Shown here piece by piece: positions 1 through 64,000 of a stretch of DNA of 64,000 bases (positions are counted from its first letter, which is position 1; the number at the start of each line of letters is the position of its first letter). Below the pieces are notes generated by a model. That model did not search any database. It was not told the origin of the DNA and saw only the letters and a program-made list of their open reading frames with translations. Both the position numbers and the translations under genes were made by a program. Origin of the DNA: Acidobacteriota bacterium (GTDB lineage: Bacteria > Acidobacteriota > Blastocatellia > UBA7656); contig JBFMDH010000012.1 of NCBI GenBank assembly GCA_040754075.1, positions 1-64,000 on the forward strand, given 5' to 3'.

Positions 1-492
1 GTGGTGGTGAACTACCCGGCGCCGCAAGTGAGTGATAACTGTCCTGGCGAGAGTGTGGTGTGTGTGCCGCCATCGGGGAGTTGTTTCGGCTTAGGCGTGA
101 CGACGGTGAGTTGCACGGCGACCGATGCCAGTGGCAACACCGCGAATTGTTCATTCGTGGTGACGACCTTTGACATCTGCATTCAGGATGACAGCAATGC
201 GACAACGGTGCTGTTACTCAACAGCCTGACGGGCGATTATGTGTTCTGTTGTGGCGTCGATAAATACTTCGGCAAAGGCACCGTGACCAAGAAAGGCGGG
301 TTGGTGACGTTTGTTCATAACCCTGTAGACCGCAAGGTGCAAGCGTCAATCGATAAGACGTTGAATCGGGCGACGGCAACCTTGCAAGCGCCGCCGGGAG
401 TGACGCGCTGTACGATAATGGATAGGAATATCACGGACAACGGGTGTAACTGTGTTTTACCCAATAACCAGCGACCGGGAACCACTCCCTGA
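1..492 (+). CDS. HYR-domain secreted protein, C-terminal part (5' truncated by window edge)
   Basis: The frame is open at base 1 and ends with TGA at 490-492, so only the last 163 residues are present. Residues 1-56 look like the end of a HYR repeat (an Ig-like module of extracellular proteins), with the typical pattern of paired cysteines, a GVTTVSCTATDASGN core and a closing CSFVV. The remaining ~105 residues form a second, cysteine-containing module (FDICIQDD... FCCG ... DRNITDNGCNC) rich in Thr and Asn. I believe similar tails occur on other acidobacterial secreted proteins, but this is from memory. The role is unknown; surface or adhesion-type function is an inference from HYR domains. 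The gene is followed after ~190 bases by a strong terminator. Confidence 0.7.
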   Translation: MVVNYPAPQVSDNCPGESVVCVPPSGSCFGLGVTTVSCTATDASGNTANCSFVVTTFDICIQDDSNATTVLLLNSLTGDYVFCCGVDKYFGKGTVTKKGGLVTFVHNPVDRKVQASIDKTLNRATATLQAPPGVTRCTIMDRNITDNGCNCVLPNNQRPGTTP

Positions 493-495
493 GGG

Positions 496-650
496 CAATG
501 GCATGAAGTGAAGGAAAACGGTAGCGCCGACGGTCGAGTCGGTGCCGATTTATGAAAGCCCGTCCACAAAATTTTAAGAGGGCTTTGACCAAGACGGGCG
601 CAGGTTAGACAACCTGCGCTACATCCGCGCCGCTTAACTTCATGCCATTG
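496..650. repeat. 155-bp element bounded by 14-bp perfect inverted repeats
   Basis: CAATGGCATGAAGT at 496-509 recurs in reverse complement as ACTTCATGCCATTG at 637-650. Inside lies a second short palindrome, GCGCAGGTTAGACAACCTGCGC at about 599-620. It sits between the HYR gene stop and the terminator at 684-716, and no open frame occupies it. It could be a miniature inverted-repeat element or a structured 3' UTR. Confidence 0.5.
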
Positions 651-683
651 TCGCCTAACAGGTGGTTTCAGGTTGCAAAAACC

Positions 684-716
684 AAAAGGGCTGGATAAAT
701 TCCAGCCCTTTTTTTT
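684..716 (+). terminator. Rho-independent terminator of the HYR gene; apparent intron target
   Basis: AAGGGCTGGA (686-695) pairs perfectly with TCCAGCCCTT (701-710) around a 5-nt loop and runs into eight T residues (709-716). The group II intron starts two bases after the T tract. This is the insertion preference known for group IIC introns, which recognise terminator hairpins. Confidence 0.9.
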
Positions 717-717
717 G

Positions 718-2596
<1,879 letters not shown>

Positions 2597-2648
2597 GTGG
2601 TTTAAATAACCCACGGTTGCTTGTCAATGCATATCGTTTTTCATCTTA

Positions 2649-2678
2649 TTGCTGATGTATGACCGATTGGCTTATACT
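2649..2678 (+). promoter_or_regulatory. Putative sigma-70 promoter for yebC-ruvC
   Basis: TTGCTG (2649-2654) and TATACT (2673-2678) are separated by 18 bases, about 100 bases before the yebC start. It lies outside the intron, so transcription of yebC need not depend on intron sequence. Confidence 0.45.
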
Positions 2679-2784
2679 GCAACATCACAGGTGGAAATGA
2701 ATTAGATCATTGGTTTTCAAGTTTACTTTTTAACTGTGAATAAAACTCTTCAACCGAAAAAATATTATAAAAGGATTAACAACG

Positions 2785-3531
2785 ATGTCTGGACATAGTA
2801 AATGGCATTCGATTAAGCATAAAAAGGGAGCGATTGACGCCAAACGCGGAAAAGCGTTTTCCAAATTGATTAAAGAATTAACTGTAGCGGCACGCATTGG
2901 CGGCGGCGACCCCGGCGCCAATCCGCGTTTAAGAAAAGCTATGGATGATGCAAAAGCCATGAACATGGCGAAAGATACCATGACCAATGCGGTCAAACGC
3001 GGCACCGGGGAAATCGCCGGAGCTGCAATTGAAGACATCACCTATGAGGGATATGGCCCGGGCGGTGTTGCTATCATTGTCGAAACCCAAACCGATAACC
3101 GGGTGCGAACAGTTGCCGAAATTCGCCACCTCTTTTCTAAAAATGGCGGCAACATGGGTGAAAGCGGCTCGGTTTCATGGATGTTTCAAAAGAAAGGCAG
3201 CGTCATCCTGGATGGCTCTACGGTTGATGAAGAAAAGATTATGGAGATTGCCCTTGAAGCTGGAGCCGAAGACGTCAGCGGCGATGGCGAAAGTTGGGAA
3301 GTGGTTACTTCTCCTGAAGATTTCGATGCGGTACACGAAGCGATTAAAGCGGCAAACCTTGAACCGATTTCGGCAGAGATTGGCATGCGTCCGACAAATT
3401 CCGTGCAAGTCACCGGGGCGACCGCTCAACAGGTTCTCCGGTTGATGGACGCGCTCGAAGACCACGATGATGTTTCCAATGTGTTTGCCAACTTTGATAT
3501 TCCCGCCGAAGAATTGGAGGCTGCCGGTTGA
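2785..3531 (+). CDS. yebC: YebC/PmpR family transcriptional regulator / translation factor
   Basis: This is a 248-residue cytosolic protein of the YebC/TACO1 family. Members act as DNA-binding regulators or, as shown for some, help ribosomes through proline-rich stretches. The N-terminus MSGHSKWHSIKHKKGAIDA is the family hallmark, followed by the conserved ARxGGGDPxxNxRLRxAxxxAK block (residues ~37-55) and a GPGGVAIIVE segment. Length matches the family (240-250 residues). A purine-rich AAAAGGA lies about ten bases upstream of the ATG. The stop overlaps the ruvC start, giving a yebC-ruvC operon. The same two genes are neighbours in many bacteria. Confidence 0.96.
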   Translation: MSGHSKWHSIKHKKGAIDAKRGKAFSKLIKELTVAARIGGGDPGANPRLRKAMDDAKAMNMAKDTMTNAVKRGTGEIAGAAIEDITYEGYGPGGVAIIVETQTDNRVRTVAEIRHLFSKNGGNMGESGSVSWMFQKKGSVILDGSTVDEEKIMEIALEAGAEDVSGDGESWEVVTSPEDFDAVHEAIKAANLEPISAEIGMRPTNSVQVTGATAQQVLRLMDALEDHDDVSNVFANFDIPAEELEAAG

Positions 3532-4088
3532 ATCCGCATCCCGGCAAATTATCCATTGTCTCGCAAGCATCTGTCAGTGATGTGATAACCGGTCGCGCCT
3601 TGCGGGTGATTGGCATCGATCCGGGCAGCAACACCACCGGTTATGGGGTTATCGATAGCGATGGGCGTCGGTATGAGTTGGTTGAATACGCGGGAATTCG
3701 GGCACCCTCAAGATTTACCTTTGCTGAACGATTGTTAATCATCGCGCAAAAGCTGGAAGAGGTTTTTGAACGCCTCAGACCGCACGCCTGTGCCGTCGAA
3801 GATACGTTTTATGCAGTAAACGTTAAGAGTGCGATTAAACTCGGTCACGTGCGCGGCGCGATTTTGCTGACCGCCGCGCGTGCCGGAGTTGAGATTTATG
3901 AATATACCCCGTTAGCGATTAAATCTGCTTTGGTTGGATATGGTCGGGCTGAAAAACAACAGGTTCAGGAGATGGTTCGCTTGTTGTTGAAATTAAAAGA
4001 ACTGCCGGAACCGCTGGATGCTTCCGATGCATTAGGGATTGCCATCTGCCATATCAACAACGCCATGACCAAAAGAAAAATCAAATAA
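3528..4088 (+). CDS. ruvC: Crossover junction endodeoxyribonuclease RuvC
   Basis: RuvC is the Holliday-junction resolvase that acts with RuvAB in recombinational repair. The catalytic acidic residues are visible: Asp in IGIDPGS (about residue 31), Glu in AVEDTFY (about 91) and the C-terminal pair in LDASDALGIAICH. The start chosen is TTG 3528, which overlaps the yebC stop as TTGA and has GGAGG seven bases upstream (3516-3520). This gives an N-terminal extension of about 25 residues ahead of the usual first strand. A shorter form could start at the TTG near 3600 or a nearby GTG. No other ruv genes lie in the window. Confidence 0.95.
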   Translation: MNPHPGKLSIVSQASVSDVITGRALRVIGIDPGSNTTGYGVIDSDGRRYELVEYAGIRAPSRFTFAERLLIIAQKLEEVFERLRPHACAVEDTFYAVNVKSAIKLGHVRGAILLTAARAGVEIYEYTPLAIKSALVGYGRAEKQQVQEMVRLLLKLKELPEPLDASDALGIAICHINNAMTKRKIK

Positions 4089-4115
4089 TTCCTCAAGGTA
4101 ATTTTGTTTAAGAAA

Positions 4116-4153
4116 TCCCTTCCAAATTCAGGGAAGGGGATGTTTGTTTTTTT
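4116..4153 (+). terminator. Terminator of the yebC-ruvC operon
   Basis: CCCTTCC (4117-4123) pairs with GGAAGGG (4132-4138), followed within ten bases by a run of seven T residues (4147-4153). Confidence 0.7.
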
Positions 4154-4344
4154 AACTCTTGAGAGAGCCATTGCCTCGTAGTAAGATGAAAACATCTAAA
4201 GGGCAATCGGTAAAATTGAAGAATCGGAGCCGAGTTGATTGCCCCTGCTGAGAAGAAACCTCTTGCGGTGCCGTATCTTTTAACGGGTGGTTGTCTCAGT
4301 CCTTTAGATAGAGCGCCGATAATTTCATTCAAGGTGTTAGATAA

Positions 4345-5121
4345 ATGACGGACCTCTATCAACTTCTTGGCGTTACACCCGAAGCAACCGCTCGCGAAAT
4401 CAAATCTGCCTATCGAAGACTGGCGCGGGAATGGCACCCGGATGTTTCAGCATCACCGGAAGCGACTACCAAATTTGCGGAAATCAATGAAGCCTATCAA
4501 ATTTTAAAAGACCCCGACCGTCGCGCTGCTTATGATCGAGGAGAAGACCCTTACCTTTATGATAAATATTATGCTGCCGTCATTGCCTATGTCGAACAGG
4601 TGAAAGCCAAAGAACGTGAATTCAATCTTCACGTTGATGCGGATATGGCGCACTTCCGGCAGGAGATGGCGGAACGCCGTCATGCGGTTCTGGTTGTGGT
4701 TCCATTATTTATTTCAGCCTTTTATGCAATGGTTGCCAAACCGGCAATTTTTCAGCGGTTCAGTGTAATCGGCAAACTCGTATTGACCACGCTGGCGGTT
4801 TACGGTTTGATTTATCTGGTAAGAAATCTGGCACTGGTTTTAAAACGTTATACCTATCAATCGCCCGACCAATATACCTCGGTTTTTAAAGAAGAAGACC
4901 CGCCCGATAAACCCATCAGCCGAAAAGCCGGGCTGGTATTTCTGGTTTGCGGTTATATCATTTCACTCGGCTTGGGCTATGTCGTCAGCACGATTATTCC
5001 GCTGCCCATCACCAAAGACCTGTCGCCCGCAGCGATTCTCGGCGGATTCATCTATCCGCCAATTACTGTACTCATCATCGGAAGTTTACGCAGAATAGCC
5101 GGAATATTTGACCGCTTTTAA
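4345..5121 (+). CDS. J-domain membrane protein
   Basis: Residues ~1-68 form a complete J domain with the HPD motif at 31-33, so the protein should recruit and stimulate a DnaK-type Hsp70. There is no Gly/Phe-rich or zinc-finger region, so it is not DnaJ itself. After an amphipathic helix come about four hydrophobic segments (about residues 115-135, 145-165, 195-215, 225-245), which would anchor it in the cytoplasmic membrane with the J domain inside. The protein is 258 residues long. There is no clear ribosome-binding site before the ATG. It converges on the J-domain/TPR gene at 5146 with only 24 bases between stops. The client is unknown. Confidence 0.82.
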
Positions 5122-5145
5122 ATTGCTCTCGAATATTTTTTGCCA

Positions 5146-6855
5146 TCAACCGCGTTTAAAAATTCTTTTGGCAATTGACCCGACATCCTGTTTCCAAATC
5201 GGCACACCCGAGGTTTTCGATTTAGTATCCATGCGCAACTCTTTTTTGGCGACCGGATTATCCGGGTCTAAAGACAGCGCATCTTTAAAATAGACATCAG
5301 CCTTGGGTTGATTGCCAATCTCTTTAAATAGCATGGCGATTTTCAACTTCAACTTGGTGTTGAACTGATCTAACTTGGCGGCTTTGGAAAGGTGGTCTTC
5401 GGCTTCGCGACGATTTCGCGGACTGCGAATCAAAGCTGACCCCAGATAGAAATGGTAATGCGATTTTTTAGGTTCTAATTTCACGGCTTCACGAAGCAGG
5501 GGAATCGCACCGGAATAATCCTTATGCTCAATTCTGGCGCGCCCCTGTTGATAAAATCGTTCGGCGGATTGGTTGTTGCCTTCTTTTACCTGAGCGTCGC
5601 TGGTGGTGGAAGCGCTTGCAGGTTTAGAGGAATACACCGGCGGTTTGACTGCCGGTTTTTCAGGAATCACGGGCGTTTGCGGTTGCCCCGGCGACGGCAG
5701 AACCCCTGAATTGAGAGGGAGGGGGTCAATGCTTGGCGGTGGCTTCAACGGGCTGGATGGATTGACCGGAGGTTTCAATGCCGTTGGCATTGGCGTTGCC
5801 ATTGGGATTGCGGTTCTGGTGCCAACTCCCGTTTTACTGTCTTTCAGTAATTTATTATCGTATGCCGCGCGTGGCCCATTTTCGCTGAGCGTTTCGTAAG
5901 CCTGGGTGATTGAGGCAAACATGGACTCAATTTTATTGCGCAATTCGGTGTTTTGCAGATTCCGGTATCTATCGGGATGAAATTTTTTGGCGAGGTTGTA
6001 ATAAGCAGCTTTAATTTCTGCTGAGGTAGATTGCCGGGTGATTTCCAAAATTTCATAGAAATCGGCGTTGGTATAAAAAAAGGTTCGTCTTTCGACCTCA
6101 TCTTTCAAGCGGTCAAGATTGAGGTCTGCCTCTGTGACCAAAGCTTCATCATCGGAATCGTCGTTGAGTAATTTCAAGAACCCTCCGGCAACTAAAACTG
6201 AAACGGCTTTTTGCGCTTCGCTGTCGGGCAGTCCGCTGAGCGCCCCGACTTCACTAATGGAAATGGGTGAATCAATACGCGAAAAGACATAACTTTCAAC
6301 CGGCAGGAGTTTTCCTGAATCCAGAAGCGCCTGGGTGACAACGGCGCGCCCGACGATGGTGTCGGGAGGTAAACTTACCTTGGAATTTTTTTGACTGGTT
6401 GCGGCTAACCGGGCACCTTCAAGGAGAATCTCCATTGCAGTGATTTCTAATTTGACCTCATGCGCTGCCCGCATCTTTCCATCAAATACGAAATCTCCCT
6501 GCTCCCAGTCAAATAATGAAAGGATAATACTCTTGATCAATTCACGGATGGCTCGATGGAGCACCTCAGTAGTGATGACGCCTTTTTCGATGAGTTTGGC
6601 GCTTAGTTGATTGGGTTTGTCGATTTCGGCGCGGGCGTGTTCGAGATCGTCGGATTTAACCAGATTTTCCTGTAGTAGCTTATACTCAATCTGTTCCTGT
6701 GCCACATTGCTGATGGCAAAGATAGGATTTCCACCCTCAAAAAAAATCGCTTTGATTGTTTTGTTGCGGGTGACTCTCAGAAGCCCGTTGGCTTTACGTT
6801 CTGAAAGTTGTCTGATTACTTTCGTGATGGGCTTTTGACTTAATTGTCCTTGCAC
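5146..6855 (-). CDS. PATAN (DUF4388)-J-domain-TPR fusion protein
   Basis: This 569-residue cytosolic protein has three parts. Residues ~1-155 match the DUF4388/PATAN type (ERKANGLLRVTR, FFEGGNPIFAIS, LFDWEQGDFVFDG), a module tied to two-component and gliding or polarity signalling in other phyla. A winged-helix-like stretch follows (~185-235). Residues ~262-335 are a J domain with HPD at 293-295. A proline-rich linker (~345-410) leads to TPR helices (~440-550) and a basic tail. It probably links a signalling input to Hsp70 and a TPR-bound partner; this is inference from domain content. It faces the other J-domain gene tail to tail. Confidence 0.8.
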   Translation of the reverse strand: MQGQLSQKPITKVIRQLSERKANGLLRVTRNKTIKAIFFEGGNPIFAISNVAQEQIEYKLLQENLVKSDDLEHARAEIDKPNQLSAKLIEKGVITTEVLHRAIRELIKSIILSLFDWEQGDFVFDGKMRAAHEVKLEITAMEILLEGARLAATSQKNSKVSLPPDTIVGRAVVTQALLDSGKLLPVESYVFSRIDSPISISEVGALSGLPDSEAQKAVSVLVAGGFLKLLNDDSDDEALVTEADLNLDRLKDEVERRTFFYTNADFYEILEITRQSTSAEIKAAYYNLAKKFHPDRYRNLQNTELRNKIESMFASITQAYETLSENGPRAAYDNKLLKDSKTGVGTRTAIPMATPMPTALKPPVNPSSPLKPPPSIDPLPLNSGVLPSPGQPQTPVIPEKPAVKPPVYSSKPASASTTSDAQVKEGNNQSAERFYQQGRARIEHKDYSGAIPLLREAVKLEPKKSHYHFYLGSALIRSPRNRREAEDHLSKAAKLDQFNTKLKLKIAMLFKEIGNQPKADVYFKDALSLDPDNPVAKKELRMDTKSKTSGVPIWKQDVGSIAKRIFKRG

Positions 6856-7099
6856 CTAAACCACCTTAATTTGGTTGTGGACTACGGGGACGGTAGCCAA
6901 AGACTGTTTCGCGAGGGCTATTTTGGAGTTCACGGTTATTGTACGGCGGCGCTCATCGGCTTTCAAGAGTTGATTCTGTCAGCGTTGACGCTAAGAGTAT
7001 GCCAATGAGAAAATTTAGCGAAAGTTTTCCATTATCACTTGCAAAAATTATGTGTGACTGGATGACTTCGCAAATTCAGCAGGCTGGCAGTAGGTATCT

Positions 7100-8056
7100 A
7101 TGCTCTCATTTAAATCACAAGAAATTCCTCAAAACGAATTGGCTCCGCGTTGGAAAATCGGTATTGATAAACAACAGGTTGCAGTGTTTGTCGGATTGGC
7201 ATTGATTGCCGGTTTTATTTTGGGTTTTGCCTCAGCCAAATTTATCCAACGCGCCGAGGAAGCCAAAGCCGCCGAACAAAAGCGAATGGAAGAGGCGCTG
7301 GGAACGCGAAAAAATGAAGTCAAATCCGGCTCAGGCGTTTATCAGGTAACCAATATTTTACATGCCGACACCCTTGAGATTGAGCAATTGGGCACCGTGC
7401 GCCTGATTGGCATTGAAACCCCTGACAATAATCCCAATTCCACTTATCAGGAAACTGCCCGCGATGCCCGCAGCTTTACCGAGAAAAATTTATTGAATCA
7501 GGAGGTCAGAATCGAATTCGACCCGGTTTATGCCGCAAACGGAAATAAAGATGCAGCCGGGCAAACCGCAGCTTATGTTTATACCAAGGATGGACTGCTG
7601 ATCAATGCCGAGCTTTTAAAGCAGGGACTGGCATTTGTGAAGACTTCGGAAAAATTTAAGCTGGCAGAAGAATTCAATTCCTATGAGCGTGAAGCTTTGA
7701 TGGCGATGCGCGGGGTTTGGGGAAGTTCGACCACGGCTTCAATGCCCCCAACACCAACTGACCCGACAACCCCACCCACAGACCCCAATGCCCCGGGTAA
7801 GCGACCTAAACTGACTCCGATGGACCCCTCGGCGGTCGGTCCCAATATCACTCCGGGCGGCATCGTGACCCAGCCGACAACCCCAAGCGTTAATCCGGGT
7901 GAGCCTGTAGTGATGGTTTCCGGTGACCGGATGTATCACAAAGCCGGCTGTGAATACCTCGGCAAAAAAGGCAAACCGATGGGACTTTCGCAGGCAAAAT
8001 CATCGGGTTACGCCCCCTGTTCCCGTTGTTTTCCTTCTACTGGAATCAAGCAGTGA
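7100..8056 (+). CDS. Membrane-anchored SNase-like (thermonuclease family) protein with C-terminal Cys/His module
   Basis: A 318-residue protein with one transmembrane segment at ~30-50 (FVGLALIAGFILGFASA), then an OB-fold SNase-like domain (~75-215: GVYQVTNILHADTLEI, VRLIGIETPDN, AAYVYTKDGLLINAELLKQGLAFV). The classical catalytic Arg-Glu-Arg set of staphylococcal nuclease is only partly recognisable, so activity is uncertain. A Pro/Thr-rich spacer (~217-265) leads to a ~45-residue tail with YHKAGCEYLGKKGKPM...YAPCSRCFP. That tail resembles the Cys/His motif seen at the end of many extracellular SNase proteins and in Ada-like metal-binding modules. The nuclease domain is probably periplasmic. 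The gene stands alone. Confidence 0.8.
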   Translation: MLSFKSQEIPQNELAPRWKIGIDKQQVAVFVGLALIAGFILGFASAKFIQRAEEAKAAEQKRMEEALGTRKNEVKSGSGVYQVTNILHADTLEIEQLGTVRLIGIETPDNNPNSTYQETARDARSFTEKNLLNQEVRIEFDPVYAANGNKDAAGQTAAYVYTKDGLLINAELLKQGLAFVKTSEKFKLAEEFNSYEREALMAMRGVWGSSTTASMPPTPTDPTTPPTDPNAPGKRPKLTPMDPSAVGPNITPGGIVTQPTTPSVNPGEPVVMVSGDRMYHKAGCEYLGKKGKPMGLSQAKSSGYAPCSRCFPSTGIKQ

Positions 8057-8312
8057 CGGTGAGCGAAATCATTTAATTGAATATCGCGAGACAACCGGTT
8101 TGGCAGGTTTATCGAACCCCTTGCAGGGAAGTATTGACGAGTGGTTTATACTACCTTTGTCACCGAAACGGTGGCATTCGCGCCAGGGTAATTAATCTGC
8201 CCCACAGATTCGTCGGCTCCTCACCTTGACTTGATTCTCCGCTCCCAATTTCACGGAGGAAACTCAGCTTTCTCCGGTTGAAATTACCATCCCCACAAGC
8301 AGGTTAGTCATA

Positions 8313-8951
8313 ATGAAAGCTTTTCAGTTAATGAAAAAAGAGAATCTCTTTCTGATTATTTTCCTTTTGACCTTTCCCGTTGCCGGTTATTCAACAACCC
8401 GCGACGCACAAAACAGCAGTCGTAAATCCAAAAGCCAACTTGCCACCTGTCCGACCTGTCGCAGTAAAAAGGCGGTTAAAACGGCATCCTGTCATCCGGC
8501 GAATTACCTCAATCCGAAAATCAGAAAAAATTACAATTCCGCCATGCGCGATTTACATCGCAATGGCATCAAGCCCAAAGTCACCAGTCTGTGGCGTTCC
8601 TCATCCAAGCAAGCTTATTTTTATCGCTGTACGCGAAGTGCCGCCTGTCGCACACGCAATCCGGGTTTGTATTACGCCAGCGCACCGGGAACCTCTGCGC
8701 ACGAAGCCGGATTTGCCGTCGATATTTCAGGAGTGGCAACCGGGCGACGCGGCGCAAAACGGCTTACTCCGAAAGGGCGAAAAATCGTGCGGGTGATGCA
8801 GAAGAACGGATTTTCCTGGCGCTATGGGTTGAAAGACCCCGCGCATTTTGAAGCCGACCCGCGCCGTCACGGTTATAAAAATCTCAAACAGGCGATTAAA
8901 TACACCCAGACCAATTGCAGCGTGAAAATTTCCAAGCGTAAAAAGCGGTAA
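8313..8951 (+). CDS. M15 family D-alanyl-D-alanine carboxypeptidase-like peptidase, secreted
   Basis: The 212-residue product starts with a basic signal peptide (hydrophobic stretch ~11-26), so it acts in the periplasm or outside. The VanY/M15 zinc-peptidase signature is clear: SAHEAGFAVDI, giving one His and an Asp ligand, and the later HFE. A conserved TSLWRSSSKQAYFY segment precedes them. These enzymes trim the D-Ala end of peptidoglycan stem peptides. Several Cys residues before the catalytic part (CPTCRS, SCHP, RCTRSAACR) may form disulphides. The C-terminus is Lys/Arg-rich. Confidence 0.82.
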   Translation: MKAFQLMKKENLFLIIFLLTFPVAGYSTTRDAQNSSRKSKSQLATCPTCRSKKAVKTASCHPANYLNPKIRKNYNSAMRDLHRNGIKPKVTSLWRSSSKQAYFYRCTRSAACRTRNPGLYYASAPGTSAHEAGFAVDISGVATGRRGAKRLTPKGRKIVRVMQKNGFSWRYGLKDPAHFEADPRRHGYKNLKQAIKYTQTNCSVKISKRKKR

Positions 8952-8997
8952 ACGGTAGAGCCGGTTTTTCTTCGGTCTTAATCGACTTCTAACCACG

Positions 8998-9046
8998 CTT
9001 GTGGAGCGCAGTAGTTTTCATCAGTGCGATTGCTGTGCTCCACAAG
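8998..9046. terminator. Long hairpin between convergent genes
   Basis: CTTGTGGAGC plus CAG (8998-9011) pairs with CTG plus GCTCCACAAG (9033-9046) with one mismatch. It lies between the M15 gene and the small leftward ORF at 9086, so it could end transcription from both sides. There is no T tract on either side, so the terminator call is tentative. Confidence 0.4.
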
Positions 9047-9085
9047 TTAATTTCAGGTAATTTTCCTCAGAGATATATTTGAAGT

Positions 9086-9244
9086 TCATGGGGTTGGCTT
9101 TCGATATTTTTCTTTGAGTTTTTTCTCGCGGGTTTTACTCATCTTCATCGCTCTCGAAAATTTCAGATACGCTGCACCAATCGCAAAAATTGCAATTCCC
9201 GCCATGATAGCAATCGAAATGTAAATGGTTTGATTGTAATCCAT
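9086..9244 (-). CDS. Small single-pass membrane protein, 52 residues
   Basis: Read on the minus strand, ATG at 9244 opens a 52-codon frame ending in TGA at 9086-9088. The product begins MDYNQTIY, has one hydrophobic segment at about residues 7-27 (IYISIAIMAGIAIFAIGAAYL) and ends in a strongly basic tail rich in Lys and Arg (about residues 31-52). A short N-terminus, one helix and a positive tail fit an N-out/C-in inner-membrane micropeptide. AAGTAAGAG lies just upstream as a weak ribosome-binding site. No family is recognised. Coding status rests on this topology and the lack of other signals in the gap. Confidence 0.5.
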   Translation of the reverse strand: MDYNQTIYISIAIMAGIAIFAIGAAYLKFSRAMKMSKTREKKLKEKYRKPTP

Positions 9245-9577
9245 CGCTCTTACTTTCAATATAGACTAAGACATAAATATCAAGGATAGAATTAAAACTG
9301 TTCAATCATAAACCACTCTTTTGACTTGAAGCCTATGAAAAACCTTTTATTCACTCAATCTGTTTCCCTGGCTCAATTCGAGGGGAAAAATTGAAAGGCT
9401 TTTTTAAGCAATTCATTTCTTCCATAAAAATTAAATATCCATCGCGCAAATCGGCAAGGTGCAACAAAAATCTCACTTGATGTTTTTCAACCTCTTAAAG
9501 GCTGTGGTAAATTGCCACCGCAGTTTTTCTATTTGTACCGTTAAAAATTAAATCGTCGAAACCGTTGAGGAATACGA
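9245..9577. other. Intergenic stretch with no supported gene
   Basis: AT-rich region between the small leftward ORF and the symporter. It probably carries divergent promoters for both, but no convincing -35/-10 pair, riboswitch or repeat could be assigned. Confidence 0.5.
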
Positions 9578-11365
9578 ATGACTTTATCGTTTTTTGATTG
9601 GGCGGTGATTGCCGCCTATTTTCTGTTTAATTTAGGAATCGGAATTTATTATGCGCGCCGCGCCAGCGGCAGCACGTCGGAATTTTTCTTGTCCGGCAGA
9701 GATGTTCCCTGGTGGCTTGCAGGGACTTCGATGGTTGCCACAACCTTTGCCGCAGACACGCCGCTTGCGGTCACCGGATTTGTCGCCAAAAACGGCATTG
9801 CCGGGAACTGGCTCTGGTGGAATTTCGTGATGAGCGGCATGATGACGGTCTTCTTTTATGCAAGGCTCTGGCGCAGAGCCGGGGTGATGACCGATATTGA
9901 ATTTGCCGAATTGCGTTATTCGGGTAAACCTGCGGCTTTCCTGCGTGGTTTTCGCGCCCTTTATTTAGGGCTTCCAATCAACTGCATCATTCTCGGCTGG
10001 GTCAATCTGGCGATGATTAAAATTCTGGAAGTCACCCTTGGCGTTGATAAAAAACAGGCGATTTACATAGTCATCGGCATCCTGATTTTTACCGCATTTT
10101 ACACGACGATTTCAGGACTGTGGGGCGTATTGGTCACAGACCTGTTTCAATTTGTGTTGAAAATGGGAATGGTCATCTTGCTTGCGATTTTAGCGGTGAA
10201 ATCCGTGGGCGGCATTGATGCGATGAAAATGAAAATTGCCGAACTCGATGCCACCAGCGGGCAGCAAGGTTCCCGCCTCGCCTTCTTTCCCGAATGGGAT
10301 TCGGTGTGGATGCCCGCCATCACCTTATTCACTTATCTTGCGGTGAACTGGTGGGCGAGTTGGTATCCCGGCGCTGAACCGGGCGGCGGCGGTTATGTCG
10401 CGCAACGCATCTTTTCCGCAAAAGATGAACGCCACGGACTGCTTGCAACTCTGTGGTTCAACATCGCGCATTATGCTTTGCGTCCTTGGCCCTGGATTTT
10501 AACCGCCCTCGCCTCATTGATTTTGTATCCCACCCTTGAAGACAAAGAAGCCGGTTACATCAAAACGCTGCTTGACCCCAATGTATTCCCGACCTATTTG
10601 CGCGGGTTTATGCTTGCGGCGTTTGCGGCGGCTTACATGTCAACCATCGGCACGCAACTCAATTGGGGCGCGTCGTATGTGATTAATGATTTTTATCGCC
10701 GCTTTGTGAAAAAAGACGGAAACGAACGCCATTATGTCATCATCTCGCAACTGGTCACCTTGCTGTTAATGGTGGTGTCGTTAATCGTTACTTTTTACCT
10801 GGATTCGATTGGCAAAGCCTGGAAAGTGTTGTTGGTCACCGGCGCGGGAACCGGAACTGTGCTTTTACTCAGGTGGTTCTGGTGGCGCATCAATGCCTGG
10901 TCGGAAGTTTCGGCGATGATTGCTGCGGCATTGTGCTCAATCGTTTTACAACTTGGATTCAATATGGATAGCGACCAGCCAAAGGATTTCGCTTACCTGA
11001 TGCTCATCACGGTGGCTTTCACGACGGTTGTCTGGGTTGTGGTTACTTTTCTCACGCCCGCTGAGCCTATGGAAAAGCTGGTGCATTTTTATCGCAAAGT
11101 GAGACCCGATGGCGCGGGTTGGAAACCGGTAGCGGCGCAGGCAGGGATAGTCGATACCAATCTCGGCGGCGGACTGGCGATACAATTTTTAAACTGGTTC
11201 GTCGGCTGTGTGTTGATTTACGCCTTTTTATTTGGCATCGGCTATGTGATTTTAGGTTCGCTTATCAAAGGGCTGTTATTACTCGCTGTCGGTATCATTG
11301 CCTGGGTGATTATTTCGCGAAACCTGCAACGGGCGAATTGGAAGGCTGTCGGTGATGAAGCTTAA
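9578..11365 (+). CDS. Sodium:solute symporter (SSS family)
   Basis: The 595-residue polytopic inner-membrane protein has about 13-14 hydrophobic helices, and its family assignment is clear. The N-terminal helix (WAVIAAYFLFNLGIGIYYA), the SGRDVPWWLAGTSMVATTFAADTPL segment in TM2 and the TM5-6 region with an EIAEL/YSG-type loop are typical of SSS transporters. It should import a small organic solute with Na+. Substrate cannot be read from sequence. The next gene, a SoxA-like amine oxidase, starts 5-35 bases downstream in the same direction, so an amino acid or methylated amine is a reasonable guess. Confidence 0.88.
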   Translation: MTLSFFDWAVIAAYFLFNLGIGIYYARRASGSTSEFFLSGRDVPWWLAGTSMVATTFAADTPLAVTGFVAKNGIAGNWLWWNFVMSGMMTVFFYARLWRRAGVMTDIEFAELRYSGKPAAFLRGFRALYLGLPINCIILGWVNLAMIKILEVTLGVDKKQAIYIVIGILIFTAFYTTISGLWGVLVTDLFQFVLKMGMVILLAILAVKSVGGIDAMKMKIAELDATSGQQGSRLAFFPEWDSVWMPAITLFTYLAVNWWASWYPGAEPGGGGYVAQRIFSAKDERHGLLATLWFNIAHYALRPWPWILTALASLILYPTLEDKEAGYIKTLLDPNVFPTYLRGFMLAAFAAAYMSTIGTQLNWGASYVINDFYRRFVKKDGNERHYVIISQLVTLLLMVVSLIVTFYLDSIGKAWKVLLVTGAGTGTVLLLRWFWWRINAWSEVSAMIAAALCSIVLQLGFNMDSDQPKDFAYLMLITVAFTTVVWVVVTFLTPAEPMEKLVHFYRKVRPDGAGWKPVAAQAGIVDTNLGGGLAIQFLNWFVGCVLIYAFLFGIGYVILGSLIKGLLLLAVGIIAWVIISRNLQRANWKAVGDEA

Positions 11366-11400
11366 TTCGTTTGAGCAGTGTTGAGACCATCTCAGTCAAA

Positions 11401-12561
11401 ATGAAGTCATTAACAAAGTATGATGTAGCGGTAATCGGTGCAGGGGTATTCGGGACGTGGATTGCCTACGAATTAAATCGCGCGGGGAAGCGCGTGTTGT
11501 TGATGGATGCCTATGGCGCAGCCAATAACCGCGCAAGTTCAGGCGGCGAATCGCGAGTGATTCGTTGCAGCTATGGACAGGAAGAAATTTACACCCGCTG
11601 GGCTTGGGCGTCGCTTGCAAAATGGAAAGCGTTCTTTAATCGAGTTGGCGGTTTGCCGCTCTTTCATCAAACCGGTGTGTTGTGGATGGCGCGCGAGGAT
11701 GACCGGTTATCAACTGCAAGCTTTGAAACGTTGAATCGTGTCGGCGTGCCGTGTGAAAAATTATCACATGATGAATTGGCGAAACGCTTTCCGCAAATCA
11801 ATTTCTCGGACATTCCCTGGGCAATCTGGGAACCGGAAAGCGGGGCACTCATGGCACGTCGCGCCGTACAGTCGCTGTTGTTTGAATGCCTGAAAACCGG
11901 CGTTGAATATGTGCAGGACGCCGTTGTCTGTCCGGTGAATCAAAAAGATTTTTCAAAAATTGAAACCCGCAACAGAGAGGTTATTCAAGCACAAATATTT
12001 ATTTTTGCTTGCGGTTCGTGGTTGCCAAAACTTTTTCCTGAAGTAATTGGCGAACGAATTCAACCGACTAAACAGGAAGTTTATTTCTTTGGCGTCAGTG
12101 CCGGGGATAAGCGATTCGCGCCACCCGCAATGCCGGTTTGGGGAGATTTCGGTGATGAAGTTTATGGGATACCGGATTTAGAAAATCGCGGATTCAAAAT
12201 CGCTATTGACCGGCACGGTGAATTGTTCGACCCGGATTTTGGTTTGCGTGAAACCACAGCCGAAAATTTGGCAAAGGTGCGCGCTTATCTGGCTAAACGT
12301 TTTCCGGCTTTGCACGATGCGCCCGTGTTAGAGAGGCGGGTTTGCCAATATGAAAACACCTCGAAAGGTGATTTTTTAATCGACCGTCATCCTCAATTTG
12401 CAAATGTCTGGTTAGTCGGCGGCGGTTCCGGTCACGGCTTTAAACATGGTCCTGCGCTTGGAGAATATGTTGCAAAGCGAGTGATTGACGAAGCGAAAGA
12501 TATTGACCCGCGATTCACCCTGGCGACCAAAGAGAACGTTCATCAACGCGCGGTGTATTAA
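11401..12561 (+). CDS. FAD-dependent amine/amino acid oxidase, monomeric sarcosine oxidase-like
   Basis: The dinucleotide-binding motif VIGAGVFGTWIAYELNRAG sits at residues ~9-28, followed by SSGGESRVIRCSYG, which fits the SoxA / N-methyltryptophan oxidase group that holds FAD covalently. The C-terminal GGGSGHGFKHGPALGEYVA loop is also characteristic of this group. Such enzymes oxidise the C-N bond of secondary amino acids and release aldehyde or imine plus H2O2. The frame is open from a TTG at 11371; I prefer the ATG at 11401 because it puts the Rossmann motif at the usual distance. No clear ribosome-binding site is seen. It is probably co-transcribed with the symporter, giving an uptake-plus-oxidation pair. 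Confidence 0.83.
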   Translation: MKSLTKYDVAVIGAGVFGTWIAYELNRAGKRVLLMDAYGAANNRASSGGESRVIRCSYGQEEIYTRWAWASLAKWKAFFNRVGGLPLFHQTGVLWMAREDDRLSTASFETLNRVGVPCEKLSHDELAKRFPQINFSDIPWAIWEPESGALMARRAVQSLLFECLKTGVEYVQDAVVCPVNQKDFSKIETRNREVIQAQIFIFACGSWLPKLFPEVIGERIQPTKQEVYFFGVSAGDKRFAPPAMPVWGDFGDEVYGIPDLENRGFKIAIDRHGELFDPDFGLRETTAENLAKVRAYLAKRFPALHDAPVLERRVCQYENTSKGDFLIDRHPQFANVWLVGGGSGHGFKHGPALGEYVAKRVIDEAKDIDPRFTLATKENVHQRAVY

Positions 12562-12591
12562 ATTGTAATTGGCAATCAGTTCATAACCAGT

Positions 12592-12621
12592 GACTGGCGC
12601 GGTCAAAGACCGCTTGCTAAA
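12592..12621. repeat. Right-arm copy of the GGTCTTTGACC palindrome family
   Basis: GACTGGCGCGGTCAAAGACC followed by GCTTG matches the right half of the 29138-29261 element (CAGTCGCGGTCAAAGACCGCTTG) almost base for base. The left half is missing here. Confidence 0.55.
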
Positions 12622-12659
12622 CGGATTTATAGAGCCGTTCTATCATCGTAGGAGCGATA

Positions 12660-14417
12660 ATGTTAAAAAAAATCATCATCATTTGCTTAATCTTCAGTTC
12701 GACAAATGTCTTCGCCTTTATTCCGCAAAAACAGAAAAACAAACCGAAACCGGTTGAACAAAACTGGGTGGATGCGACGCTTGCGCAGATGACCCTCGAC
12801 GAAAAAGTCGGGCAGTTAATCATTCCTGCGGCGGTCGGTATGTTTATGGTGCGCGAAAGCGATGCCTATAAAGAAATCGAACGCGACATCACGCAATTTC
12901 ACGTCGGCGGTTATCATTGGCTCGGCGATGTGACCTCGTTGCATGAACCCGCGGGCGTCGCCCTGATCACCAACTATTTTCAAAAGCTCTCGAAACTGCC
13001 GCTTTTCATCACCGCCGATTTTGAAGGTGGCGCGGGCTATCGCTTCATCGGCGCAACTCGTCTGCCGAGAGCGATGGCGATGGGCGCAACCGATAACGAA
13101 GAGTTGATTTTTCAAGCCGGGCGTATCACCGCAGAAGAATCGCGCGCCATCGGCATCAACGTCAATTTTTATCCGGTCGTGGATGTCAATAACAATGCCC
13201 GCAATCCGATTATCAACATTCGCTCATTCGGTTCCGACCCGGCGTTGGTATCGCGTCTGGCGCGCGCCTACATTCGCGGATTGCAATCTGCGGGTGCGAT
13301 GGCAACCGCTAAACATTTTCCCGGTCACGGCGATACGTCTACGGATTCACATATGGAATTGCCAGCGGTTGATGTCAGTCGTGAGCGTCTGGACAAGATC
13401 GAATTGCCGCCGTTTCGCGCTGCTGTTGAAGAAGGAGTCGGCGGCGTGATGAGCGCGCATATCGCCTTACCGCAAATTACCGGCGATAAAACCCCGGCTA
13501 CGCTTGCGCCGCAAATGCTCACGGATATGTTGCGCAAGGAGATGAATTTCAAAGGCGTGATTTTTACAGATGCCCTGAATATGCGCGGCGTGGCAGCGCA
13601 TTACCCGGAAGGTGAAGCCGCCGCGCGTGCCGTCAAAGCCGGAGCCGATGTGATTCTTTATCCGCCAAGCGTTGAAAAAGCTTTTAACGGAATCAAACAA
13701 GCGGTGCAATCGGGTGAGATTAAAGAATCGCGTTTGGATGAATCGGTGCGACGCATTTTATCCGCCAAACAAAAACTCGGACTCGATAAAAATCGCTTTA
13801 CCGATATGGAAAAACTGACGACGGTTCTCGGTAATAAAGAACATCAGGAAACCGCGCAGAAAATCATTGATAGCGCCATCACTCTGGTGCGCGATGAGAA
13901 AAAGGTTTTGCCTTTGAAATTAAAGCCCGAACAGAAGGTGCTGTTTATTTCCATCGTCGACAACGGCGAAGGCTGGCGCGAATACCTGCCGGGCAGAACC
14001 TTTTATACAAACCTCCTTCGTCGTCATCGCAATGCCACAAGTGTGACGATTTCGCAGGAAACCTCGCCCGCTGAATTCGAGTTAATCAGGAAACTCGCGG
14101 CTTATTCCGATGTGGTGATTGTCAACGCCTTCATTCGCATTGCTGCCTACAAAGGCGATGTTGATTTGACCGAGGGCGAATTGAATTTATTGAAAAGCCT
14201 GTCGAAATCTGCAAAACCGTTTGCCTTTGTGATGTACGGCAGCCCTTATTTATTGAGTTTTGTGCCCGAACTTCCAACCTATGTTTTAGCTTATGAATAT
14301 TATCAAGGCGCGGAAGAGGCAGCATTGAAGGCGGTGCTTGGTGAAATCGAATTCAAAGGCAAATTGCCAATTGATTTGCCGGGGTTGTATGAATTCGGGC
14401 ATCGCATAAAACCTTAA
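12660..14417 (+). CDS. Glycoside hydrolase family 3, beta-N-acetylhexosaminidase (NagZ-like), exported
   Basis: The 585-residue product starts with a signal peptide (residues ~1-19). The GH3 barrel carries the NagZ signature KHFPGHGDTSTDSH (from about residue 218), which includes the His/Asp pair used as acid/base, and the nucleophile region FKGVIFTDALNMRG. A second alpha/beta domain follows (~400-585). NagZ-type enzymes remove N-acetylglucosamine from muropeptides or chitin-like sugars. A signal peptide is unlike cytosolic NagZ and points to a periplasmic or secreted enzyme. AGGAG six bases before the ATG supports the start. Confidence 0.88.
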   Translation: MLKKIIIICLIFSSTNVFAFIPQKQKNKPKPVEQNWVDATLAQMTLDEKVGQLIIPAAVGMFMVRESDAYKEIERDITQFHVGGYHWLGDVTSLHEPAGVALITNYFQKLSKLPLFITADFEGGAGYRFIGATRLPRAMAMGATDNEELIFQAGRITAEESRAIGINVNFYPVVDVNNNARNPIINIRSFGSDPALVSRLARAYIRGLQSAGAMATAKHFPGHGDTSTDSHMELPAVDVSRERLDKIELPPFRAAVEEGVGGVMSAHIALPQITGDKTPATLAPQMLTDMLRKEMNFKGVIFTDALNMRGVAAHYPEGEAAARAVKAGADVILYPPSVEKAFNGIKQAVQSGEIKESRLDESVRRILSAKQKLGLDKNRFTDMEKLTTVLGNKEHQETAQKIIDSAITLVRDEKKVLPLKLKPEQKVLFISIVDNGEGWREYLPGRTFYTNLLRRHRNATSVTISQETSPAEFELIRKLAAYSDVVIVNAFIRIAAYKGDVDLTEGELNLLKSLSKSAKPFAFVMYGSPYLLSFVPELPTYVLAYEYYQGAEEAALKAVLGEIEFKGKLPIDLPGLYEFGHRIKP

Positions 14418-14514
14418 AGTCGGTTGCGTCTGCCGTAACTTCCGTCAATGGTTTTGCAACCTGCTCTAGTGTTCAGGATTGCGAAGCACCGGTAATCTGG
14501 TTAGATTAAATTTG

Positions 14515-14922
14515 ATGTCAGAAGAGCAAGAAGCCATCCGAACCTTTACCCTCAGGGAAGCTCGCAGCCTGATTCCCAAACTTCGCACCTTGTTTGCGCG
14601 CCTGAATAAAGAACGCGAGGTTTTGGTGAAGATGAATGATGAATTGCAACGAGCGCGTGAAAAAGCCGAAGCGAATGGCGGAACCCCACAAGGCGTTGCT
14701 TATTTAACCCATCTCACGGCTTTCTCAACGATGGTACACAAGGTGCAAAGCCTGGGTGTATTGATTAAAGATTTCCATACCGGGCTGATTGATTTTCCCT
14801 ATGAATATGAAGGTCGAATCGTTTATCTGTGTTGGAAAACCGATGAAGATGACATTGACTGGTGGCATGAGATTGAAGCAGGTTTCGCCGGTCGCCAACT
14901 ACTTACCGAAGATTTTGAGTAA
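14515..14922 (+). CDS. DUF2203 family protein
   Basis: The 135-residue protein has the DUF2203 layout: FTLREARSLIPKLRTLF at the start, a long charged helix, GVLIKDFHTGLIDFPYEYEGR in the middle and YLCWKTDEDDIDWWHEIEAGFAGRQ at the end. The Trp/Asp-rich end is the most conserved part of the family. Function is unknown. A TTG at 14479 would extend it by 12 residues, but ATG 14515 fits the usual start of the domain. It converges on tatA. Confidence 0.8.
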   Translation: MSEEQEAIRTFTLREARSLIPKLRTLFARLNKEREVLVKMNDELQRAREKAEANGGTPQGVAYLTHLTAFSTMVHKVQSLGVLIKDFHTGLIDFPYEYEGRIVYLCWKTDEDDIDWWHEIEAGFAGRQLLTEDFE

Positions 14923-14986
14923 CCTATAAATCCGCTTGACCTTTTAAATAATGCCAAGTGGATGGGTACATGCAGATGGTTTGGAT

Positions 14987-15172
14987 TTACTCTTTGCTTT
15001 CCGCCTCTTTATTGGTATTCAGTTTGGGCTTTTCGTCTTCGCGCATACCGGCTTTAAAATTTCGGATGCCTTCGCCAAGCCCTTTGGCAAGTTCAGGTAT
15101 ACGACGCGCGCCAAACAAAATAACGATGATTAGCACGATAATTAATAACTCAGGCAAACCTAATGGACCCAT
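14987..15172 (-). CDS. tatA: Twin-arginine translocase subunit TatA
   Basis: The 61-residue protein has the standard TatA/E form: one N-terminal membrane helix (PELLIIVLIIVILFG), the FGARRIPELAKGLGEGI hinge and amphipathic helix, and a short charged tail. TatA forms the pore of the Tat system for folded proteins. AGGAGG lies seven bases before the ATG. It is encoded alone, with no tatBC nearby, so the partner TatC must be elsewhere. Tails of TatA and TatB differ mainly in length; this one is short, so TatA is preferred. Confidence 0.9.
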   Translation of the reverse strand: MGPLGLPELLIIVLIIVILFGARRIPELAKGLGEGIRNFKAGMREDEKPKLNTNKEAESKE

Positions 15173-15217
15173 TTTAATTTCCTCCTATGATTCCTTTTGC
15201 ATACTCAAGCTGAAATA

Positions 15218-15246
15218 ATGTTAAAACGATTCTAGTCATACCACAA
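15218..15246 (-). promoter_or_regulatory. Putative sigma-70 promoter of tatA
   Basis: On the minus strand TTGTGG (15241-15246) and TAACAT (15218-15223) are 17 bases apart, about 45 bases before the tatA start. Confidence 0.4.
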
Positions 15247-15527
15247 TAGAGTGTCAATTATTTCGGACTGCGGAGATCATCCCGGAGTTTGAAAAAAATA
15301 TGAATGCGAAGAAACGATGATGATGAGATGGGAAAATCGGTTGACCCGAATTTATAAATCCAAGCTTTGATAAGGGGTGAGAAATTTTCTTAAATATTAA
15401 AATTAACCAATAAAATCAGGCTTTTTTTTTACATTTTAGTTGAAAGTTCCGAGTAAGTATTGTAGTCTTCCCGTCGTTAGATTCCTCACTTAACATCCCG
15501 GAGGGGAATAAACAATATCTTGAGGGT

Positions 15528-15571
15528 TCATAAGGAAGACAAAAGAAGTTGTAGGAAGTCCGTTCTTATGA
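15528..15571 (+). other. Hairpin in the leader of the HU-like gene
   Basis: TCATAAG (15528-15534) pairs with CTTATGA (15565-15571), extended by GAC/GTC across a small internal loop. It lies in the ~470-base gap before the HU-like gene, apart from its AGAAGGAGAT ribosome-binding site at about 15620. The rest of the gap (15247-15527) is AT-rich with no supported gene. Confidence 0.35.
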
Positions 15572-15642
15572 CTTCAGGGTTTTAGGTGAGTTTCCTGCGC
15601 GCGGCGCAGAGATTATATCGAGAAGGAGATACTTAAAAATCT

Positions 15643-15945
15643 ATGGCAACAGGAAAAAAATTGTCGAAAACTCAATTAACCGCGGAATTGGCAGATGCAA
15701 CCGGCAGCAATAAAAAAGCTGCTACAGCGTTTCTTGATACGTTGACGAGCATCGCCTACAGAGAAACCAAGAAGAATGGTGAATTCACTCTTCCAGGAAT
15801 CGGCAAATTGGTCAAATCCCACCGCAAAGCCCGCAAAGGTCGTAATCCGGCAACCGGTGCGGAAATCAAAATTCCTGCTAAAACTGTGGTTAAATTCCGA
15901 GTTGCAAAAGCAGCTAAGGATTCCGTTCTTGGCGGAAAAAAATAG
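15643..15945 (+). CDS. hup: HU family DNA-binding protein
   Basis: A 100-residue basic protein with the HU/IHF fold. LSKTQLTAELADATG begins the helical dimer part, GEFTLPGIGKLVKSHRKARKGRNPATG is the beta arm that wraps DNA (RKARKGRNPATGAEI is the family signature), and KFRVAKAAKDSVL is the C-terminal helix. It organises the nucleoid as a dimer and is probably abundant. A strong AGAAGGAGAT ribosome-binding site and a terminator frame it as a single-gene unit. A long leader precedes it. Confidence 0.94.
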   Translation: MATGKKLSKTQLTAELADATGSNKKAATAFLDTLTSIAYRETKKNGEFTLPGIGKLVKSHRKARKGRNPATGAEIKIPAKTVVKFRVAKAAKDSVLGGKK

Positions 15946-16034
15946 CTGATACATATATTTTTCGCATTGACCCAAACTAAATAACCCAGGCTAATAACCT
16001 TTCCCGGGTGGGCAATGCGAAGCACTCATACCTG

Positions 16035-16074
16035 AAGCCGATTGATAAAGTTCATCAATCGGCTTTATTTTTTT
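16035..16074 (+). terminator. Terminator of the HU-like gene
   Basis: AAGCCGATTGAT (16035-16046) pairs perfectly with ATCAATCGGCTT (16054-16065) and is followed by TATTTTTTT. Confidence 0.92.
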
Positions 16075-16108
16075 CAGTCATCTCCAAGGCAGGGATTTAA
16101 AAGGCTCG

Positions 16109-16567
16109 GTGAATTACAAACAACCCCGTTCAATCCAGGTTATCATCTTTTCAGCAAACGAAGAGCCGACCCGTTACTTATTGCTCAAACGGGTCGATGA
16201 CCAGGGCGGGTTTTGGCAATCGGTCACCGGTTCGCTGGAAATCAATGAAACCCATCAACGGGCGGCTGTCCGTGAAGTTTACGAAGAGACCGGCATCGCC
16301 TGCGTCGAATCGGAGTTGATAGATTTGGAATTAACCAATGTTTTTGAAATCGCCAGATTGTGGCGTCCGAAATATGCGCCGGACGTAACCCACAATGAAG
16401 AAATTTGTTTTGCCCTGGAAACCCGAATTGGTGAAGTGAAAATTGATCTTCGTGAACATCAGGAATTTGTCTGGGTTGAATATGATGAGGCGATGGCGCG
16501 GCTTTACTGGGAATCCAATAAAAAAGCACTGGCAAAGTTGCAAGAAATTAGAGGGCATCACCGTTGA
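16109..16567 (+). CDS. nudB: NUDIX hydrolase, NudB-like (dihydroneopterin triphosphate pyrophosphatase)
   Basis: The 152-residue protein contains a full Nudix box: G-x5-E-x7-REVYEETGI at residues ~37-59, with the metal-binding glutamates. The text around it (LLKRVDDQGGFWQSVTGSLE) closely resembles E. coli NudB, which removes pyrophosphate from dihydroneopterin triphosphate in folate synthesis. The start is GTG at 16109 after an AAAAGG. Other Nudix substrates are possible. It converges on the LptFG gene. Confidence 0.85.
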   Translation: MNYKQPRSIQVIIFSANEEPTRYLLLKRVDDQGGFWQSVTGSLEINETHQRAAVREVYEETGIACVESELIDLELTNVFEIARLWRPKYAPDVTHNEEICFALETRIGEVKIDLREHQEFVWVEYDEAMARLYWESNKKALAKLQEIRGHHR

Positions 16568-16592
16568 ACTGACTGAGGGGATGTTGAGGGAG
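16564..16592. repeat. Partial left-arm copy of the interspersed palindrome family
   Basis: TTGAACTGACTGAGGGGATGTTGAGGGAG matches 60713-60740 (TTGAACTTACTGAGGGGAGTTTGAGGGAG) at 26 of 29 positions, overlapping the stop of nudB. The diagnostic GGTCTTTGACC core does not follow here. Confidence 0.5.
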
Positions 16593-16657
16593 CTTGCTTG
16601 GTGATATGTAAACGCAATCGCCAAGCGCTCTATTGCCGGGAAAGGCATTGCATGAAC

Positions 16658-19171
16658 TCAGGTTCGTGTGGTTAAAAACAGATAAATGCCGCCGGTGCCA
16701 AAAAGTAAATTCGGTCCCCAGGCGGCTAAAATGGGTGGCAGGATTTCATAGCGCCCCATCTGTTCAAACAAACCAATCATTCCCCAATAGAACAACCCGA
16801 TGATCATGCCAATGGCAACTCCATATAAGGCACCGCGTTTTCCGACCGAAAAAGAAAATGGCAAGCCGACCAGCACCATCGTTAGACAGGTCAGCGGAAA
16901 TGCAATTTTACTTTGCAGCGCGATTCGCAAATCCAATACATCAAACCCGGCGCGTGAAAGCTCAACAATTTTTCTGCGAATTTCCGCAAGCGTCATCGAA
17001 TTCGACCCGCGCATCTCCTGTTTAAAATATTCCGGTTGCTCTCCCAGATGATATTTGCGCTCTTTAAAATTTTCATAAGCGACTAACTTATTGCCCTCAA
17101 AGGTGCGCTCCCAACCGTCCTGAAAAATCCAAAGGTTTTCCTGCTTATCCCAAACCGCGCGGTTTGCGTATAGCCTGCGTTTAATGCCGAAAGGCTCTTT
17201 GGATAAATCAATCACGTTCAATGTCGCAAAAGCGTTTTTCTTGGGATTGAAATATTCGTAATTGAAAATTCGCGAATCGGAACCCAATATCCATTGATTG
17301 CTTTTTTGATAAAAAGTCTGCGCCGGTTCCTGTCCGCTACGAATCAAGGCGCGTAAATTATTTTGCCGGGGATTGGTAAACGGCATGATGTAATCCTGGT
17401 TGATGAAGAGGAAAACCGATAAGATTCCGGCAATAATGATGACCGGCGCTGCCAGTCTGTAAATCGATTGCCCGGATGCCGTCAGCGCCACAACCTGACT
17501 GGTTCGTTGTAACACTCCGAAGGTAATCATCACCGATACCAGTGCGGCAATCGGGGTAACATAATTGATAATAAAAGGCAGCAGAAAAAACAGATAGTTG
17601 GCAACAATCGTCCATTCAATGTGATGTTTATTAATCGCATTGAGCAGTTGAAAAAGCGTGATAATGATAAACAGCGTCGTCAGTCCGCCAAGAATATAAA
17701 AGAAAAAGCGCAATAAATCGCCAATAACCAGGCGGTCGATTAATTGCGGAAAGCGCGCGGCAAGAATTCTTTTAATCGTGCCCTGAGCTTTGGCGGCGAT
17801 AGGCAATGGGTTATCCGATTCTCTCGGACTGGCTTGTGGCTGAGGGCTGGCAACTTTTTTCGAGGGTAACCAGTGGCGAATGCTGCCAAGAAAATTGAGC
17901 GTGTCAGAGCCGGGTTTCCGTTGCCAGTAATGAACAAAGATTCCCGCTAAGCCTAAAATAATATTCGCCTGCCAGACGCCCAACCACACCGGCAGTTTGC
18001 CCGACAGCGCCGACTGTTCGCCGTAAAGCGCCAGCAGATAATAAACAATGGTTATGGCGAGTCCGAGTAATAGACCGAATGAGCGTCCTGTACGAATGTG
18101 TGTGATGCCAAATCCAACGCCAAGCAGCGCAAAAATAAGACAAGCCACCGGATAAGACAGGCGTTTATGAATTTGCGAACGCCATTCACGAACCTCCTCG
18201 ACGGGCGGTGAATAGTTGATGAGTTCGGTAAACGACATCTCTTCAACCTCATTTTTTTCAACCGCCTGATTATTCGCTTCAGCCTTTTTATCATCATCGA
18301 GGGTGACGCCAAAGGTCATCTCCTGAAAATAATTTGAATAATAGGGTTGCTGAGCGCGTGAGCGTTTTCTTTCGCGATTGGCAATCTGCTCAGCGGTAAG
18401 TGGCGTATCGACTTTTCGTTCATCAGTCGCGCCGCTTTCGCTATCATCACCCGCATCGCCTTTTTTCGGAGTGGGCGTTTGATGAATCTCGCCTTCCTTT
18501 AAATAAAGTTCAGGAATTTCCGGTTGTCCTGCCACTTTTAGGGTTTGTCTTAGTGAGCCTGTCCGGGCGGTGAAAATTTTCATGCCGCCCTGTTCGTCGC
18601 TCAAATCCGCAATGAAGATGTTATGCCAGAGTTTATTACGGTCAATGTCTTCGATATAAATGATTTTTTTAGGAATGCTCTCTTCAAAAACTCGCGGCTT
18701 GATTTGCGTCGTCAATCCCTGGAAGACCAGTGATTGATTGGATTTCAGGTTATTCAAATTACGCATCGAAACTGGCAAAACATTAAACGTAATATAGAGC
18801 ATCAACCCGGCAACCAGCGCCGCAAAGAACAGAATCGGCCTCAATATGCGAAACCGGCTAAGCCCGCTGGCAACCAGCGCGACAATTTCGCTGTCGCCGG
18901 ATAAACGACCCAGACCGACCAGAATGCCGATTAAAAGCGAGATGGGTAAGGTGAAAACCAGTATGCCGGGAATCAACGCTGCCAGGATTTTCCAAACCGC
19001 TTCCATCGGCAAACCTTGACGTGAATAAACCACCAGTAATTCTGAAAACCGACTGGATTCATGGGCAAAAATAATCGCCGTGAGCAAGATTAGGGCGAGC
19101 AGAAAATAGGGCAGAATTTCTCGAATTAAATAACGGTCGATTAAGCCTGGCATCAGTGAAAAGTCTAGCAT
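16658..19171 (-). CDS. LptF-LptG fusion: lipopolysaccharide export permease
   Basis: The product is about 837 residues, twice the size of LptF or LptG. The first half (~1-420) has the LptF pattern: an N-terminal RYLIREILPYFLLA helix, three membrane helices, a large periplasmic part and three more helices ending near GVWQANIILGLAG. After a Pro/Ser linker the pattern repeats from IDRLVIGDLLRFFFY to the C-terminus (second set of six helices). The LptB2FG complex uses ATP to pull LPS out of the inner membrane; here one chain would supply both permease halves. The frame is open to 19327, but the first 52 codons overlap the divergent VWFA gene and precede the normal first helix, so I use ATG 19171 (ATG 19153 is an alternative). 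Confidence 0.87.
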   Translation of the reverse strand: MLDFSLMPGLIDRYLIREILPYFLLALILLTAIIFAHESSRFSELLVVYSRQGLPMEAVWKILAALIPGILVFTLPISLLIGILVGLGRLSGDSEIVALVASGLSRFRILRPILFFAALVAGLMLYITFNVLPVSMRNLNNLKSNQSLVFQGLTTQIKPRVFEESIPKKIIYIEDIDRNKLWHNIFIADLSDEQGGMKIFTARTGSLRQTLKVAGQPEIPELYLKEGEIHQTPTPKKGDAGDDSESGATDERKVDTPLTAEQIANRERKRSRAQQPYYSNYFQEMTFGVTLDDDKKAEANNQAVEKNEVEEMSFTELINYSPPVEEVREWRSQIHKRLSYPVACLIFALLGVGFGITHIRTGRSFGLLLGLAITIVYYLLALYGEQSALSGKLPVWLGVWQANIILGLAGIFVHYWQRKPGSDTLNFLGSIRHWLPSKKVASPQPQASPRESDNPLPIAAKAQGTIKRILAARFPQLIDRLVIGDLLRFFFYILGGLTTLFIIITLFQLLNAINKHHIEWTIVANYLFFLLPFIINYVTPIAALVSVMITFGVLQRTSQVVALTASGQSIYRLAAPVIIIAGILSVFLFINQDYIMPFTNPRQNNLRALIRSGQEPAQTFYQKSNQWILGSDSRIFNYEYFNPKKNAFATLNVIDLSKEPFGIKRRLYANRAVWDKQENLWIFQDGWERTFEGNKLVAYENFKERKYHLGEQPEYFKQEMRGSNSMTLAEIRRKIVELSRAGFDVLDLRIALQSKIAFPLTCLTMVLVGLPFSFSVGKRGALYGVAIGMIIGLFYWGMIGLFEQMGRYEILPPILAAWGPNLLFGTGGIYLFLTTRT

Positions 19172-19319
19172 GTGGGGCAATCGAAAGTCATGATTTCCGT
19201 TTATCGAAATGCTTCCTGAACCGATTTTTTCATATGAATCGAAAAATCCTGGTGAATGATGACGCGACCTGAATCGGTGGGCTATACTCAAAAGGTTATT
19301 ATTTTTCCTAGAGCAGCTT

Positions 19320-20315
19320 ATGAACATAAGAAGTCAGATCAGCGCATTATTAATATTGTTTTTAGTGGTTGGCTCGCTTGCGCAAAGCGGACGAAAACCA
19401 ACTGGTGCGCCAGCAAACGGCGATGACACGATTAAACTGCGCGCCGAAGAGGTGTTATTAAACATTTCGGTGTTCGATAGTTTTGGCAGGCAGGCGACCG
19501 ATTTGAAAAGAGAGGATTTTGTAATTGCCGAGGACATGCAGCGTCAGGACATCGCCAGTTTTCAAATCGGCAGAGTGCCGGTAAATGTCGTTATGCTGTT
19601 GGACGCTTCGGGGTCGGTGGTTGGCGAAATCGTCTCCCTGCGCGATTCGGCAATTCGGTTTGTATCCGAACTGGATGCCAATGACAAAGTTTCGATCATT
19701 GAATTTCACACTACCAATGAACTGTTGCAGGATTGGACATCGAATGGCGAGGACGTGCGCCATGCGATTTCGTGGCGCTACAAGCCCGGAATGGTTCGCA
19801 CCACTTCCGGCAACACGCAATATGGCAGCACCGCGCTTTACGATTCGATTTTTCTTGCCGCCGATGAACAACTCGCCAAAGTCGAAGGTCGCAAAGCCAT
19901 CATCATTTTGACGGATGGGGATGATACGTCGAGCAAGATTACTTACAATCAGGCGCTTGCTTCGATCATTAAATCGGGCGCAGTGGTTTATGTGATTAGT
20001 AAAGCGCAACAGATGATTAAAGCCATGAACGGCGCGTTATATAGAGGCGCGGCAGTGCAACGGTTTGAACGCGCCGAAAGAATTATGACCGAGCTTTGCC
20101 GCAAAACCGGTGGGCAGCTTTTTTCCCCGTTAAAAGATGAGGAAATGAAAGAAATTTATGCGCAGATTGCCCGTGAATTAAAAAATCAGTACATCATTAC
20201 CTACGTTCCAAAAAATGAAAAACGTGATGGCAATTTACGCTCGATTAAAGTTTTTCTTTCACGCGGCGGTTATACAGCGCGCACCCGCGACAGCTATTAC
20301 AGTCCAAAAAATTAA
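19320..20315 (+). CDS. Secreted VWFA-domain protein (acidobacterial VWFA-related type)
   Basis: A signal peptide (~1-22) is followed by an Ig-like lead strand (LRAEEVLLNISVFDSFGRQATDLKREDFVIAED) and a von Willebrand A domain (~85-290). The MIDAS metal site is intact: DASGS (about residue 93) and ILTDGDDTSS. The order of a beta module then VWA matches the VWFA-related acidobacterial family (TIGR03436 type). Function is unknown; VWA domains usually mediate Mg-dependent protein binding. It starts 19 bases upstream of an antiporter gene in the same direction and is a paralogue of the gene at 26160. Confidence 0.86.
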   Translation: MNIRSQISALLILFLVVGSLAQSGRKPTGAPANGDDTIKLRAEEVLLNISVFDSFGRQATDLKREDFVIAEDMQRQDIASFQIGRVPVNVVMLLDASGSVVGEIVSLRDSAIRFVSELDANDKVSIIEFHTTNELLQDWTSNGEDVRHAISWRYKPGMVRTTSGNTQYGSTALYDSIFLAADEQLAKVEGRKAIIILTDGDDTSSKITYNQALASIIKSGAVVYVISKAQQMIKAMNGALYRGAAVQRFERAERIMTELCRKTGGQLFSPLKDEEMKEIYAQIARELKNQYIITYVPKNEKRDGNLRSIKVFLSRGGYTARTRDSYYSPKN

Positions 20316-20333
20316 AGCTCTTTAACCCATAAA

Positions 20334-21575
20334 ATGCCACATCTGCCCACGCTGCTTTTGCAAATTGCCGTTGTTGTAGGCATTTCAAGATTATTCGGAT
20401 GGTTGTTTCGCAGGCTTCATCAACCCCAGGTGATTGGCGAAATGGTCGCCGGAATTTCTCTGGGACCTTCTTTGCTTGGTTGGCTTGCGCCGGCTACGTT
20501 TAATCGACTATTTCCTTCCGAAAGCTTTGGCTTTTTAAACGCCATCAGCCAGCTTGGCGTCGTGCTGTTTATGTTTCTGGTTGGATTGGAACTCAATTTA
20601 ACCTTACTGAAACGATTAGGTCGCATCGCCATCACCACCAGTTTGAGCAGCATCCTCGTTCCGTTCGTGTCAGGTTTTTTATTGGCGTTGTACATTCATC
20701 CTCACCTGGCATCAGAAAATATTAACGCGATTCACTTTGCGGTTTTCATCGGGGCGGCAATGAGTGTGACGGCATTTCCGGTGCTCGCGAGAATTTTGAT
20801 TGAACGTAATCTCTTTCATACGCGCATCGGTGCGCTTTCAATAGCCAGTGCTGCTGTCGGGGATGTGATGGCTTGGGGACTCCTGGCGGTTTCTATTTTG
20901 CTGGTTCGCGGCAGTGGCATCGCTTCGCATCTTGTGGGGATGTTCATTGAATTGGTGGTTTTTATCAGTGTGATGATTTTTTTGATTCGCCCGTTATTGA
21001 AAAAAGTTGAAGCCCATCATCATCAAACGGCGGAGATTCCTACGGGGATTTTAGCGTTGATCATCCTGCTGATTCTCGCTTCGGCATTAGTTACCGAATG
21101 GATTGGCATTCATGCCTTATTCGGCGCTTTCCTGGCGGGCGCGATTATGCCCAAGAGTGAAAATTTTTCAAACGCCATCGCGCATAAATTTGAAGACGTG
21201 ACGTTGGTGCTGCTACTGCCCATCTTTTTTGCTTTCACCGGTCTGAAAACTACTATCGGTTTGCTATCGGGCGCAAATCTCTGGGGATTTTGTTTGCTGA
21301 TTATTGTCATAGCTATTCTCGGTAAAGTGGGCGGCGCAACCCTTGCGGCGCGCGCATCGGGAATTCCCTGGCGCGAGGCGAGCGCCGTTGGCGTGTTATT
21401 GAATACCAGAGGATTGGTTGAATTGGTGTTGCTCAATATCGGGCTGGAAGCGGGCATCCTTACGCCGACGGTTTTTACCATGATGGTGCTGATGGCGCTC
21501 GTGACCACGACGATTACCACGCCGCTCCTGCATTTGATTCACCCCGCAACCGAACCGGAACGCGGTATACGGTAA
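20334..21575 (+). CDS. Cation:proton antiporter, CPA2/Kef type
   Basis: The 413-residue membrane protein has about 12 helices. Family features include VIGEMVAGISLGPSLLG in helix 2, LGVVLFMFLVGLELNL, and the AMSVTAFPVLARILIE helix before SIASAAVGDVMAW, which holds the conserved Asp of CPA2 exchangers. There is no C-terminal RCK/TrkA-N domain, so gating by nucleotides as in KefB/C is unlikely. It probably exchanges Na+ or K+ for H+ at the inner membrane. It follows the VWFA gene by 18 bases and is likely co-transcribed. Confidence 0.87.
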   Translation: MPHLPTLLLQIAVVVGISRLFGWLFRRLHQPQVIGEMVAGISLGPSLLGWLAPATFNRLFPSESFGFLNAISQLGVVLFMFLVGLELNLTLLKRLGRIAITTSLSSILVPFVSGFLLALYIHPHLASENINAIHFAVFIGAAMSVTAFPVLARILIERNLFHTRIGALSIASAAVGDVMAWGLLAVSILLVRGSGIASHLVGMFIELVVFISVMIFLIRPLLKKVEAHHHQTAEIPTGILALIILLILASALVTEWIGIHALFGAFLAGAIMPKSENFSNAIAHKFEDVTLVLLLPIFFAFTGLKTTIGLLSGANLWGFCLLIIVIAILGKVGGATLAARASGIPWREASAVGVLLNTRGLVELVLLNIGLEAGILTPTVFTMMVLMALVTTTITTPLLHLIHPATEPERGIR

Positions 21576-21699
21576 CTGTACGCTTATGCGCCGAGATTGA
21601 TTTTCAGTGTGCTGGCGTAAAACAAATTTTCCTTTCTTTCAAAAACTATTTTATTGCAGGCGCAATAGACCCGTTTGCGATTGTCGTTACTTTGACTCC

Positions 21700-21762
21700 G
21701 TTGAGAAAGTGGTCTTTGATTGCGATGTTGGTTGAAGTGAGGTTAAAGACCGTTTTCTCAAC
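21700..21762. repeat. 63-bp palindrome, GGTCTTTGACC family
   Basis: GTTGAGAAAGTGGTCTTTGA (21700-21719) is repeated in inverted form as GGTTAAAGACCGTTTTCTCAAC (21741-21762). The element aligns over its length with 29172-29233. Confidence 0.7.
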
Positions 21763-21844
21763 CTCGCTAAATTTTTTGCAAGCTGTTTGATTCAGGCTGA
21801 AAAATATGAATAAGGGAATGCAGGGAAGTCGTTGACACCCGTAA

Positions 21845-21899
21845 CAGTTGTACGTTGTTGAAGGGCAGAAAGGGTTCGACCTTTGACAACGCACAACTG
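21845..21899. repeat. Hairpin with 14-bp arms
   Basis: CAGTTGTACGTTGT (21845-21858) pairs with ACAACGCACAACTG (21886-21899) with one mismatch; AAAGG/CCTTT forms a second stem inside. It lies in the 377-base gap between the convergent antiporter and DUF2934 genes, which holds no supported gene. Confidence 0.45.
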
Positions 21900-21952
21900 C
21901 GAGTGAGAATGCGGGTAGTTTCAAATCGTTCGGTTAAACGAGCAAGGTTTAA

Positions 21953-22441
21953 CTAGTCGGCGATTGGGGCTTCAGGGTTCGCCGATTTTTTCCCTGAGGT
22001 TTTGCGAGTGCCGGTCGTTTTTTTCGCGGTTGAGAGTTTTTTTGCAGCCGGTTTTTTCTCAGCGCCTTCTTTTACGGCTCGCGGTTTGCGCGGTGTGGTT
22101 GCGCGTTTTCGCGGTTTCTTTTCTTCAATCGGTGTGGCAACTAAAACCACTTCGGACTCGACAATCGGTTCCGGTGAAATATCGACGGGGGTCGCTACAA
22201 CTTCAACTTCGACAGCCTCTTCAACGCTTTCAGACACTGCCTCTGACTCATCTGCGTTTTTCAGTTCCTGTTCAACGAAAAAATTGAGGACTTCATTTTC
22301 TGCGAGCAGCCAGTCTTCGCGGTCTCTGCCGATTTGCCGACCTCGAAGCAGCCAGATTTCATAAGCTCTTTGTTGAATAATCTGATTCACTTTTCCGTCG
22401 TTCAATAATCTTTGACGAATCTGTTCTATGGTCTCTTTCAT
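21953..22441 (-). CDS. DUF2934 protein with histone H1-like basic tail
   Basis: Residues ~1-62 match DUF2934: a helix (QRAYEIWLLRGRQIGRDREDWLLAENEV) with the typical GRD-x-W-x-AE pattern. A Glu/Val-rich acidic middle (~65-115) changes to a Lys/Ala/Pro/Arg tail (~118-155: KKPRKRATTPRKPRAVKE, KKPAAKKLSTAKKT) like that of histone H1 or AlgP-type proteins. The tail suggests nucleic-acid or nucleoid binding, which is inference. It has 162 residues and is cytosolic. AAGGAG precedes the ATG by seven bases. Confidence 0.75.
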   Translation of the reverse strand: MKETIEQIRQRLLNDGKVNQIIQQRAYEIWLLRGRQIGRDREDWLLAENEVLNFFVEQELKNADESEAVSESVEEAVEVEVVATPVDISPEPIVESEVVLVATPIEEKKPRKRATTPRKPRAVKEGAEKKPAAKKLSTAKKTTGTRKTSGKKSANPEAPIAD

Positions 22442-22618
22442 GGTAAAAATCTCCTTTTTGTTGGTTGCTTGGACGAAATACGAGAATTAGTTTATCGCAT
22501 AAACCGATACTCGCGAAATCATCCAATAGATAGAAATAGACTACACTTTAGACAAGCTTGAGCGGTCTGGAGTCTTGGAAATCCGTATTCGTATAAGCAA
22601 TTACTAACGGATAATTAA

Positions 22619-24136
22619 CTACATATTACTCCCTGCGGAGTCGGCTTTGTTTGATGGTTTCCAGCGTAACACAGGCTTTCGTGCCGCTGTGACTTCATCA
22701 AGTCTTCCGACTTTGGTCGTATGAGGAGCGGTCTTGAGGAGTTCCGCGTTTTCAACTGCCTCTTCGTGGATTGACTTCATTGCATCAATAAATAAATCCA
22801 GTTCTTTTCGACTTTCCGTTTCAGTTGGTTCAACCATCAATGCCCCGTGAACAATTAATGGGAAAGACATGGTGGGCGGGTAAAATCCATAATCAATCAG
22901 GCGTTTGGCAATATCGACATTTTTGACGCCATAAGGCAGTTGATGTTTATCCGAAAAAATCACTTCGTGCATCAATGCGCCAGGGTAAGCGATTTCATAG
23001 GTAGCTTTCAAATGATGGGCGATGTAGTTGGCATTGAGCACTGCCGTTTCGGTAGCTTCACGTAAACCACTATCGCCATGCGTCAGGATATAACTGAGGG
23101 CGCGAACCAGCACCCCGTAATTGCCGTGATAAGCGCGCACCCGACCGATGGATTTCGGGCAATCATCATTCCAACTGAGGCTTCCATTTTGAGATTGCTG
23201 AATGCGCGGGAAGGGAAGATAGGGAGCGAGTTCGCTGGTGACGGCTACGGGTCCAGCGCCGGGTCCGCCACCGCCATGCGGCGTCGAAAAGGTCTTGTGC
23301 AAATTCATGTGCATCACATCAATGCCGAAATCTCCCGGTTTGGTTACGCCGACGAGCGCATTCAAATTGGCTCCGTCCATGTAAACAAACCCGCCGCCAT
23401 CGTGTAGAATTCGACAAATTTCCTGAATGTTTTCTTCAAATTTGCCAAGCGTATTCGGATTGGTGAGCATAAACGCCGCGACATCTTCATTCATGGCGCT
23501 GCGCAAGGCTTCAATGTCCGTCAGTCCGTCTTCGGTTGAAGGGACAGTTTCAACCGTATAACCGCAAATGAATGCCGACGCCGGATTGGTTCCATGCGCT
23601 GAATCGGGAATTAAAACCTTTTTACGCGGATTGCCTCTATCGGTTAAACAAGCGCGAATCATGGCAATGCCTGTAAACTCACCCTGCGCGCCCGCTGCGG
23701 GTTGCAGGGATACCGCAGGCAGCCCGGTGATTTTCGATAACGCCTCTTCGAGATGACGAACGATTTCAAGCGCCCCTTGGGCAAGCGCATCAGGAGTCAG
23801 CGGATGGAGACTGGCAATGCCTTCGAGTCGCGCCATTTGTTCATTCAACCGCGGGTTGTATTTCATGGTGCAGGAACCCAGCGGATACATACCGGTATCG
23901 ACACCATAATTCCAGGTTGAAAGGCGTGTGAAATGGCGAATCACATCGACTTCGGAAAGTTCCGGCATTCCTTCGAGGTCATCGTCGCGCAGAAATTTTT
24001 TATCAATCAAATCGCTTTGTGCGGGAACATCCAAAGTCGGTAAAGAATAGCCGATGCGTCCCGCATGAGATTCTTCAAATAGTAAGCCCTCGTTTTGAAC
24101 CGTATGAGAAGTTGCTTTTTTAATTTTATTGCTCAT
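22619..24136 (-). CDS. gcvPB: Glycine dehydrogenase (decarboxylating) subunit 2
   Basis: The C-terminal half of the two-chain P-protein, the PLP enzyme that decarboxylates glycine and loads the aminomethyl group onto GcvH. The PLP lysine lies in MHMNLHKTFSTPHGGGGPGAG, and the NPASAFICGY and TNPNTLGKFE segments are typical. The protein has 505 residues, which is the normal length. It is the last gene of gcvH-gcvPA-gcvPB. No gcvT is adjacent. Confidence 0.96.
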   Translation of the reverse strand: MSNKIKKATSHTVQNEGLLFEESHAGRIGYSLPTLDVPAQSDLIDKKFLRDDDLEGMPELSEVDVIRHFTRLSTWNYGVDTGMYPLGSCTMKYNPRLNEQMARLEGIASLHPLTPDALAQGALEIVRHLEEALSKITGLPAVSLQPAAGAQGEFTGIAMIRACLTDRGNPRKKVLIPDSAHGTNPASAFICGYTVETVPSTEDGLTDIEALRSAMNEDVAAFMLTNPNTLGKFEENIQEICRILHDGGGFVYMDGANLNALVGVTKPGDFGIDVMHMNLHKTFSTPHGGGGPGAGPVAVTSELAPYLPFPRIQQSQNGSLSWNDDCPKSIGRVRAYHGNYGVLVRALSYILTHGDSGLREATETAVLNANYIAHHLKATYEIAYPGALMHEVIFSDKHQLPYGVKNVDIAKRLIDYGFYPPTMSFPLIVHGALMVEPTETESRKELDLFIDAMKSIHEEAVENAELLKTAPHTTKVGRLDEVTAARKPVLRWKPSNKADSAGSNM

Positions 24137-24150
24137 TGTAAAAACAGTTT

Positions 24151-25518
24151 TTATTCGGGGTTTTCCAACACCGGTTGTTGAATTTCGGCTTCTGATGCCA
24201 ATGAATCAACCAATTGATCAATCGCTGGGCGTCTGGTGGTTTCGGTCACGCATACCAACATTGAGTTGGTCATTTCAGGATAATAAGTGTCAAGCGCAAG
24301 ACCGCCGACGATTTTTCGATCAATCAGATTTTTGAGAATGTCTTTTGCAGGTCGTGGCGTTTGCACCACAAATTCATTAAAGAAAGGCGCGGAAAATTTA
24401 ATTGAATAACCGGGCAGTTGACCGATAGCCGAAGCCGCATAGTGGGCTTTTTGTAAATTTTGCCGGGCGACTTCCTGAACCCCTTTACGACCGGTGGTTG
24501 CCAGATAAATGGTCGCCATCAAAGCGAACAATCCCTGATTGGTGCAAATGTTTGATGTCGCTTTTTCGCGACGAATATGTTGTTCGCGGGTTGAAAGCGT
24601 CAAAACATATCCGCGATTGCCTTTATCGTCTTTGGTTTCGCCAACCAGACGTCCGGGCATTTGCCTGATGTATTTATCCAGCGTCGCAAACAATCCACAA
24701 TATGGTCCGCCATAACTGAGCGGGATACCGAAAGATTGACCTTCGCCGACAACGATATCCGCGCCGCACGCGCCCGGCGATTTCAAAGCGCCCAAACTCT
24801 GGGCTTCTGAAAAACAGGCGACCAGTAATGCGCCCGATTGATGGGCAGCATCAGCGAGACTTGCGAGGTCTTCGATACAACCGAAAAAATTCGGTGATTG
24901 AATCACCACTGCGGCGGTCTCTTTATCAATTTTGAGGGCGTTTAAATCAACGGTTCCGGCTTCGGTGAACGGTAAAATCTCAACCACGGTGTCGAGGTTT
25001 CGCGTGTAGGTTTTAACGACTTCGCGATACTGCGGATGAACGGAGCCGGCGATGATGATTTTGTTGCGACGGGTCACACGTTGCGCCATCAATACGGCTT
25101 CAGCAACGCCTGTCGAGGCGTCGTAAAGCGAGGCATTGGCAACCTCCATCCCGGTCAACTGGCAAACCATGGTTTGAAATTCAAAAATATATTGCAGGGT
25201 TCCCTGACTGAGTTCCGGTTGATAAGGCGTATAAGCGGTAAAAAATTCGGAACGGGAAATCAATGAATCGATGATCACCGGTATAAAATGCGAATACGCG
25301 CCAGCGCCGAGGAAGGATTGAAAATCGGCGGCATTTTGCGAAGCCAGATGGCGAAAATGGGCAATCAAATCCGGTTCGCTCATCGGTTGCCCGATGCCTA
25401 TCGCGTCATTCAACCTTAAATTTTCGGGAATTCGTTGAAAGAGGTCGTTGATGTCGGTGAGCGCAAGACTTTTCAGCATCGACTCGCGCTCTTCGGGTGA
25501 GTTCGGAATATATCTCAT
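24151..25518 (-). CDS. gcvPA: Glycine dehydrogenase (decarboxylating) subunit 1
   Basis: The N-terminal half of the split P-protein (about 455 residues), which lacks the PLP lysine and forms the heterotetramer with GcvPB. Family features are MRYIPNSPEERE at the start, FLGAGAYSHFIP, FTAYTPYQPELSQGTLQ and SYGGPYCGLFA. The frame is open upstream to 25563, which would overlap gcvH; ATG 25518, four bases after the gcvH stop, gives the standard N-terminus. It is part of the gcvH-gcvPA-gcvPB operon. Confidence 0.96.
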   Translation of the reverse strand: MRYIPNSPEERESMLKSLALTDINDLFQRIPENLRLNDAIGIGQPMSEPDLIAHFRHLASQNAADFQSFLGAGAYSHFIPVIIDSLISRSEFFTAYTPYQPELSQGTLQYIFEFQTMVCQLTGMEVANASLYDASTGVAEAVLMAQRVTRRNKIIIAGSVHPQYREVVKTYTRNLDTVVEILPFTEAGTVDLNALKIDKETAAVVIQSPNFFGCIEDLASLADAAHQSGALLVACFSEAQSLGALKSPGACGADIVVGEGQSFGIPLSYGGPYCGLFATLDKYIRQMPGRLVGETKDDKGNRGYVLTLSTREQHIRREKATSNICTNQGLFALMATIYLATTGRKGVQEVARQNLQKAHYAASAIGQLPGYSIKFSAPFFNEFVVQTPRPAKDILKNLIDRKIVGGLALDTYYPEMTNSMLVCVTETTRRPAIDQLVDSLASEAEIQQPVLENPE

Positions 25519-25522
25519 TCGA

Positions 25523-25918
25523 TTATTCTGCGCCTTCTGATTTGATGTAATCTTCGTATTCAATTGCGCTCAACAGGCTGTCAACTTGTGATGGGTCATC
25601 CATCTTAATGACAATCATCCATCCTGTTCCATAAGGGTCTTCGTTGACTTTTTCGGGGGATTCGTTGAGTGCTTCATTCACCTGAGTTACGGTTCCGGCA
25701 ATCGGCATATAAATTTCACTGACCGCTTTGACGCTTTCGACCGACCCGAAGGATTCCGACAAATCAAATTTATCGCCGACTCTCGGCAACTCGACATAAA
25801 CCACATCGCCAAGTTGATTTTGCGCGTGGTCGGTAATGCCGACGGTCGCTGAATCGCCGCTAACGCGAATCCATTCGTGGTCTTTCGTGTAGCTCAAATC
25901 TTCTAAAATATTGGACAT
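25523..25918 (-). CDS. gcvH: Glycine cleavage system H protein
   Basis: A 131-residue lipoyl carrier that shuttles the aminomethyl group between P, T and L proteins. The lipoylated Lys is in SVESVKAVSEIYMPIAG. The N-terminal YTKDHEWIRV and the GITDHAQNQLGDVVYVELP segment are hallmark sequences. AAGGGGAGAA precedes the ATG. It is the first gene of the operon. I looked for a glycine riboswitch in the 240-base leader and found none. Confidence 0.97.
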   Translation of the reverse strand: MSNILEDLSYTKDHEWIRVSGDSATVGITDHAQNQLGDVVYVELPRVGDKFDLSESFGSVESVKAVSEIYMPIAGTVTQVNEALNESPEKVNEDPYGTGWMIVIKMDDPSQVDSLLSAIEYEDYIKSEGAE

Positions 25919-26080
25919 TTTTTCTCCCCTTAATGTTGTAGTTATTCCAAGTCTTTAGCACAAGTTATTTGATACGTCACCATAAAAACTTAGCATTGGT
26001 TATCAAATGAGGTATTGAAACGTGTGCCTGTGGGTTCTGTCAACGCCTGTTGGTAGAAAATCGGGGTGATGATAAATAAA

Positions 26081-26145
26081 AATAAAACGGCAAGAAATAA
26101 AAGGTAATGGCTGCGGTTTAGCCTTCTATTTCCTGCCGTTTTATT
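26081..26145 (-). terminator. Large-stem terminator of the VWFA gene
   Basis: AATAAAACGGCA (26081-26092) and TGCCGTTTTATT (26134-26145) pair perfectly, extended by GAAATA/TATTTC. On the minus strand the stem is followed by a T-rich tract, just after the stop of the 26160 gene. Confidence 0.75.
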
Positions 26146-26159
26146 CCTGTCAACTCAAA

Positions 26160-27173
26160 CTAACGTTTAAAAGATTGATAGCCGTCTTTGTAGTTTACTG
26201 AAAGTCTGCCAAGTCCTTTCGGGGGATTGACCTTCACCTGCAATCGTCGCCATTTGGCTTCGCTTGAGGTATCGGATGGGTAAAAGCCAATCGAATATTG
26301 ATGGCGTAATTCGAGCGCGATGCGCGTGCAGATTTCCACGAGTTCCGGTTCGTTATAAGCGTTCGGGAAGAAGGCGCGACCGCCGGTCATACGGGTAATC
26401 TCTTCCAAAACCGAACGCCCGAAACCAGCCAGTGAATCCGAATAAGGGTCGGTGATGCCTATGGCATAAATCTGCACATCGGCTTCTTTAACGCGATTGC
26501 GAAGTTCTTTGTAGGTGTAACGGCTGTTGTTATCCTGCCCATCGGAAATAATCAGAAGGGCTTTTTTCTTATGACGTCCTTGTGCAAGTTTTTCAACTCC
26601 AAGATATGATGCATCATAAAGCGCCGTCGAACCTTTGGGTTGCACAAAGGTCAAATGACTGACCAGTTGATCTCCTGAGGTGGTAAAGTCCTGCACCAGT
26701 CTGGCGCGGTCATTAAAGCCAATCAGGAAAAAGTCGTCGTCATCATGAGAGGTTTCGATGAAGCGTTTAACGGCGCGCACCGAACGGGCGATTCTTTCCT
26801 TCATCGACCCCGAAACATCATAAACGACGCCGATGGATACCGGCGAATCTTCGTCGGTAAACAAAGCGATTTGTTGCTTAACCTTTTCATCAAAAATCTC
26901 GAAGTTATCCTGCGATAATCCGGTAACAAATCTGCCATAAGGATCGGTAACGCTGATGGTCATGCTAACCAGATTGGTGCCGATTTTGACCGTTCCATCC
27001 TGCTTTTCTCTGACCGGTGTTGGCGATTGTTTTATGACATTGGTTTTATTGTCCGTATTGAACGATTCTCCGGATTTTTGTTGCAGGGAGCTTTCCTGAG
27101 ACAAACTATTCGCAGATAGGAGTGTAATGGTCAGAAGAAAAACCAGAAGTAAGCGAGCGATTCTTGGTTTCAT
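26160..27173 (-). CDS. Secreted VWFA-domain protein (acidobacterial VWFA-related type), second copy
   Basis: A 337-residue paralogue of the 19320 product with the same order: signal peptide (~1-24), low-complexity spacer, beta strand region (TVKIGTNLVSMTISVTDPYGRFVTGLSQDNFEIFDE), then the VWA domain. The MIDAS residues are present as VYDVSGSMK (about residue 118) and LIISDGQDNNSRY. A conserved C-terminal EICTRIALELRHQYSIGFYPS follows. It is presumably periplasmic or extracellular; partners are unknown. It stands alone and is closed by a strong terminator. Confidence 0.86.
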   Translation of the reverse strand: MKPRIARLLLVFLLTITLLSANSLSQESSLQQKSGESFNTDNKTNVIKQSPTPVREKQDGTVKIGTNLVSMTISVTDPYGRFVTGLSQDNFEIFDEKVKQQIALFTDEDSPVSIGVVYDVSGSMKERIARSVRAVKRFIETSHDDDDFFLIGFNDRARLVQDFTTSGDQLVSHLTFVQPKGSTALYDASYLGVEKLAQGRHKKKALLIISDGQDNNSRYTYKELRNRVKEADVQIYAIGITDPYSDSLAGFGRSVLEEITRMTGGRAFFPNAYNEPELVEICTRIALELRHQYSIGFYPSDTSSEAKWRRLQVKVNPPKGLGRLSVNYKDGYQSFKR

Positions 27174-27468
27174 AACACGTGCCCTCGTTGATTGATCGTT
27201 TCAAAAAAAACCTGCGCAAGGCTGAGGTAAGCAGGGCTTTTTGAAAGCTTGTTGGCATGAGCTGCCACTTCAAACACTGGCTTAAATCGTTAGGGGTTGA
27301 TTTAAGTTTGGAGAATTGGTGCCAGATCGCTGCTCGCCGAATAAGCGTGACCGGCAATTTCATAATAGCATAATTTATTTTTTCGGCAACACCCTGACGC
27401 ATCAAACCCTGCGAATCTTTCGCCACTTATGGTATAGTCCAAGTTTTCCAATTAAGGACTTTTTGAAG

Positions 27469-28245
27469 ATGCTGATATCAATCATTATTCCGGCTTACAA
27501 CGAAGAGCAGCGCATCGCCCCGAGCCTGGATTCGATTCTGGAATTCCTGACCCACGCCACCTATCAAGCGGAAGTCGTCGTGGTAAACGATGGCTCAACC
27601 GATAACACCCAAGCCTATGTTTTAAGTCGCGTAGAGGACTTTCAAAAACAGGGCGTGGAATTGCGCGTTTTAACCAACAACCCCAATCGCGGCAAAGGCT
27701 ATAGCGTCAAACGCGGGATTATCGAAGCGCAGGGCGACATCGTCTTGTTTACCGATGCCGATTTGTCATCACCGATGACCGAAGCGCCAAAACTGCTTGA
27801 CCCGATACTGCACAATCAGGCGGATTTAACCTTCGGTTCGCGGGCTTTGAATCGCCAATTGATTGGCGAAAAACAACCGTTTTACAGGGATTTCGGCGGT
27901 CGTGTATTCAACTTTTTACTGCGAACCATCACCGGCTTACCGTTTCACGACACCCAGTGCGGATTTAAAGCCTTTCGTCGCAAAGAGGCGCTGCCGGTTT
28001 TTGCCCTGCAATCCATCGAAGGCTTCGGGTTTGACCCGGAGATTTTATTCATTGCGAAAAAACGCGGGTTGAGACTTATGGAAGTCCCGGTGATTTGGAA
28101 TGATGTGCCGGGCAGCAAAGTTGGCAACTATGCCATTGCTTCGATGAAGATGACTGCCGACCTTTTCCAGATTCGCGGCAACGACCTCAAAGGGCGTTAT
28201 AACGACGCGCTGGTTGAAGAGAAATTACAAACCGCTTTGAAGTAA
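27469..28245 (+). CDS. Family 2 glycosyltransferase, dolichyl/undecaprenyl-phosphate sugar transferase-like
   Basis: The product (258 residues from ATG 27469) has the GT-A fold: ISIIIPAYNEEQRI at the start, VVVNDGSTDNT, and the metal-binding DAD motif in VLFTDADLSSPM. DTQCGFKAFRR and GFGFDPEILFIAKK are typical of the dolichyl-phosphate beta-glucosyltransferase (Alg5) / DPM1-like subgroup, which load a sugar onto a polyprenyl-phosphate at the inner membrane. The C-terminal membrane helices of bactoprenol GTs are absent. AAGGA ten bases upstream supports this start over the open frame to 27316. It precedes pdxJ by 16 bases. Confidence 0.85.
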   Translation: MLISIIIPAYNEEQRIAPSLDSILEFLTHATYQAEVVVVNDGSTDNTQAYVLSRVEDFQKQGVELRVLTNNPNRGKGYSVKRGIIEAQGDIVLFTDADLSSPMTEAPKLLDPILHNQADLTFGSRALNRQLIGEKQPFYRDFGGRVFNFLLRTITGLPFHDTQCGFKAFRRKEALPVFALQSIEGFGFDPEILFIAKKRGLRLMEVPVIWNDVPGSKVGNYAIASMKMTADLFQIRGNDLKGRYNDALVEEKLQTALK

Positions 28246-28261
28246 CGATAAATTGCAAAAC

Positions 28262-29014
28262 ATGAAAAAAATGATTCGATTGAATGTAAACATTGACCAC
28301 ATCGCGACCATTCGACAGGCGCGAAAAACCTTTGAACCCTCGGTCGCGGCTGCAGCCGTGCTGGCTGATTTGGCAGGCGCGAGCGGCATCACCATTCACC
28401 TGCGCGGCGACCGCCGACATATCCAAGACGATGACGCCGATATTTTGCGTTCGGTGGTTAAAACCCATCTGAATATCGAAATGGCGGTCACCGAAGAGAT
28501 GGTGCGCATCGCTAAAAAAATAAAACCCGATGCCGTCACCCTGGTTCCCGAAAGCCCGACTGAAATTACCACCGAAGGCGGGCTGGATGTCATCGCCAAT
28601 GAAGCCCCGATTAAAAAAACGATTGCGGCGTTAAAACGAAGCGGCATTCTAATGAGCATTTTCATCGACCCGGAATCCGAACAGGTCGAGGCGTCCCATC
28701 GCGTCGGCGCGCAACAAATTGAAATTTGCACGGCGCGCTACGCCGATTTAACCGACCCGACAAAACATCACCATTCAGATGAAGTGCAAGCAGAGCTTTC
28801 GCGTATCGCATCGGTTGCCAAACAGGCAGGTGAATTGGGACTTCAAGTTGCAGCCGGTCACGGACTCACTTATCGCAATGTTCAAGCCGTTGCGGCAATT
28901 CACCCGATTGAAGAATTAAATATCGGACATAACATTGTGGCTCGCGCGTCGTTGGTTGGCATGGAGCGCGCGGTTCGGGAAATGCTTGCAGCCATGCAGG
29001 GTAAGTTGGTGTAA
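28262..29014 (+). CDS. pdxJ: Pyridoxine 5'-phosphate synthase
   Basis: PdxJ condenses 1-deoxyxylulose 5-phosphate with 3-amino-1-hydroxyacetone phosphate to form PNP (vitamin B6). The typical IRLNVNIDHIATIRQAR N-terminus, GITIHLRGDRRHIQDDD, TLVPESPTEITTEGGLDV, RVGAQQIEICTARYAD and the C-terminal AAGHGLTYRN / LNIGHNIVARA are all visible. The protein has about 250 residues, normal for the family. A TTG at 28253 or ATG at 28271 are alternative starts. It follows the glycosyltransferase closely. Confidence 0.96.
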   Translation: MKKMIRLNVNIDHIATIRQARKTFEPSVAAAAVLADLAGASGITIHLRGDRRHIQDDDADILRSVVKTHLNIEMAVTEEMVRIAKKIKPDAVTLVPESPTEITTEGGLDVIANEAPIKKTIAALKRSGILMSIFIDPESEQVEASHRVGAQQIEICTARYADLTDPTKHHHSDEVQAELSRIASVAKQAGELGLQVAAGHGLTYRNVQAVAAIHPIEELNIGHNIVARASLVGMERAVREMLAAMQGKLV

Positions 29015-29023
29015 AAAAGAAAA

Positions 29024-29049
29024 CCGCGCGGTGGTGAAAAACCGCGCGG
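29024..29049. terminator. GC-rich hairpin between pdxJ and ddl
   Basis: CCGCGCGGT (29024-29032) pairs with ACCGCGCGG (29041-29049). The plus strand has no T run after it, but on the minus strand it is followed by TTTTCTTTTTT, so it best serves leftward transcription from ddl. Confidence 0.5.
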
Positions 29050-29137
29050 GGGCAACCTTGAACTAAGGAGAAAACTTACTGCTATTATCGTCGCATTTTT
29101 AATAAACGAGCAATGCGCGACACCTTCCAGAAATATT

Positions 29138-29261
29138 TATAGCGGTTTGCCAAAGAGTTTGCTCAGTCTCTGTTGAGAGAGTGGTCTTTGACCACGTCGT
29201 TAGGCAGTCGCGGTCAAAGACCGCTTGTTCAACTCAGTAAACAGTATGGCAAACCGCTATA
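29138..29261. repeat. 124-bp palindromic element, type copy of the GGTCTTTGACC family
   Basis: TATAGCGGTTTGCCA (29138-29152) recurs as TGGCAAACCGCTATA (29247-29261). Inside, GTTGAG...GTGGTCTTTGACC is paired with GGTCAAAGACCGC...GTTCAAC. The core 29172-29233 aligns with 21700-21762. The rest of the 29015-29387 gap has no supported gene; GTGTCAGGTG (29263-29272) and CACCTGACAC (29378-29387) form a further inverted pair. Confidence 0.75.
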
Positions 29262-29387
29262 AGTGTCAGGTGTTAGGAGTAGATTAAATGAACTTCGTGC
29301 TTAAATAGCGCCACATCTGAAAGATTTTTTAATCTGTCGGCAAGAAGTGAACTTAAATCACTTGCGCTATAACCTGGCACCTGACAC

Positions 29388-30509
29388 CTAATCCCTCGGC
29401 TTATAACTCGTCAGATTACGCGAGCGATCCGCGTGGCGTTCAAATGCCAGTTGAATCAACCGGTCAATCAATTCACGGTAAGGAATGCCGCTGGCTTCCC
29501 ACATCTTGGGGTACATACTGATTGAAGTAAATCCCGGCATGGTGTTGACTTCGTTGATAATCACCCGATTGGTTCCGCCTTCAACAAAAAAATCGGCGCG
29601 CGCCAGTCCCGACCCATCCAAGGCGCGAAAGGCGCGAATCGCATCTTCCTGAATTTTTTTGCTCACCTTTGCAGGAAGTTTTGCGGGAATTTCGGTTCGC
29701 GATTTTCCGTCAACGTATTTGTCGTTGTAATCGTAAAATTCGTGTCCCTGCCCGACGATGATTTCACCCGGAAGGCTGGCAATCGGATGGTCATTGCCCA
29801 AGACCGATACTTCGATTTCGCGCCCGGTGACGGCTTCTTCGACGATAATGCGCCGGTCATAACGCGCGGCATCTTTTATCGCATCACGAAGTTCCTGTTT
29901 ATCATCGGCTTTCGATACGCCTACGGATGAGCCGAGGTTGGCGGGTTTAACAAAACAGGGAAAGCCGATTTTGCGGGCGATGGTGTTGAGGATTTTATTG
30001 GGATTTTCTTCCCACGCCGAACGCAGAAACCATTCGTATTTACAAACTGTGAGTCCCGCCTGTTGAAACAACTGTTTCATCACCACTTTGTCCATTCCGG
30101 TAGCCGAAGCCAGCACTCCGCAACCGACATAAGCGACCGCCGCCATATCAAATAAACCTTGAATGGTTCCGTCTTCGCCATACGTCCCATGCAAAACCGG
30201 AAAGATGACATCAAGTTGTTTCAGTTTTTCAACCCGTCCCGAATCAGCCAATTTCATCAACCCTTTTTTTGTCGGGTCGCCGATGATGGCGACCGGTTGT
30301 TTTTCATTAGCGGTCATCACCGCTTGCGGAAGTAAAGCTTTGGCATTTGCGGCAACCAGCCATTTGCCTTCTTGAGTGATGCCGATGGGCACGATTTCAT
30401 ATTTCGATTTGTCCATTGCATTGATGACCGATTCGGCTGAACGCAGCGAAACTTCGTGTTCACCGGAACGACCTCCGAAAATAACCCCGACTCGAATTTT
30501 TTTTGCCAA
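29388..30509 (-). CDS. ddl: D-alanine--D-alanine ligase
   Basis: Ddl joins two D-alanines for peptidoglycan precursors in the cytosol. The ATP-grasp motifs are clear: [22 protein letters not shown] at the start, [26 protein letters not shown], and the Mg/ATP site [14 protein letters not shown] near the end. It has 373 residues from TTG 30509, which has GAGAGGGA six bases upstream and gives the standard [13 protein letters not shown] start. A GTG at 30560 would add 17 residues. Confidence 0.95.
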
Positions 30510-30717
30510 AAATATTCCCTCTCTTGATTTTGAATTTGCGCCCTTAGATTCACGACTCACGCAAGGGTTGCTCTATTAAAAAGTTGTTCTTTGAAAAAAA
30601 TGAATGAACTGTCAACCGGCTAAACTTACCTCTGCGCTGCCTCTTCGGTAAAAACTATTGATTAAAAATATTATGACTCCGCGCGAATCCCATTATTAAC
30701 CTCGCAGATATTTGCGA

Positions 30718-31629
30718 TTACAAAATCCGTTTTCCCAATGCTGATAACACCAACTCCATCGCAAAGGTCGCAGTTTGATTAGAGGTATCAAACAACGGAT
30801 TGACCTCGGTGATTTCAACCGAAAGGGCTTTACCGGATTCTGCCAGTTTTTCCATCGCCAGATGCGCTTCACGATAAGTCGCGCCGCCGCGTTCAGGGGT
30901 TCCCACCCCCGGCGCATAAAACGGGTCAATAAAATCCATGTCCATCGTAACGTGAAAACCGGCGGTTCCATTCGAGGCAATGTCAATGGCTTCCTTGATA
31001 ATCGTACCCATTCCGCGCTCATCCAATTCGCTCATGGTGTAAACCCGCAGATTCAATTTTTTAATCAACTCGCGTTCCCCCGGATCGATGCTGCGCGCGC
31101 CAATGATGACGGTGTTTTCGGGCAAGACTTTGGGCGCGAATCCCGCGACATGGGTCAGTTCTTTGGCTCCGTGACCCAGCAGCGCGGCAAGCGGCATGCC
31201 GTGAATATTGCCGGATGGCGAAGTCGTTGGCGTGTTGACATCGGTATGCGCATCCAGCCAGACGATGCCGATTTTTTCATGCCGTTTACGATGATAAGTC
31301 GCAACTCCTGAGGCGCTGCCGATGGCGATGGAGTGGTCGCCTCCAAGAATGACCGGCAGCGCGTCTTCATTGAGTGCCGTTTCAATCATCTGAGCCAACT
31401 CTTCGCAGGCTTCGGCAATCTCTTTCAAATAATGAGCGCGGGGATTGACCGCTTGCATGGCTTCCGGCGGGTGAACGTGAACATTGCCTGCGTCGCTCAC
31501 TTCATAACCTTGAAAAGCTATCGCCTGATTGAGTCCTGCGATGCGAATTGCGGAAGGTCCCATATCAACGCCGCGCCTGCCTGCTCCGAGATCCATCGGG
31601 ACGCCGATGATTCTAATTTTACGTTTCAT
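30718..31629 (-). CDS. rocF: Arginase
   Basis: The 303-residue ureohydrolase converts arginine to ornithine and urea. The Mn ligands lie in [19 protein letters not shown] and [22 protein letters not shown] and [14 protein letters not shown] are typical of arginase rather than agmatinase. It stands between ddl and the LOG gene on the same strand, with ~200-base gaps on each side, so it probably has its own promoter. Confidence 0.92.
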
Positions 31630-31680
31630 AACTACCTTTAAATTTCTTGCGCCTCAATACTGAGACAAAGCTTCGCTGAA

Positions 31681-31775
31681 TACGGAACAAACGGAATTAT
31701 TTTTATAATCTGCTGATGGTCATGGTGATTTCGTTTCTGCTCTCCGTCTGTTCGGTTATTTCCGTTTGTTCCGTA
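31681..31775. repeat. 95-bp element with 16-bp perfect inverted repeats
   Basis: TACGGAACAAACGGAA (31681-31696) is repeated in reverse complement at 31760-31775. A related direct unit, CCGTCTGTTC, sits just inside the right arm. It lies in the promoter gap upstream of rocF. Confidence 0.6.
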
Positions 31776-31838
31776 CTCTGTATTTGCCTTGGTAAAAGTT
31801 TCAGTTGACTTGTTTGAGTATATTCCCACCACACCCAT

Positions 31839-32387
31839 TCATAATTTCTGTTTTAAAATTTCAACAGCTTCTACCGCTGTGTTGGCAAATATCAAGTGTG
31901 AAATATCGGCGTCGGAAATGACAAGGTGCTGTCGCATACTTTCAATGACCTCAACCCAGAAATCGCCCAGTAAAATCAAAGGTTTCATCGGCATCACGCG
32001 AGTCGTCAATTTATTCCACACCAGAGAAATTTCGGTTACGGTTCCCATTCCGCCGCGCAAGGCAACGTAACCGGCGGATTCGGTAATCAACTTTTCGAGC
32101 CGCATATAAAAATCCTTGCTCGGCTCGATTTTTTTCAAATAAGGATTGGGTTGGGCGGCGAATTGCGTCATGGTGATGCCGACAACGTGCCCGTCCGCTT
32201 GATGCGCGCCGATGCTGACGGCTTCCATAATTCCTGCATACCCGCCTGAACAGACCTCGAACCCAGCTTCAATAATCAGCCGTCCGAGTTTCAAAGCTTC
32301 CTGATATTCCGCCGCTTCGGGCGTGCAACGCGCCCCACCAAATACTGTGATGCGTGGTTTACTCAATGAACTAAATTCGTTTGGCAT
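31839..32387 (-). CDS. LOG family (TIGR00730) protein, possible nucleotide 5'-monophosphate phosphoribohydrolase
   Basis: The 182-residue protein has a Rossmann-like fold with ITVFGGARC, EVCSGGYAGIMEAVSIGA and LRGGMGTVTEISLVWN. The last is the LOG motif, normally PGGxGTxxE; here the first residue of the motif is Arg rather than Pro. Family members cleave ribose-5-phosphate from AMP or cytokinin nucleotides, and some were annotated as lysine decarboxylases by mistake. The gene is four bases from the TPR gene upstream. Confidence 0.83.
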   Translation of the reverse strand: MPNEFSSLSKPRITVFGGARCTPEAAEYQEALKLGRLIIEAGFEVCSGGYAGIMEAVSIGAHQADGHVVGITMTQFAAQPNPYLKKIEPSKDFYMRLEKLITESAGYVALRGGMGTVTEISLVWNKLTTRVMPMKPLILLGDFWVEVIESMRQHLVISDADISHLIFANTAVEAVEILKQKL

Positions 32388-32390
32388 AAC

Positions 32391-33431
32391 TTAATGTTTG
32401 ATATTTTCGTCAGTGTAGATAATAAAATTGGTTTGTTTTGCGATTTGACTTTCGAGACCCTGATTCCGGGTTATTTGAGGTAGTTTTAGAAATCCATCTG
32501 TACTGACACCCGTTGGTGTAGAGGAAGTTGACCAAAGCCTTTTATTTCCGTATGCAAAAATGCCTAGTGTCGCGATTGTGATTGCGCCATACAGGATTGC
32601 CTGAAATAGAGAAAACCCCCAGAAGTACCCCAAAACAAAAAGTAAAGCGATACAACCGATGACCTGCAATATAGCTTTCGGCAGTTCGCTTTTCAGATGC
32701 AAATAATCATCGTTTGCCCACTTGGCTTTATTGATTTGTTCCAGCGCCGTGGCTATGCGTACATCCTGAGGCTGATGTTCTTTTGCAGTTCTCAAAAAAT
32801 CTTGAGCGGTTTGAAGCATAGCTGTTCGCTCCTCGGCTTTTTTGATATTCATTGCCTGACCGGCTTGGATGATTCCTTTGAATGCCAGGTAAGTTGGGTT
32901 TTGCGGTTCCAGCGAAAGCGCTTGATTGATCGGTGTTTCCGCTTCCAGATATTGATTTTGAAAACACCGACTTAATGAAAGCAAAAAATAGCTTTCGGCA
33001 ATTTGAGGGAATAGCACTTGAAGGCGGGAAACGATTTCCTCGCCCTCTTTATATTTCCCATGAACTATATGGAATCTGGAAAGTTCTATTTGAAAAGCCG
33101 GTTGTTGTGGTTCTGCTGCTACGGCTTCCCATAATTCGCTTTCGGCTTCATCGTTTTTATTTAAACTTGCCAAAACGCTGGCTAAATAGAAATGTGCCAA
33201 TGCAACCTGTGGAGCATTTTGCACACCTTTGCGCGCCAATGGCTCGGCTTCTTCAGCACGTTCGGTTGCATTTAAACACGCGGCAGCAAATGAATTTGCC
33301 ATTGGATTTTCTTCATCAAGATTTAGAACCTGGGAGAAGCAGTACAAGGCAGATTGGTAATCGTCATTCAAAAAATGCTGAAAACCTTCCTTGAGCCACT
33401 TCTCAATTTGTTGTTCAAAATCTAAATTCAT
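32391..33431 (-). CDS. TPR-repeat membrane protein
   Basis: About 346 residues from ATG 33431, the start that fits the first TPR (EKWLKEGFQHFLNDDYQSALYCFSQVLNLDEENP). Six or so TPRs occupy ~10-230, with repeat units such as ALAHFYLASVLASLNKNDEAE and PTYLAFKGIIQAGQAMN. Two hydrophobic segments follow at about 250-290 (LQVIGCIALLFVLGYFWGFSLFQAILYGAITIATLGIFAYG), then a ~50-residue cytosolic tail. It probably scaffolds a complex at the inner membrane. It lies between asnS and the LOG gene with gaps of 11 and 3 bases. Confidence 0.75.
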   Translation of the reverse strand: MNLDFEQQIEKWLKEGFQHFLNDDYQSALYCFSQVLNLDEENPMANSFAAACLNATERAEEAEPLARKGVQNAPQVALAHFYLASVLASLNKNDEAESELWEAVAAEPQQPAFQIELSRFHIVHGKYKEGEEIVSRLQVLFPQIAESYFLLSLSRCFQNQYLEAETPINQALSLEPQNPTYLAFKGIIQAGQAMNIKKAEERTAMLQTAQDFLRTAKEHQPQDVRIATALEQINKAKWANDDYLHLKSELPKAILQVIGCIALLFVLGYFWGFSLFQAILYGAITIATLGIFAYGNKRLWSTSSTPTGVSTDGFLKLPQITRNQGLESQIAKQTNFIIYTDENIKH

Positions 33432-33442
33432 ATGGTTATTGT

Positions 33443-34756
33443 CTATGGTTTCAATCTGTAGAGCATTCGCGGGAAGGGAATGGTTTCGCGTATGTGTTCG
33501 ATGCCGCACATCCAGGCGGTGCAACGTTCAATTCCCATACCGAACCCTGCGTGTGGAAATGACCCGTATTTGCGCAAATCCAGATACCAGTCAAAAGCTT
33601 CTTCGGGCAGTCCGTGGGCGTGAATTTGTTTGAGCAGGTAATTCAAGTCCGCCGAACGCTCGCCGCCGCCAATCACTTCGCCATAACCTTCAGGCGCGAG
33701 TACATCGACACACAAAGCCAAATCCAGTTGCTCAGGGTCGCGCGCCATATAAAACGCTTTCACTGCCGCCGGATAACGATGCACCATCACCGGACTGTCG
33801 AATTGTTTCGAGATATAAGTTTCGTCGGGTGAACCGAGGTCGCCGCCCCATTCAAATAAATTTTCGAGTTCGCCTTTCTCAAATCCTTCATGAAGCATTT
33901 TCACCGCATCATCGTAATGCAATCGCGGGAAGGGTTTTTTAATGGCTTCAAGTTTCGATATATCGCGTTCCAACTCTTTTAACTCTTGTTGCCGGTTGGT
34001 CAACACACGCTCGACGATGAAGGTCAAAAAATCTTCGGCGAGTTCCATGGTGTCGTCAAGTTTGGCATAAGCGACTTCCGGTTCGACCATCCAGAATTCC
34101 GTCAGATGGCGACGAGTCTTGGATTTTTCGGCGCGAAACGTCGGACCGAAACAATAAACTTTGCCAAATGCCGCTGCCGTCGCTTCGTTATAAAGCTGAC
34201 CCGATTGCGTCAGGTAGGCTTTGTTGTCATCGAAGTAATCAACTTCAAAAAGATTGGTTGTGCCTTCGCAGGCGGCAGGCGTGAAAATCGGCGTGTCCAT
34301 CAACAGAAAACCGCGCGAATCGAAATAATCACGCACGGCGCGAATGACTTCGGCGCGCACCGAGAGAATGGCGTGCTGGCGTTTGGAACGCAACCACAGA
34401 TGGCGGTTGTCCATCAGGAATTCAACGCCATGTTCTTTAGGTGTAATCGGGTACTCTTGAGCGATTTGAACGACCTCGAGGTCTTTAATGTCGAGTTCAT
34501 AGACGCCGGGTTGTTTGGGATGTTCGCGCACTTCGCCGCGCACGATGATGGATGATTCCTGGGTCAGGGAATTGACATCTTCCCAGACCTTTTCACTGAC
34601 ACCGGGTTTGAAGACTACGCCTTGAATGATGCCTGAACCGTCGCGGATTTGCGGAAACATGAGTTTGCCGCTTGAGCGAATGTTATAAAGCCAGCCTTTG
34701 ATGGTTACTTCCTGTCCGACATGATGTGCAATATCTCGAATATATGTTTGCGTCAT
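33443..34756 (-). CDS. asnS: Asparaginyl-tRNA synthetase
   Basis: Charges tRNA-Asn. The N-terminal OB domain ([25 protein letters not shown]) is followed by the class II core: the motif 2 region [21 protein letters not shown] and motif 3 [31 protein letters not shown] and [15 protein letters not shown] are typical of AsnRS. About 437 residues. GGGAG precedes ATG 34756; the frame is open upstream to 34819. Presence of AsnRS means this organism can make Asn-tRNA directly, though a GatCAB route may also exist. Confidence 0.95.
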
Positions 34757-35149
34757 TGAAGACTCCCTGAAAAATGAAGTCAGGAGACAGAAGTCAGAAG
34801 TCAGAATGCCGAAAACCATGAACCAGGATTTTTTTATTCATTGTTCATCGTTCCTACTTCATACTTAGGTTTCTGCCTGCTGTTTTAAAACCAATATCCT
34901 ACTACACGGATGAAAACAAAAAAAGTTATGTGAAGTCAGGTTTGCCTGATTAAACTTGAATCAGGAAGTGGATATCCCCCTTTGCCGATGTGGAATTCGA
35001 GTTTGCCAAGACAAACTCAACCCCAATCGATTTATGAGATTATCAACACAGGGTTACCCCTTGCTCCTGCCCATAAAAGTACAGCAATTAAAAACGAATT
35101 TGCTCACTCGCAAGAAAACGAGCGTTGTGAATGGATTGGATTTGATGAG
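34757..35149. other. Intergenic region between rho and asnS
   Basis: It has a short direct-repeat run (GAAGTCAG units near 34779-34803) and a small hairpin CCTGATT/AATCAGG (34945-34965). No gene, riboswitch or clear promoter was found; an asnS promoter is expected here. Confidence 0.5.
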
Positions 35150-36295
35150 TTATTTCATCGACTCGAAAAATTCGCGATTATTTGCAGTTTGTTGCAATTT
35201 ATTCAGCAACAGTTCCATTGCCTCCGTCGGTCGTTTGTCAGCGAGCGCGCGGCGCAGTAGATGGATTTTCGGAAGCGTTGCCGCGTCAAAAAGTTTCTCT
35301 TCCTTGCGCGTACCGGATTTAGAAATATCAATCGCCGGAAAGATGCGTTTTTCGGCGAGCCTGCGGTCTAAAACGATTTCAAGATTGCCAGTGCCTTTGA
35401 ATTCCTGAAAAATCACTTCGTCCATTTGACTGCCGGTATCAATCAAGGCAGTTGCCACAATGGTTAAACTGCCGCCTTCTTCGGCATTGCGCGCCGCCCC
35501 GAAAAATTTGCGCGGAAATTCCAAAGCCCGCGAATCGACGCCTCCGCTCATGGTTCTGCCGCGACGACTCGCATCGCGATTCGAGGCGCGCGCCAACCTG
35601 GTTAAAGAGTCCAAAAGCATGACGACATCTTGACCGCATTCAACCAACCGCTTCACTCGTTCGAGCATGAGTTTGGCGACTTGCAGGTGGAGGTCATTGT
35701 GTTGGTCGGATGATGAAGCGATGACTTCGCCGCGAACCCGGCGTTTGAAATGCGTCACCTCTTCCGGTCGCTCATCAATGAGTAACACCACCAGATGAAC
35801 TTCGGGGTGATTGTTGGCAACCGATTCGGCGATTTCTTCAATCAGCGTGGTCTTTCCGGTTTTCGGAGGCGCAACGATTAATCCACGTTGTCCTTTGCCA
35901 ATCGGCGCAACCAAATCAATGACCCGCATTGATAAATTGTTATTGCCTTCTGAAAGTTCCAAGCGCTCTGTCGGGTCAATGCTGGTGAGTTGATTGAAAT
36001 CCTTGACCCGGGCATATTCATCGACGGTCAATCCATTGATGGTTTCTACTTCAATAAGCGCATCCGATTGTCCGCGAGAGGTTTCCGTCATCTTCACTGC
36101 ACCGACAAGGTGAACCCCTTCGCGAAGCTTCAATTTCTGAATCAGATTGCGAGCCACAAAAATATCTTTTGGGCGCGGCAGGTAATTGTTAGCGGCTTTT
36201 CTGAGGAAGCCGAAGCCTTTTTCGTGAATTTGTAAAATTCCTGACGCTTGCTCGACAGGCTCACTTATTTGAATTTCATTTGCGGTGGTCATCAT
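35150..36295 (-). CDS. rho: Transcription termination factor Rho
   Basis: Rho is the hexameric RNA helicase that ends transcription. The cold-shock-like primary RNA site (ASGILQIHEKGFGFLRKAANNYLPRPKDIFVA) is followed by the ATPase core: Walker A APPKTGKTTL, Walker B VVMLLDSLTRLARASN, and the Q-loop/R-loop SGGVDSRALEFPRKFFGAARN. It has about 381 residues, on the short side of the family, with little N-terminal insertion. Two ATGs (36295 and 36292) are equally plausible; an upstream ATG at 36316 lacks a ribosome-binding site. Confidence 0.96.
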   Translation of the reverse strand: MMTTANEIQISEPVEQASGILQIHEKGFGFLRKAANNYLPRPKDIFVARNLIQKLKLREGVHLVGAVKMTETSRGQSDALIEVETINGLTVDEYARVKDFNQLTSIDPTERLELSEGNNNLSMRVIDLVAPIGKGQRGLIVAPPKTGKTTLIEEIAESVANNHPEVHLVVLLIDERPEEVTHFKRRVRGEVIASSSDQHNDLHLQVAKLMLERVKRLVECGQDVVMLLDSLTRLARASNRDASRRGRTMSGGVDSRALEFPRKFFGAARNAEEGGSLTIVATALIDTGSQMDEVIFQEFKGTGNLEIVLDRRLAEKRIFPAIDISKSGTRKEEKLFDAATLPKIHLLRRALADKRPTEAMELLLNKLQQTANNREFFESMK

Positions 36296-36394
36296 CGTAT
36301 GAAAATAAAATCTCATTGAAATAGGAAATTTGCAAAAGAGAATTGGTAGGTGAAGCGGAATCCGTTACGAATTCCGCCTCGCGATATGGGGTCA

Positions 36395-39300
36395 TCATTT
36401 GATGGAGGTTGCCGGGTCGCCAAGCAGAATCCAGGATTTGCGAACATCCGGGTCACTCATCATCATCTTGGCTTTTCGGGCTGCATCTCCGAGAGTCGAG
36501 CCTTTCGCTGCATTGGCAATCAACCGATGAAATTCACGGTTTAAAATCGCCTGTTCGCCTGGAAAAGTCAGACAACTCGATGCCCATACCATAACCGCTC
36601 CCCCGTCGGCTTTTCTCATTAAGCTTTCACCAAGCGACACATTCAAGGCATCAACGAAATAAGCATTCAAACAGGCCATCGCTACAAAAACCGCAGGCGG
36701 ATTGGTCAATCGGGTTACCTCTTCAGGCGTCAGCATATTGCCGCGCCAGGTGGTGATTGACCCGTGTCCGCTAAAAACAATGTATCTGCCGCCTTGATTG
36801 ATGGCTTCGAGGAGTTGTCGTTTCGCATCCCTATCGCTTAACTGTCCGCGACGAATTTCCGTGACCGGCATGCGGGTAATCAGCAGATTTTTTACCTGTT
36901 CATTCGATTGCTCGAAATTGAATCCATCGTTGCGGTCAGCAAATAATACCGCCAGGTTGTTATGTTTCATCTGTTCAAACGCCAGCGTTTTTTCAACCAT
37001 GGTAGCGAGTTGGCTTGCAGTTTGAGCAGGGAATCGTCCGATACTGTAATCTTCAATTCCATCATTGTTGAAATCGGCAAGTGTCGCATCGCTTGCTGAT
37101 TCCATTGATTTCGTATCGGTCATCAAGCTTGGCATTACATCATTTTCGCCAAACCCCAAATAATTTTTGGCATCGTAACTGGCATCTCCCGCAAGCAGAA
37201 CGAAGCGCGGCGCTTTTTCCCAGTAGCGCGCGGCATAATTGAGAAAATCTTTAATCGCAAAGGGCGTTTTATTGCCATAACTGAATTCATCATACAGATC
37301 TTCGATTTTGACAACCGCGGTTGCAAAGCCTTGAGCTTTGCGAAAGGCTGCAAGCGGTTTAAGCGCCTCATCGAAGTTATCCACCGTAATGACCAGCCAA
37401 TCAGCGGTATTCTCGCGTGAACGCCAGGTTGATGGGCGATTGGCTTTGACGGCGGCTTGTTTGGGTTGCGCTTCGCTAAAGGCGTAAATCGCGCGTCTGC
37501 CATTCGGCAAAACGGTCAACCTGACTTCATAGCCATCGGTTGACTTGTTGATTCTGGTTTTGAGTTCGACAGGTGAGTTTAGGTTGGTAATGTCAAAAAC
37601 GCGAATATCGGGAGTAGTGAATCCCGTTAAACTAATCTGTTCGCCGCCGATTGCCGAAAACCGCAGCGCGTTATCATCGGCAGCGTATCGGTGTTGATAA
37701 GTGAGGCGAATGAAATTAACCAATGACAGGTCGTTGCCGCCTTGTCCGGTCAGGGTTAATTGATTGACGCCTTCGCGCAATAACGAATGTGAGATAACCA
37801 ATTTGGTTTCATTCGCATCCTGATTGACAAAATTGAGTGAACCGATTTCGACATCGTTTAATCGCGCCGTCACCGAATGCGGCGAGTCGGTGACGCCTTG
37901 TAAAGCGATTTCCAAAACCGCTGTTGCCGATGGCTCGTCTGCCAGATTACGAAGAGTTAAAGTTTGCTGGGTCGCTCCGTTAAAAATCAAAGAGCCAAAA
38001 AAGTTTTCTTTATCGGGTCCATTACGCAAACCCGAAAAATAGATGAAGCGGTCTTTGCGTTCAACGGTGTAGGGAAAGCTGTTGAGCATAGCGGGTCTGC
38101 CGTTTAGGTTTTGCTGGTCGGCAATACGCAAGCCCGCCTGACTTGCGGCAATTAACCAGTAAACCCGCGATTTGGTAAATGGGGAGTCAATGGCTGTGGC
38201 AAAAAATTCGAGGCTGTCGGTTGGGTCAAACTTGTTATCCTGTTCACCATTTATTTTTATGGGAATCTGCACCCCATCAACGAAGAGTTGCAAATTTTTC
38301 GGATTGATTGCGGGATTCAATCCGGCTGCCAGGAGTTCAGGTTGAGTGACGCGATAAACGCCGGTTTGCGTGATGGATAATTTAATTGCGGCTTGTGAAG
38401 CCAGATGATTTTGCAAAGCGAGGGATTCTGATGCGGACGTTTTCGATTTGAATTTGCCGTTAGTCGTTAGTTCCAATTGCGGGGTGAACGCTTGCGCTTG
38501 GCTTGCAAGGCGCGCGAGGTCGCCAAGCATGGCTGAGTTTTTTGCAATGAAGAGTTCTGGTTGATTAATCATTTGCGTTTCGGGATAGGTTGGCCCATAA
38601 AAATTCGTGGTGCCGTTTATATCGACATCTTCGAGGTAGTATCGCGTCGAATCCGTAGCCGGTTGTGAATCAACCCATGAATATGCATTGCCCGCAGTTA
38701 AACGGGTGTCCGCGCCGACTAATAAAGCTGACCCGGCAATAATTTCTTTATTCAAGCGAACCAGCTTCCCCGGTTCATCTTCACGATAAACATTGAATCC
38801 GAGATTCGATACTTCGCTTCCGGTTTCCCAACGGATGACCGTTAATTCATCGTTACCCGTTGTTAAAGGATTAGCTGAAAATTTTGCAAGTGTGATAGCT
38901 GTGAGTCCTTGTGCTGTTACACTCAAATCATCAATTGCCAGCGCGTGGTCGTTGCCCGTGTCGTTAATATCCTCCCAGCGAATCCAGATTTCTTGTCCAT
39001 TACTTACGGCTGTAGGAAAAACCAAAGTTGATGATTTACCGGTTCGATTTGCTGGTGTATTGCCATCAAGTGCCCCGACAGTTGTGGTAAAAATCGGGCT
39101 GGTGAAATTTAATGGTGTGTAAGAAACCCATCCCGTCGAGGGGACATTCGCATCGGTTATCACCCCGGCATTCGCCACTTGATATTGAAAATTGAGTGTC
39201 TGGCTGACAGGAGTCGAATTTCCGCCATCACGCCATTGCTCACCCACATAGCTGATTTGCAGCGCAGGAATCGATGTGCCGGTATTGTTGGTGAGTTTAA

Positions 39301-39790
39301 AAGCATAATGAATCGTTCCTGTGCCACCTGAGGCAAGGCTTCCCAGCGCGCGATCACTGACGGGATTTGTACCCGCTATGCCAAAACTGTAAAGCGCGCC
39401 GGTAGTGCTGCTGCCAGTTCCGGCATTGTATGTCGTCGAAGAGGCATAGCCACCTGAAAGGGTGGAATCATCAGTCCAAACATTGCCCGTTCCACTTTGT
39501 GAGAGACTATCAAAATTTTCAGTCAGCGGGGTTCCAAATGAGGTGATGTTGCCGCCATTTGAAATGGTAGGAGTGATGGTGATTTTGTTGGGAACTTGTC
39601 CAGGAGGAATTTTCTGTCCAAACTTTTTGGAATTGACCGTTTCGCCTGACTCTCTTTGACCTTCAACGCGCCAGACGATACCGCTCATTACCATCAAGCA
39701 AAATAGCAAGGTTGTAAGGAATGTCATTCGTTTTTTGAATAATTTTGAGTTTTTCAGAGTGAATGGTTGGTGTCTGTAGGAGTAATTCAT
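36395..39790 (-). CDS. Gingipain-like (C25 family) secreted cysteine protease
   Basis: A large protein (~1131 residues) with an N-terminal signal peptide (from ATG 39790, hydrophobic ~24-38). The N-terminal half is beta-rich with Thr/Asn repeats (TGSSTTG) and a middle region of jelly-roll type. The C-terminal catalytic domain matches family C25: FVLLAGDASYDAKNYLG, DATLADFNNDGIEDYSIGRFPA, the His in YIVFSGHGSITTW (about residue 1008) and the Cys in VFVAMACLNAYF (about 1038). It should cleave proteins outside the cell. No C-terminal T9SS sorting domain follows, since the chain ends at LLGDPATSIK, unlike Bacteroidetes gingipains. ATG 39727 is an alternative start. Confidence 0.82.
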   Translation of the reverse strand: MNYSYRHQPFTLKNSKLFKKRMTFLTTLLFCLMVMSGIVWRVEGQRESGETVNSKKFGQKIPPGQVPNKITITPTISNGGNITSFGTPLTENFDSLSQSGTGNVWTDDSTLSGGYASSTTYNAGTGSSTTGALYSFGIAGTNPVSDRALGSLASGGTGTIHYAFKLTNNTGTSIPALQISYVGEQWRDGGNSTPVSQTLNFQYQVANAGVITDANVPSTGWVSYTPLNFTSPIFTTTVGALDGNTPANRTGKSSTLVFPTAVSNGQEIWIRWEDINDTGNDHALAIDDLSVTAQGLTAITLAKFSANPLTTGNDELTVIRWETGSEVSNLGFNVYREDEPGKLVRLNKEIIAGSALLVGADTRLTAGNAYSWVDSQPATDSTRYYLEDVDINGTTNFYGPTYPETQMINQPELFIAKNSAMLGDLARLASQAQAFTPQLELTTNGKFKSKTSASESLALQNHLASQAAIKLSITQTGVYRVTQPELLAAGLNPAINPKNLQLFVDGVQIPIKINGEQDNKFDPTDSLEFFATAIDSPFTKSRVYWLIAASQAGLRIADQQNLNGRPAMLNSFPYTVERKDRFIYFSGLRNGPDKENFFGSLIFNGATQQTLTLRNLADEPSATAVLEIALQGVTDSPHSVTARLNDVEIGSLNFVNQDANETKLVISHSLLREGVNQLTLTGQGGNDLSLVNFIRLTYQHRYAADDNALRFSAIGGEQISLTGFTTPDIRVFDITNLNSPVELKTRINKSTDGYEVRLTVLPNGRRAIYAFSEAQPKQAAVKANRPSTWRSRENTADWLVITVDNFDEALKPLAAFRKAQGFATAVVKIEDLYDEFSYGNKTPFAIKDFLNYAARYWEKAPRFVLLAGDASYDAKNYLGFGENDVMPSLMTDTKSMESASDATLADFNNDGIEDYSIGRFPAQTASQLATMVEKTLAFEQMKHNNLAVLFADRNDGFNFEQSNEQVKNLLITRMPVTEIRRGQLSDRDAKRQLLEAINQGGRYIVFSGHGSITTWRGNMLTPEEVTRLTNPPAVFVAMACLNAYFVDALNVSLGESLMRKADGGAVMVWASSCLTFPGEQAILNREFHRLIANAAKGSTLGDAARKAKMMMSDPDVRKSWILLGDPATSIK

Positions 39791-40137
39791 CTTTACCCGT
39801 GCTGATGGGTGGAAGATTATCGGACAAAACGCCAATACCAAAACGATGTTGATTGTTCTCATCATGCCTCCGTGAGCGCCGAATGGCTTTAAATGGTTTG
39901 CCAGCTTGTTGATCCCCGGCTCTGTCCGTTGCTGGATGGGCGAGACGATCAGATCGTTGAGCTGAATAATTTACTGAATCAACGGTTGAGGTCTTAGCAA
40001 TGTATAAAGCCTTTGCTGCAATAGATGGAATGAAAGGGTGATTGGGTGTGTATTTACAGCAGGCTTCGTAAATACATTACTTTGGACGGGCTAATCTTAT
40101 AGAGAGGAATATAAGCCGTCAAGAAAAATTAAAAAGA
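39791..40137 (-). promoter_or_regulatory. Promoter and leader of the gingipain-like gene, with an inverted repeat
   Basis: On the minus strand TTGACG (40117-40122) and TAAGAT (40094-40099) are exactly 17 bases apart, a good sigma-70 promoter. Just downstream lies a perfect inverted repeat, TGTATTTAC (40049-40057) and GTAAATACA (40068-40076), at about +10 to +40. It could be a repressor operator or a leader hairpin. The leader is then ~300 bases with no gene. Confidence 0.6.
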
Positions 40138-40244
40138 ATGCGACACGGCTCTTTTTATTTAACAAGTGATCATCAATCAATTGATTGATCCTGTTTTAAA
40201 TTGGCGACTCACGAGGTGCTTCACCTTAAAGAGCCGTGTCGCAT
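40138..40244. repeat. 107-bp compound palindrome downstream of the S9 peptidase
   Basis: ATGCGACACGGCTCTTT (40138-40154) and AAAGAGCCGTGTCGCAT (40228-40244) are perfect 17-bp arms. The interior holds the symmetrical ATCAATCAATTGATTGAT. On the minus strand it ends in a T-rich tract, so it could also terminate the 40261 gene. Confidence 0.7.
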
Positions 40245-40260
40245 CTTTAGTATTTTCTCT

Positions 40261-42699
40261 TCATTTATTCGCCGGCTTCATTGCCGAATCGCTTTGACGC
40301 GGAGGCGCGTTTTTCACGTACTTGTCCATCCAGTTCAGCATTTCCGAGAGCACATGAAGATTCGATTCACGGGCGGCATATCCGTGCGATTCAAGTGGTA
40401 ATAAAACAAATCGCGCGGTCTTACCTAAGCCTTTCAATGCCGCATACAACCGTTCGGATTGAATCGGAAAGGTGCCGGAATTGTTATCCGCTTCGCCGTG
40501 CGTCATCAATATCGGTTCGTTAATTTTATCGGCGTAAAAGAACGGCGACATCCGCGTGTAAACCTGTTGCGCTTCCCAGAATGTCCGGCGTTCATTTTGA
40601 AAGGTAAATGGCGTCAGACTTCGATTATAGGCGCCGCTTCTGGCGATACCGGCGCGGAACAGATCGGAATGCGCCAGCAAATTCGCTGTCATAAACGCCC
40701 CGTAAGAATGTCCGCCTACGCCTATGCGGTCGCGGTCTGCGACCCCCATTTCAACGATTTTATCTATCGCTGCTTGCGCGTTCATCACCAATTGCTCGAC
40801 AAATGTATCATTGGCTTTGTCGCCACCGAGAATCGGCATCGACGCATTATCTAAAACCACATAGCCTTTTAAAGCGAAAAACAGATGCGATGCCCCTGAA
40901 ACTCTGGTGAAGCGATTGGGCGAACCGCTGATTTGACTTGCTGCATCTGCCGAAGCGAATTCATTGGGATACGCCCAGATGAATGCCGGACGGCGTTCGC
41001 CTTCTTTGTAATCGGGCGGCAGGTAAAGCGTGCCGGAAAGCTGAATGCCATCGGAACGTTTATAGGTAATCAATTGTTTTTTGACATTGCGAAACTGCGG
41101 TTGTGGGTCGGCGAAACCGGTGATTGCCGAAACCGCTTGCCCGTCATGCAAATAATAATTCGGTGGTTCACTGGTCGATTCACGACTGGTGATAAATTGT
41201 TTGCCATCGTCATCAAGCAAACTGACGAGCGATTCATAATAAGGATTTTGCGAACGGAAAATCTCTTCGGCTTTCAAACTCTGCAAATTGAAGCGACGCA
41301 GAAACGGACGTTCGCCCTGCGGGCTTGCGCCTTGTCCCGACAGGTAAAAATTTTGTCCATCGCTTGAGCGTTTCAAAACCCGTTGCCCGGTTTTGCTCAT
41401 CCCGGTGACAAAGAACCCCGGATTGTTATAACGGTCTTCGGTTTGTAAATCGAAAATCAAACGCGGTTTCGCACCGGCAGTGGTCAGGTCTTGCAAATAG
41501 GTTCGGGCTTTGCGCGTCGGTCTATCGGATTCTGACCAGATGGCGAGGTCACCTTTTTCTGTCCATTGCAAACTGCCAAAACGAAATTCCGATTTGATTA
41601 ACTCTTTAGCGGTGCCTTTAAACGGCGCGTCGAGTTGCTTGACCTGGTCGCGGAAGGGAACTTTATTTTTTGGATTGCCTTCATCCAATGCCTCGACATA
41701 AACCAGTGTGGCAGGGAGGTTGGCTTGCCATTGCACATTGCGGGGACCTTTGCGCACGCCGTTTATCGGGGTGTTTTCGGCTACCGGTAACGAAGCCAGA
41801 TGGTGTACGAGTTTGCCCTGTGCGTCATAGACCTCCAGTTCTTTGGTGAAACTGCTAAAAGGCACAAAGTAACTGAACGGTTCAACGATTTTCGCCGCGT
41901 AAACATATTTGCCATCGGGCGAAATATCGAAATCATCAAAAATACCGCTTTGTCCAAGAGCGGTCACATTACCGCTCTGGTCAACGCGCGCCAGTTCGGC
42001 AGTGAAATAATATTTGAATAAGGCTTCATCGTAAGCGTTTTTGAGCAAATCCTGGAAAGTTGCAACCGCGGCTTTTTCACCCGAAAGCGATTCCTGAATT
42101 TTGGGACCGTTTGGAATTTCGGGCGCTTTGGGTTCCGCGCCGCGCGCTTTCGGCACCACTTTGCAGATTAAGCCGCTGCTATCGGGCAACCATTGATAAG
42201 GCATGCCAGTGGTTGCGTTCAACCAAACACTCGCTACTTTTGAGGATTTTCCCGTTATCACATCAGCAAGCCAGAGTTCCAAGCCGTTGGCTACAGGTTG
42301 TGAAAACGCCAGGCGGCGACCGTCGGGCGACCAGCTGACATAAGCGATTTTAGGATTTGGCGGCAAGGTTAGGTCACGCGATTTTTTGGTGGTCAAATCG
42401 GTGAGCGTCAGCCTGGTTATGCCCTGTGATAAAAATGTGCTGTTGGTTTTCGGGCTGATGCGCGTGCCTGCAAGCCGCAACATCGGTTGCGCAAGGTCAG
42501 TGATGGAAGGCATCGCCGGTCGTTCACTAAGCAACAGCCATTTGCCGTCGGGACTGACCTGGGCTTGCGGGAACGGCGCAGCTTCTAACATTTTCACAAT
42601 GTCTGCCGGAGGTTGTTGATACTGAGTTGCGGTTTGTGCGATGGCAGAAACACCAATCAGTAAGGTGATAGCGGTTAAAAAAGAAAAACGTAGACGCAT
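40261..42699 (-). CDS. S9 family prolyl oligopeptidase-like peptidase, secreted
   Basis: About 812 residues with a signal peptide at ~1-20. A WD-like beta-propeller region (PDGKWLLLSERP, SPDGRRLAF, SPDGKYVYA) occupies the first ~500 residues and would gate the active site. The C-terminal alpha/beta hydrolase holds the triad: Ser in GGHSYGAFM (about 662), Asp in HGEADNNSG (about 737) and His in LESHGYA (about 769). The protein resembles secreted dipeptidyl or glutamyl peptidases of subfamily S9D. GGAGGAG precedes ATG 42699. With the neighbouring gingipain-like gene it suggests external protein digestion. Confidence 0.88.
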   Translation of the reverse strand: MRLRFSFLTAITLLIGVSAIAQTATQYQQPPADIVKMLEAAPFPQAQVSPDGKWLLLSERPAMPSITDLAQPMLRLAGTRISPKTNSTFLSQGITRLTLTDLTTKKSRDLTLPPNPKIAYVSWSPDGRRLAFSQPVANGLELWLADVITGKSSKVASVWLNATTGMPYQWLPDSSGLICKVVPKARGAEPKAPEIPNGPKIQESLSGEKAAVATFQDLLKNAYDEALFKYYFTAELARVDQSGNVTALGQSGIFDDFDISPDGKYVYAAKIVEPFSYFVPFSSFTKELEVYDAQGKLVHHLASLPVAENTPINGVRKGPRNVQWQANLPATLVYVEALDEGNPKNKVPFRDQVKQLDAPFKGTAKELIKSEFRFGSLQWTEKGDLAIWSESDRPTRKARTYLQDLTTAGAKPRLIFDLQTEDRYNNPGFFVTGMSKTGQRVLKRSSDGQNFYLSGQGASPQGERPFLRRFNLQSLKAEEIFRSQNPYYESLVSLLDDDGKQFITSRESTSEPPNYYLHDGQAVSAITGFADPQPQFRNVKKQLITYKRSDGIQLSGTLYLPPDYKEGERRPAFIWAYPNEFASADAASQISGSPNRFTRVSGASHLFFALKGYVVLDNASMPILGGDKANDTFVEQLVMNAQAAIDKIVEMGVADRDRIGVGGHSYGAFMTANLLAHSDLFRAGIARSGAYNRSLTPFTFQNERRTFWEAQQVYTRMSPFFYADKINEPILMTHGEADNNSGTFPIQSERLYAALKGLGKTARFVLLPLESHGYAARESNLHVLSEMLNWMDKYVKNAPPRQSDSAMKPANK

Positions 42700-42798
42700 G
42701 GGGGACTCCTCCATTTCCGTGTGGTTAGTCGTTCCACTGACCGACCTGCTTGAATGTCGCAAACATTAAGCGCCTGCGATATTCGTGGGCGCGGTTTT

Positions 42799-43245
42799 TC
42801 ATTGAGTCGTCACTTCTTGAGTTACCTCAAAACGCGCGGTGATTTTTGCAGACGCCGCGAGCATCGCTGAAACGCTGCAATATTTGCTTTCCGATAATTC
42901 GATGGCGCGGGCGACGGCTTTTTCATCAACATTGAAACCGCGAACTTTGTGCAAAACTTCTATGCTCGTATAGATGCGTGGATGTTCATCGCGTCTTTGG
43001 GCGCGAATTTCGATTTGGTAATCGGTAATCCGCTGGCGTTTTTTTTGCAGGATGTTGACTACATCTGCGCCTGTGCAACCGCCAAGCGAAATCAATAATA
43101 ATTCCATCGGTGACGGAGCCGATTGATTATCGTGGCGAAAATCTGCAATGACTGAATGACCGGATACCGATTCACCGACAAACTGCTCGGCTCCTGCATA
43201 ACGAATGGTCGTGATGTTTTCCTGCATCGGGGTTTCGTCTGACAT
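42799..43245 (-). CDS. OsmC family peroxide reductase
   Basis: A protein of 148 residues with the OsmC fold: SAPSPMELLLISLGGCTGADVV carries the first redox Cys and ESKYCSVSAMLAASAKI the second. These cysteines reduce organic hydroperoxides, usually with lipoyl or thiol donors. It belongs to the YhfA/OsmC-like subgroup. AAGGAGA precedes ATG 43245; an upstream frame to 43326 lacks support. It is divergent from the cation transporter. Confidence 0.88.
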   Translation of the reverse strand: MSDETPMQENITTIRYAGAEQFVGESVSGHSVIADFRHDNQSAPSPMELLLISLGGCTGADVVNILQKKRQRITDYQIEIRAQRRDEHPRIYTSIEVLHKVRGFNVDEKAVARAIELSESKYCSVSAMLAASAKITARFEVTQEVTTQ

Positions 43246-43377
43246 ATGGTCTCCTTGACTCTGAGGGGCTGAATGAAAACCTTGAACTGAAAATATAGCC
43301 AGCAAACGCCTTTCAGACAAAGCCAACTTGAATTCGATTTGAAAAAGTTAATCGGCTTGCTAGAGTTTAAACCTGCG

Positions 43378-44292
43378 ATGAACCGAATCTCTCTCAAACG
43401 TTATGCCTATCTATCAATCGTCACCGCTATAGCCACCATCCTTTTGAAATCGCTGGCTTATTGGGTAACCGGTTCCATCGGATTGCTTTCGGATGCCCTT
43501 GAATCCATCGTCAATCTGGTTGGCGCACTGATGGCGCTGGCGATGCTCACCATTGCTGCGCGACCGCCCGATGAAGAACATCCTTACGGTTACAGCAAAG
43601 CCGAATATTTTTCGAGCGGCGTCGAAGGCGGCTTGATTTTGATTGCGGCGGTGAGCATCGGTATTGCTGCGGTTGAACGGTTGATTATGCCGAAAGAAAT
43701 CGAACAAACCGGCATCGGCATCATCATCTCAATCTTTGCTTCGATCATTAATTTCGCAGTGGCGAGGATTTTGTTAAATGTCGGACGCGAAGCCAATTCG
43801 ATTACCCTCGAAGCCGACGCCCATCACTTGCTCACCGATGTCTGGACTTCAGCGGGGGTGATCTTAGGAGTCGGATTAGTTACCCTCACCGGATGGAAAC
43901 GACTAGACCCGATTATTGCCATCGCCGTGGCAGTAAATATTGTGTGGACGGGATTTCAACTGGTGAGGCGCTCGACTCTGGGGTTGATGGATAGAGCTTT
44001 GCCGGTTGCCGAGCGGGATGCCATTCAAGCGATATTTGATAAATACAAACAGCAGGGGATTGATTTTCATGCCTTGCGTTCGCGGCAAGCCGGGGCGCGA
44101 AAATTTTTAACCGTTCATGTTCTGGTGCCCGGTCGTTGGAGCGTGAAAAAAGGACATGACCTGGTTGAACAGATTGAAGAAGAGATTCGCAAGGTTTTGG
44201 TTGATGTGACGATTACCACACACCTGGAACCGATTGAAGACCCGGTTTCATTCAATGACATGGAACTTGATCGGTTGGAAAATGAAGTTTAA
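43378..44292 (+). CDS. Cation diffusion facilitator family transporter
   Basis: The 304-residue protein has six membrane helices (~10-195) and a C-terminal cytoplasmic ferredoxin-like domain. The metal site residues appear as [12 protein letters not shown] in helix 2 and [16 protein letters not shown] in helix 5. The [13 protein letters not shown] loop is the CDF signature. It exports Zn, Fe, Mn or similar metals in exchange for H+; the DD...HD pattern here suggests Zn/Fe-type sites, but this is not decisive. ATG 43378 is preferred over the TTG at 43339. Confidence 0.9.
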
Positions 44293-44311
44293 AGATTGTG
44301 GAAAGAGAGTC

Positions 44312-44338
44312 GGTCGCGAAGGCGGGACTCGAACCCGC
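44312..44338 (-). pseudogene. Isolated tRNA 3' fragment (T arm plus acceptor strand)
   Basis: On the minus strand a perfect T arm, GCGGG-TTCGAGT-CCCGC, is followed by CTTCGCG-ACC, as in the end of a tRNA. Forty bases upstream the intact tRNA-Leu ends, leaving no room for the 5' half, so it is a remnant. Confidence 0.6.
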
Positions 44339-44377
44339 AAGGTTAATCAATCGATTGCCATCAAAATAAAGATGGAA

Positions 44378-44459
44378 TGGGGATGGAGAGACTCGAACTC
44401 TCACGGGTTGCCCCACACGCCCCTCAAACGTGCGCGTCTACCGGTTCCGCCACATCCCC
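44378..44459 (-). tRNA. tRNA-Leu (anticodon GAG)
   Basis: The gene reads GGGGATGTGGCGGAACCGG from 44459, with the long variable arm of leucine tRNAs. The anticodon loop is TTGAGGG between CACGT and GCGTG, so the anticodon is GAG. The T arm GAGAGTTCGAGTCTCTC and acceptor CATCCCC plus A close the cloverleaf. CCA is not encoded. Confidence 0.93.
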
Positions 44460-44517
44460 GTAACTTTGTTTTAACAAATACCAATGCGATAAAATCGCTA
44501 TAAAACTAAAGTCAAAA

Positions 44518-44970
44518 TCACTTTTTATTCTTATCCGGCGCTTTGCCTGAACTATTCGGTTTCGGCGCTTCCGGTTTCTTCTCTTCGGGTTTGGTACTGC
44601 TATTACCTGCCGGTGTCGTGGCGTTTTGAGTTGCCGGTGCAGCCGGGGTTTTAGGTTGCGGGGTTAGAGGAAGCGGTTGTTCAGTTGGAGCCGGAGCCGG
44701 TGCGGCGGCTTCGGGCGCTACACCTTCGCTGACCGAACGCTTGGTGAACAAACCCGGAATTGAAAATAGGAACGCGATGAGAAAGAAAATAATCGCCGCG
44801 GCAATGGTGATTTTCGCAAGTACCGTCTGTGTTCCTCTGGGACCGAATGCGGTTGAACTGGCACCTCCGCCAAACACCGCTGAAGCGTCCGATTTACCGG
44901 GTTGCAACAACACAAAGATAATCAGTACGAAACACGAAAGAATAAACAGGGTCATTAAAATGTAATACAA
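44518..44970 (-). CDS. secG: Preprotein translocase subunit SecG
   Basis: The 150-residue SecG has two hydrophobic helices (MTLFILSCFVLIIFVLLQ and IAAAIIFFLIAFLFSI) with the conserved LLQPGKSDASAVFGGGASSTAFG loop between them. It assists SecYE in protein export. A long Pro/Ala/Lys-rich tail (~80-150) follows, longer than in E. coli SecG. It is the last gene of the gap-pgk-lipoprotein-tpiA-secG run, a location after tpiA that is common in bacteria. Confidence 0.92.
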   Translation of the reverse strand: MYYILMTLFILSCFVLIIFVLLQPGKSDASAVFGGGASSTAFGPRGTQTVLAKITIAAAIIFFLIAFLFSIPGLFTKRSVSEGVAPEAAAPAPAPTEQPLPLTPQPKTPAAPATQNATTPAGNSSTKPEEKKPEAPKPNSSGKAPDKNKK

Positions 44971-44981
44971 CGCTTTTGCCT

Positions 44982-45737
44982 CTACTTGTAATTTACGATT
45001 TTTGCAAACGCCTCAGACTCAAGACTCGCGCCGCCGACCAAGCCGCCATCAATATTCGGTTGATTCATCAACGCCGCGATATTGTCAGGCTTGACGCTGC
45101 CACCGTACAGAATTCGCATCCCTTCGGCGATCTGGTTTCCAAACATCTCTTGAACACGGGAACGGATGAAGGCGTGCATCTGTTCGGCTGTTTCAGGAGT
45201 GGCAGTGCGCCCTGTGCCTATAGCCCATACGGGTTCGTAAGCGGTTATAATAAGTGACGCCTCTTCGAGTGTCAAGTTTTTGAGTCCTTCGCTTAACTGC
45301 CTGCCCACGACTGCTTCTGCGCTTCCGGCATCGCGTTCCAGAAGCGTTTCACCAACACAGACGACGGGTTTTAACCCGGCAGCGATTGCCGCGCGAATCT
45401 TTTTATTTACCGATTCATCGGTCTCGCCATAATACTGACGACGTTCCGAATGTCCGATGATGGCATAGGTGGCTCCGGCGTCTTTCAACATTGCCGCAGA
45501 GACTTCCCCGGTAAATGCACCTTCACCGGTTTCCGCTGCGACATCCTGCGAGGCGACGCCAACATTGGCGCCTTCGAGTTTGCCAGCAACCGCTTGAATG
45601 GCAGTAAACGGCGGGGCGATGAAAATATCACAATGCGTCGCCGAATTGACTAAGGGTTTAAATGCCTGAACGAAATCCAGGGATTGACCAATGGTTTTAA
45701 ACATTTTCCAGTTTCCGGCAATGAGCGGTCTTCGCAT
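44982..45737 (-). CDS. tpiA: Triosephosphate isomerase
   Basis: Interconverts DHAP and glyceraldehyde 3-phosphate. The 251-residue barrel has Lys in AGNWKM, the catalytic His in IIGHSERR, the Glu in AYEPVWAIGTG, and the phosphate loops GGSVKPDN and GGASLE. It lies 12 bases downstream of the lipoprotein and 11 bases upstream of secG. Confidence 0.97.
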   Translation of the reverse strand: MRRPLIAGNWKMFKTIGQSLDFVQAFKPLVNSATHCDIFIAPPFTAIQAVAGKLEGANVGVASQDVAAETGEGAFTGEVSAAMLKDAGATYAIIGHSERRQYYGETDESVNKKIRAAIAAGLKPVVCVGETLLERDAGSAEAVVGRQLSEGLKNLTLEEASLIITAYEPVWAIGTGRTATPETAEQMHAFIRSRVQEMFGNQIAEGMRILYGGSVKPDNIAALMNQPNIDGGLVGGASLESEAFAKIVNYK

Positions 45738-45749
45738 AATTCCTCTAAT

Positions 45750-46352
45750 TTATTGAGCCTTCTTTTCGGGGTTGGGTTCGGTTCGGGTTAAACTGATGAG
45801 GACAGTTTTATTCGATTCATCAAACATCACCTTCACCGCCCCGGTATCACTTTCGCCTTTTTTCAGATTCCATTCGTAAAACGCCGCGTCGTTGGTTCTG
45901 CTGACCACCGTCCAGCCTTTACTCTTAATCGATTTATCATAAAATGCAGCGACCTTATCTACCGTGTCATAAGCTTGAAAAACCATAAAAGCAATCAACA
46001 GGTCTTCCTTTGGCCCATATTGAATATTGGTCATTGCCGCATTCGGATAACGGGGAAGGTCGATAATTTCACCTTTGGACGTATCCAGGAAAGAAGGTCT
46101 CACGGTTTTAGACGGTGTCGCAGGCGTTGCCGTGTTGCTGTTTGGCAATTGTTGGTCAAGTTTAGCGACCGGGTCGGTTGCCGTATTTGAATTTGGCGCA
46201 ACCGTTTCGCTATTTTCCGCCTTGGTTTCCGCCGCCCTTTTGGGTTCATCCGTTTTTATATCGCTGTATGCCGGCTTGCGGTTGCAACCTTGAATGGCAA
46301 CTGCACAACAAAAAATCAAAATGATGGTTACACACTTCATCCGTTTACTCAT
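45750..46352 (-). CDS. Uncharacterised lipoprotein within the glycolytic operon
   Basis: The product (200 residues from ATG 46352) has a lipoprotein signal: basic start, hydrophobic VTIILIFCCAVAI and lipobox AIQGC, so it should be anchored to a membrane. A Thr/Asn/Pro-rich linker (~35-95) leads to a globular domain beginning LPRYPNAAMTNIQYGP and containing VDKVAAFYDKSIKSKGW, a pattern I have seen in other small lipoproteins without a known function. It sits between pgk and tpiA. Starting at 46412 instead would overlap pgk. The function is unknown. Confidence 0.7.
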   Translation of the reverse strand: MSKRMKCVTIILIFCCAVAIQGCNRKPAYSDIKTDEPKRAAETKAENSETVAPNSNTATDPVAKLDQQLPNSNTATPATPSKTVRPSFLDTSKGEIIDLPRYPNAAMTNIQYGPKEDLLIAFMVFQAYDTVDKVAAFYDKSIKSKGWTVVSRTNDAAFYEWNLKKGESDTGAVKVMFDESNKTVLISLTRTEPNPEKKAQ

Positions 46353-46368
46353 AAATTTAAACCTGAAC

Positions 46369-47574
46369 TCATGCTTTCTCACTGAGCGCGGCGACTCCCG
46401 GTAAAACATCACCGGCTAAAAATTCGAGTGAGGCGCCACCACCGGTCGAAATATGGGTGATGCGGTCGGCAACGCCTGCTTCAGAAACTGCTGCCACCGA
46501 ATCGCCGCCACCGACAATGGTAATCGCCGAACTTGATGCCACTGCCTCAGCAATCGCGCGCGTTCCCTTATCGAAAGGTTGGCGTTCAAACATGCCCATT
46601 GGCCCGTTCCAGACAATGGTTTTTGCGCCTTGGATTTTTTCGACGAAACTCGCGATGGCTTCATCCCCAATGTCCAACCCCGCTTCATGCGCTTTGATTT
46701 CTTGAACCGAACAAAGATGTGATGCCAGCGATTCTGCGCCGCTATCCATTGCCGCTTTATCGACCACGAGGTTATCGGTCGGCAGCAGCAAATCAACCCC
46801 TTGGGCGTTGGCGCGTTGCAATAAATCTTTCGCTAAATCGAGTTTGTCATCTTCGACCAGTGAACGACCGGTTGCAATGCCTTGTGATTTTAAAAAGGTA
46901 TAAGCCATCGCGCCGCCAATTAAAATCGCATCGGCAGATTTGAGCAGGTTTTCAATCACCGCAATCTTATCGGAAACTTTTGCGCCGCCAAGAATAACCA
47001 CAAACGGGCGGTCAGGGTTTTCGAGTGCCTGACCTAAATAGCGCAACTCTTTTTCCATCAAAAAACCCGCAGCGCTTTTATCGACAAAATGGGTGATGCC
47101 CTCGGTCGAAGCATGCGCGCGGTGCGCCGTGCCAAAGGCATCGTTGACATAGAGGTCAGCAAACTCTGCGAGTTGTTTGGCAAATTCGCTGTCGTTTTTC
47201 TCTTCACCCGCATGAAAACGGACATTTTCTAGCATCAGGACTTCGCCCGATGCCAGGGTGTCAACCATCGCTTTGACTTCATCGCCAACCGAATCCGGCG
47301 CAAGTTTGACTTCGCGACCCAACAGTTCACTGAGCCTGAGAGCCGCAGGCGCAAGCGAATATTTGGCATCCACTTTACCTTTTGGACGTCCGAGATGCGA
47401 CGCGAGAATCAAGCGCGCGCCTTTATCGAGCGCGTATTGAATCGTCGGAAGCGCAGCGCGTATACGTGTGTCATCAGTGACCTGGCGATTTTCATCCAGC
47501 GGCACATTGAAATCGACGCGCATCAACAGGCGTTTACCTGAAAGTTCCAAATCTGAAATTGATAGTTTTGCCAT
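46369..47574 (-). CDS. pgk: Phosphoglycerate kinase
   Basis: Transfers phosphate from 1,3-bisphosphoglycerate to ADP. The [12 protein letters not shown] start, [47 protein letters not shown] and [14 protein letters not shown] motifs are all intact. It has 401 residues, the normal length. It is the second gene of the gap-pgk-tpiA operon. Confidence 0.97.
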
Positions 47575-47650
47575 GAGTTGTGCTGGGTATTTTGTGCTTT
47601 GTACCTGGTGTCGGGTTTTCGCCTTTCACCAACGTACAAAGCACAGGAAA

Positions 47651-48673
<1,023 letters not shown>

Positions 48674-48729
48674 TCATATTTGCCCATGATGACAAATGAT
48701 TTGCGAAACCATTCATAAAAGAACTATCA

Positions 48730-48758
48730 AAACTAAAGGATTGACCCATCGTAGTCAA
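48730..48758 (-). promoter_or_regulatory. Putative promoter of the gap operon
   Basis: On the minus strand TTGACT (48753-48758) and TAGTTT (48730-48735) are 17 bases apart, about 70 bases before the gap start. Confidence 0.4.
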
Positions 48759-48772
48759 GCACGATGGATGAC

Positions 48773-49222
48773 TCAACCGAGGTCAATTCGCATCAACGCG
48801 GAATTGGCTTCGATAAAGCCGTTTTTCAGATAAAATTGTCGCCGGTAACTTTCCCGCATTCGATTGGTATGCAGTTCGATTCTGACCGCCTGAATTTCTC
48901 CGGCAAACGCTTTGGCTTTATCTAAAAGCGCGCTTCCGATGCCTGAGCCTCTGGCTTCATTCAGAACCGCAAGTTCATCTATGCATAAAATCATTCCGGC
49001 AAGCCGGAGTTGTGGACGTTTTGAGAGGGTCATCAAGCCAAGCGGTTTTTCCGAACCATCAGTAGCCAGGAAAACGGTCGAATCCGCGTGATTGATTACT
49101 GCGTTGAACCCCTCATGAAATTTTTCTTTGGAAATATCCGGGTAACCGAGCGCGACAATCAATTGATGGACTGATTCCATATCACTTGCGGTTGCCTGTC
49201 GAAGCTTTATTTTGTGGGTCAT
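48773..49222 (-). CDS. GNAT family N-acetyltransferase
   Basis: A 149-residue GNAT protein. The acetyl-CoA binding region is IDELAVLNEARGSGIGSALLDKAKAFA (pattern R-x-x-G-x-G/A), and the family ends with YLKNGFIEANSALMRIDL. The substrate is unknown. ATG 49222 (MTHKIKLRQAT) is preferred to 49258 because the fold starts there. Neither has a clear ribosome-binding site. Confidence 0.8.
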   Translation of the reverse strand: MTHKIKLRQATASDMESVHQLIVALGYPDISKEKFHEGFNAVINHADSTVFLATDGSEKPLGLMTLSKRPQLRLAGMILCIDELAVLNEARGSGIGSALLDKAKAFAGEIQAVRIELHTNRMRESYRRQFYLKNGFIEANSALMRIDLG

Positions 49223-49344
49223 ATTTTTATTGCAGGGAGGGAAGTGCGGAATAGGCATTCAGGATGAAAGGAGAAGAAAAACATCTGGTTTTTCATTCTA
49301 TTGTATGTTGTTTGTCATCCTTTAAGCTGCCTATTCCGATTCGA

Positions 49345-50268
49345 TTATATGAAAATTTCGCCTTTTCCGGAAATCACAACTCCACCTCCAACGCGAATGT
49401 TCATCACCTCGCCGGTTGCCGGTTCCAGGTCAAGTTCAATGTTGATAAGGCTTGGACGCTTCATTTCAAACCCCTGTTCGCTGATAATTTTGGTTGTCGG
49501 TTGCCATTCAACCAACCGATGGCGAACGCAATAAAACCCCAGGGGTCCGTTTGCGGAACCTGTGGCGGGGTCTTCGGCAATGCCTTCGACGGGGACGAAT
49601 ACTCGGCAATGCACCGTGCTCGTCGGCATAGCTGTTTCCCGGCAAAACACCATCACGGTAATCGCCCCCGCTTCACGGCTGATGGCTTCAAGCGCGCCGG
49701 TATCGACTTTGATTTTTTGCAAGGCTGCCAGCGAAGCCAGAGGGATAATCATCACCGGAATGCCGTTATAAATGACCTCAACCGGCAATTGCGTGGATTC
49801 GATATCTGCCGCGTCCAGCGACAAGGCTTTTGCAAGTCTGGGTAAATCCGTCCAGCGCGATTTCACTTCGGGGAGCGGTTGGGTCATGGTCGAATCACCG
49901 AGTTGTTTGGCTGCCAAATTTAAAGTGGTAACTTTAACCACGAGTTCACCCACTCCGGTTTCGAGGCGAACCGTGGTTAAGCCATCTTCGACGGCTTTCA
50001 ACCCTTCGGAAACGATTGCATAGCCGGTTCCGACGATGGGATGACCGGCAAACGGCAATTCACTGGCGGGGGTAAAAATCCGCACGCGAAAATCGCCGCC
50101 TTTTTCCGGGGGAAGCAAAAAGGTGGTTTCCGAATAATTCATCTCGCGGGCGATGGTCTGCATGACCTCCGTATCCAATCCCGAACCATCCGTAAATACC
50201 GCGAGTTGATTGCCGCCGAACGGTTTTTCGGTAAACACATCAGCAATGATGAAATTTTTACTGCTCAT
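49345..50268 (-). CDS. PhzF family isomerase-like protein
   Basis: The 307-residue protein has the PhzF twin-domain fold: FIIADVFTEKPFGGNQLAVF, the catalytic Glu in MNYSETTFLLPPE, FAGHPIVGTGYAI, and the second-domain VEGIAEDPATGSANGPLG. Family members isomerise or epimerise small acids. No phenazine genes are near, so its substrate is unknown. AAAGGAA precedes ATG 50268. It follows the aminotransferase by ten bases, so they may share an operon and act on an amino acid derivative. Confidence 0.88.
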   Translation of the reverse strand: MSSKNFIIADVFTEKPFGGNQLAVFTDGSGLDTEVMQTIAREMNYSETTFLLPPEKGGDFRVRIFTPASELPFAGHPIVGTGYAIVSEGLKAVEDGLTTVRLETGVGELVVKVTTLNLAAKQLGDSTMTQPLPEVKSRWTDLPRLAKALSLDAADIESTQLPVEVIYNGIPVMIIPLASLAALQKIKVDTGALEAISREAGAITVMVFCRETAMPTSTVHCRVFVPVEGIAEDPATGSANGPLGFYCVRHRLVEWQPTTKIISEQGFEMKRPSLINIELDLEPATGEVMNIRVGGGVVISGKGEIFI

Positions 50269-50278
50269 AAAATTCCTT

Positions 50279-51520
50279 TCACGAAAGTTGCTTTTTAATG
50301 ACTTGCCCGAGTCGGCGAATGCCTTCCTCAATCATTGCAGGTTTGCTGTTGGAAAAGTTCAAACGGGCGAAATGCTGGCGCGCTTCGACCGCAAAAAATG
50401 GCGCGCCGGGTACAAAAGCGACTTTTTCAGCGAGGGCATCGCGAAATAGCGCTTTGACATCGAGAGTTTCAGGAAATTCCAACCACAAAAACAGCCCGCC
50501 TTCGGGTCGTGTCCATTGGGTTTCGGCTGGGAAATATTTTTCAATCGCGTGAATCATGGTTAAACATCGTTCACCATAAACCTGACGTAAATTTTTGATG
50601 TGCGCTTCATAATCAAAAATTTCCAAAGCCTTTGCCGCTGCGCGTTGTTCGATGGTGCAGGTATGCAAATCGACAGACTGTTTACAAACCACCAGTTCCT
50701 GAAAAATTTCTTCGGGAGCCGAAACCCAACCGATGCGCATTCCGGGACTCAGGGTTTTTGAAAAGGTACTGAGATAAATCACCAGCCCGTCTTTATCGAG
50801 TGATGCCAGTGACGGAATCAACTCTCCGCGATAACGCAATTCACCATAGGGGTTGTCTTCCAAAATCGGGATGCGAAAACGTCGCGATATTTCAATCAAT
50901 TGTTTGCGGCGTTCAAGGGTTAGCGAAGTTCCTTTGGGATTATGAAAATCGGTGACAATATAAATGAATTTCGGATGATGTTCGATAATCGCCTGTCCGA
51001 CTTCATCGACGCGCATGCCGTCATCGTCACTTTCAACGGTAACGAATTCAGCTTCATAAGCATTGAAGACCTGAATCGCAGCAAGATAGGTCGGGTTTTC
51101 CACGATGATTTTATCGCCGGGATTGATAAACATTTTGGCAACCAGGTCAATACCTTGCTGCGACCCTGTGGTGATGAGGATTCTTCCGGCGTCTGAATGG
51201 ATTCCTCTCGATTCCTGACGTCGGGCAATCCATTGACGCAGCGGCATCCAGCCCTCTGTCGTGCTATATTGCATTGCCTGAGCGCCGCTTTCGCGAAACA
51301 CTGCAGCGTGCGCATCGGCGATGACTTCGACGGGAAATAATTCCGGGGCGGGAAGTCCCCCGGCGAAAGAGATGATGTCGGGTTGTTCGGTAACTTTTAA
51401 AATTTCACGAACCGCCGATACGCCGATTTTGGACATGCGACGAGCGAATCGATAAGAGGCTGTCTGAGTGAGCGGCAGAGATAAGAGCGCGCCGGTTGCG
51501 GGTGCGGGTTTGTTTATCAA
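50279..51520 (-). CDS. PLP-dependent aminotransferase (2-aminoadipate/LysN-type, class I/II)
   Basis: A 413-residue fold-type I aminotransferase. SFAGGLPAPELFPVE, TGSQQGIDLVAKMFINPGD, the Asp/Tyr PLP region YIVTDFHNPKGTSL, and the Schiff-base Lys in YLSTFSKTLSPGMRIGWV are visible. The subgroup includes 2-aminoadipate and other aminotransferases with broad amino acid range; it lacks the GntR HTH of MocR regulators. TTG 51520 with AAAGGAA eight bases upstream is a supported start. Its neighbour is an Lrp-type regulator. Confidence 0.87.
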   Translation of the reverse strand: MINKPAPATGALLSLPLTQTASYRFARRMSKIGVSAVREILKVTEQPDIISFAGGLPAPELFPVEVIADAHAAVFRESGAQAMQYSTTEGWMPLRQWIARRQESRGIHSDAGRILITTGSQQGIDLVAKMFINPGDKIIVENPTYLAAIQVFNAYEAEFVTVESDDDGMRVDEVGQAIIEHHPKFIYIVTDFHNPKGTSLTLERRKQLIEISRRFRIPILEDNPYGELRYRGELIPSLASLDKDGLVIYLSTFSKTLSPGMRIGWVSAPEEIFQELVVCKQSVDLHTCTIEQRAAAKALEIFDYEAHIKNLRQVYGERCLTMIHAIEKYFPAETQWTRPEGGLFLWLEFPETLDVKALFRDALAEKVAFVPGAPFFAVEARQHFARLNFSNSKPAMIEEGIRRLGQVIKKQLS

Positions 51521-51553
51521 TGTTATTTCCTTTCAGTAAAAAATATCAGCAAG

Positions 51554-52054
51554 CTATTTACTTCGTTTTGGGTTGCGCTGTACAGGCTGTGAATTTTTTT
51601 CCGGTGTTGCGATGTATGAACACTCTTTAACCGAAGACATAACAATTGCCGTGTGAGTTCGCGTGACCCCAGGGATGGTGCGAATATGTTCGGAAATTAA
51701 TTCATCCAGCTTTTCGGTATTTTCAATTTTGACTTTTAATAAATAGGAATCCTGACCGGTGACGTGGTGGCATTCCAGGACTTCGGATAAGCCCATGATT
51801 TTGCGGGCAAAATTTTTATTGTGTTTGGGATGGTCGATGCCGACACCGATAAAGGCAGTGATGTCTTTGCCTAATTTACGCGCATCGATGCGGGCGGCAT
51901 ATTGCAGGATGACCCCGTCCTGTTCGAGTTTTCGCATGCGGTCGGCAACCGCCGGTTGTGATAATCCGACCGCCGCGGCGAGTTCGGATTGGGTAATGCG
52001 CGCATCTTTTTGAAGAATTTCCAGTATCTTATAATCTATAGAATTCAATGACAT
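51554..52054 (-). CDS. Lrp/AsnC family transcriptional regulator
   Basis: The 166-residue protein begins with the AsnC-type winged helix (SIDYKILEILQKDARITQSELAAAVGLSQPAVADRMRKLEQDGVI) followed by a RAM/ACT ligand domain (GIDHPKHNKNFARKIMGLSEVLECHHVTGQDSYLLKVKIEN). Such proteins sense amino acids and control nearby genes. It is upstream of the aminotransferase on the same strand, so probably controls it and itself. ATG 52054 lies just after a near-consensus promoter; an ORF start at 52171 would precede it. Confidence 0.92.
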   Translation of the reverse strand: MSLNSIDYKILEILQKDARITQSELAAAVGLSQPAVADRMRKLEQDGVILQYAARIDARKLGKDITAFIGVGIDHPKHNKNFARKIMGLSEVLECHHVTGQDSYLLKVKIENTEKLDELISEHIRTIPGVTRTHTAIVMSSVKECSYIATPEKNSQPVQRNPKRSK

Positions 52055-52091
52055 TTTTCTTATAAAAATTAAGTATTTATTGTTCGTGGCG

Positions 52092-52120
52092 ATAATAAAA
52101 TAGCAATCACCTGGTGTCAA
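52092..52120 (-). promoter_or_regulatory. Near-consensus promoter of the Lrp gene with overlapping inverted repeat
   Basis: On the minus strand TTGACA (52115-52120) and TATTAT (52092-52097) are exactly 17 bases apart, ~40 bases before the ATG. TTTATT and AATAAA flank 12 bases over the -10 region and start point, an AT-rich dyad of the kind Lrp proteins bind. Confidence 0.7.
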
Positions 52121-52209
52121 CTGAAATGCGGCTTTTCTGAACCAAATGAATGAACGGCGACGATTTGACATCGTGAGCTTTGTTCAGCAAGCTCTGAACG
52201 GTTGAATTT

Positions 52210-53001
52210 ATGCCGACCTGGAAACTGACAATTGAATATGAAGGGACGCGCTATCACGGATGGCAGGAGCAAAAAAATGCCCGCACCATTGCCGGCGAAA
52301 TTCGTCGTGCCGCTGAAGATTTTTTCAAAGCGCCGGTTGAATTGAGTGGCGCCGGAAGAACCGATGCGGGGGTTCACGCGCTGGGGCAGGTGGCGCGATT
52401 GCGCGCCGCAAAAATGCTGCGCCCGCTTGAATTAATTCGGGTATTGAATGACCGGTTGCCTTCTGACATCAATATTTTATCCGTCGAAGAAGCGCGTCAT
52501 AATTTTCACCCGCGTCACGATGCGGTATTGAGATTTTACCTTTATCAAATATCGCGGCGGCGGTCGGCGTTTGCCAAAAAATATGTCTGGTGGATTAAAG
52601 ATTCTCTGGATATTGAGAAAATGCAGCAAGCCGCCTGCTTGGTATCAGGTCGCCATGATTTTGTGGCATTCAGTGATAAACGCGAAGAAGAGAAAAGCAC
52701 CATCGTAGTTGTCGAAGGTTGCGAACTGAAAGTGGCAGGCGATTTAATCGTCTTGAGAATTGGCGCGTCACACTTTTTATGGAAGATGGTCAGGCGCATC
52801 GTCGGCGCTTTGGCTGCCGTTGGGCGCGGCAATTTAGCGGTTGAGCAATTTAGCGCCTTGTTGGATTCACGCCGGGAAGCGGCAAAGCAGATTTTCGATA
52901 TTGCGGCAAACACGGCTCCGCCATCGGGTCTCTTTTTAGAAAAAATCACTTACACGGAAAAAGATAAACCCCTTCCCATCAAACCGACATTGAATCTGTA
53001 A
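52210..53001 (+). CDS. truA: tRNA pseudouridine synthase A
   Basis: TruA makes pseudouridine at positions 38-40 of tRNA. TIEYEGTRYHGWQ opens the protein, the catalytic Asp is in GAGRTDAGVHALGQVA, and FHPRHDAVLRFYLYQ, HDFVAFS and FLWKMVRRIVGAL are hallmark segments. It has 263 residues. It is divergent from the Lrp regulator. Confidence 0.96.
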   Translation: MPTWKLTIEYEGTRYHGWQEQKNARTIAGEIRRAAEDFFKAPVELSGAGRTDAGVHALGQVARLRAAKMLRPLELIRVLNDRLPSDINILSVEEARHNFHPRHDAVLRFYLYQISRRRSAFAKKYVWWIKDSLDIEKMQQAACLVSGRHDFVAFSDKREEEKSTIVVVEGCELKVAGDLIVLRIGASHFLWKMVRRIVGALAAVGRGNLAVEQFSALLDSRREAAKQIFDIAANTAPPSGLFLEKITYTEKDKPLPIKPTLNL

Positions 53002-53028
53002 AAAATTATTTTAGAAATGCTCGAACAT

Positions 53029-53691
53029 TTAATCGGCAACCGATGCGGCTGGTTTAAACCGGCTGCGAATAATTTCAAAGACTGCCGGAAGCACAGAGAT
53101 AAACACGATTGCCAGAATCACCAGAGAAAAATTCTTTTTCACGATGGGGATATTGCCGAAGAAATATCCGAGAAACAGGCAGATGCTGACCCACAGGATA
53201 CCGCCGATGACGTTATAGCTGATAAATTTGAAATAGTTCATGGTGCCGATACCGGCAACAAACGGCGCGAAGGTGCGAACGATGGGAATGAAGCGGGCAA
53301 TGATGATCGTTTTGCCGCCATATTTTTCATAAAATTTTTGCGTGCGAAGGAGATGCTCTTTCTTGAAAAATCGCGATTTTTCCTGAGTGAAAACTTTGGG
53401 ACCGATTTTTGCGCCAATCCAATAATTCACCGTATCGCCGATAACCGCAGCGATGCATAAAAGGAAAAATAATAACCAGACACTGAGCGGGCTGCCCTCA
53501 GTTGCAGCCAGAGCGCCGGCGGCAAAGAGCAACGAATCACCGGGCAGGAACGGCGTGACCACCAGTCCGGTTTCGCAAAAAATGACGAGGAAAAGAATCA
53601 GATAAGTCCATACACCGTAGTCACGAATAATTTCATTCAAGTGTTTATCAAGGTGTAAAAAAAGATCAATCAGTGACTTGATTAATTCCAT
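53029..53691 (-). CDS. DedA family membrane protein
   Basis: The 220-residue protein has about five hydrophobic segments and the DedA/SNARE-associated hallmarks [29 protein letters not shown] and [29 protein letters not shown]. DedA proteins recycle undecaprenyl-phosphate and related lipids across the inner membrane. It ends the surE-pcm-dedA run, 29 bases after pcm. Confidence 0.92.
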
Positions 53692-53720
53692 ATAAAATAT
53701 TTCCTCATTCGCATTCGGAG

Positions 53721-54389
53721 TTATGACGACCAGCCATGTTTACCGATTAATTTAACGAACACGCAAGCGCCCAGGTCTTCATAGTGTATATCGGTTTCGG
53801 TTTTTATCACACGGATTAACCGTTGATTTTTATCGTTGCCAACCGGAATCACCAACCGACCACCGGGCGCGAGTTGTTCAAGCAGCGGTTGCGGAATATC
53901 CGGGCCTCCGGCGGCTACCAGTATCGCATCATAAGGCGCGTATTCAGCCCACCCGATTGTGCCATCGAGATTTTTTATGGTGGCGTTATAACACCCGAGT
54001 TTGCGGATATTGGCGAGTCCGATTCTGGCAAGCTCGCCGATTCGTTCAAGCGCAAAAATTCTTCCGGCGAGCTGTGACAGCACAGCGGTTTGATAACCGG
54101 AACCCGCGCCGATTTCCAATACCGTCGAATTTTTATTGACTTCAAGCAGTTCGGTCATGCGCGCAACCATGTAGGGTTGAGAGATGGTTTGCATTTCACC
54201 GATGGGCAAGGCATGGTCGCCGTAGGCATTGGCGGCGAGCGCTTCGGAAACGAAGAGGTGTCTTGGGACATCCATCATGGCTTTCAAGACGCGTTCATCA
54301 CGAATGTCGCGTTGACGCAATAACTCGACCATCTTTTCGCGTTGGCTTTTATAAAGGTTTGCGGTTGGGGTGTCGAAAATCGGTCTCAT
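53721..54389 (-). CDS. pcm: Protein-L-isoaspartate O-methyltransferase
   Basis: Pcm methylates isoaspartyl residues to start repair of aged proteins. The SAM-binding motif [21 protein letters not shown], the substrate region [22 protein letters not shown] and [12 protein letters not shown] are clear. ATG 54389 overlaps the surE stop as ATGA, which fixes the start; the frame is open to 54419. The gene has 222 residues. surE-pcm is a widely conserved stress operon pair. Confidence 0.95.
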
Positions 54390-55150
54390 TTCAAATGTTC
54401 TTTCGGGGCTACATCCCATAACCCGTTTTTAAGTTCCTCAAGAATTCGGTAATCGGTTAAATCATTGCGAAGCGGCGTAATCGAAACCAGTCCCTGTCGT
54501 GCAGCTTCATAATCGGTTCCATGTTCGTCGTTCCAGGTGGGGGTCTCTTCGCCAATCCAATAATAAGAGCGTTTGCGCGGGTCAGTGCCTTCGACAATGG
54601 TGGGACGCAGGGTTTTTGCGCCTTGTCGTGAATATCGGATGCCGTTAATTTCGCCCGGCGGAATGTTGACATTGAGTAAAGTGCCAAGCGGCAATCCGCT
54701 CTTTAGTATTAAACCGGCGAGGTCTGCGGCTAAGTTTGCTGCGTATTTAAAATTGAATTCGCCGCGCCCGATTAAACTGAGGGCGACGCTCGGCAATCCG
54801 TACATCGAGCCTTCCAGCGCGCCTGCAACGGTTCCCGAATAGGTGACATCATCACCGAGGTTGCCGCCTTTGTTGATTCCCGAAAAGACCATATCCGGCG
54901 GGTTGTCGATCAGGATTTTATTCATCGCCAGGGTGACGCAATCGGTCGGCGTGCCATCAACCGCAAAATGGCGCTCATCAATTTTATCAATGCGCAGGGG
55001 GCGCGTCAGGGTGAGTGAGCGCGAAGCCGCGCTCATTTCATGCGCGGGCGCGACAACTACGATTTCAGCAACTTCGGCTAACGCATTTGCCAAAGCGATA
55101 ATCCCCTCCGAATGAATTCCATCATCATTAGTAACTAATATTTTCGGCAT
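54386..55150 (-). CDS. surE: 5'/3'-nucleotidase SurE
   Basis: The 254-residue metal-dependent nucleotidase has the DD motif in LVTNDDGIHSEGI, APAHEMSAASRSLTL, VDGTPTDCVTLA, and FSGINKGGNLGDDVTYSGTVAGA. It hydrolyses nucleoside monophosphates in stress and stationary phase. It is first in the operon and overlaps pcm by four bases. Confidence 0.96.
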   Translation of the reverse strand: MPKILVTNDDGIHSEGIIALANALAEVAEIVVVAPAHEMSAASRSLTLTRPLRIDKIDERHFAVDGTPTDCVTLAMNKILIDNPPDMVFSGINKGGNLGDDVTYSGTVAGALEGSMYGLPSVALSLIGRGEFNFKYAANLAADLAGLILKSGLPLGTLLNVNIPPGEINGIRYSRQGAKTLRPTIVEGTDPRKRSYYWIGEETPTWNDEHGTDYEAARQGLVSITPLRNDLTDYRILEELKNGLWDVAPKEHLK

Positions 55151-55304
55151 AGTTAGAAAAACGGCGCAGTGAAGAGGAGTTCAGGGGGACATCCGTTCAC
55201 AGCAAGCAATCACGTGTAATAATAAATTCGTTATTATACGTTCGTTGGGGAAATCAGTCGAGCGCAAATAATTGGCAGGGCAATCGCTGGTCGTCAGGCA
55301 AGAT

Positions 55305-55341
55305 GGGTCAGTGCCACCAGTGTTAGCAGGGTGGCACTGAC
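55305..55341. terminator. 13-bp perfect hairpin upstream of surE
   Basis: GGTCAGTGCCACC (55305-55317) pairs with GGTGGCACTGACC (55329-55341) with an 11-base loop. On the plus strand CGGTCTTTTG follows. It lies between surE (leftward) and the 55429 gene's end, so it may terminate the leftward transcript from 55429; the lack of a proper T tract on the minus strand makes this uncertain. Confidence 0.4.
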
Positions 55342-55428
55342 CGGTCTTTTGCTTAGTAACGGGAATGGTGGGTTATCGTTCGCCCACACGATGTCAATCG
55401 GGAGGCGACAGGGGTTGTCAGAAATCAA

Positions 55429-56037
55429 TTATTTCTGACTTATAAAAAAGGCTTCCGCGGTCACCGGTTCATACAAGGCATCGTCCATGTTTGCGGCGAA
55501 AGAAATTTTGTCGCTCAAAACTCTGGCGTTTCTGGCACTCATCTCGCGCTTGATGGATTTCATTCGATAGGTTTTTTGCCACTCACCGATAATGTCATCT
55601 TCATCGAAGATGTTGCCAAGCGTGTCAATAAACTCCAGGAGAATCTTTGCCAGGTCTGCGCCCTGTTCGAGTGGCGTATTCTCAAGCAGTTCAGACAGGT
55701 CGGTGTTCTCCAAAAATTCACGGAGCTTTCCGGTAATGTCCTGAACGGTAGAGGCAGCGTCGTGTTCAACGACATAGATGCGCGTGTAAGCAACCTCGTC
55801 GTCCTCAAGTACCTCGTCATAGACATCGCCTTGCGGGTTGAGGCGACGCGGTTGACCTTTGTCGGATTGCGTAAAAGTCATCACGTTTGAAGAGGCAAAG
55901 TATTTAGATTTAGCTACCACCGGATTGCCGTCTCTAGTGATTTTTACGCCGCCGATGACATAGATTTCATCCTCATCACCTTCTTGTAGTTTGAGAAGAG
56001 TAATGTCACGCAGACTGAGAATCAGGTTGATGCTCAT
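55429..56037 (-). CDS. Uncharacterised acidic protein
   Basis: No family is recognised. The 202-residue product (from ATG 56037, with AAGGAGA six bases upstream) has no signal peptide or membrane helix and is acidic, with an Asp/Glu-rich middle. The N-terminal part looks beta-rich (ITLLKLQEGDEDEIYVIGGVKITRDGNP), and a helical region around residues 96-140 (DITGKLREFLENTDLSELLE, DLAKILLEFIDTLGNIFDED) follows. A charged end, MKSIKREMSARNAR, precedes the C-terminus AEAFFISQK. The frame is open upstream to 56175, but that part has no ribosome-binding site. It lies between the delta-60 gene and surE, and may be a cytosolic partner of the secreted protein; this is guesswork. Confidence 0.65.
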   Translation of the reverse strand: MSINLILSLRDITLLKLQEGDEDEIYVIGGVKITRDGNPVVAKSKYFASSNVMTFTQSDKGQPRRLNPQGDVYDEVLEDDEVAYTRIYVVEHDAASTVQDITGKLREFLENTDLSELLENTPLEQGADLAKILLEFIDTLGNIFDEDDIIGEWQKTYRMKSIKREMSARNARVLSDKISFAANMDDALYEPVTAEAFFISQK

Positions 56038-56126
56038 AAAAAATCTCCTTTCTGGGAATTGGCAAATAAGTTTCTTGAAAATAGGCGAAGGATCAGCGTA
56101 CAGCTTTAAGGCTGTACGCTGATCGG

Positions 56127-58184
56127 TCATTGCGGGCGGGTGTAGAGAAAGACATCGGTCTCGATGCCGCTGCACAGCCGCACCTTGATCATCACAGTTT
56201 GACCGGGCGTGATTCTCTTGAAGCCTTTCTTGACGATGAGCACAGTTGAAGGATTATCGGGGTCGAGCTTGGTCGGTTGCTCCACTCCATCAAAGAGGAC
56301 GACCGGGCACGCGGCTTGCGGCTCGAAGCCGTTGGGCGCGATTGCGCTTGATTGGGTTGCGCCGGTTGAATTAACGGTGACATTCAGATTCTTGCCATCT
56401 CGCGTAACGCCGGTGATTTCATTCTTTGTCACCTCGTGCCGCACGTTGGCTTTTGCAAGAATGCTATTTTTCTCAACAACTGTAAAATCCCCGCCGATCT
56501 TATAAAGTAGCTCGGCATTATTTTGCACAGACCCCGATGACATAGCACGGAGAACCAGAATGACTTCTTTGATTTCCATGTTTCTGACCGTTAAGGTTTT
56601 AGTAAGCGCGCTTTCTTCTATGCCCAGCCCTGGATCTTCGATCCAAAGAGGATTTTTAGCTTGATCAAAGCTGACTTTTTCAGAGAAGAAATCCAAGATC
56701 GAGAAATCAATAGTGTTGTCTGTGAGGTTCTTTATCGTGAACGTGTAGGTGATTAAATCGCCCTCCACCGCCGGGTCGGGCGAAGCGGTCTTTGTGAACT
56801 CGACAAACTTCTCGTTCTCGTGCTGGGTGATCGTAAAGTCGTCGTTTCGGGTAACCGGGTTGATGCTTGTGCCGACGGTGATAAGATTAGCCCCGTATAT
56901 GATTCCATCAAAGGCGACGTTATTCCCACCCGCAGCCGTATCAAAGGTGTACTCGCCCTGTAACCCCCAGTTTGAATCCAGACGGCCATTACGATCCCAC
57001 TTGGTTATGCCCAAATCGAAATTCGCTCCGCTGCCAGCCCAACCTGCGCCAACGATGTCACCGTCCGGCTGAATGTCCAAATCGAAAAGCAGGTCTCTGA
57101 CACCATTAAAATCAAATGTCGCCAAACCTTGGTCGAAGAGCGAAGGGATGAGATTGCCGTTGAAATCGAGAGCAGCGACTGCAAAATCCTCCGCTCCCGT
57201 GTTGATTGCGTTGCCGCCGACGATTAAGTGGGGTACATTCACCGGCGCGACAGGTTGCCGGATGGAGATAGCCTGCGCGCCGTCCTGCTTGCCAAAATAA
57301 TCTATTTCGCGTTTGCCATCACCGTCGAAGGCAGGATTTAAACTGCCGTTAGCGAGGTTCAATCGAACGATGCCGAAATTGGAATCGGTCGCGCTCTTGA
57401 CCGCGAACCCGCAAACAAAGATGTTCTCGTTGTCAATCGCCAGATCAATCGCTCGGTCAGCGTTGCCAAAGTCAATCCGCACCACGCCATTTGTACCGAA
57501 AGTATTATCGAGTGACCCGTCCGCCGGGTTGAGTCGTACAATGGTGAATTCCAGGCTGTTCTGCGGTCGGGAATCACCGACTGCGACAATCTTGCCATCC
57601 TCTTGCATAGCCACCTTGAAGGCTTCCGACGTCGAGCCGAGATCCAACACGACTTTGCCATCCTGATCGAATGTCGTGTCGAGTGAGCCGTCCGGGTTGA
57701 AACGCGCGAGCGCCCACTGCCTCTCGCTACCGTTTGTTGTGAACCCTGAGACGACGATCTTGCCATCAAGTTGGATGGCTATGCCCCTACCCCCGTCGTT
57801 TGCGCCAAAGAAATCTGTTGTCACCTTGCCTTCTTGACCAAATGCCGGATCGAGATTTCCATTCTCGTCGTAGCAGGCGAGCGCGAAATCCGTGCCACTG
57901 CCGGGTACGGTGGCAGACCCGGCGGCGATGATCTTACCAGTCAGCGTGACGGCGACGGCTTGCGCCGAGTCATTGCCTCCGGCAAAGTCAGTAAAAACGA
58001 CGCCGTTCGTGCCAAAGCCTGCAACGAGGTCGCCGGGGGCAGCCAGCACACGGTTAGGCGTAATCACCGAGGTCATCGGTAGGAAGAGTAAAAAGAACAG
58101 CCACCCCGCCCAAACACCCGCCAGCAAGGTTCTGTGCTTTTGAAGAAATCTTCGATTTTTGATAGCAAATTTTCGATTGATCAT
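56127..58184 (-). CDS. Secreted delta-60-repeat protein
   Basis: A 685-residue protein with a signal sequence or anchor (~20-48: LLAGVWAGWLFFLLFLPMTSV). Residues ~55-440 hold about seven repeats of the delta-60 type (motifs such as NPDGSLDTTFDQDGKVVLDL, FGTNGVVFTDF and DGKIVAVG), expected to form beta blades. A DUF11-like Ig domain follows (~440-540: FTKTASPDPAVEGDLITYTFTIKNLTDN), then a C-terminal domain (TGVTRDGKNLNVTVNSTG...). GGAGG seven bases before ATG 58184 supports the start. Function is unknown; it is probably extracellular and may be surface-displayed. Confidence 0.8.
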   Translation of the reverse strand: MINRKFAIKNRRFLQKHRTLLAGVWAGWLFFLLFLPMTSVITPNRVLAAPGDLVAGFGTNGVVFTDFAGGNDSAQAVAVTLTGKIIAAGSATVPGSGTDFALACYDENGNLDPAFGQEGKVTTDFFGANDGGRGIAIQLDGKIVVSGFTTNGSERQWALARFNPDGSLDTTFDQDGKVVLDLGSTSEAFKVAMQEDGKIVAVGDSRPQNSLEFTIVRLNPADGSLDNTFGTNGVVRIDFGNADRAIDLAIDNENIFVCGFAVKSATDSNFGIVRLNLANGSLNPAFDGDGKREIDYFGKQDGAQAISIRQPVAPVNVPHLIVGGNAINTGAEDFAVAALDFNGNLIPSLFDQGLATFDFNGVRDLLFDLDIQPDGDIVGAGWAGSGANFDLGITKWDRNGRLDSNWGLQGEYTFDTAAGGNNVAFDGIIYGANLITVGTSINPVTRNDDFTITQHENEKFVEFTKTASPDPAVEGDLITYTFTIKNLTDNTIDFSILDFFSEKVSFDQAKNPLWIEDPGLGIEESALTKTLTVRNMEIKEVILVLRAMSSGSVQNNAELLYKIGGDFTVVEKNSILAKANVRHEVTKNEITGVTRDGKNLNVTVNSTGATQSSAIAPNGFEPQAACPVVLFDGVEQPTKLDPDNPSTVLIVKKGFKRITPGQTVMIKVRLCSGIETDVFLYTRPQ

Positions 58185-58284
58185 CGTACCCTCCATTATT
58201 TCTATTCACCTAAATCAGCACGCCAAAGCGCCTGCTCTGACACCCACCCTTACCGTTGGGCTACCATACAAGCCACCCTTCTGT

Positions 58285-58557
58285 TTATTCAGCCTGACGT
58301 GAAGGTGATAAAAGGGAAATGAGGCAAATCCATAAACATCCATCAGGATTTTCATTGAAATGAAGTTGTCCACACGCCATCAACTGACGAAGCTTGAGCA
58401 AATTTTCTCCGGTTAATACTTCAGCTTCTTCCAGCGTGAGCATTGGCGTCTTCTCGCCGCAGGTCGCACACCTTCCGGTTGTCCGATTGATTGGCAACCG
58501 GAAGATGCAGACCTCTTCACGTTCAATACTAATCTCTATGCACCGAGAAGTTTTCAC
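58285..58557 (-). CDS. Small CxxC protein with HTH-like segment
   Basis: A 90-residue protein starting at GTG 58557, with AGGAGAG six bases upstream. CATCGEK gives one CxxC, with further Cys at MACG and CLWIC; two or more could bind a metal. The middle, MLTLEEAEVLTGENLLKLRQLM followed by GQLHF, resembles the MerR/excisionase-type helix-turn-helix in which TxEEAAxLTG precedes a GxLxF turn. I recall similar small proteins near winged-helix regulators in Acidobacteria, but this is not checked. It is divergent from the 58727 regulator and shares its upstream region. Confidence 0.6.
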   Translation of the reverse strand: MKTSRCIEISIEREEVCIFRLPINRTTGRCATCGEKTPMLTLEEAEVLTGENLLKLRQLMACGQLHFNENPDGCLWICLISLLSPSRQAE

Positions 58558-58692
58558 GCCGCTCTCCTATTGTTCCCGAAGTAAACTTGCGATAAAATCG
58601 GCTCACCCACGGGCTGCTGAACCGACGGTTCCCGCGAATTTCCGACAATCTCACCAATACAGCAAAGGCGGTTCAGAAATCCCAAAAGACGG

Positions 58693-58720
58693 GTGAAAAT
58701 TTTGTGAAAGTTTGGTGAAA
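58693..58720 (+). promoter_or_regulatory. Putative winged-helix operator: three GTGAAA direct repeats at 11-bp period
   Basis: GTGAAA occurs at 58693, 58704 and 58715, spaced exactly 11 bases apart, ending seven bases before the ATG of the winged-helix regulator. OmpR/PhoB-type winged helices bind direct repeats of one helical turn, so self-regulation is likely. Confidence 0.6.
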
Positions 58721-58726
58721 GCGGCG

Positions 58727-60655
58727 ATGGATACTTTCAACCAACAGATTTTCGAGTTTGGCGAGTTCCGTCTGGATGCCGGCGAACGATTGCTCTCACA
58801 TAATGGCGCCGCCGTATCGCTTACGCCCAAAGCGTTCGAGACTCTGCTGGTGCTGGTGCAAAACCACGGCCACGTCCTAACCCGCGAACAATTGCTTAAC
58901 GAAGTTTGGCGAGATGCTTTCGTTGAAGAAAACACCCTGACGCAAAATATCGCCGCTTTGAGAAGAGCCTTGAGCGAACGCCAGAACGCCCGGCAATACA
59001 TCGAGACAGTTCCTAAAGTTGGCTATCGCTTCGTCGCCGGCGTGCGGGAACTCGGCAAGCAAAATGGCGAGATGTTGATTGCGCGGCGCACTCGCGAGCG
59101 TCTGGTAATCAAAGCTCAGGAGGCAATCGTTGATAGAAGAGATGCGGATGAGCTAACCATTGTTCGACAACCGCCGAGTTTGTTTGAGATGGTCAAGCAA
59201 CGTCGCCGGTTAATTCTTGCCATCAGCACTTTCGTATTGTTTGCAGTGGTGACGACTGCCTTGATCACCGCTAACTTTTCAACGCCGGTTGCCTCAAACC
59301 CGCCGATCAAATCCATTGCGGTGCTGCCCTTCCAAACGTTGGACACCAGTGAGCGCGAGGCATACCTTGGACTGGGAATGGCAGATACGTTAATAACCAA
59401 GATCAGCAACATTGGGCAAATTAAAATTCGCCCGACCAGCGCCATCCGCAAGTACAGCGATCAGGAGCAGGATTCGCTTGCTGCCGGTCGTGAACAGCGG
59501 GTGGACGCGGTGCTTGAAGGGAGCATTCAAAGGTCAGGCGATAAGATGCGGGTGACGGTGCGGCTCCTGAGCGTAAGGGACGGGTCGCCGCTTTGGGCAT
59601 ATCGGTGCGATGAAGTATGCACTGATTTGTTTGATGTTCAGGATTTAATCACTGAACAGGTGGCTGGAGCTTTGACGCTGAAGCTGACCGGACAGGAGAA
59701 AGCGCGGCTGACTCAACGTCACACCGAAAGCCTTGAGGCATATCAAGCGTACCTCAAGGGTCGCTATTTCTGGAATAAACGGACGCCGGAGGATTTTAAG
59801 AAAGCTGCCGAACATTTCCAGCAGGCAATCACGATAGACCCGAACTACGCCCTGGGTTATGCGGGGCTGGCGGACTGTTATTTTTTCAATGGTGAAGGAG
59901 CGAAAACGCTTGAAGCGTTGAGCAAAGCCCTGGAACTTGATGATCAGCTCGTCGAAGCGATTACCACTCAGGCATATTATCTTTCGGTTCGCTGGGACTG
60001 GGCGAGCGCCGAGACGCTGTTCAAGCGAGCCATCGAGTTGAATCCAAACTATCCGCCCGCCCATCATTGGTATGCTTTCCATCTGGCAGCGCTGGGGCGC
60101 TTTCCTGAAGCCATCGAAGAGATCAATCGGGCTAAGGAACTTGATCCGCTTTCGCTCATCATAAACACTGACGTAGGGCACATCCTCTATTTCTCGCGCC
60201 AGTATGATCAGGCGATTGAAGCATACCGGCGGGTACTTGAGATGGAACCGAACTTCAGCGTGGGGCGGTGGCGTCTGGGAGAAGCTTACGAACAAAAAGG
60301 GATGGTTGAGGAAGCCATAGCAGAGTATCAGAAGGCGCTCAGTCTTTCAAAAAACCCGACCATAGAAGTGTGGCTTGGACATACCTACGCCGTTTCAGGC
60401 AAGAAAGATAAGGCACATAAAATTCTTGGTGAATTGGTGAAGATACATAAACGCGATCCCCGATGGTTTTATGAAATAGCTTTAATCTATGAAGGTCTGG
60501 GCGACCGAGAGCGGGCTTTTGAATGGCTTGAAAAGGCTTTTGAGAATAAAGAAGAAGCAAGCCTAGCCCTCCTCAAAGCAGAGCCGATGCTCGACAGCTT
60601 GCGCGCGGACAGGCGATTCACTGAATTGCTGAACCGTATCGGTCTGGTCGAATGA
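58727..60655 (+). CDS. Membrane-bound winged-helix (OmpR/CadC type) regulator with TPR domain
   Basis: The 642-residue protein has an N-terminal winged helix (~5-105: FEFGEFRLDAGERLLSHNG, LTPKAFETLLVLVQNHGHVLTREQLL, and TVPKVGYRFVAGV), one membrane helix at ~163-185 (LILAISTFVLFAVVTTALITANF), a periplasmic FlgO/TolB-N-like domain (~195-325: IAVLPFQTLDTSE, DAVLEGSIQRSGDKMRVTVRLL) and TPRs (~340-635). Transmembrane DNA binding resembles CadC. It probably senses a periplasmic state and controls nearby genes. Acidobacteria have many such proteins. ATG 58727 is preferred over GTG 58715 and TTG 58712, which lie in the operator-like repeats. Confidence 0.88.
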   Translation: MDTFNQQIFEFGEFRLDAGERLLSHNGAAVSLTPKAFETLLVLVQNHGHVLTREQLLNEVWRDAFVEENTLTQNIAALRRALSERQNARQYIETVPKVGYRFVAGVRELGKQNGEMLIARRTRERLVIKAQEAIVDRRDADELTIVRQPPSLFEMVKQRRRLILAISTFVLFAVVTTALITANFSTPVASNPPIKSIAVLPFQTLDTSEREAYLGLGMADTLITKISNIGQIKIRPTSAIRKYSDQEQDSLAAGREQRVDAVLEGSIQRSGDKMRVTVRLLSVRDGSPLWAYRCDEVCTDLFDVQDLITEQVAGALTLKLTGQEKARLTQRHTESLEAYQAYLKGRYFWNKRTPEDFKKAAEHFQQAITIDPNYALGYAGLADCYFFNGEGAKTLEALSKALELDDQLVEAITTQAYYLSVRWDWASAETLFKRAIELNPNYPPAHHWYAFHLAALGRFPEAIEEINRAKELDPLSLIINTDVGHILYFSRQYDQAIEAYRRVLEMEPNFSVGRWRLGEAYEQKGMVEEAIAEYQKALSLSKNPTIEVWLGHTYAVSGKKDKAHKILGELVKIHKRDPRWFYEIALIYEGLGDRERAFEWLEKAFENKEEASLALLKAEPMLDSLRADRRFTELLNRIGLVE

Positions 60656-60711
60656 GTTGTCCATTGCTAACTCATCGGCGCGAAGGGTTGGAATATTAGA
60701 GCGCCTTGCCA

Positions 60712-60760
60712 TTGAACTTACTGAGGGGAGTTTGAGGGAGTGGTCTTTGACCGCGATGCT
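60712..60760. repeat. Left-arm copy of the GGTCTTTGACC palindrome family
   Basis: TTGAACTTACTGAGGGGAGTTTGAGGGAGTGGTCTTTGACCGCG aligns with the left arm at 29156-29195 and with 16564-16592. The inverted right arm is not seen. Confidence 0.5.
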
Positions 60761-60841
60761 TACGCTGAAAAGTTTTTAGTGTGCCAATAAAAGCACAAAG
60801 AAAATTTGGGCATTCGTAAAAGGGGTAATTCAATATGCGAG

Positions 60842-60915
60842 TCGGGACGACTGGATTTGAACCAGCGACCTCTTCCACCCCAAGGAAGCGCGCTACCGGG
60901 CTGCGCCACGTCCCG
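60842..60915 (-). tRNA. tRNA-Pro (anticodon GGG)
   Basis: From 60915 on the minus strand: CGGGACG acceptor, GCGCAGCCCGGTAGCGC D arm, anticodon arm CTTCC-TTGGGGT-GGAAG (anticodon GGG), T arm CTGGTTCAAATCCAG, and CGTCCCG plus A at the 3' end. CCA is not encoded. Confidence 0.94.
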
Positions 60916-60931
60916 TATTGTCAAACTTAGC

Positions 60932-61534
60932 TCAAGCAGAACGATTGATGCTAGCATCCGACTTTAGCAGTGTCAACAATTCCTCAAGATTGTGTTTGAT
61001 GAATCTGAGGCGTCTTTGGGTTTCGGGCGATGCCGCCGGGTGGTTGGTTGAGGCTGTTGAAATTTTTTCCTTCGTTGATTGAGTGGCTGTTACAACTTCC
61101 ATCGCCGGTTTTTCGGCTTCCGATTTTTGAATGGGTTCGTTCACTGCCTCGGGTGCAAAAGAATCTTCAAAATCTGCGAAATCTTCGTCCATTTCATCAA
61201 AGACGGCTTTGATGTCGGCGCGTTCAACTTCAATCGCTTTTTCACGAAGCGGCGTTTTTAACCGTGGCGCGGTGCCTTTTTTGGTCTCTTCGAGAATGCG
61301 TTTACGAGCGCCGGCAATGGTGAACTTTTCCTCATACAGCAGATTATGAATTCTCACGACCATCTCCACATCTTTGCGGCGATAAACCCGTTGCCCGGCG
61401 CGATTCTTTTGTGGCGCAAGCATCGGAAATTCAGTTTCCCAATAGCGCAAAACGTGCGGTTGTACCTTGATCAGGTCGCAGACTTCGCCTATGCGAAAGA
61501 ATAATTTTTGTGGGATTCTCGAATCGGTTTCCAT
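60932..61534 (-). CDS. MerR family transcriptional regulator
   Basis: The 200-residue protein begins with a MerR winged helix (~11-80: [48 protein letters not shown]). The remaining part is a charged linker with little predicted order and a short C-terminal helix ([17 protein letters not shown]). No metal-binding Cys are present. The winged helix with extended [10 protein letters not shown] resembles the acidobacterial/deltaproteobacterial MerR proteins found near aminoacyl-tRNA or pheT-type genes, but here the neighbours are tRNA-Pro and Ppx. Ligand and targets are unknown. Confidence 0.85.
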
Positions 61535-61605
61535 GCCAATCCCCCTTCGGATAGGTTTGCTGTATCAGTTAGAGTTTTGTGAGTAATGCCCCCAACGACG
61601 CCCTT

Positions 61606-61634
61606 ATACTATGATTTTCAGATTTCGGTGTCAA
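61606..61634 (-). promoter_or_regulatory. Near-consensus promoter of the MerR gene
   Basis: On the minus strand TTGACA (61629-61634) and TAGTAT (61606-61611) are 17 bases apart, about 70 bases before the ATG. The spacing is standard rather than the 19 bases of MerR-activated promoters, so this is likely constitutive. Confidence 0.65.
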
Positions 61635-61674
61635 TTGAATTGATTATTGCGGTTCGGGTAAAACGCTTGCGCAA

Positions 61675-63315
61675 TTATTTGCCGACACTGGCAAAATTCA
61701 ATTCCAGTTGAGGTTGTTCGACGCTTGCAGTTTCAAACTTCATATCGACATGAAAAATATTGCCGAACCATTTGGCTTTGCGTTCGGCTGACCAGATTTC
61801 CAAATCACAATCAAGACAATTGACCCTGAAATTGACCTGATTGCCGTTGACCTGACATTCGACATCTTTAATCTTTTGACTGTGTGAACGATCCAATCCA
61901 TCAGCGATTTGCAGGATCGCCGCAAGCTTCAACACCATGCTTCTTTGCGACCGTTTCAGCGAATAGTAATCTTCGTGCTCGCGTTTTTCGCGTTTATGTT
62001 TCGCCTTCTTGGGCATATCGCCACGATGATAACGCACGACAGCGGCAATCATAGCGATTTCATTAGCGGTAAATCCCGGCATCTCGGAATTTTTAATCAG
62101 ATAAAGTCCGTGGCGATGATGGTCATTTTGCGCAACCCGGTAGCCGATATCGTGAAGCAAGGCTGCGTAGTGCAATATTTTTCTCTCTTCATTGCCTAAT
62201 CCATGAAGTTCGAGAGCGCCATCAAAAATCCGCAAGGCTAATTTTGCCACGAGGTGTGAATGCGCCGGGTCGTATTCAAAATGTCTGGCGACCGAAAGCA
62301 CAGACTTCATTCGCACATCGGCAGGCTCCGGGGTTTCCAAACCCTCGAACAGTGATTGTTCAACCGCAGAATCGCCGGCGCTATTTTTTCTAAGGAAATC
62401 GAGCACCACCCCTTCGCGCAAAGCCCAGTCGCATTTGGTAATCTGGGTTGCGCCGAGTGCCGCAAGGCTAGTTTCCAGCAGCAACCCCCCGGCGACGATA
62501 ATGTCTGCGCGTTTTTCTTCAACTCCGGGAATATTGCGGCGCTGATAAATATCTTTTTTGGCGAAACGCTGATTGAGCCGGACAATCTGGTCGAGCGTGA
62601 TGGTTTGCGAAAAGGCTTCAAAATCGAATTCATCATCAATATCGGCGGCTTCGGATTGAATGATGGCATCGGTGATATTGATTACCGTTCCCGAAGTGCC
62701 GATAACAAAATCGAAACCAATCTCTTTAATCTCTTGAATCACCCGCGCCAAATCGGCGCGAACGTTGGTAATCAAATTGTTGATTTCAGCTTTGCCTGGC
62801 GGGTCTTTTTTGATGAATTTTTCGGTAAGCGACACCGCGCCCAAACGAACCGAGCGCAAGAGTTCGGGTTCGCCGCCCGACGTAATAATGAATTCCGTAG
62901 AACCGCCGCCAATGTCGATGATTAAGGCGCGACGACCATTGAAATCGGTGACCTCTGCAACCGCAAGGGCGATTAACCGCGCCTCTTCGACCCCGGGTAA
63001 AAGTTGGGCATTGAGACCAACCTCTTTGCGTACCCGTTCAAGGAATTTTCCCGGATGTTGCGCAGCTCTTACGGCAGCGGTTGCGGTGGTGATGATAAGG
63101 TCTGCCCGGTTGGCTTCGGCGATTTGTTTGAAGCGTTTCAAGGTCAGGATGGTGCGTTCGACCGCATCTTTTGCCAGTCGGTGATCGCGAAGACCTGCGC
63201 CAAGTCGCGTGACCTCTTTTTCGCGGTCAATGATTTCCAGGTGTTGCCCACGTTCGGCGCGAATAATCACCATGTGAGTGGAATTTGAGCCGATGTCAAT
63301 TGAAGCTATTTTCAT
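61675..63315 (-). CDS. ppx: Ppx/GppA family exopolyphosphatase with HD domain
   Basis: A 546-residue enzyme. The sugar-kinase-like N-terminal domains contain IDIGSNSTHMVI and IDIGGGSTEFIIT, the phosphate and nucleotide sites. The C-terminal part carries an HD-type domain (AALLHDIGYRVAQNDHHRHGLYLI). Ppx removes phosphate from polyphosphate; GppA converts pppGpp to ppGpp. Which activity dominates cannot be read here. It lies downstream of the aspartate kinase gene on the same strand, with a 66-base gap. Confidence 0.92.
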   Translation of the reverse strand: MKIASIDIGSNSTHMVIIRAERGQHLEIIDREKEVTRLGAGLRDHRLAKDAVERTILTLKRFKQIAEANRADLIITTATAAVRAAQHPGKFLERVRKEVGLNAQLLPGVEEARLIALAVAEVTDFNGRRALIIDIGGGSTEFIITSGGEPELLRSVRLGAVSLTEKFIKKDPPGKAEINNLITNVRADLARVIQEIKEIGFDFVIGTSGTVINITDAIIQSEAADIDDEFDFEAFSQTITLDQIVRLNQRFAKKDIYQRRNIPGVEEKRADIIVAGGLLLETSLAALGATQITKCDWALREGVVLDFLRKNSAGDSAVEQSLFEGLETPEPADVRMKSVLSVARHFEYDPAHSHLVAKLALRIFDGALELHGLGNEERKILHYAALLHDIGYRVAQNDHHRHGLYLIKNSEMPGFTANEIAMIAAVVRYHRGDMPKKAKHKREKREHEDYYSLKRSQRSMVLKLAAILQIADGLDRSHSQKIKDVECQVNGNQVNFRVNCLDCDLEIWSAERKAKWFGNIFHVDMKFETASVEQPQLELNFASVGK

Positions 63316-63381
63316 CTCAGGTTACCTGCGGGCGACTCCGCTATTTTAAAGGAAAAATTGCGATAAAACGAACCGCGATTT

Positions 63382-64000
63382 TTAGTTTTCATCCAGATGG
63401 AAGAGGTCGTGAACCAGACGCACAGCTTTTTCCGCATCACCTTCGCTCACCACACAACTGATGCGAATATCAGAAGTCGAAATCATTTTGATGTTGATAT
63501 GGTTGCGTCCGAGTTCACCAAACATCCGCGCCGCAATATCCGGTGTATCCATCAATTTCGCGCCGACAATTGAAACCTTGGCAGCATCTTCGTCGGTGAG
63601 CACCGCCTCTGCGCCTAATTGTTCGCGCACCGCTTCCATTACCCGTTTGGCGGTTTCCAAATCATCGCGTTTAATCGTAAAGGTAATATCATTGACCGAA
63701 CTTTGCGGGTGAAACGCCTGAATAATCATATCGACATTGATGTGGTGTTCGGCGAGCGCGCCAAAAATTTTTCCGGCAATACCGGGTTGATCCGGCACTT
63801 TTAAAATCACCATTCGCGCCTGATTTTTATCGACGGTGACGCCGCTTACCGGGCGATAGATTTCCATTTCATCTGCTCCTCTTAAAATCGTTCCTTCGGA
63901 TTCATAATCGAAGGTATTGCGCACCCGAACCGGCAATTTATGTTTGCGCGCCAGTTCAACCGCGCGCGGATGGAGAACCTGCGCGCCAACCCGCGCCATT
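63382..64000 (-). CDS. lysC: Aspartate kinase, C-terminal part (cut by window edge)
   Basis: The visible 205 residues begin in the middle of the gene at the window's right end, where the frame continues beyond 64000. ARVGAQVLHPRAVELARKHKLPVRVRNTF is the end of the kinase domain. Two ACT domains follow (VTVDKNQARMVILKVPDQPGIAGKIFGALAEHHINVDMI and VSIVGAKLMDTPDIAARMFGELGRNHINIKMISTSDI), which bind lysine or threonine for feedback. The C-terminus VHDLFHLDEN is normal. It starts the pathway to Lys, Met and Thr. Confidence 0.95.
   Translation of the reverse strand, partial: MARVGAQVLHPRAVELARKHKLPVRVRNTFDYESEGTILRGADEMEIYRPVSGVTVDKNQARMVILKVPDQPGIAGKIFGALAEHHINVDMIIQAFHPQSSVNDITFTIKRDDLETAKRVMEAVREQLGAEAVLTDEDAAKVSIVGAKLMDTPDIAARMFGELGRNHINIKMISTSDIRISCVVSEGDAEKAVRLVHDLFHLDEN

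Follow-up and report, generated by a model that had tools for sequence, protein, structure and literature searches.

Transmembrane transcription regulators are widespread, and only a minority of them have known DNA targets. Regulators of the CadC/ToxR type feature an N-terminal OmpR-type winged helix, a single hydrophobic segment, and a C-terminal sensor-like part (PMC10269533, PMC5430869), a layout shared by the regulator described here. CadC occupies two sites arranged head-to-head at its target promoter cadBA, and its docking model places sequence-specific contacts at His66, Gln70, and Lys95, with Thr69 arranging His66 (PMC5430869). In the family of the present regulator, by contrast, the gene of the regulator itself carries the units, which number at least three and run head-to-tail. 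ToxR resembles the present regulator as a membrane-bound winged helix on direct repeats, as judged by a reference title in PMC10269533 and by the structures 8b4b–8b4e; it differs in that the targets named in a title there are the promoters of toxT, ompU, ompT, and ctxA, with no private operator at its own start. Neither "autoregulat" nor "binding site" appears as a term in the main text of PMC10269533 on CadC/ToxR-type regulators.

The OmpR/PhoB-type regulators PhoB and PmrA have the same fold and, as here, 6-bp direct-repeat half-sites with the recognition helix in the major groove; both bind head-to-tail on one DNA face with two domains, and the base contacts of PhoB are Thr194, Val197, Arg201, and Arg219 (PMC3973317). 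The present family differs from PhoB and PmrA in that it lacks a receiver, has three to six units where those have two half-sites, and uses a word of its own for each paralogue. The MerR family has been analyzed under the name Prot-DNA-Korr with evidence of the kind used below, in which mutual information links columns of the domain to positions of the site and so indicates contacts (PMC5045206). The fold differs from that of MerR, and the sites are taken here from each gene's own self-repeat, with no prior motif.

The locus lies in a stretch of 64,000 nucleotides from an acidobacterium, referred to as the window, and features the following elements:

56127–58196, minus strand: protein that looks secreted and has beta-propeller repeats (DUF5122), start at 58196
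58285..58557, minus strand: divergent ORF of 90 aa, with an intergenic region in common with the regulator
58570..58598, plus strand: candidate promoter TTGTTC-N17-TAAAAT, weak (3/6 and 5/6; a strict scan accepts none)
58693..58698, plus strand: putative operator unit 1, GTGAAA, from pattern scans of the window and the genome
58704..58709, plus strand: putative operator unit 2, GTGAAA, 11 bp after unit 1
58715..58720, plus strand: putative operator unit 3, GTGAAA, ending 6 nt ahead of the ATG at 58727
58727..60655, plus strand: winged-helix/TM/TPR regulator of 642 aa, CadC/ToxR-like
58808..59032, plus strand: OmpR-type winged-helix domain (PF00486, E 6.2e-23), residues 28–102
58925..58972, plus strand: recognition-helix segment EENTLTQNIAALRRAL, residues 67–82, from covariation and predicted fold
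59210..59266, plus strand: hydrophobic segment, residues 162–180, likely transmembrane (Kyte-Doolittle mean 2.60 over 19 residues)
59717..60565, plus strand: TPR-repeat region, about residues 331–613, from Pfam matches
60841–60915, minus strand: tRNA-Pro (anticodon ggg), close behind the 3′ end of the regulator gene

The regulator carries its winged helix at the N terminus, and no receiver family is found among its 21 Pfam matches. The receiver-less N-terminal winged helix and the single transmembrane segment following it, the latter judged from hydropathy alone, place the protein with the CadC/ToxR-like regulators; the N-terminal phospho-receiver domain of OmpR/PhoB two-component regulators is missing, and at the locus direct repeats about 6 bp long recur every 11 bp, as in operators of the PhoB type. 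Against the NCBIfam CadC equivalog NF007540 the protein scores 99.2 bits, below the cut-off of 400. The nearest solved structure to the winged-helix domain by sequence is CadC (5ju7, E 1.1e-15), and the predicted fold of the domain (pLDDT 89.5) matches CadC and then ToxR, with PhoB also among the matches. A model of the full-length regulator made without an alignment was poor (pLDDT 49.3) and is left out of the argument.

The preliminary description had reported three copies of GTGAAA at an exact 11-bp period next to the start of a winged-helix regulator, and the coordinates are confirmed. The pattern GTGAAA-N5-GTGAAA-N5-GTGAAA occurs exactly once in the window. With up to three mismatches it is matched twice, against 0.09 expected from 100 dinucleotide shuffles, the second match being the same repeat shifted by one unit. 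The genome (7,579,192 bases) holds one exact triple, two with at most one mismatch, and four with at most two, and the reversed pattern gives none in the whole genome. The runner-up is located at C15:119723–119750 on the minus strand, directly upstream of another winged-helix gene. At up to one mismatch the triple is found in only 3 of 39 genomes of relatives, the present one included, and the GTGAAA word itself is therefore rare. A GTG at 58715 and a TTG at 58712 are in frame with the ATG at 58727, and a start at either would put the third repeat at or inside the start; the ATG is favored because of the domain position and the relatives.

The 11-bp arrangement recurs in the family. Receiver-less winged-helix genes were sampled from the window's family, class, and phylum (Acidobacteriota), together with some GTDB loci, of which three of five passed the filters. 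The loci are mostly best-scoring matches rather than random ones, and only part of the listed matches was fetched. The 245 genes kept from 263 distinct domain hits exclude 13 of receiver type and 5 others with a domain score of at most 75 or less than 150 nt of upstream DNA. In the 180 nt before the domain, the self-similarity of three hexamers was scored at a given lag with no motif assumed, a strong triple having at least 16 of 18 matches. At lag 11 such a triple is present in 114 of the 245 genes and absent from 131; the counts are 17 at lag 10, 12 at lag 12, and 21 at lag 22, which is a harmonic. Internal stretches of the same genes reach 2 of 166 at lag 11, and dinucleotide shuffling (20 rounds) yields on average 2.5, and never more than 7, of 168. 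Tiles of the window carry a lag-11 triple in 4 of 355 cases, and the stretches before its 47 mechanically listed ORFs in none. A later batch of 77 genes, collected once the pattern was known, shares the class of the others and is only partly independent; 35 of these genes have the triple at lag 11, and at most 5 at each of seven other lags. Receiver-type genes measured at the true start reach 16 at lag 11 in 2 of 14 cases and 17 in none.

Within Acidobacteriota, the lag-11 triple is carried by 101 of 209 genes of the window's class and by 13 of 36 genes from outside it; about half of the sampled acidobacterial paralogues have such a repeat with a hexamer of their own. The repeat is present in 84 of 172 genes with an obvious transmembrane segment and also in 28 of 66 relatives that lack one, so the rule does not involve membrane anchoring. 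None of 15 plasmid-borne relatives (of 1127 records found) reaches 16 at lag 11; 14 of them lie outside Acidobacteriota—12 Pseudomonadota and 2 Gemmatimonadota, next to 1 Granulicella, an acidobacterium—and at least three (L322, L324, and L328) look like other architectures.

Among the 114 operators, 76 consist of three units and 38 of four to six. Of the 97 genes with an in-frame ATG, 31 (the window gene among them) leave a gap of 5–7 nt between the last hexamer and that ATG, and 22 have exactly the 6 nt of the window. In L114, L040, L212, and others, an extra copy of the hexamer is often seen 12–13 bp downstream of the triple, ending just before the ATG. The gap has a second peak near 18–20 nt, and such an extra unit, out of phase with the others, may account for it. 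Closeness to the start codon in those 31 genes is what an RNA-level leader element would show, acting on translation through an RNA-binding protein or through pairing. We regard such an element as very unlikely, because the period of 11 bp is about one turn of DNA and because, as set out below, changes of the hexamer go with changes in a DNA-recognition helix.

While the period is constant, the hexamer differs from gene to gene. In the genome of the window, 13 of 22 winged-helix genes reach at least 16 of 18 in a lag-11 triple, and further words found there at the same period are TCTAAA, TAAGAA, TCAAAT, GGAAAA, and CTTCAA. Single paralogues carry CTAAAA (L026), CTCAAA (L019), GGAAAA (L022), and TAAGAA (L017), next to GTGAAA at L142. 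In the genome scan with the GTGAAA triple that had been proposed, the two best sites lie at winged-helix genes; the paralogues mostly carry other hexamers. GTGAAA is not the motif of the family, and a paralogue scan with it mostly fails. When the repeats are brought into register by an iterative profile blind to the proteins, the common unit reads C-T-N-A-A-A followed by a five-base spacer. This CTNAAA-like frame would also suit one shared global regulator binding all the repeats in place of the adjacent proteins. That reading is extremely improbable, as the hexamers differ among the paralogues of one genome and track the recognition helix of the adjacent gene.

The word of the window itself is kept in the one close relative found. 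Locus L036, from another family of the same class, has a winged helix 65% identical to that of the window over 76 residues, and its repeat GTGAAAGTTGGATGAAAGTTTTGTGAAA ends 6 nt before the ATG of a winged-helix/TPR gene. Presence of the repeats upstream of orthologues had been set beforehand as a refutation test, which the claim withstood here. The divergent neighbor at L036 (1666–3027) is a different secreted, subtilase-like protein, named from its translation, so that this relative lacks the divergent partner found beside the window gene. At L035, a GTGAAA triple lies upstream of a short receiver-like frame, likewise named from reading the translation. The C15 paralogue (L002/L031) has a near-GTGAAA triple before its start with a different recognition helix (SLVQCLKEAR); this site is possibly a target of the window regulator, or a case of convergence.

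The variable bases of the hexamer covary with the recognition helix. Mutual information was computed for 108 of the 114 operators, after dropping domains at least 80% identical, between 84 variable domain columns (15 in the recognition helix) and seven operator positions, which amounts to 588 pairs. The top 8 pairs all lie in the recognition helix, as do 12 of the top 13, the ninth being T20 outside the helix. Gln73 of the window protein marks the strongest column, paired with positions 3 and 5 of the operator (z 9.7 and 9.1); next come Asn69, Thr72, Leu78, and Ala76; in the recognition-helix segment Asn69, Thr72, Gln73, and Ala76 covary with the operator. Aligned to 5ju7, with a chain offset of three extra residues deduced from Trp58 and Arg50, Gln73, Asn69, and Thr72 correspond to Gln70, His66, and Thr69 of CadC. 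Relative to PhoB, Gln73 aligns with Val197 and Ala77 with Arg201.

Several helix classes go with a particular base. T/S-Q helices have C at position 3 in 16 of 18 cases when the Ala76 column holds Tyr or Ser, and G in 3 of 3 when it holds Ala, as in the window protein. V helices with no preceding K show A or T in 13 of 14 cases, and all 10 genes with F or Y in the Gln73 column have G at position 5. Only 6 of 10 A-Q helices go with G, and Arg helices are inconsistent, with G in 12 of 18. A K-V class (after the first Leu) was considered as a clean GGTAA reader and rejected: the word is plain in 3 of 7 genes (L016, L046, and L179), partly shown by L075, and not shown by L087, L126, and L219.

Because the sample consists of related genomes, the covariation has to be weighed against chance and common ancestry, that is, related genes having inherited similar upstream DNA along with similar helices. 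Some ancestry is indeed visible, since spacer similarity follows the rest of the domain (r 0.258) more than the helix (0.148). The core hexamers behave in reverse. In a comparison of 5778 gene pairs, the similarity of the operator cores follows identity at five residues of the helix (r 0.271) and does not follow the rest of the domain (r 0.042); the partial correlation of core and helix given the rest of the domain is 0.272, and 0 of 1000 permutations are as high (maximum 0.131). Five random variable columns outside the helix reach at most 0.169 in 1000 draws. For 35 later-fetched operators, the nearest helix neighbor predicts 62.6% of the hexamer bases, compared with 55.7% for the nearest neighbor by the rest of the domain and 49.8% for a random gene; the register was fitted on all 114 operators together, so that this test holds out the prediction and not the register.

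Genes sharing four helix residues in otherwise diverged domains predict each other's hexamer at a mean percentile of 0.838 (n = 46), and at 0.713 for the 37 genes left out for a weak repeat of their own. Looser twins, with three of the four residues, reach 0.74–0.77, and 0.67 for the weak-repeat genes. Four random non-helix columns, full identity required, average 0.549 over 50 sets, one of which reaches 0.749 against 0.748 for the looser helix twins. Twins whose remaining domain is less than 50% identical still predict each other. Together with the shuffled level of 2.5 of 168 for the repeat itself, these results make chance or common ancestry a highly improbable explanation. The recognition code is imperfect, because several Arg twins give bad predictions and the C15 paralogue pairs GTGAAA with a different helix.

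On this sequence evidence, the winged-helix protein encoded next to it very probably binds the repeat of the window; the earlier proposal to that effect gains support from the repeat at L036 and from the helix covariation. Concerning the sign of regulation, which is less firmly indicated than binding, the position of the operator is informative. The candidate promoter of the window sits 100 bp upstream of the first repeat, and promoter-like pairs are enriched 81–100 bp upstream of the first repeat in 23 of 114 genes versus 6.0 in shuffles, with 26 sense and 8 antisense −10 matches; the genes used for this test are those in which the bin had first been noticed, and a second bin, near −30, is high as well, on either strand. 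Between the repeats and the ATG no enrichment of promoter-like pairs is found. As the gap in the window is 6 nt, there is no room for a promoter between the last unit and the ATG.

PhoB sites are direct repeats facing the gene. The units of the present family face the gene in the same manner, as would suit positive autoregulation, in which the same protein on the same repeats activates from a promoter overlapping them or just downstream, like PhoB at the pho box. In 48 of the 97 genes the gap is at least 12 nt long, into which a −10 element followed by a short leader might fit. Activation is nevertheless unlikely, given that 31 of the 97 genes, the window included, offer only 5–7 nt and that the promoter-like pairs are enriched upstream of the repeats. 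Because of the operator position and the upstream promoter-like pairs, repression is more likely than activation. The suggestion of negative autoregulation in the preliminary description accordingly agrees with where the operator lies, and found no further support.

Its extension to a wider regulon is not supported. Exact GTGAAA-N5-GTGAAA pairs are found at only five places in the genome: two in the window operator, one at the C15 winged-helix gene, and two inside coding genes. The secreted gene starting at 58196 (there called delta-60) had been named as a possible member; no sign of an operator repeat is found near it, and nothing links the operator to it. The divergent 90-aa ORF has no match in Pfam or NCBIfam, and its co-regulation across the common intergenic region is possible. 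With the generic CTNAAA triple, no genome-wide enrichment is seen at up to two mismatches (23 + 18 versus 27 + 33 for the reversed pattern). At up to one mismatch it occurs at seven places, three of them at two winged-helix genes (L026 and L019); the contexts of L285 and L288 were read among the other four. L285 (C22:81832–81859) is the genome's only exact generic triple besides L026 and lies between a zinc-finger anti-sigma factor-like and a secreted metalloprotease-like gene, both named by reading. It is possibly a real target of some paralogue.

We consider it likely that the GTGAAA units are the operator of their own regulator, occupied head-to-tail on one face and most probably serving negative autoregulation. 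In this arrangement, the winged-helix domains would sit head-to-tail on one DNA face, one per 11-bp turn, with each recognition helix entering one hexamer of the general form CTNAAA—GTGAAA in the window—and Gln73, Asn69, Thr72, and Ala76 would decide the variable bases. The operator would directly precede the start codon; should the weak promoter hold, transcription would begin about 90 bp upstream of the operator. Once occupied, the operator would most likely block the regulator's own gene, modulated by whatever the TPR part senses. The number of subunits and the signal are presumed parts of this reading. For the family, each regulator may likewise bind its own start region, probably as a repressor.

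OmpR-type winged-helix operators of direct repeats, autoregulation, and CadC/ToxR-like membrane regulators are all known kinds. In the open-access literature, taken mostly at the level of titles, no family was found with paralogue-private multi-unit operators at the start codon that covary with the recognition helix. The family pattern is well supported by sequence statistics. A broader reading, to which we incline with some reserve, is that these genes are self-addressed cassettes: directly ahead of its start codon each would carry a private operator, made of three to six units of 11 bp, and the recognition helix of its own protein would spell the hexamer. A dozen or more such pairs, with different words, would occur side by side in one genome. 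Together they would form a natural, phylum-wide recognition code of the OmpR/CadC winged helix—V for CTAAA or CTTAA, T-Q with Tyr or Ser for CTCAA, and T-Q with Ala for GTGAAA—from which operators would be predictable and specificity reprogrammable. If this is true, the targets of a regulator could be sought without knowing its signal, by means of the DNA word that it displays at its own gene. The choice of bases by OmpR/CadC-type helices would then be testable on about a hundred natural protein–operator pairs, many of which live in one cell, where cross-talk must be avoided.
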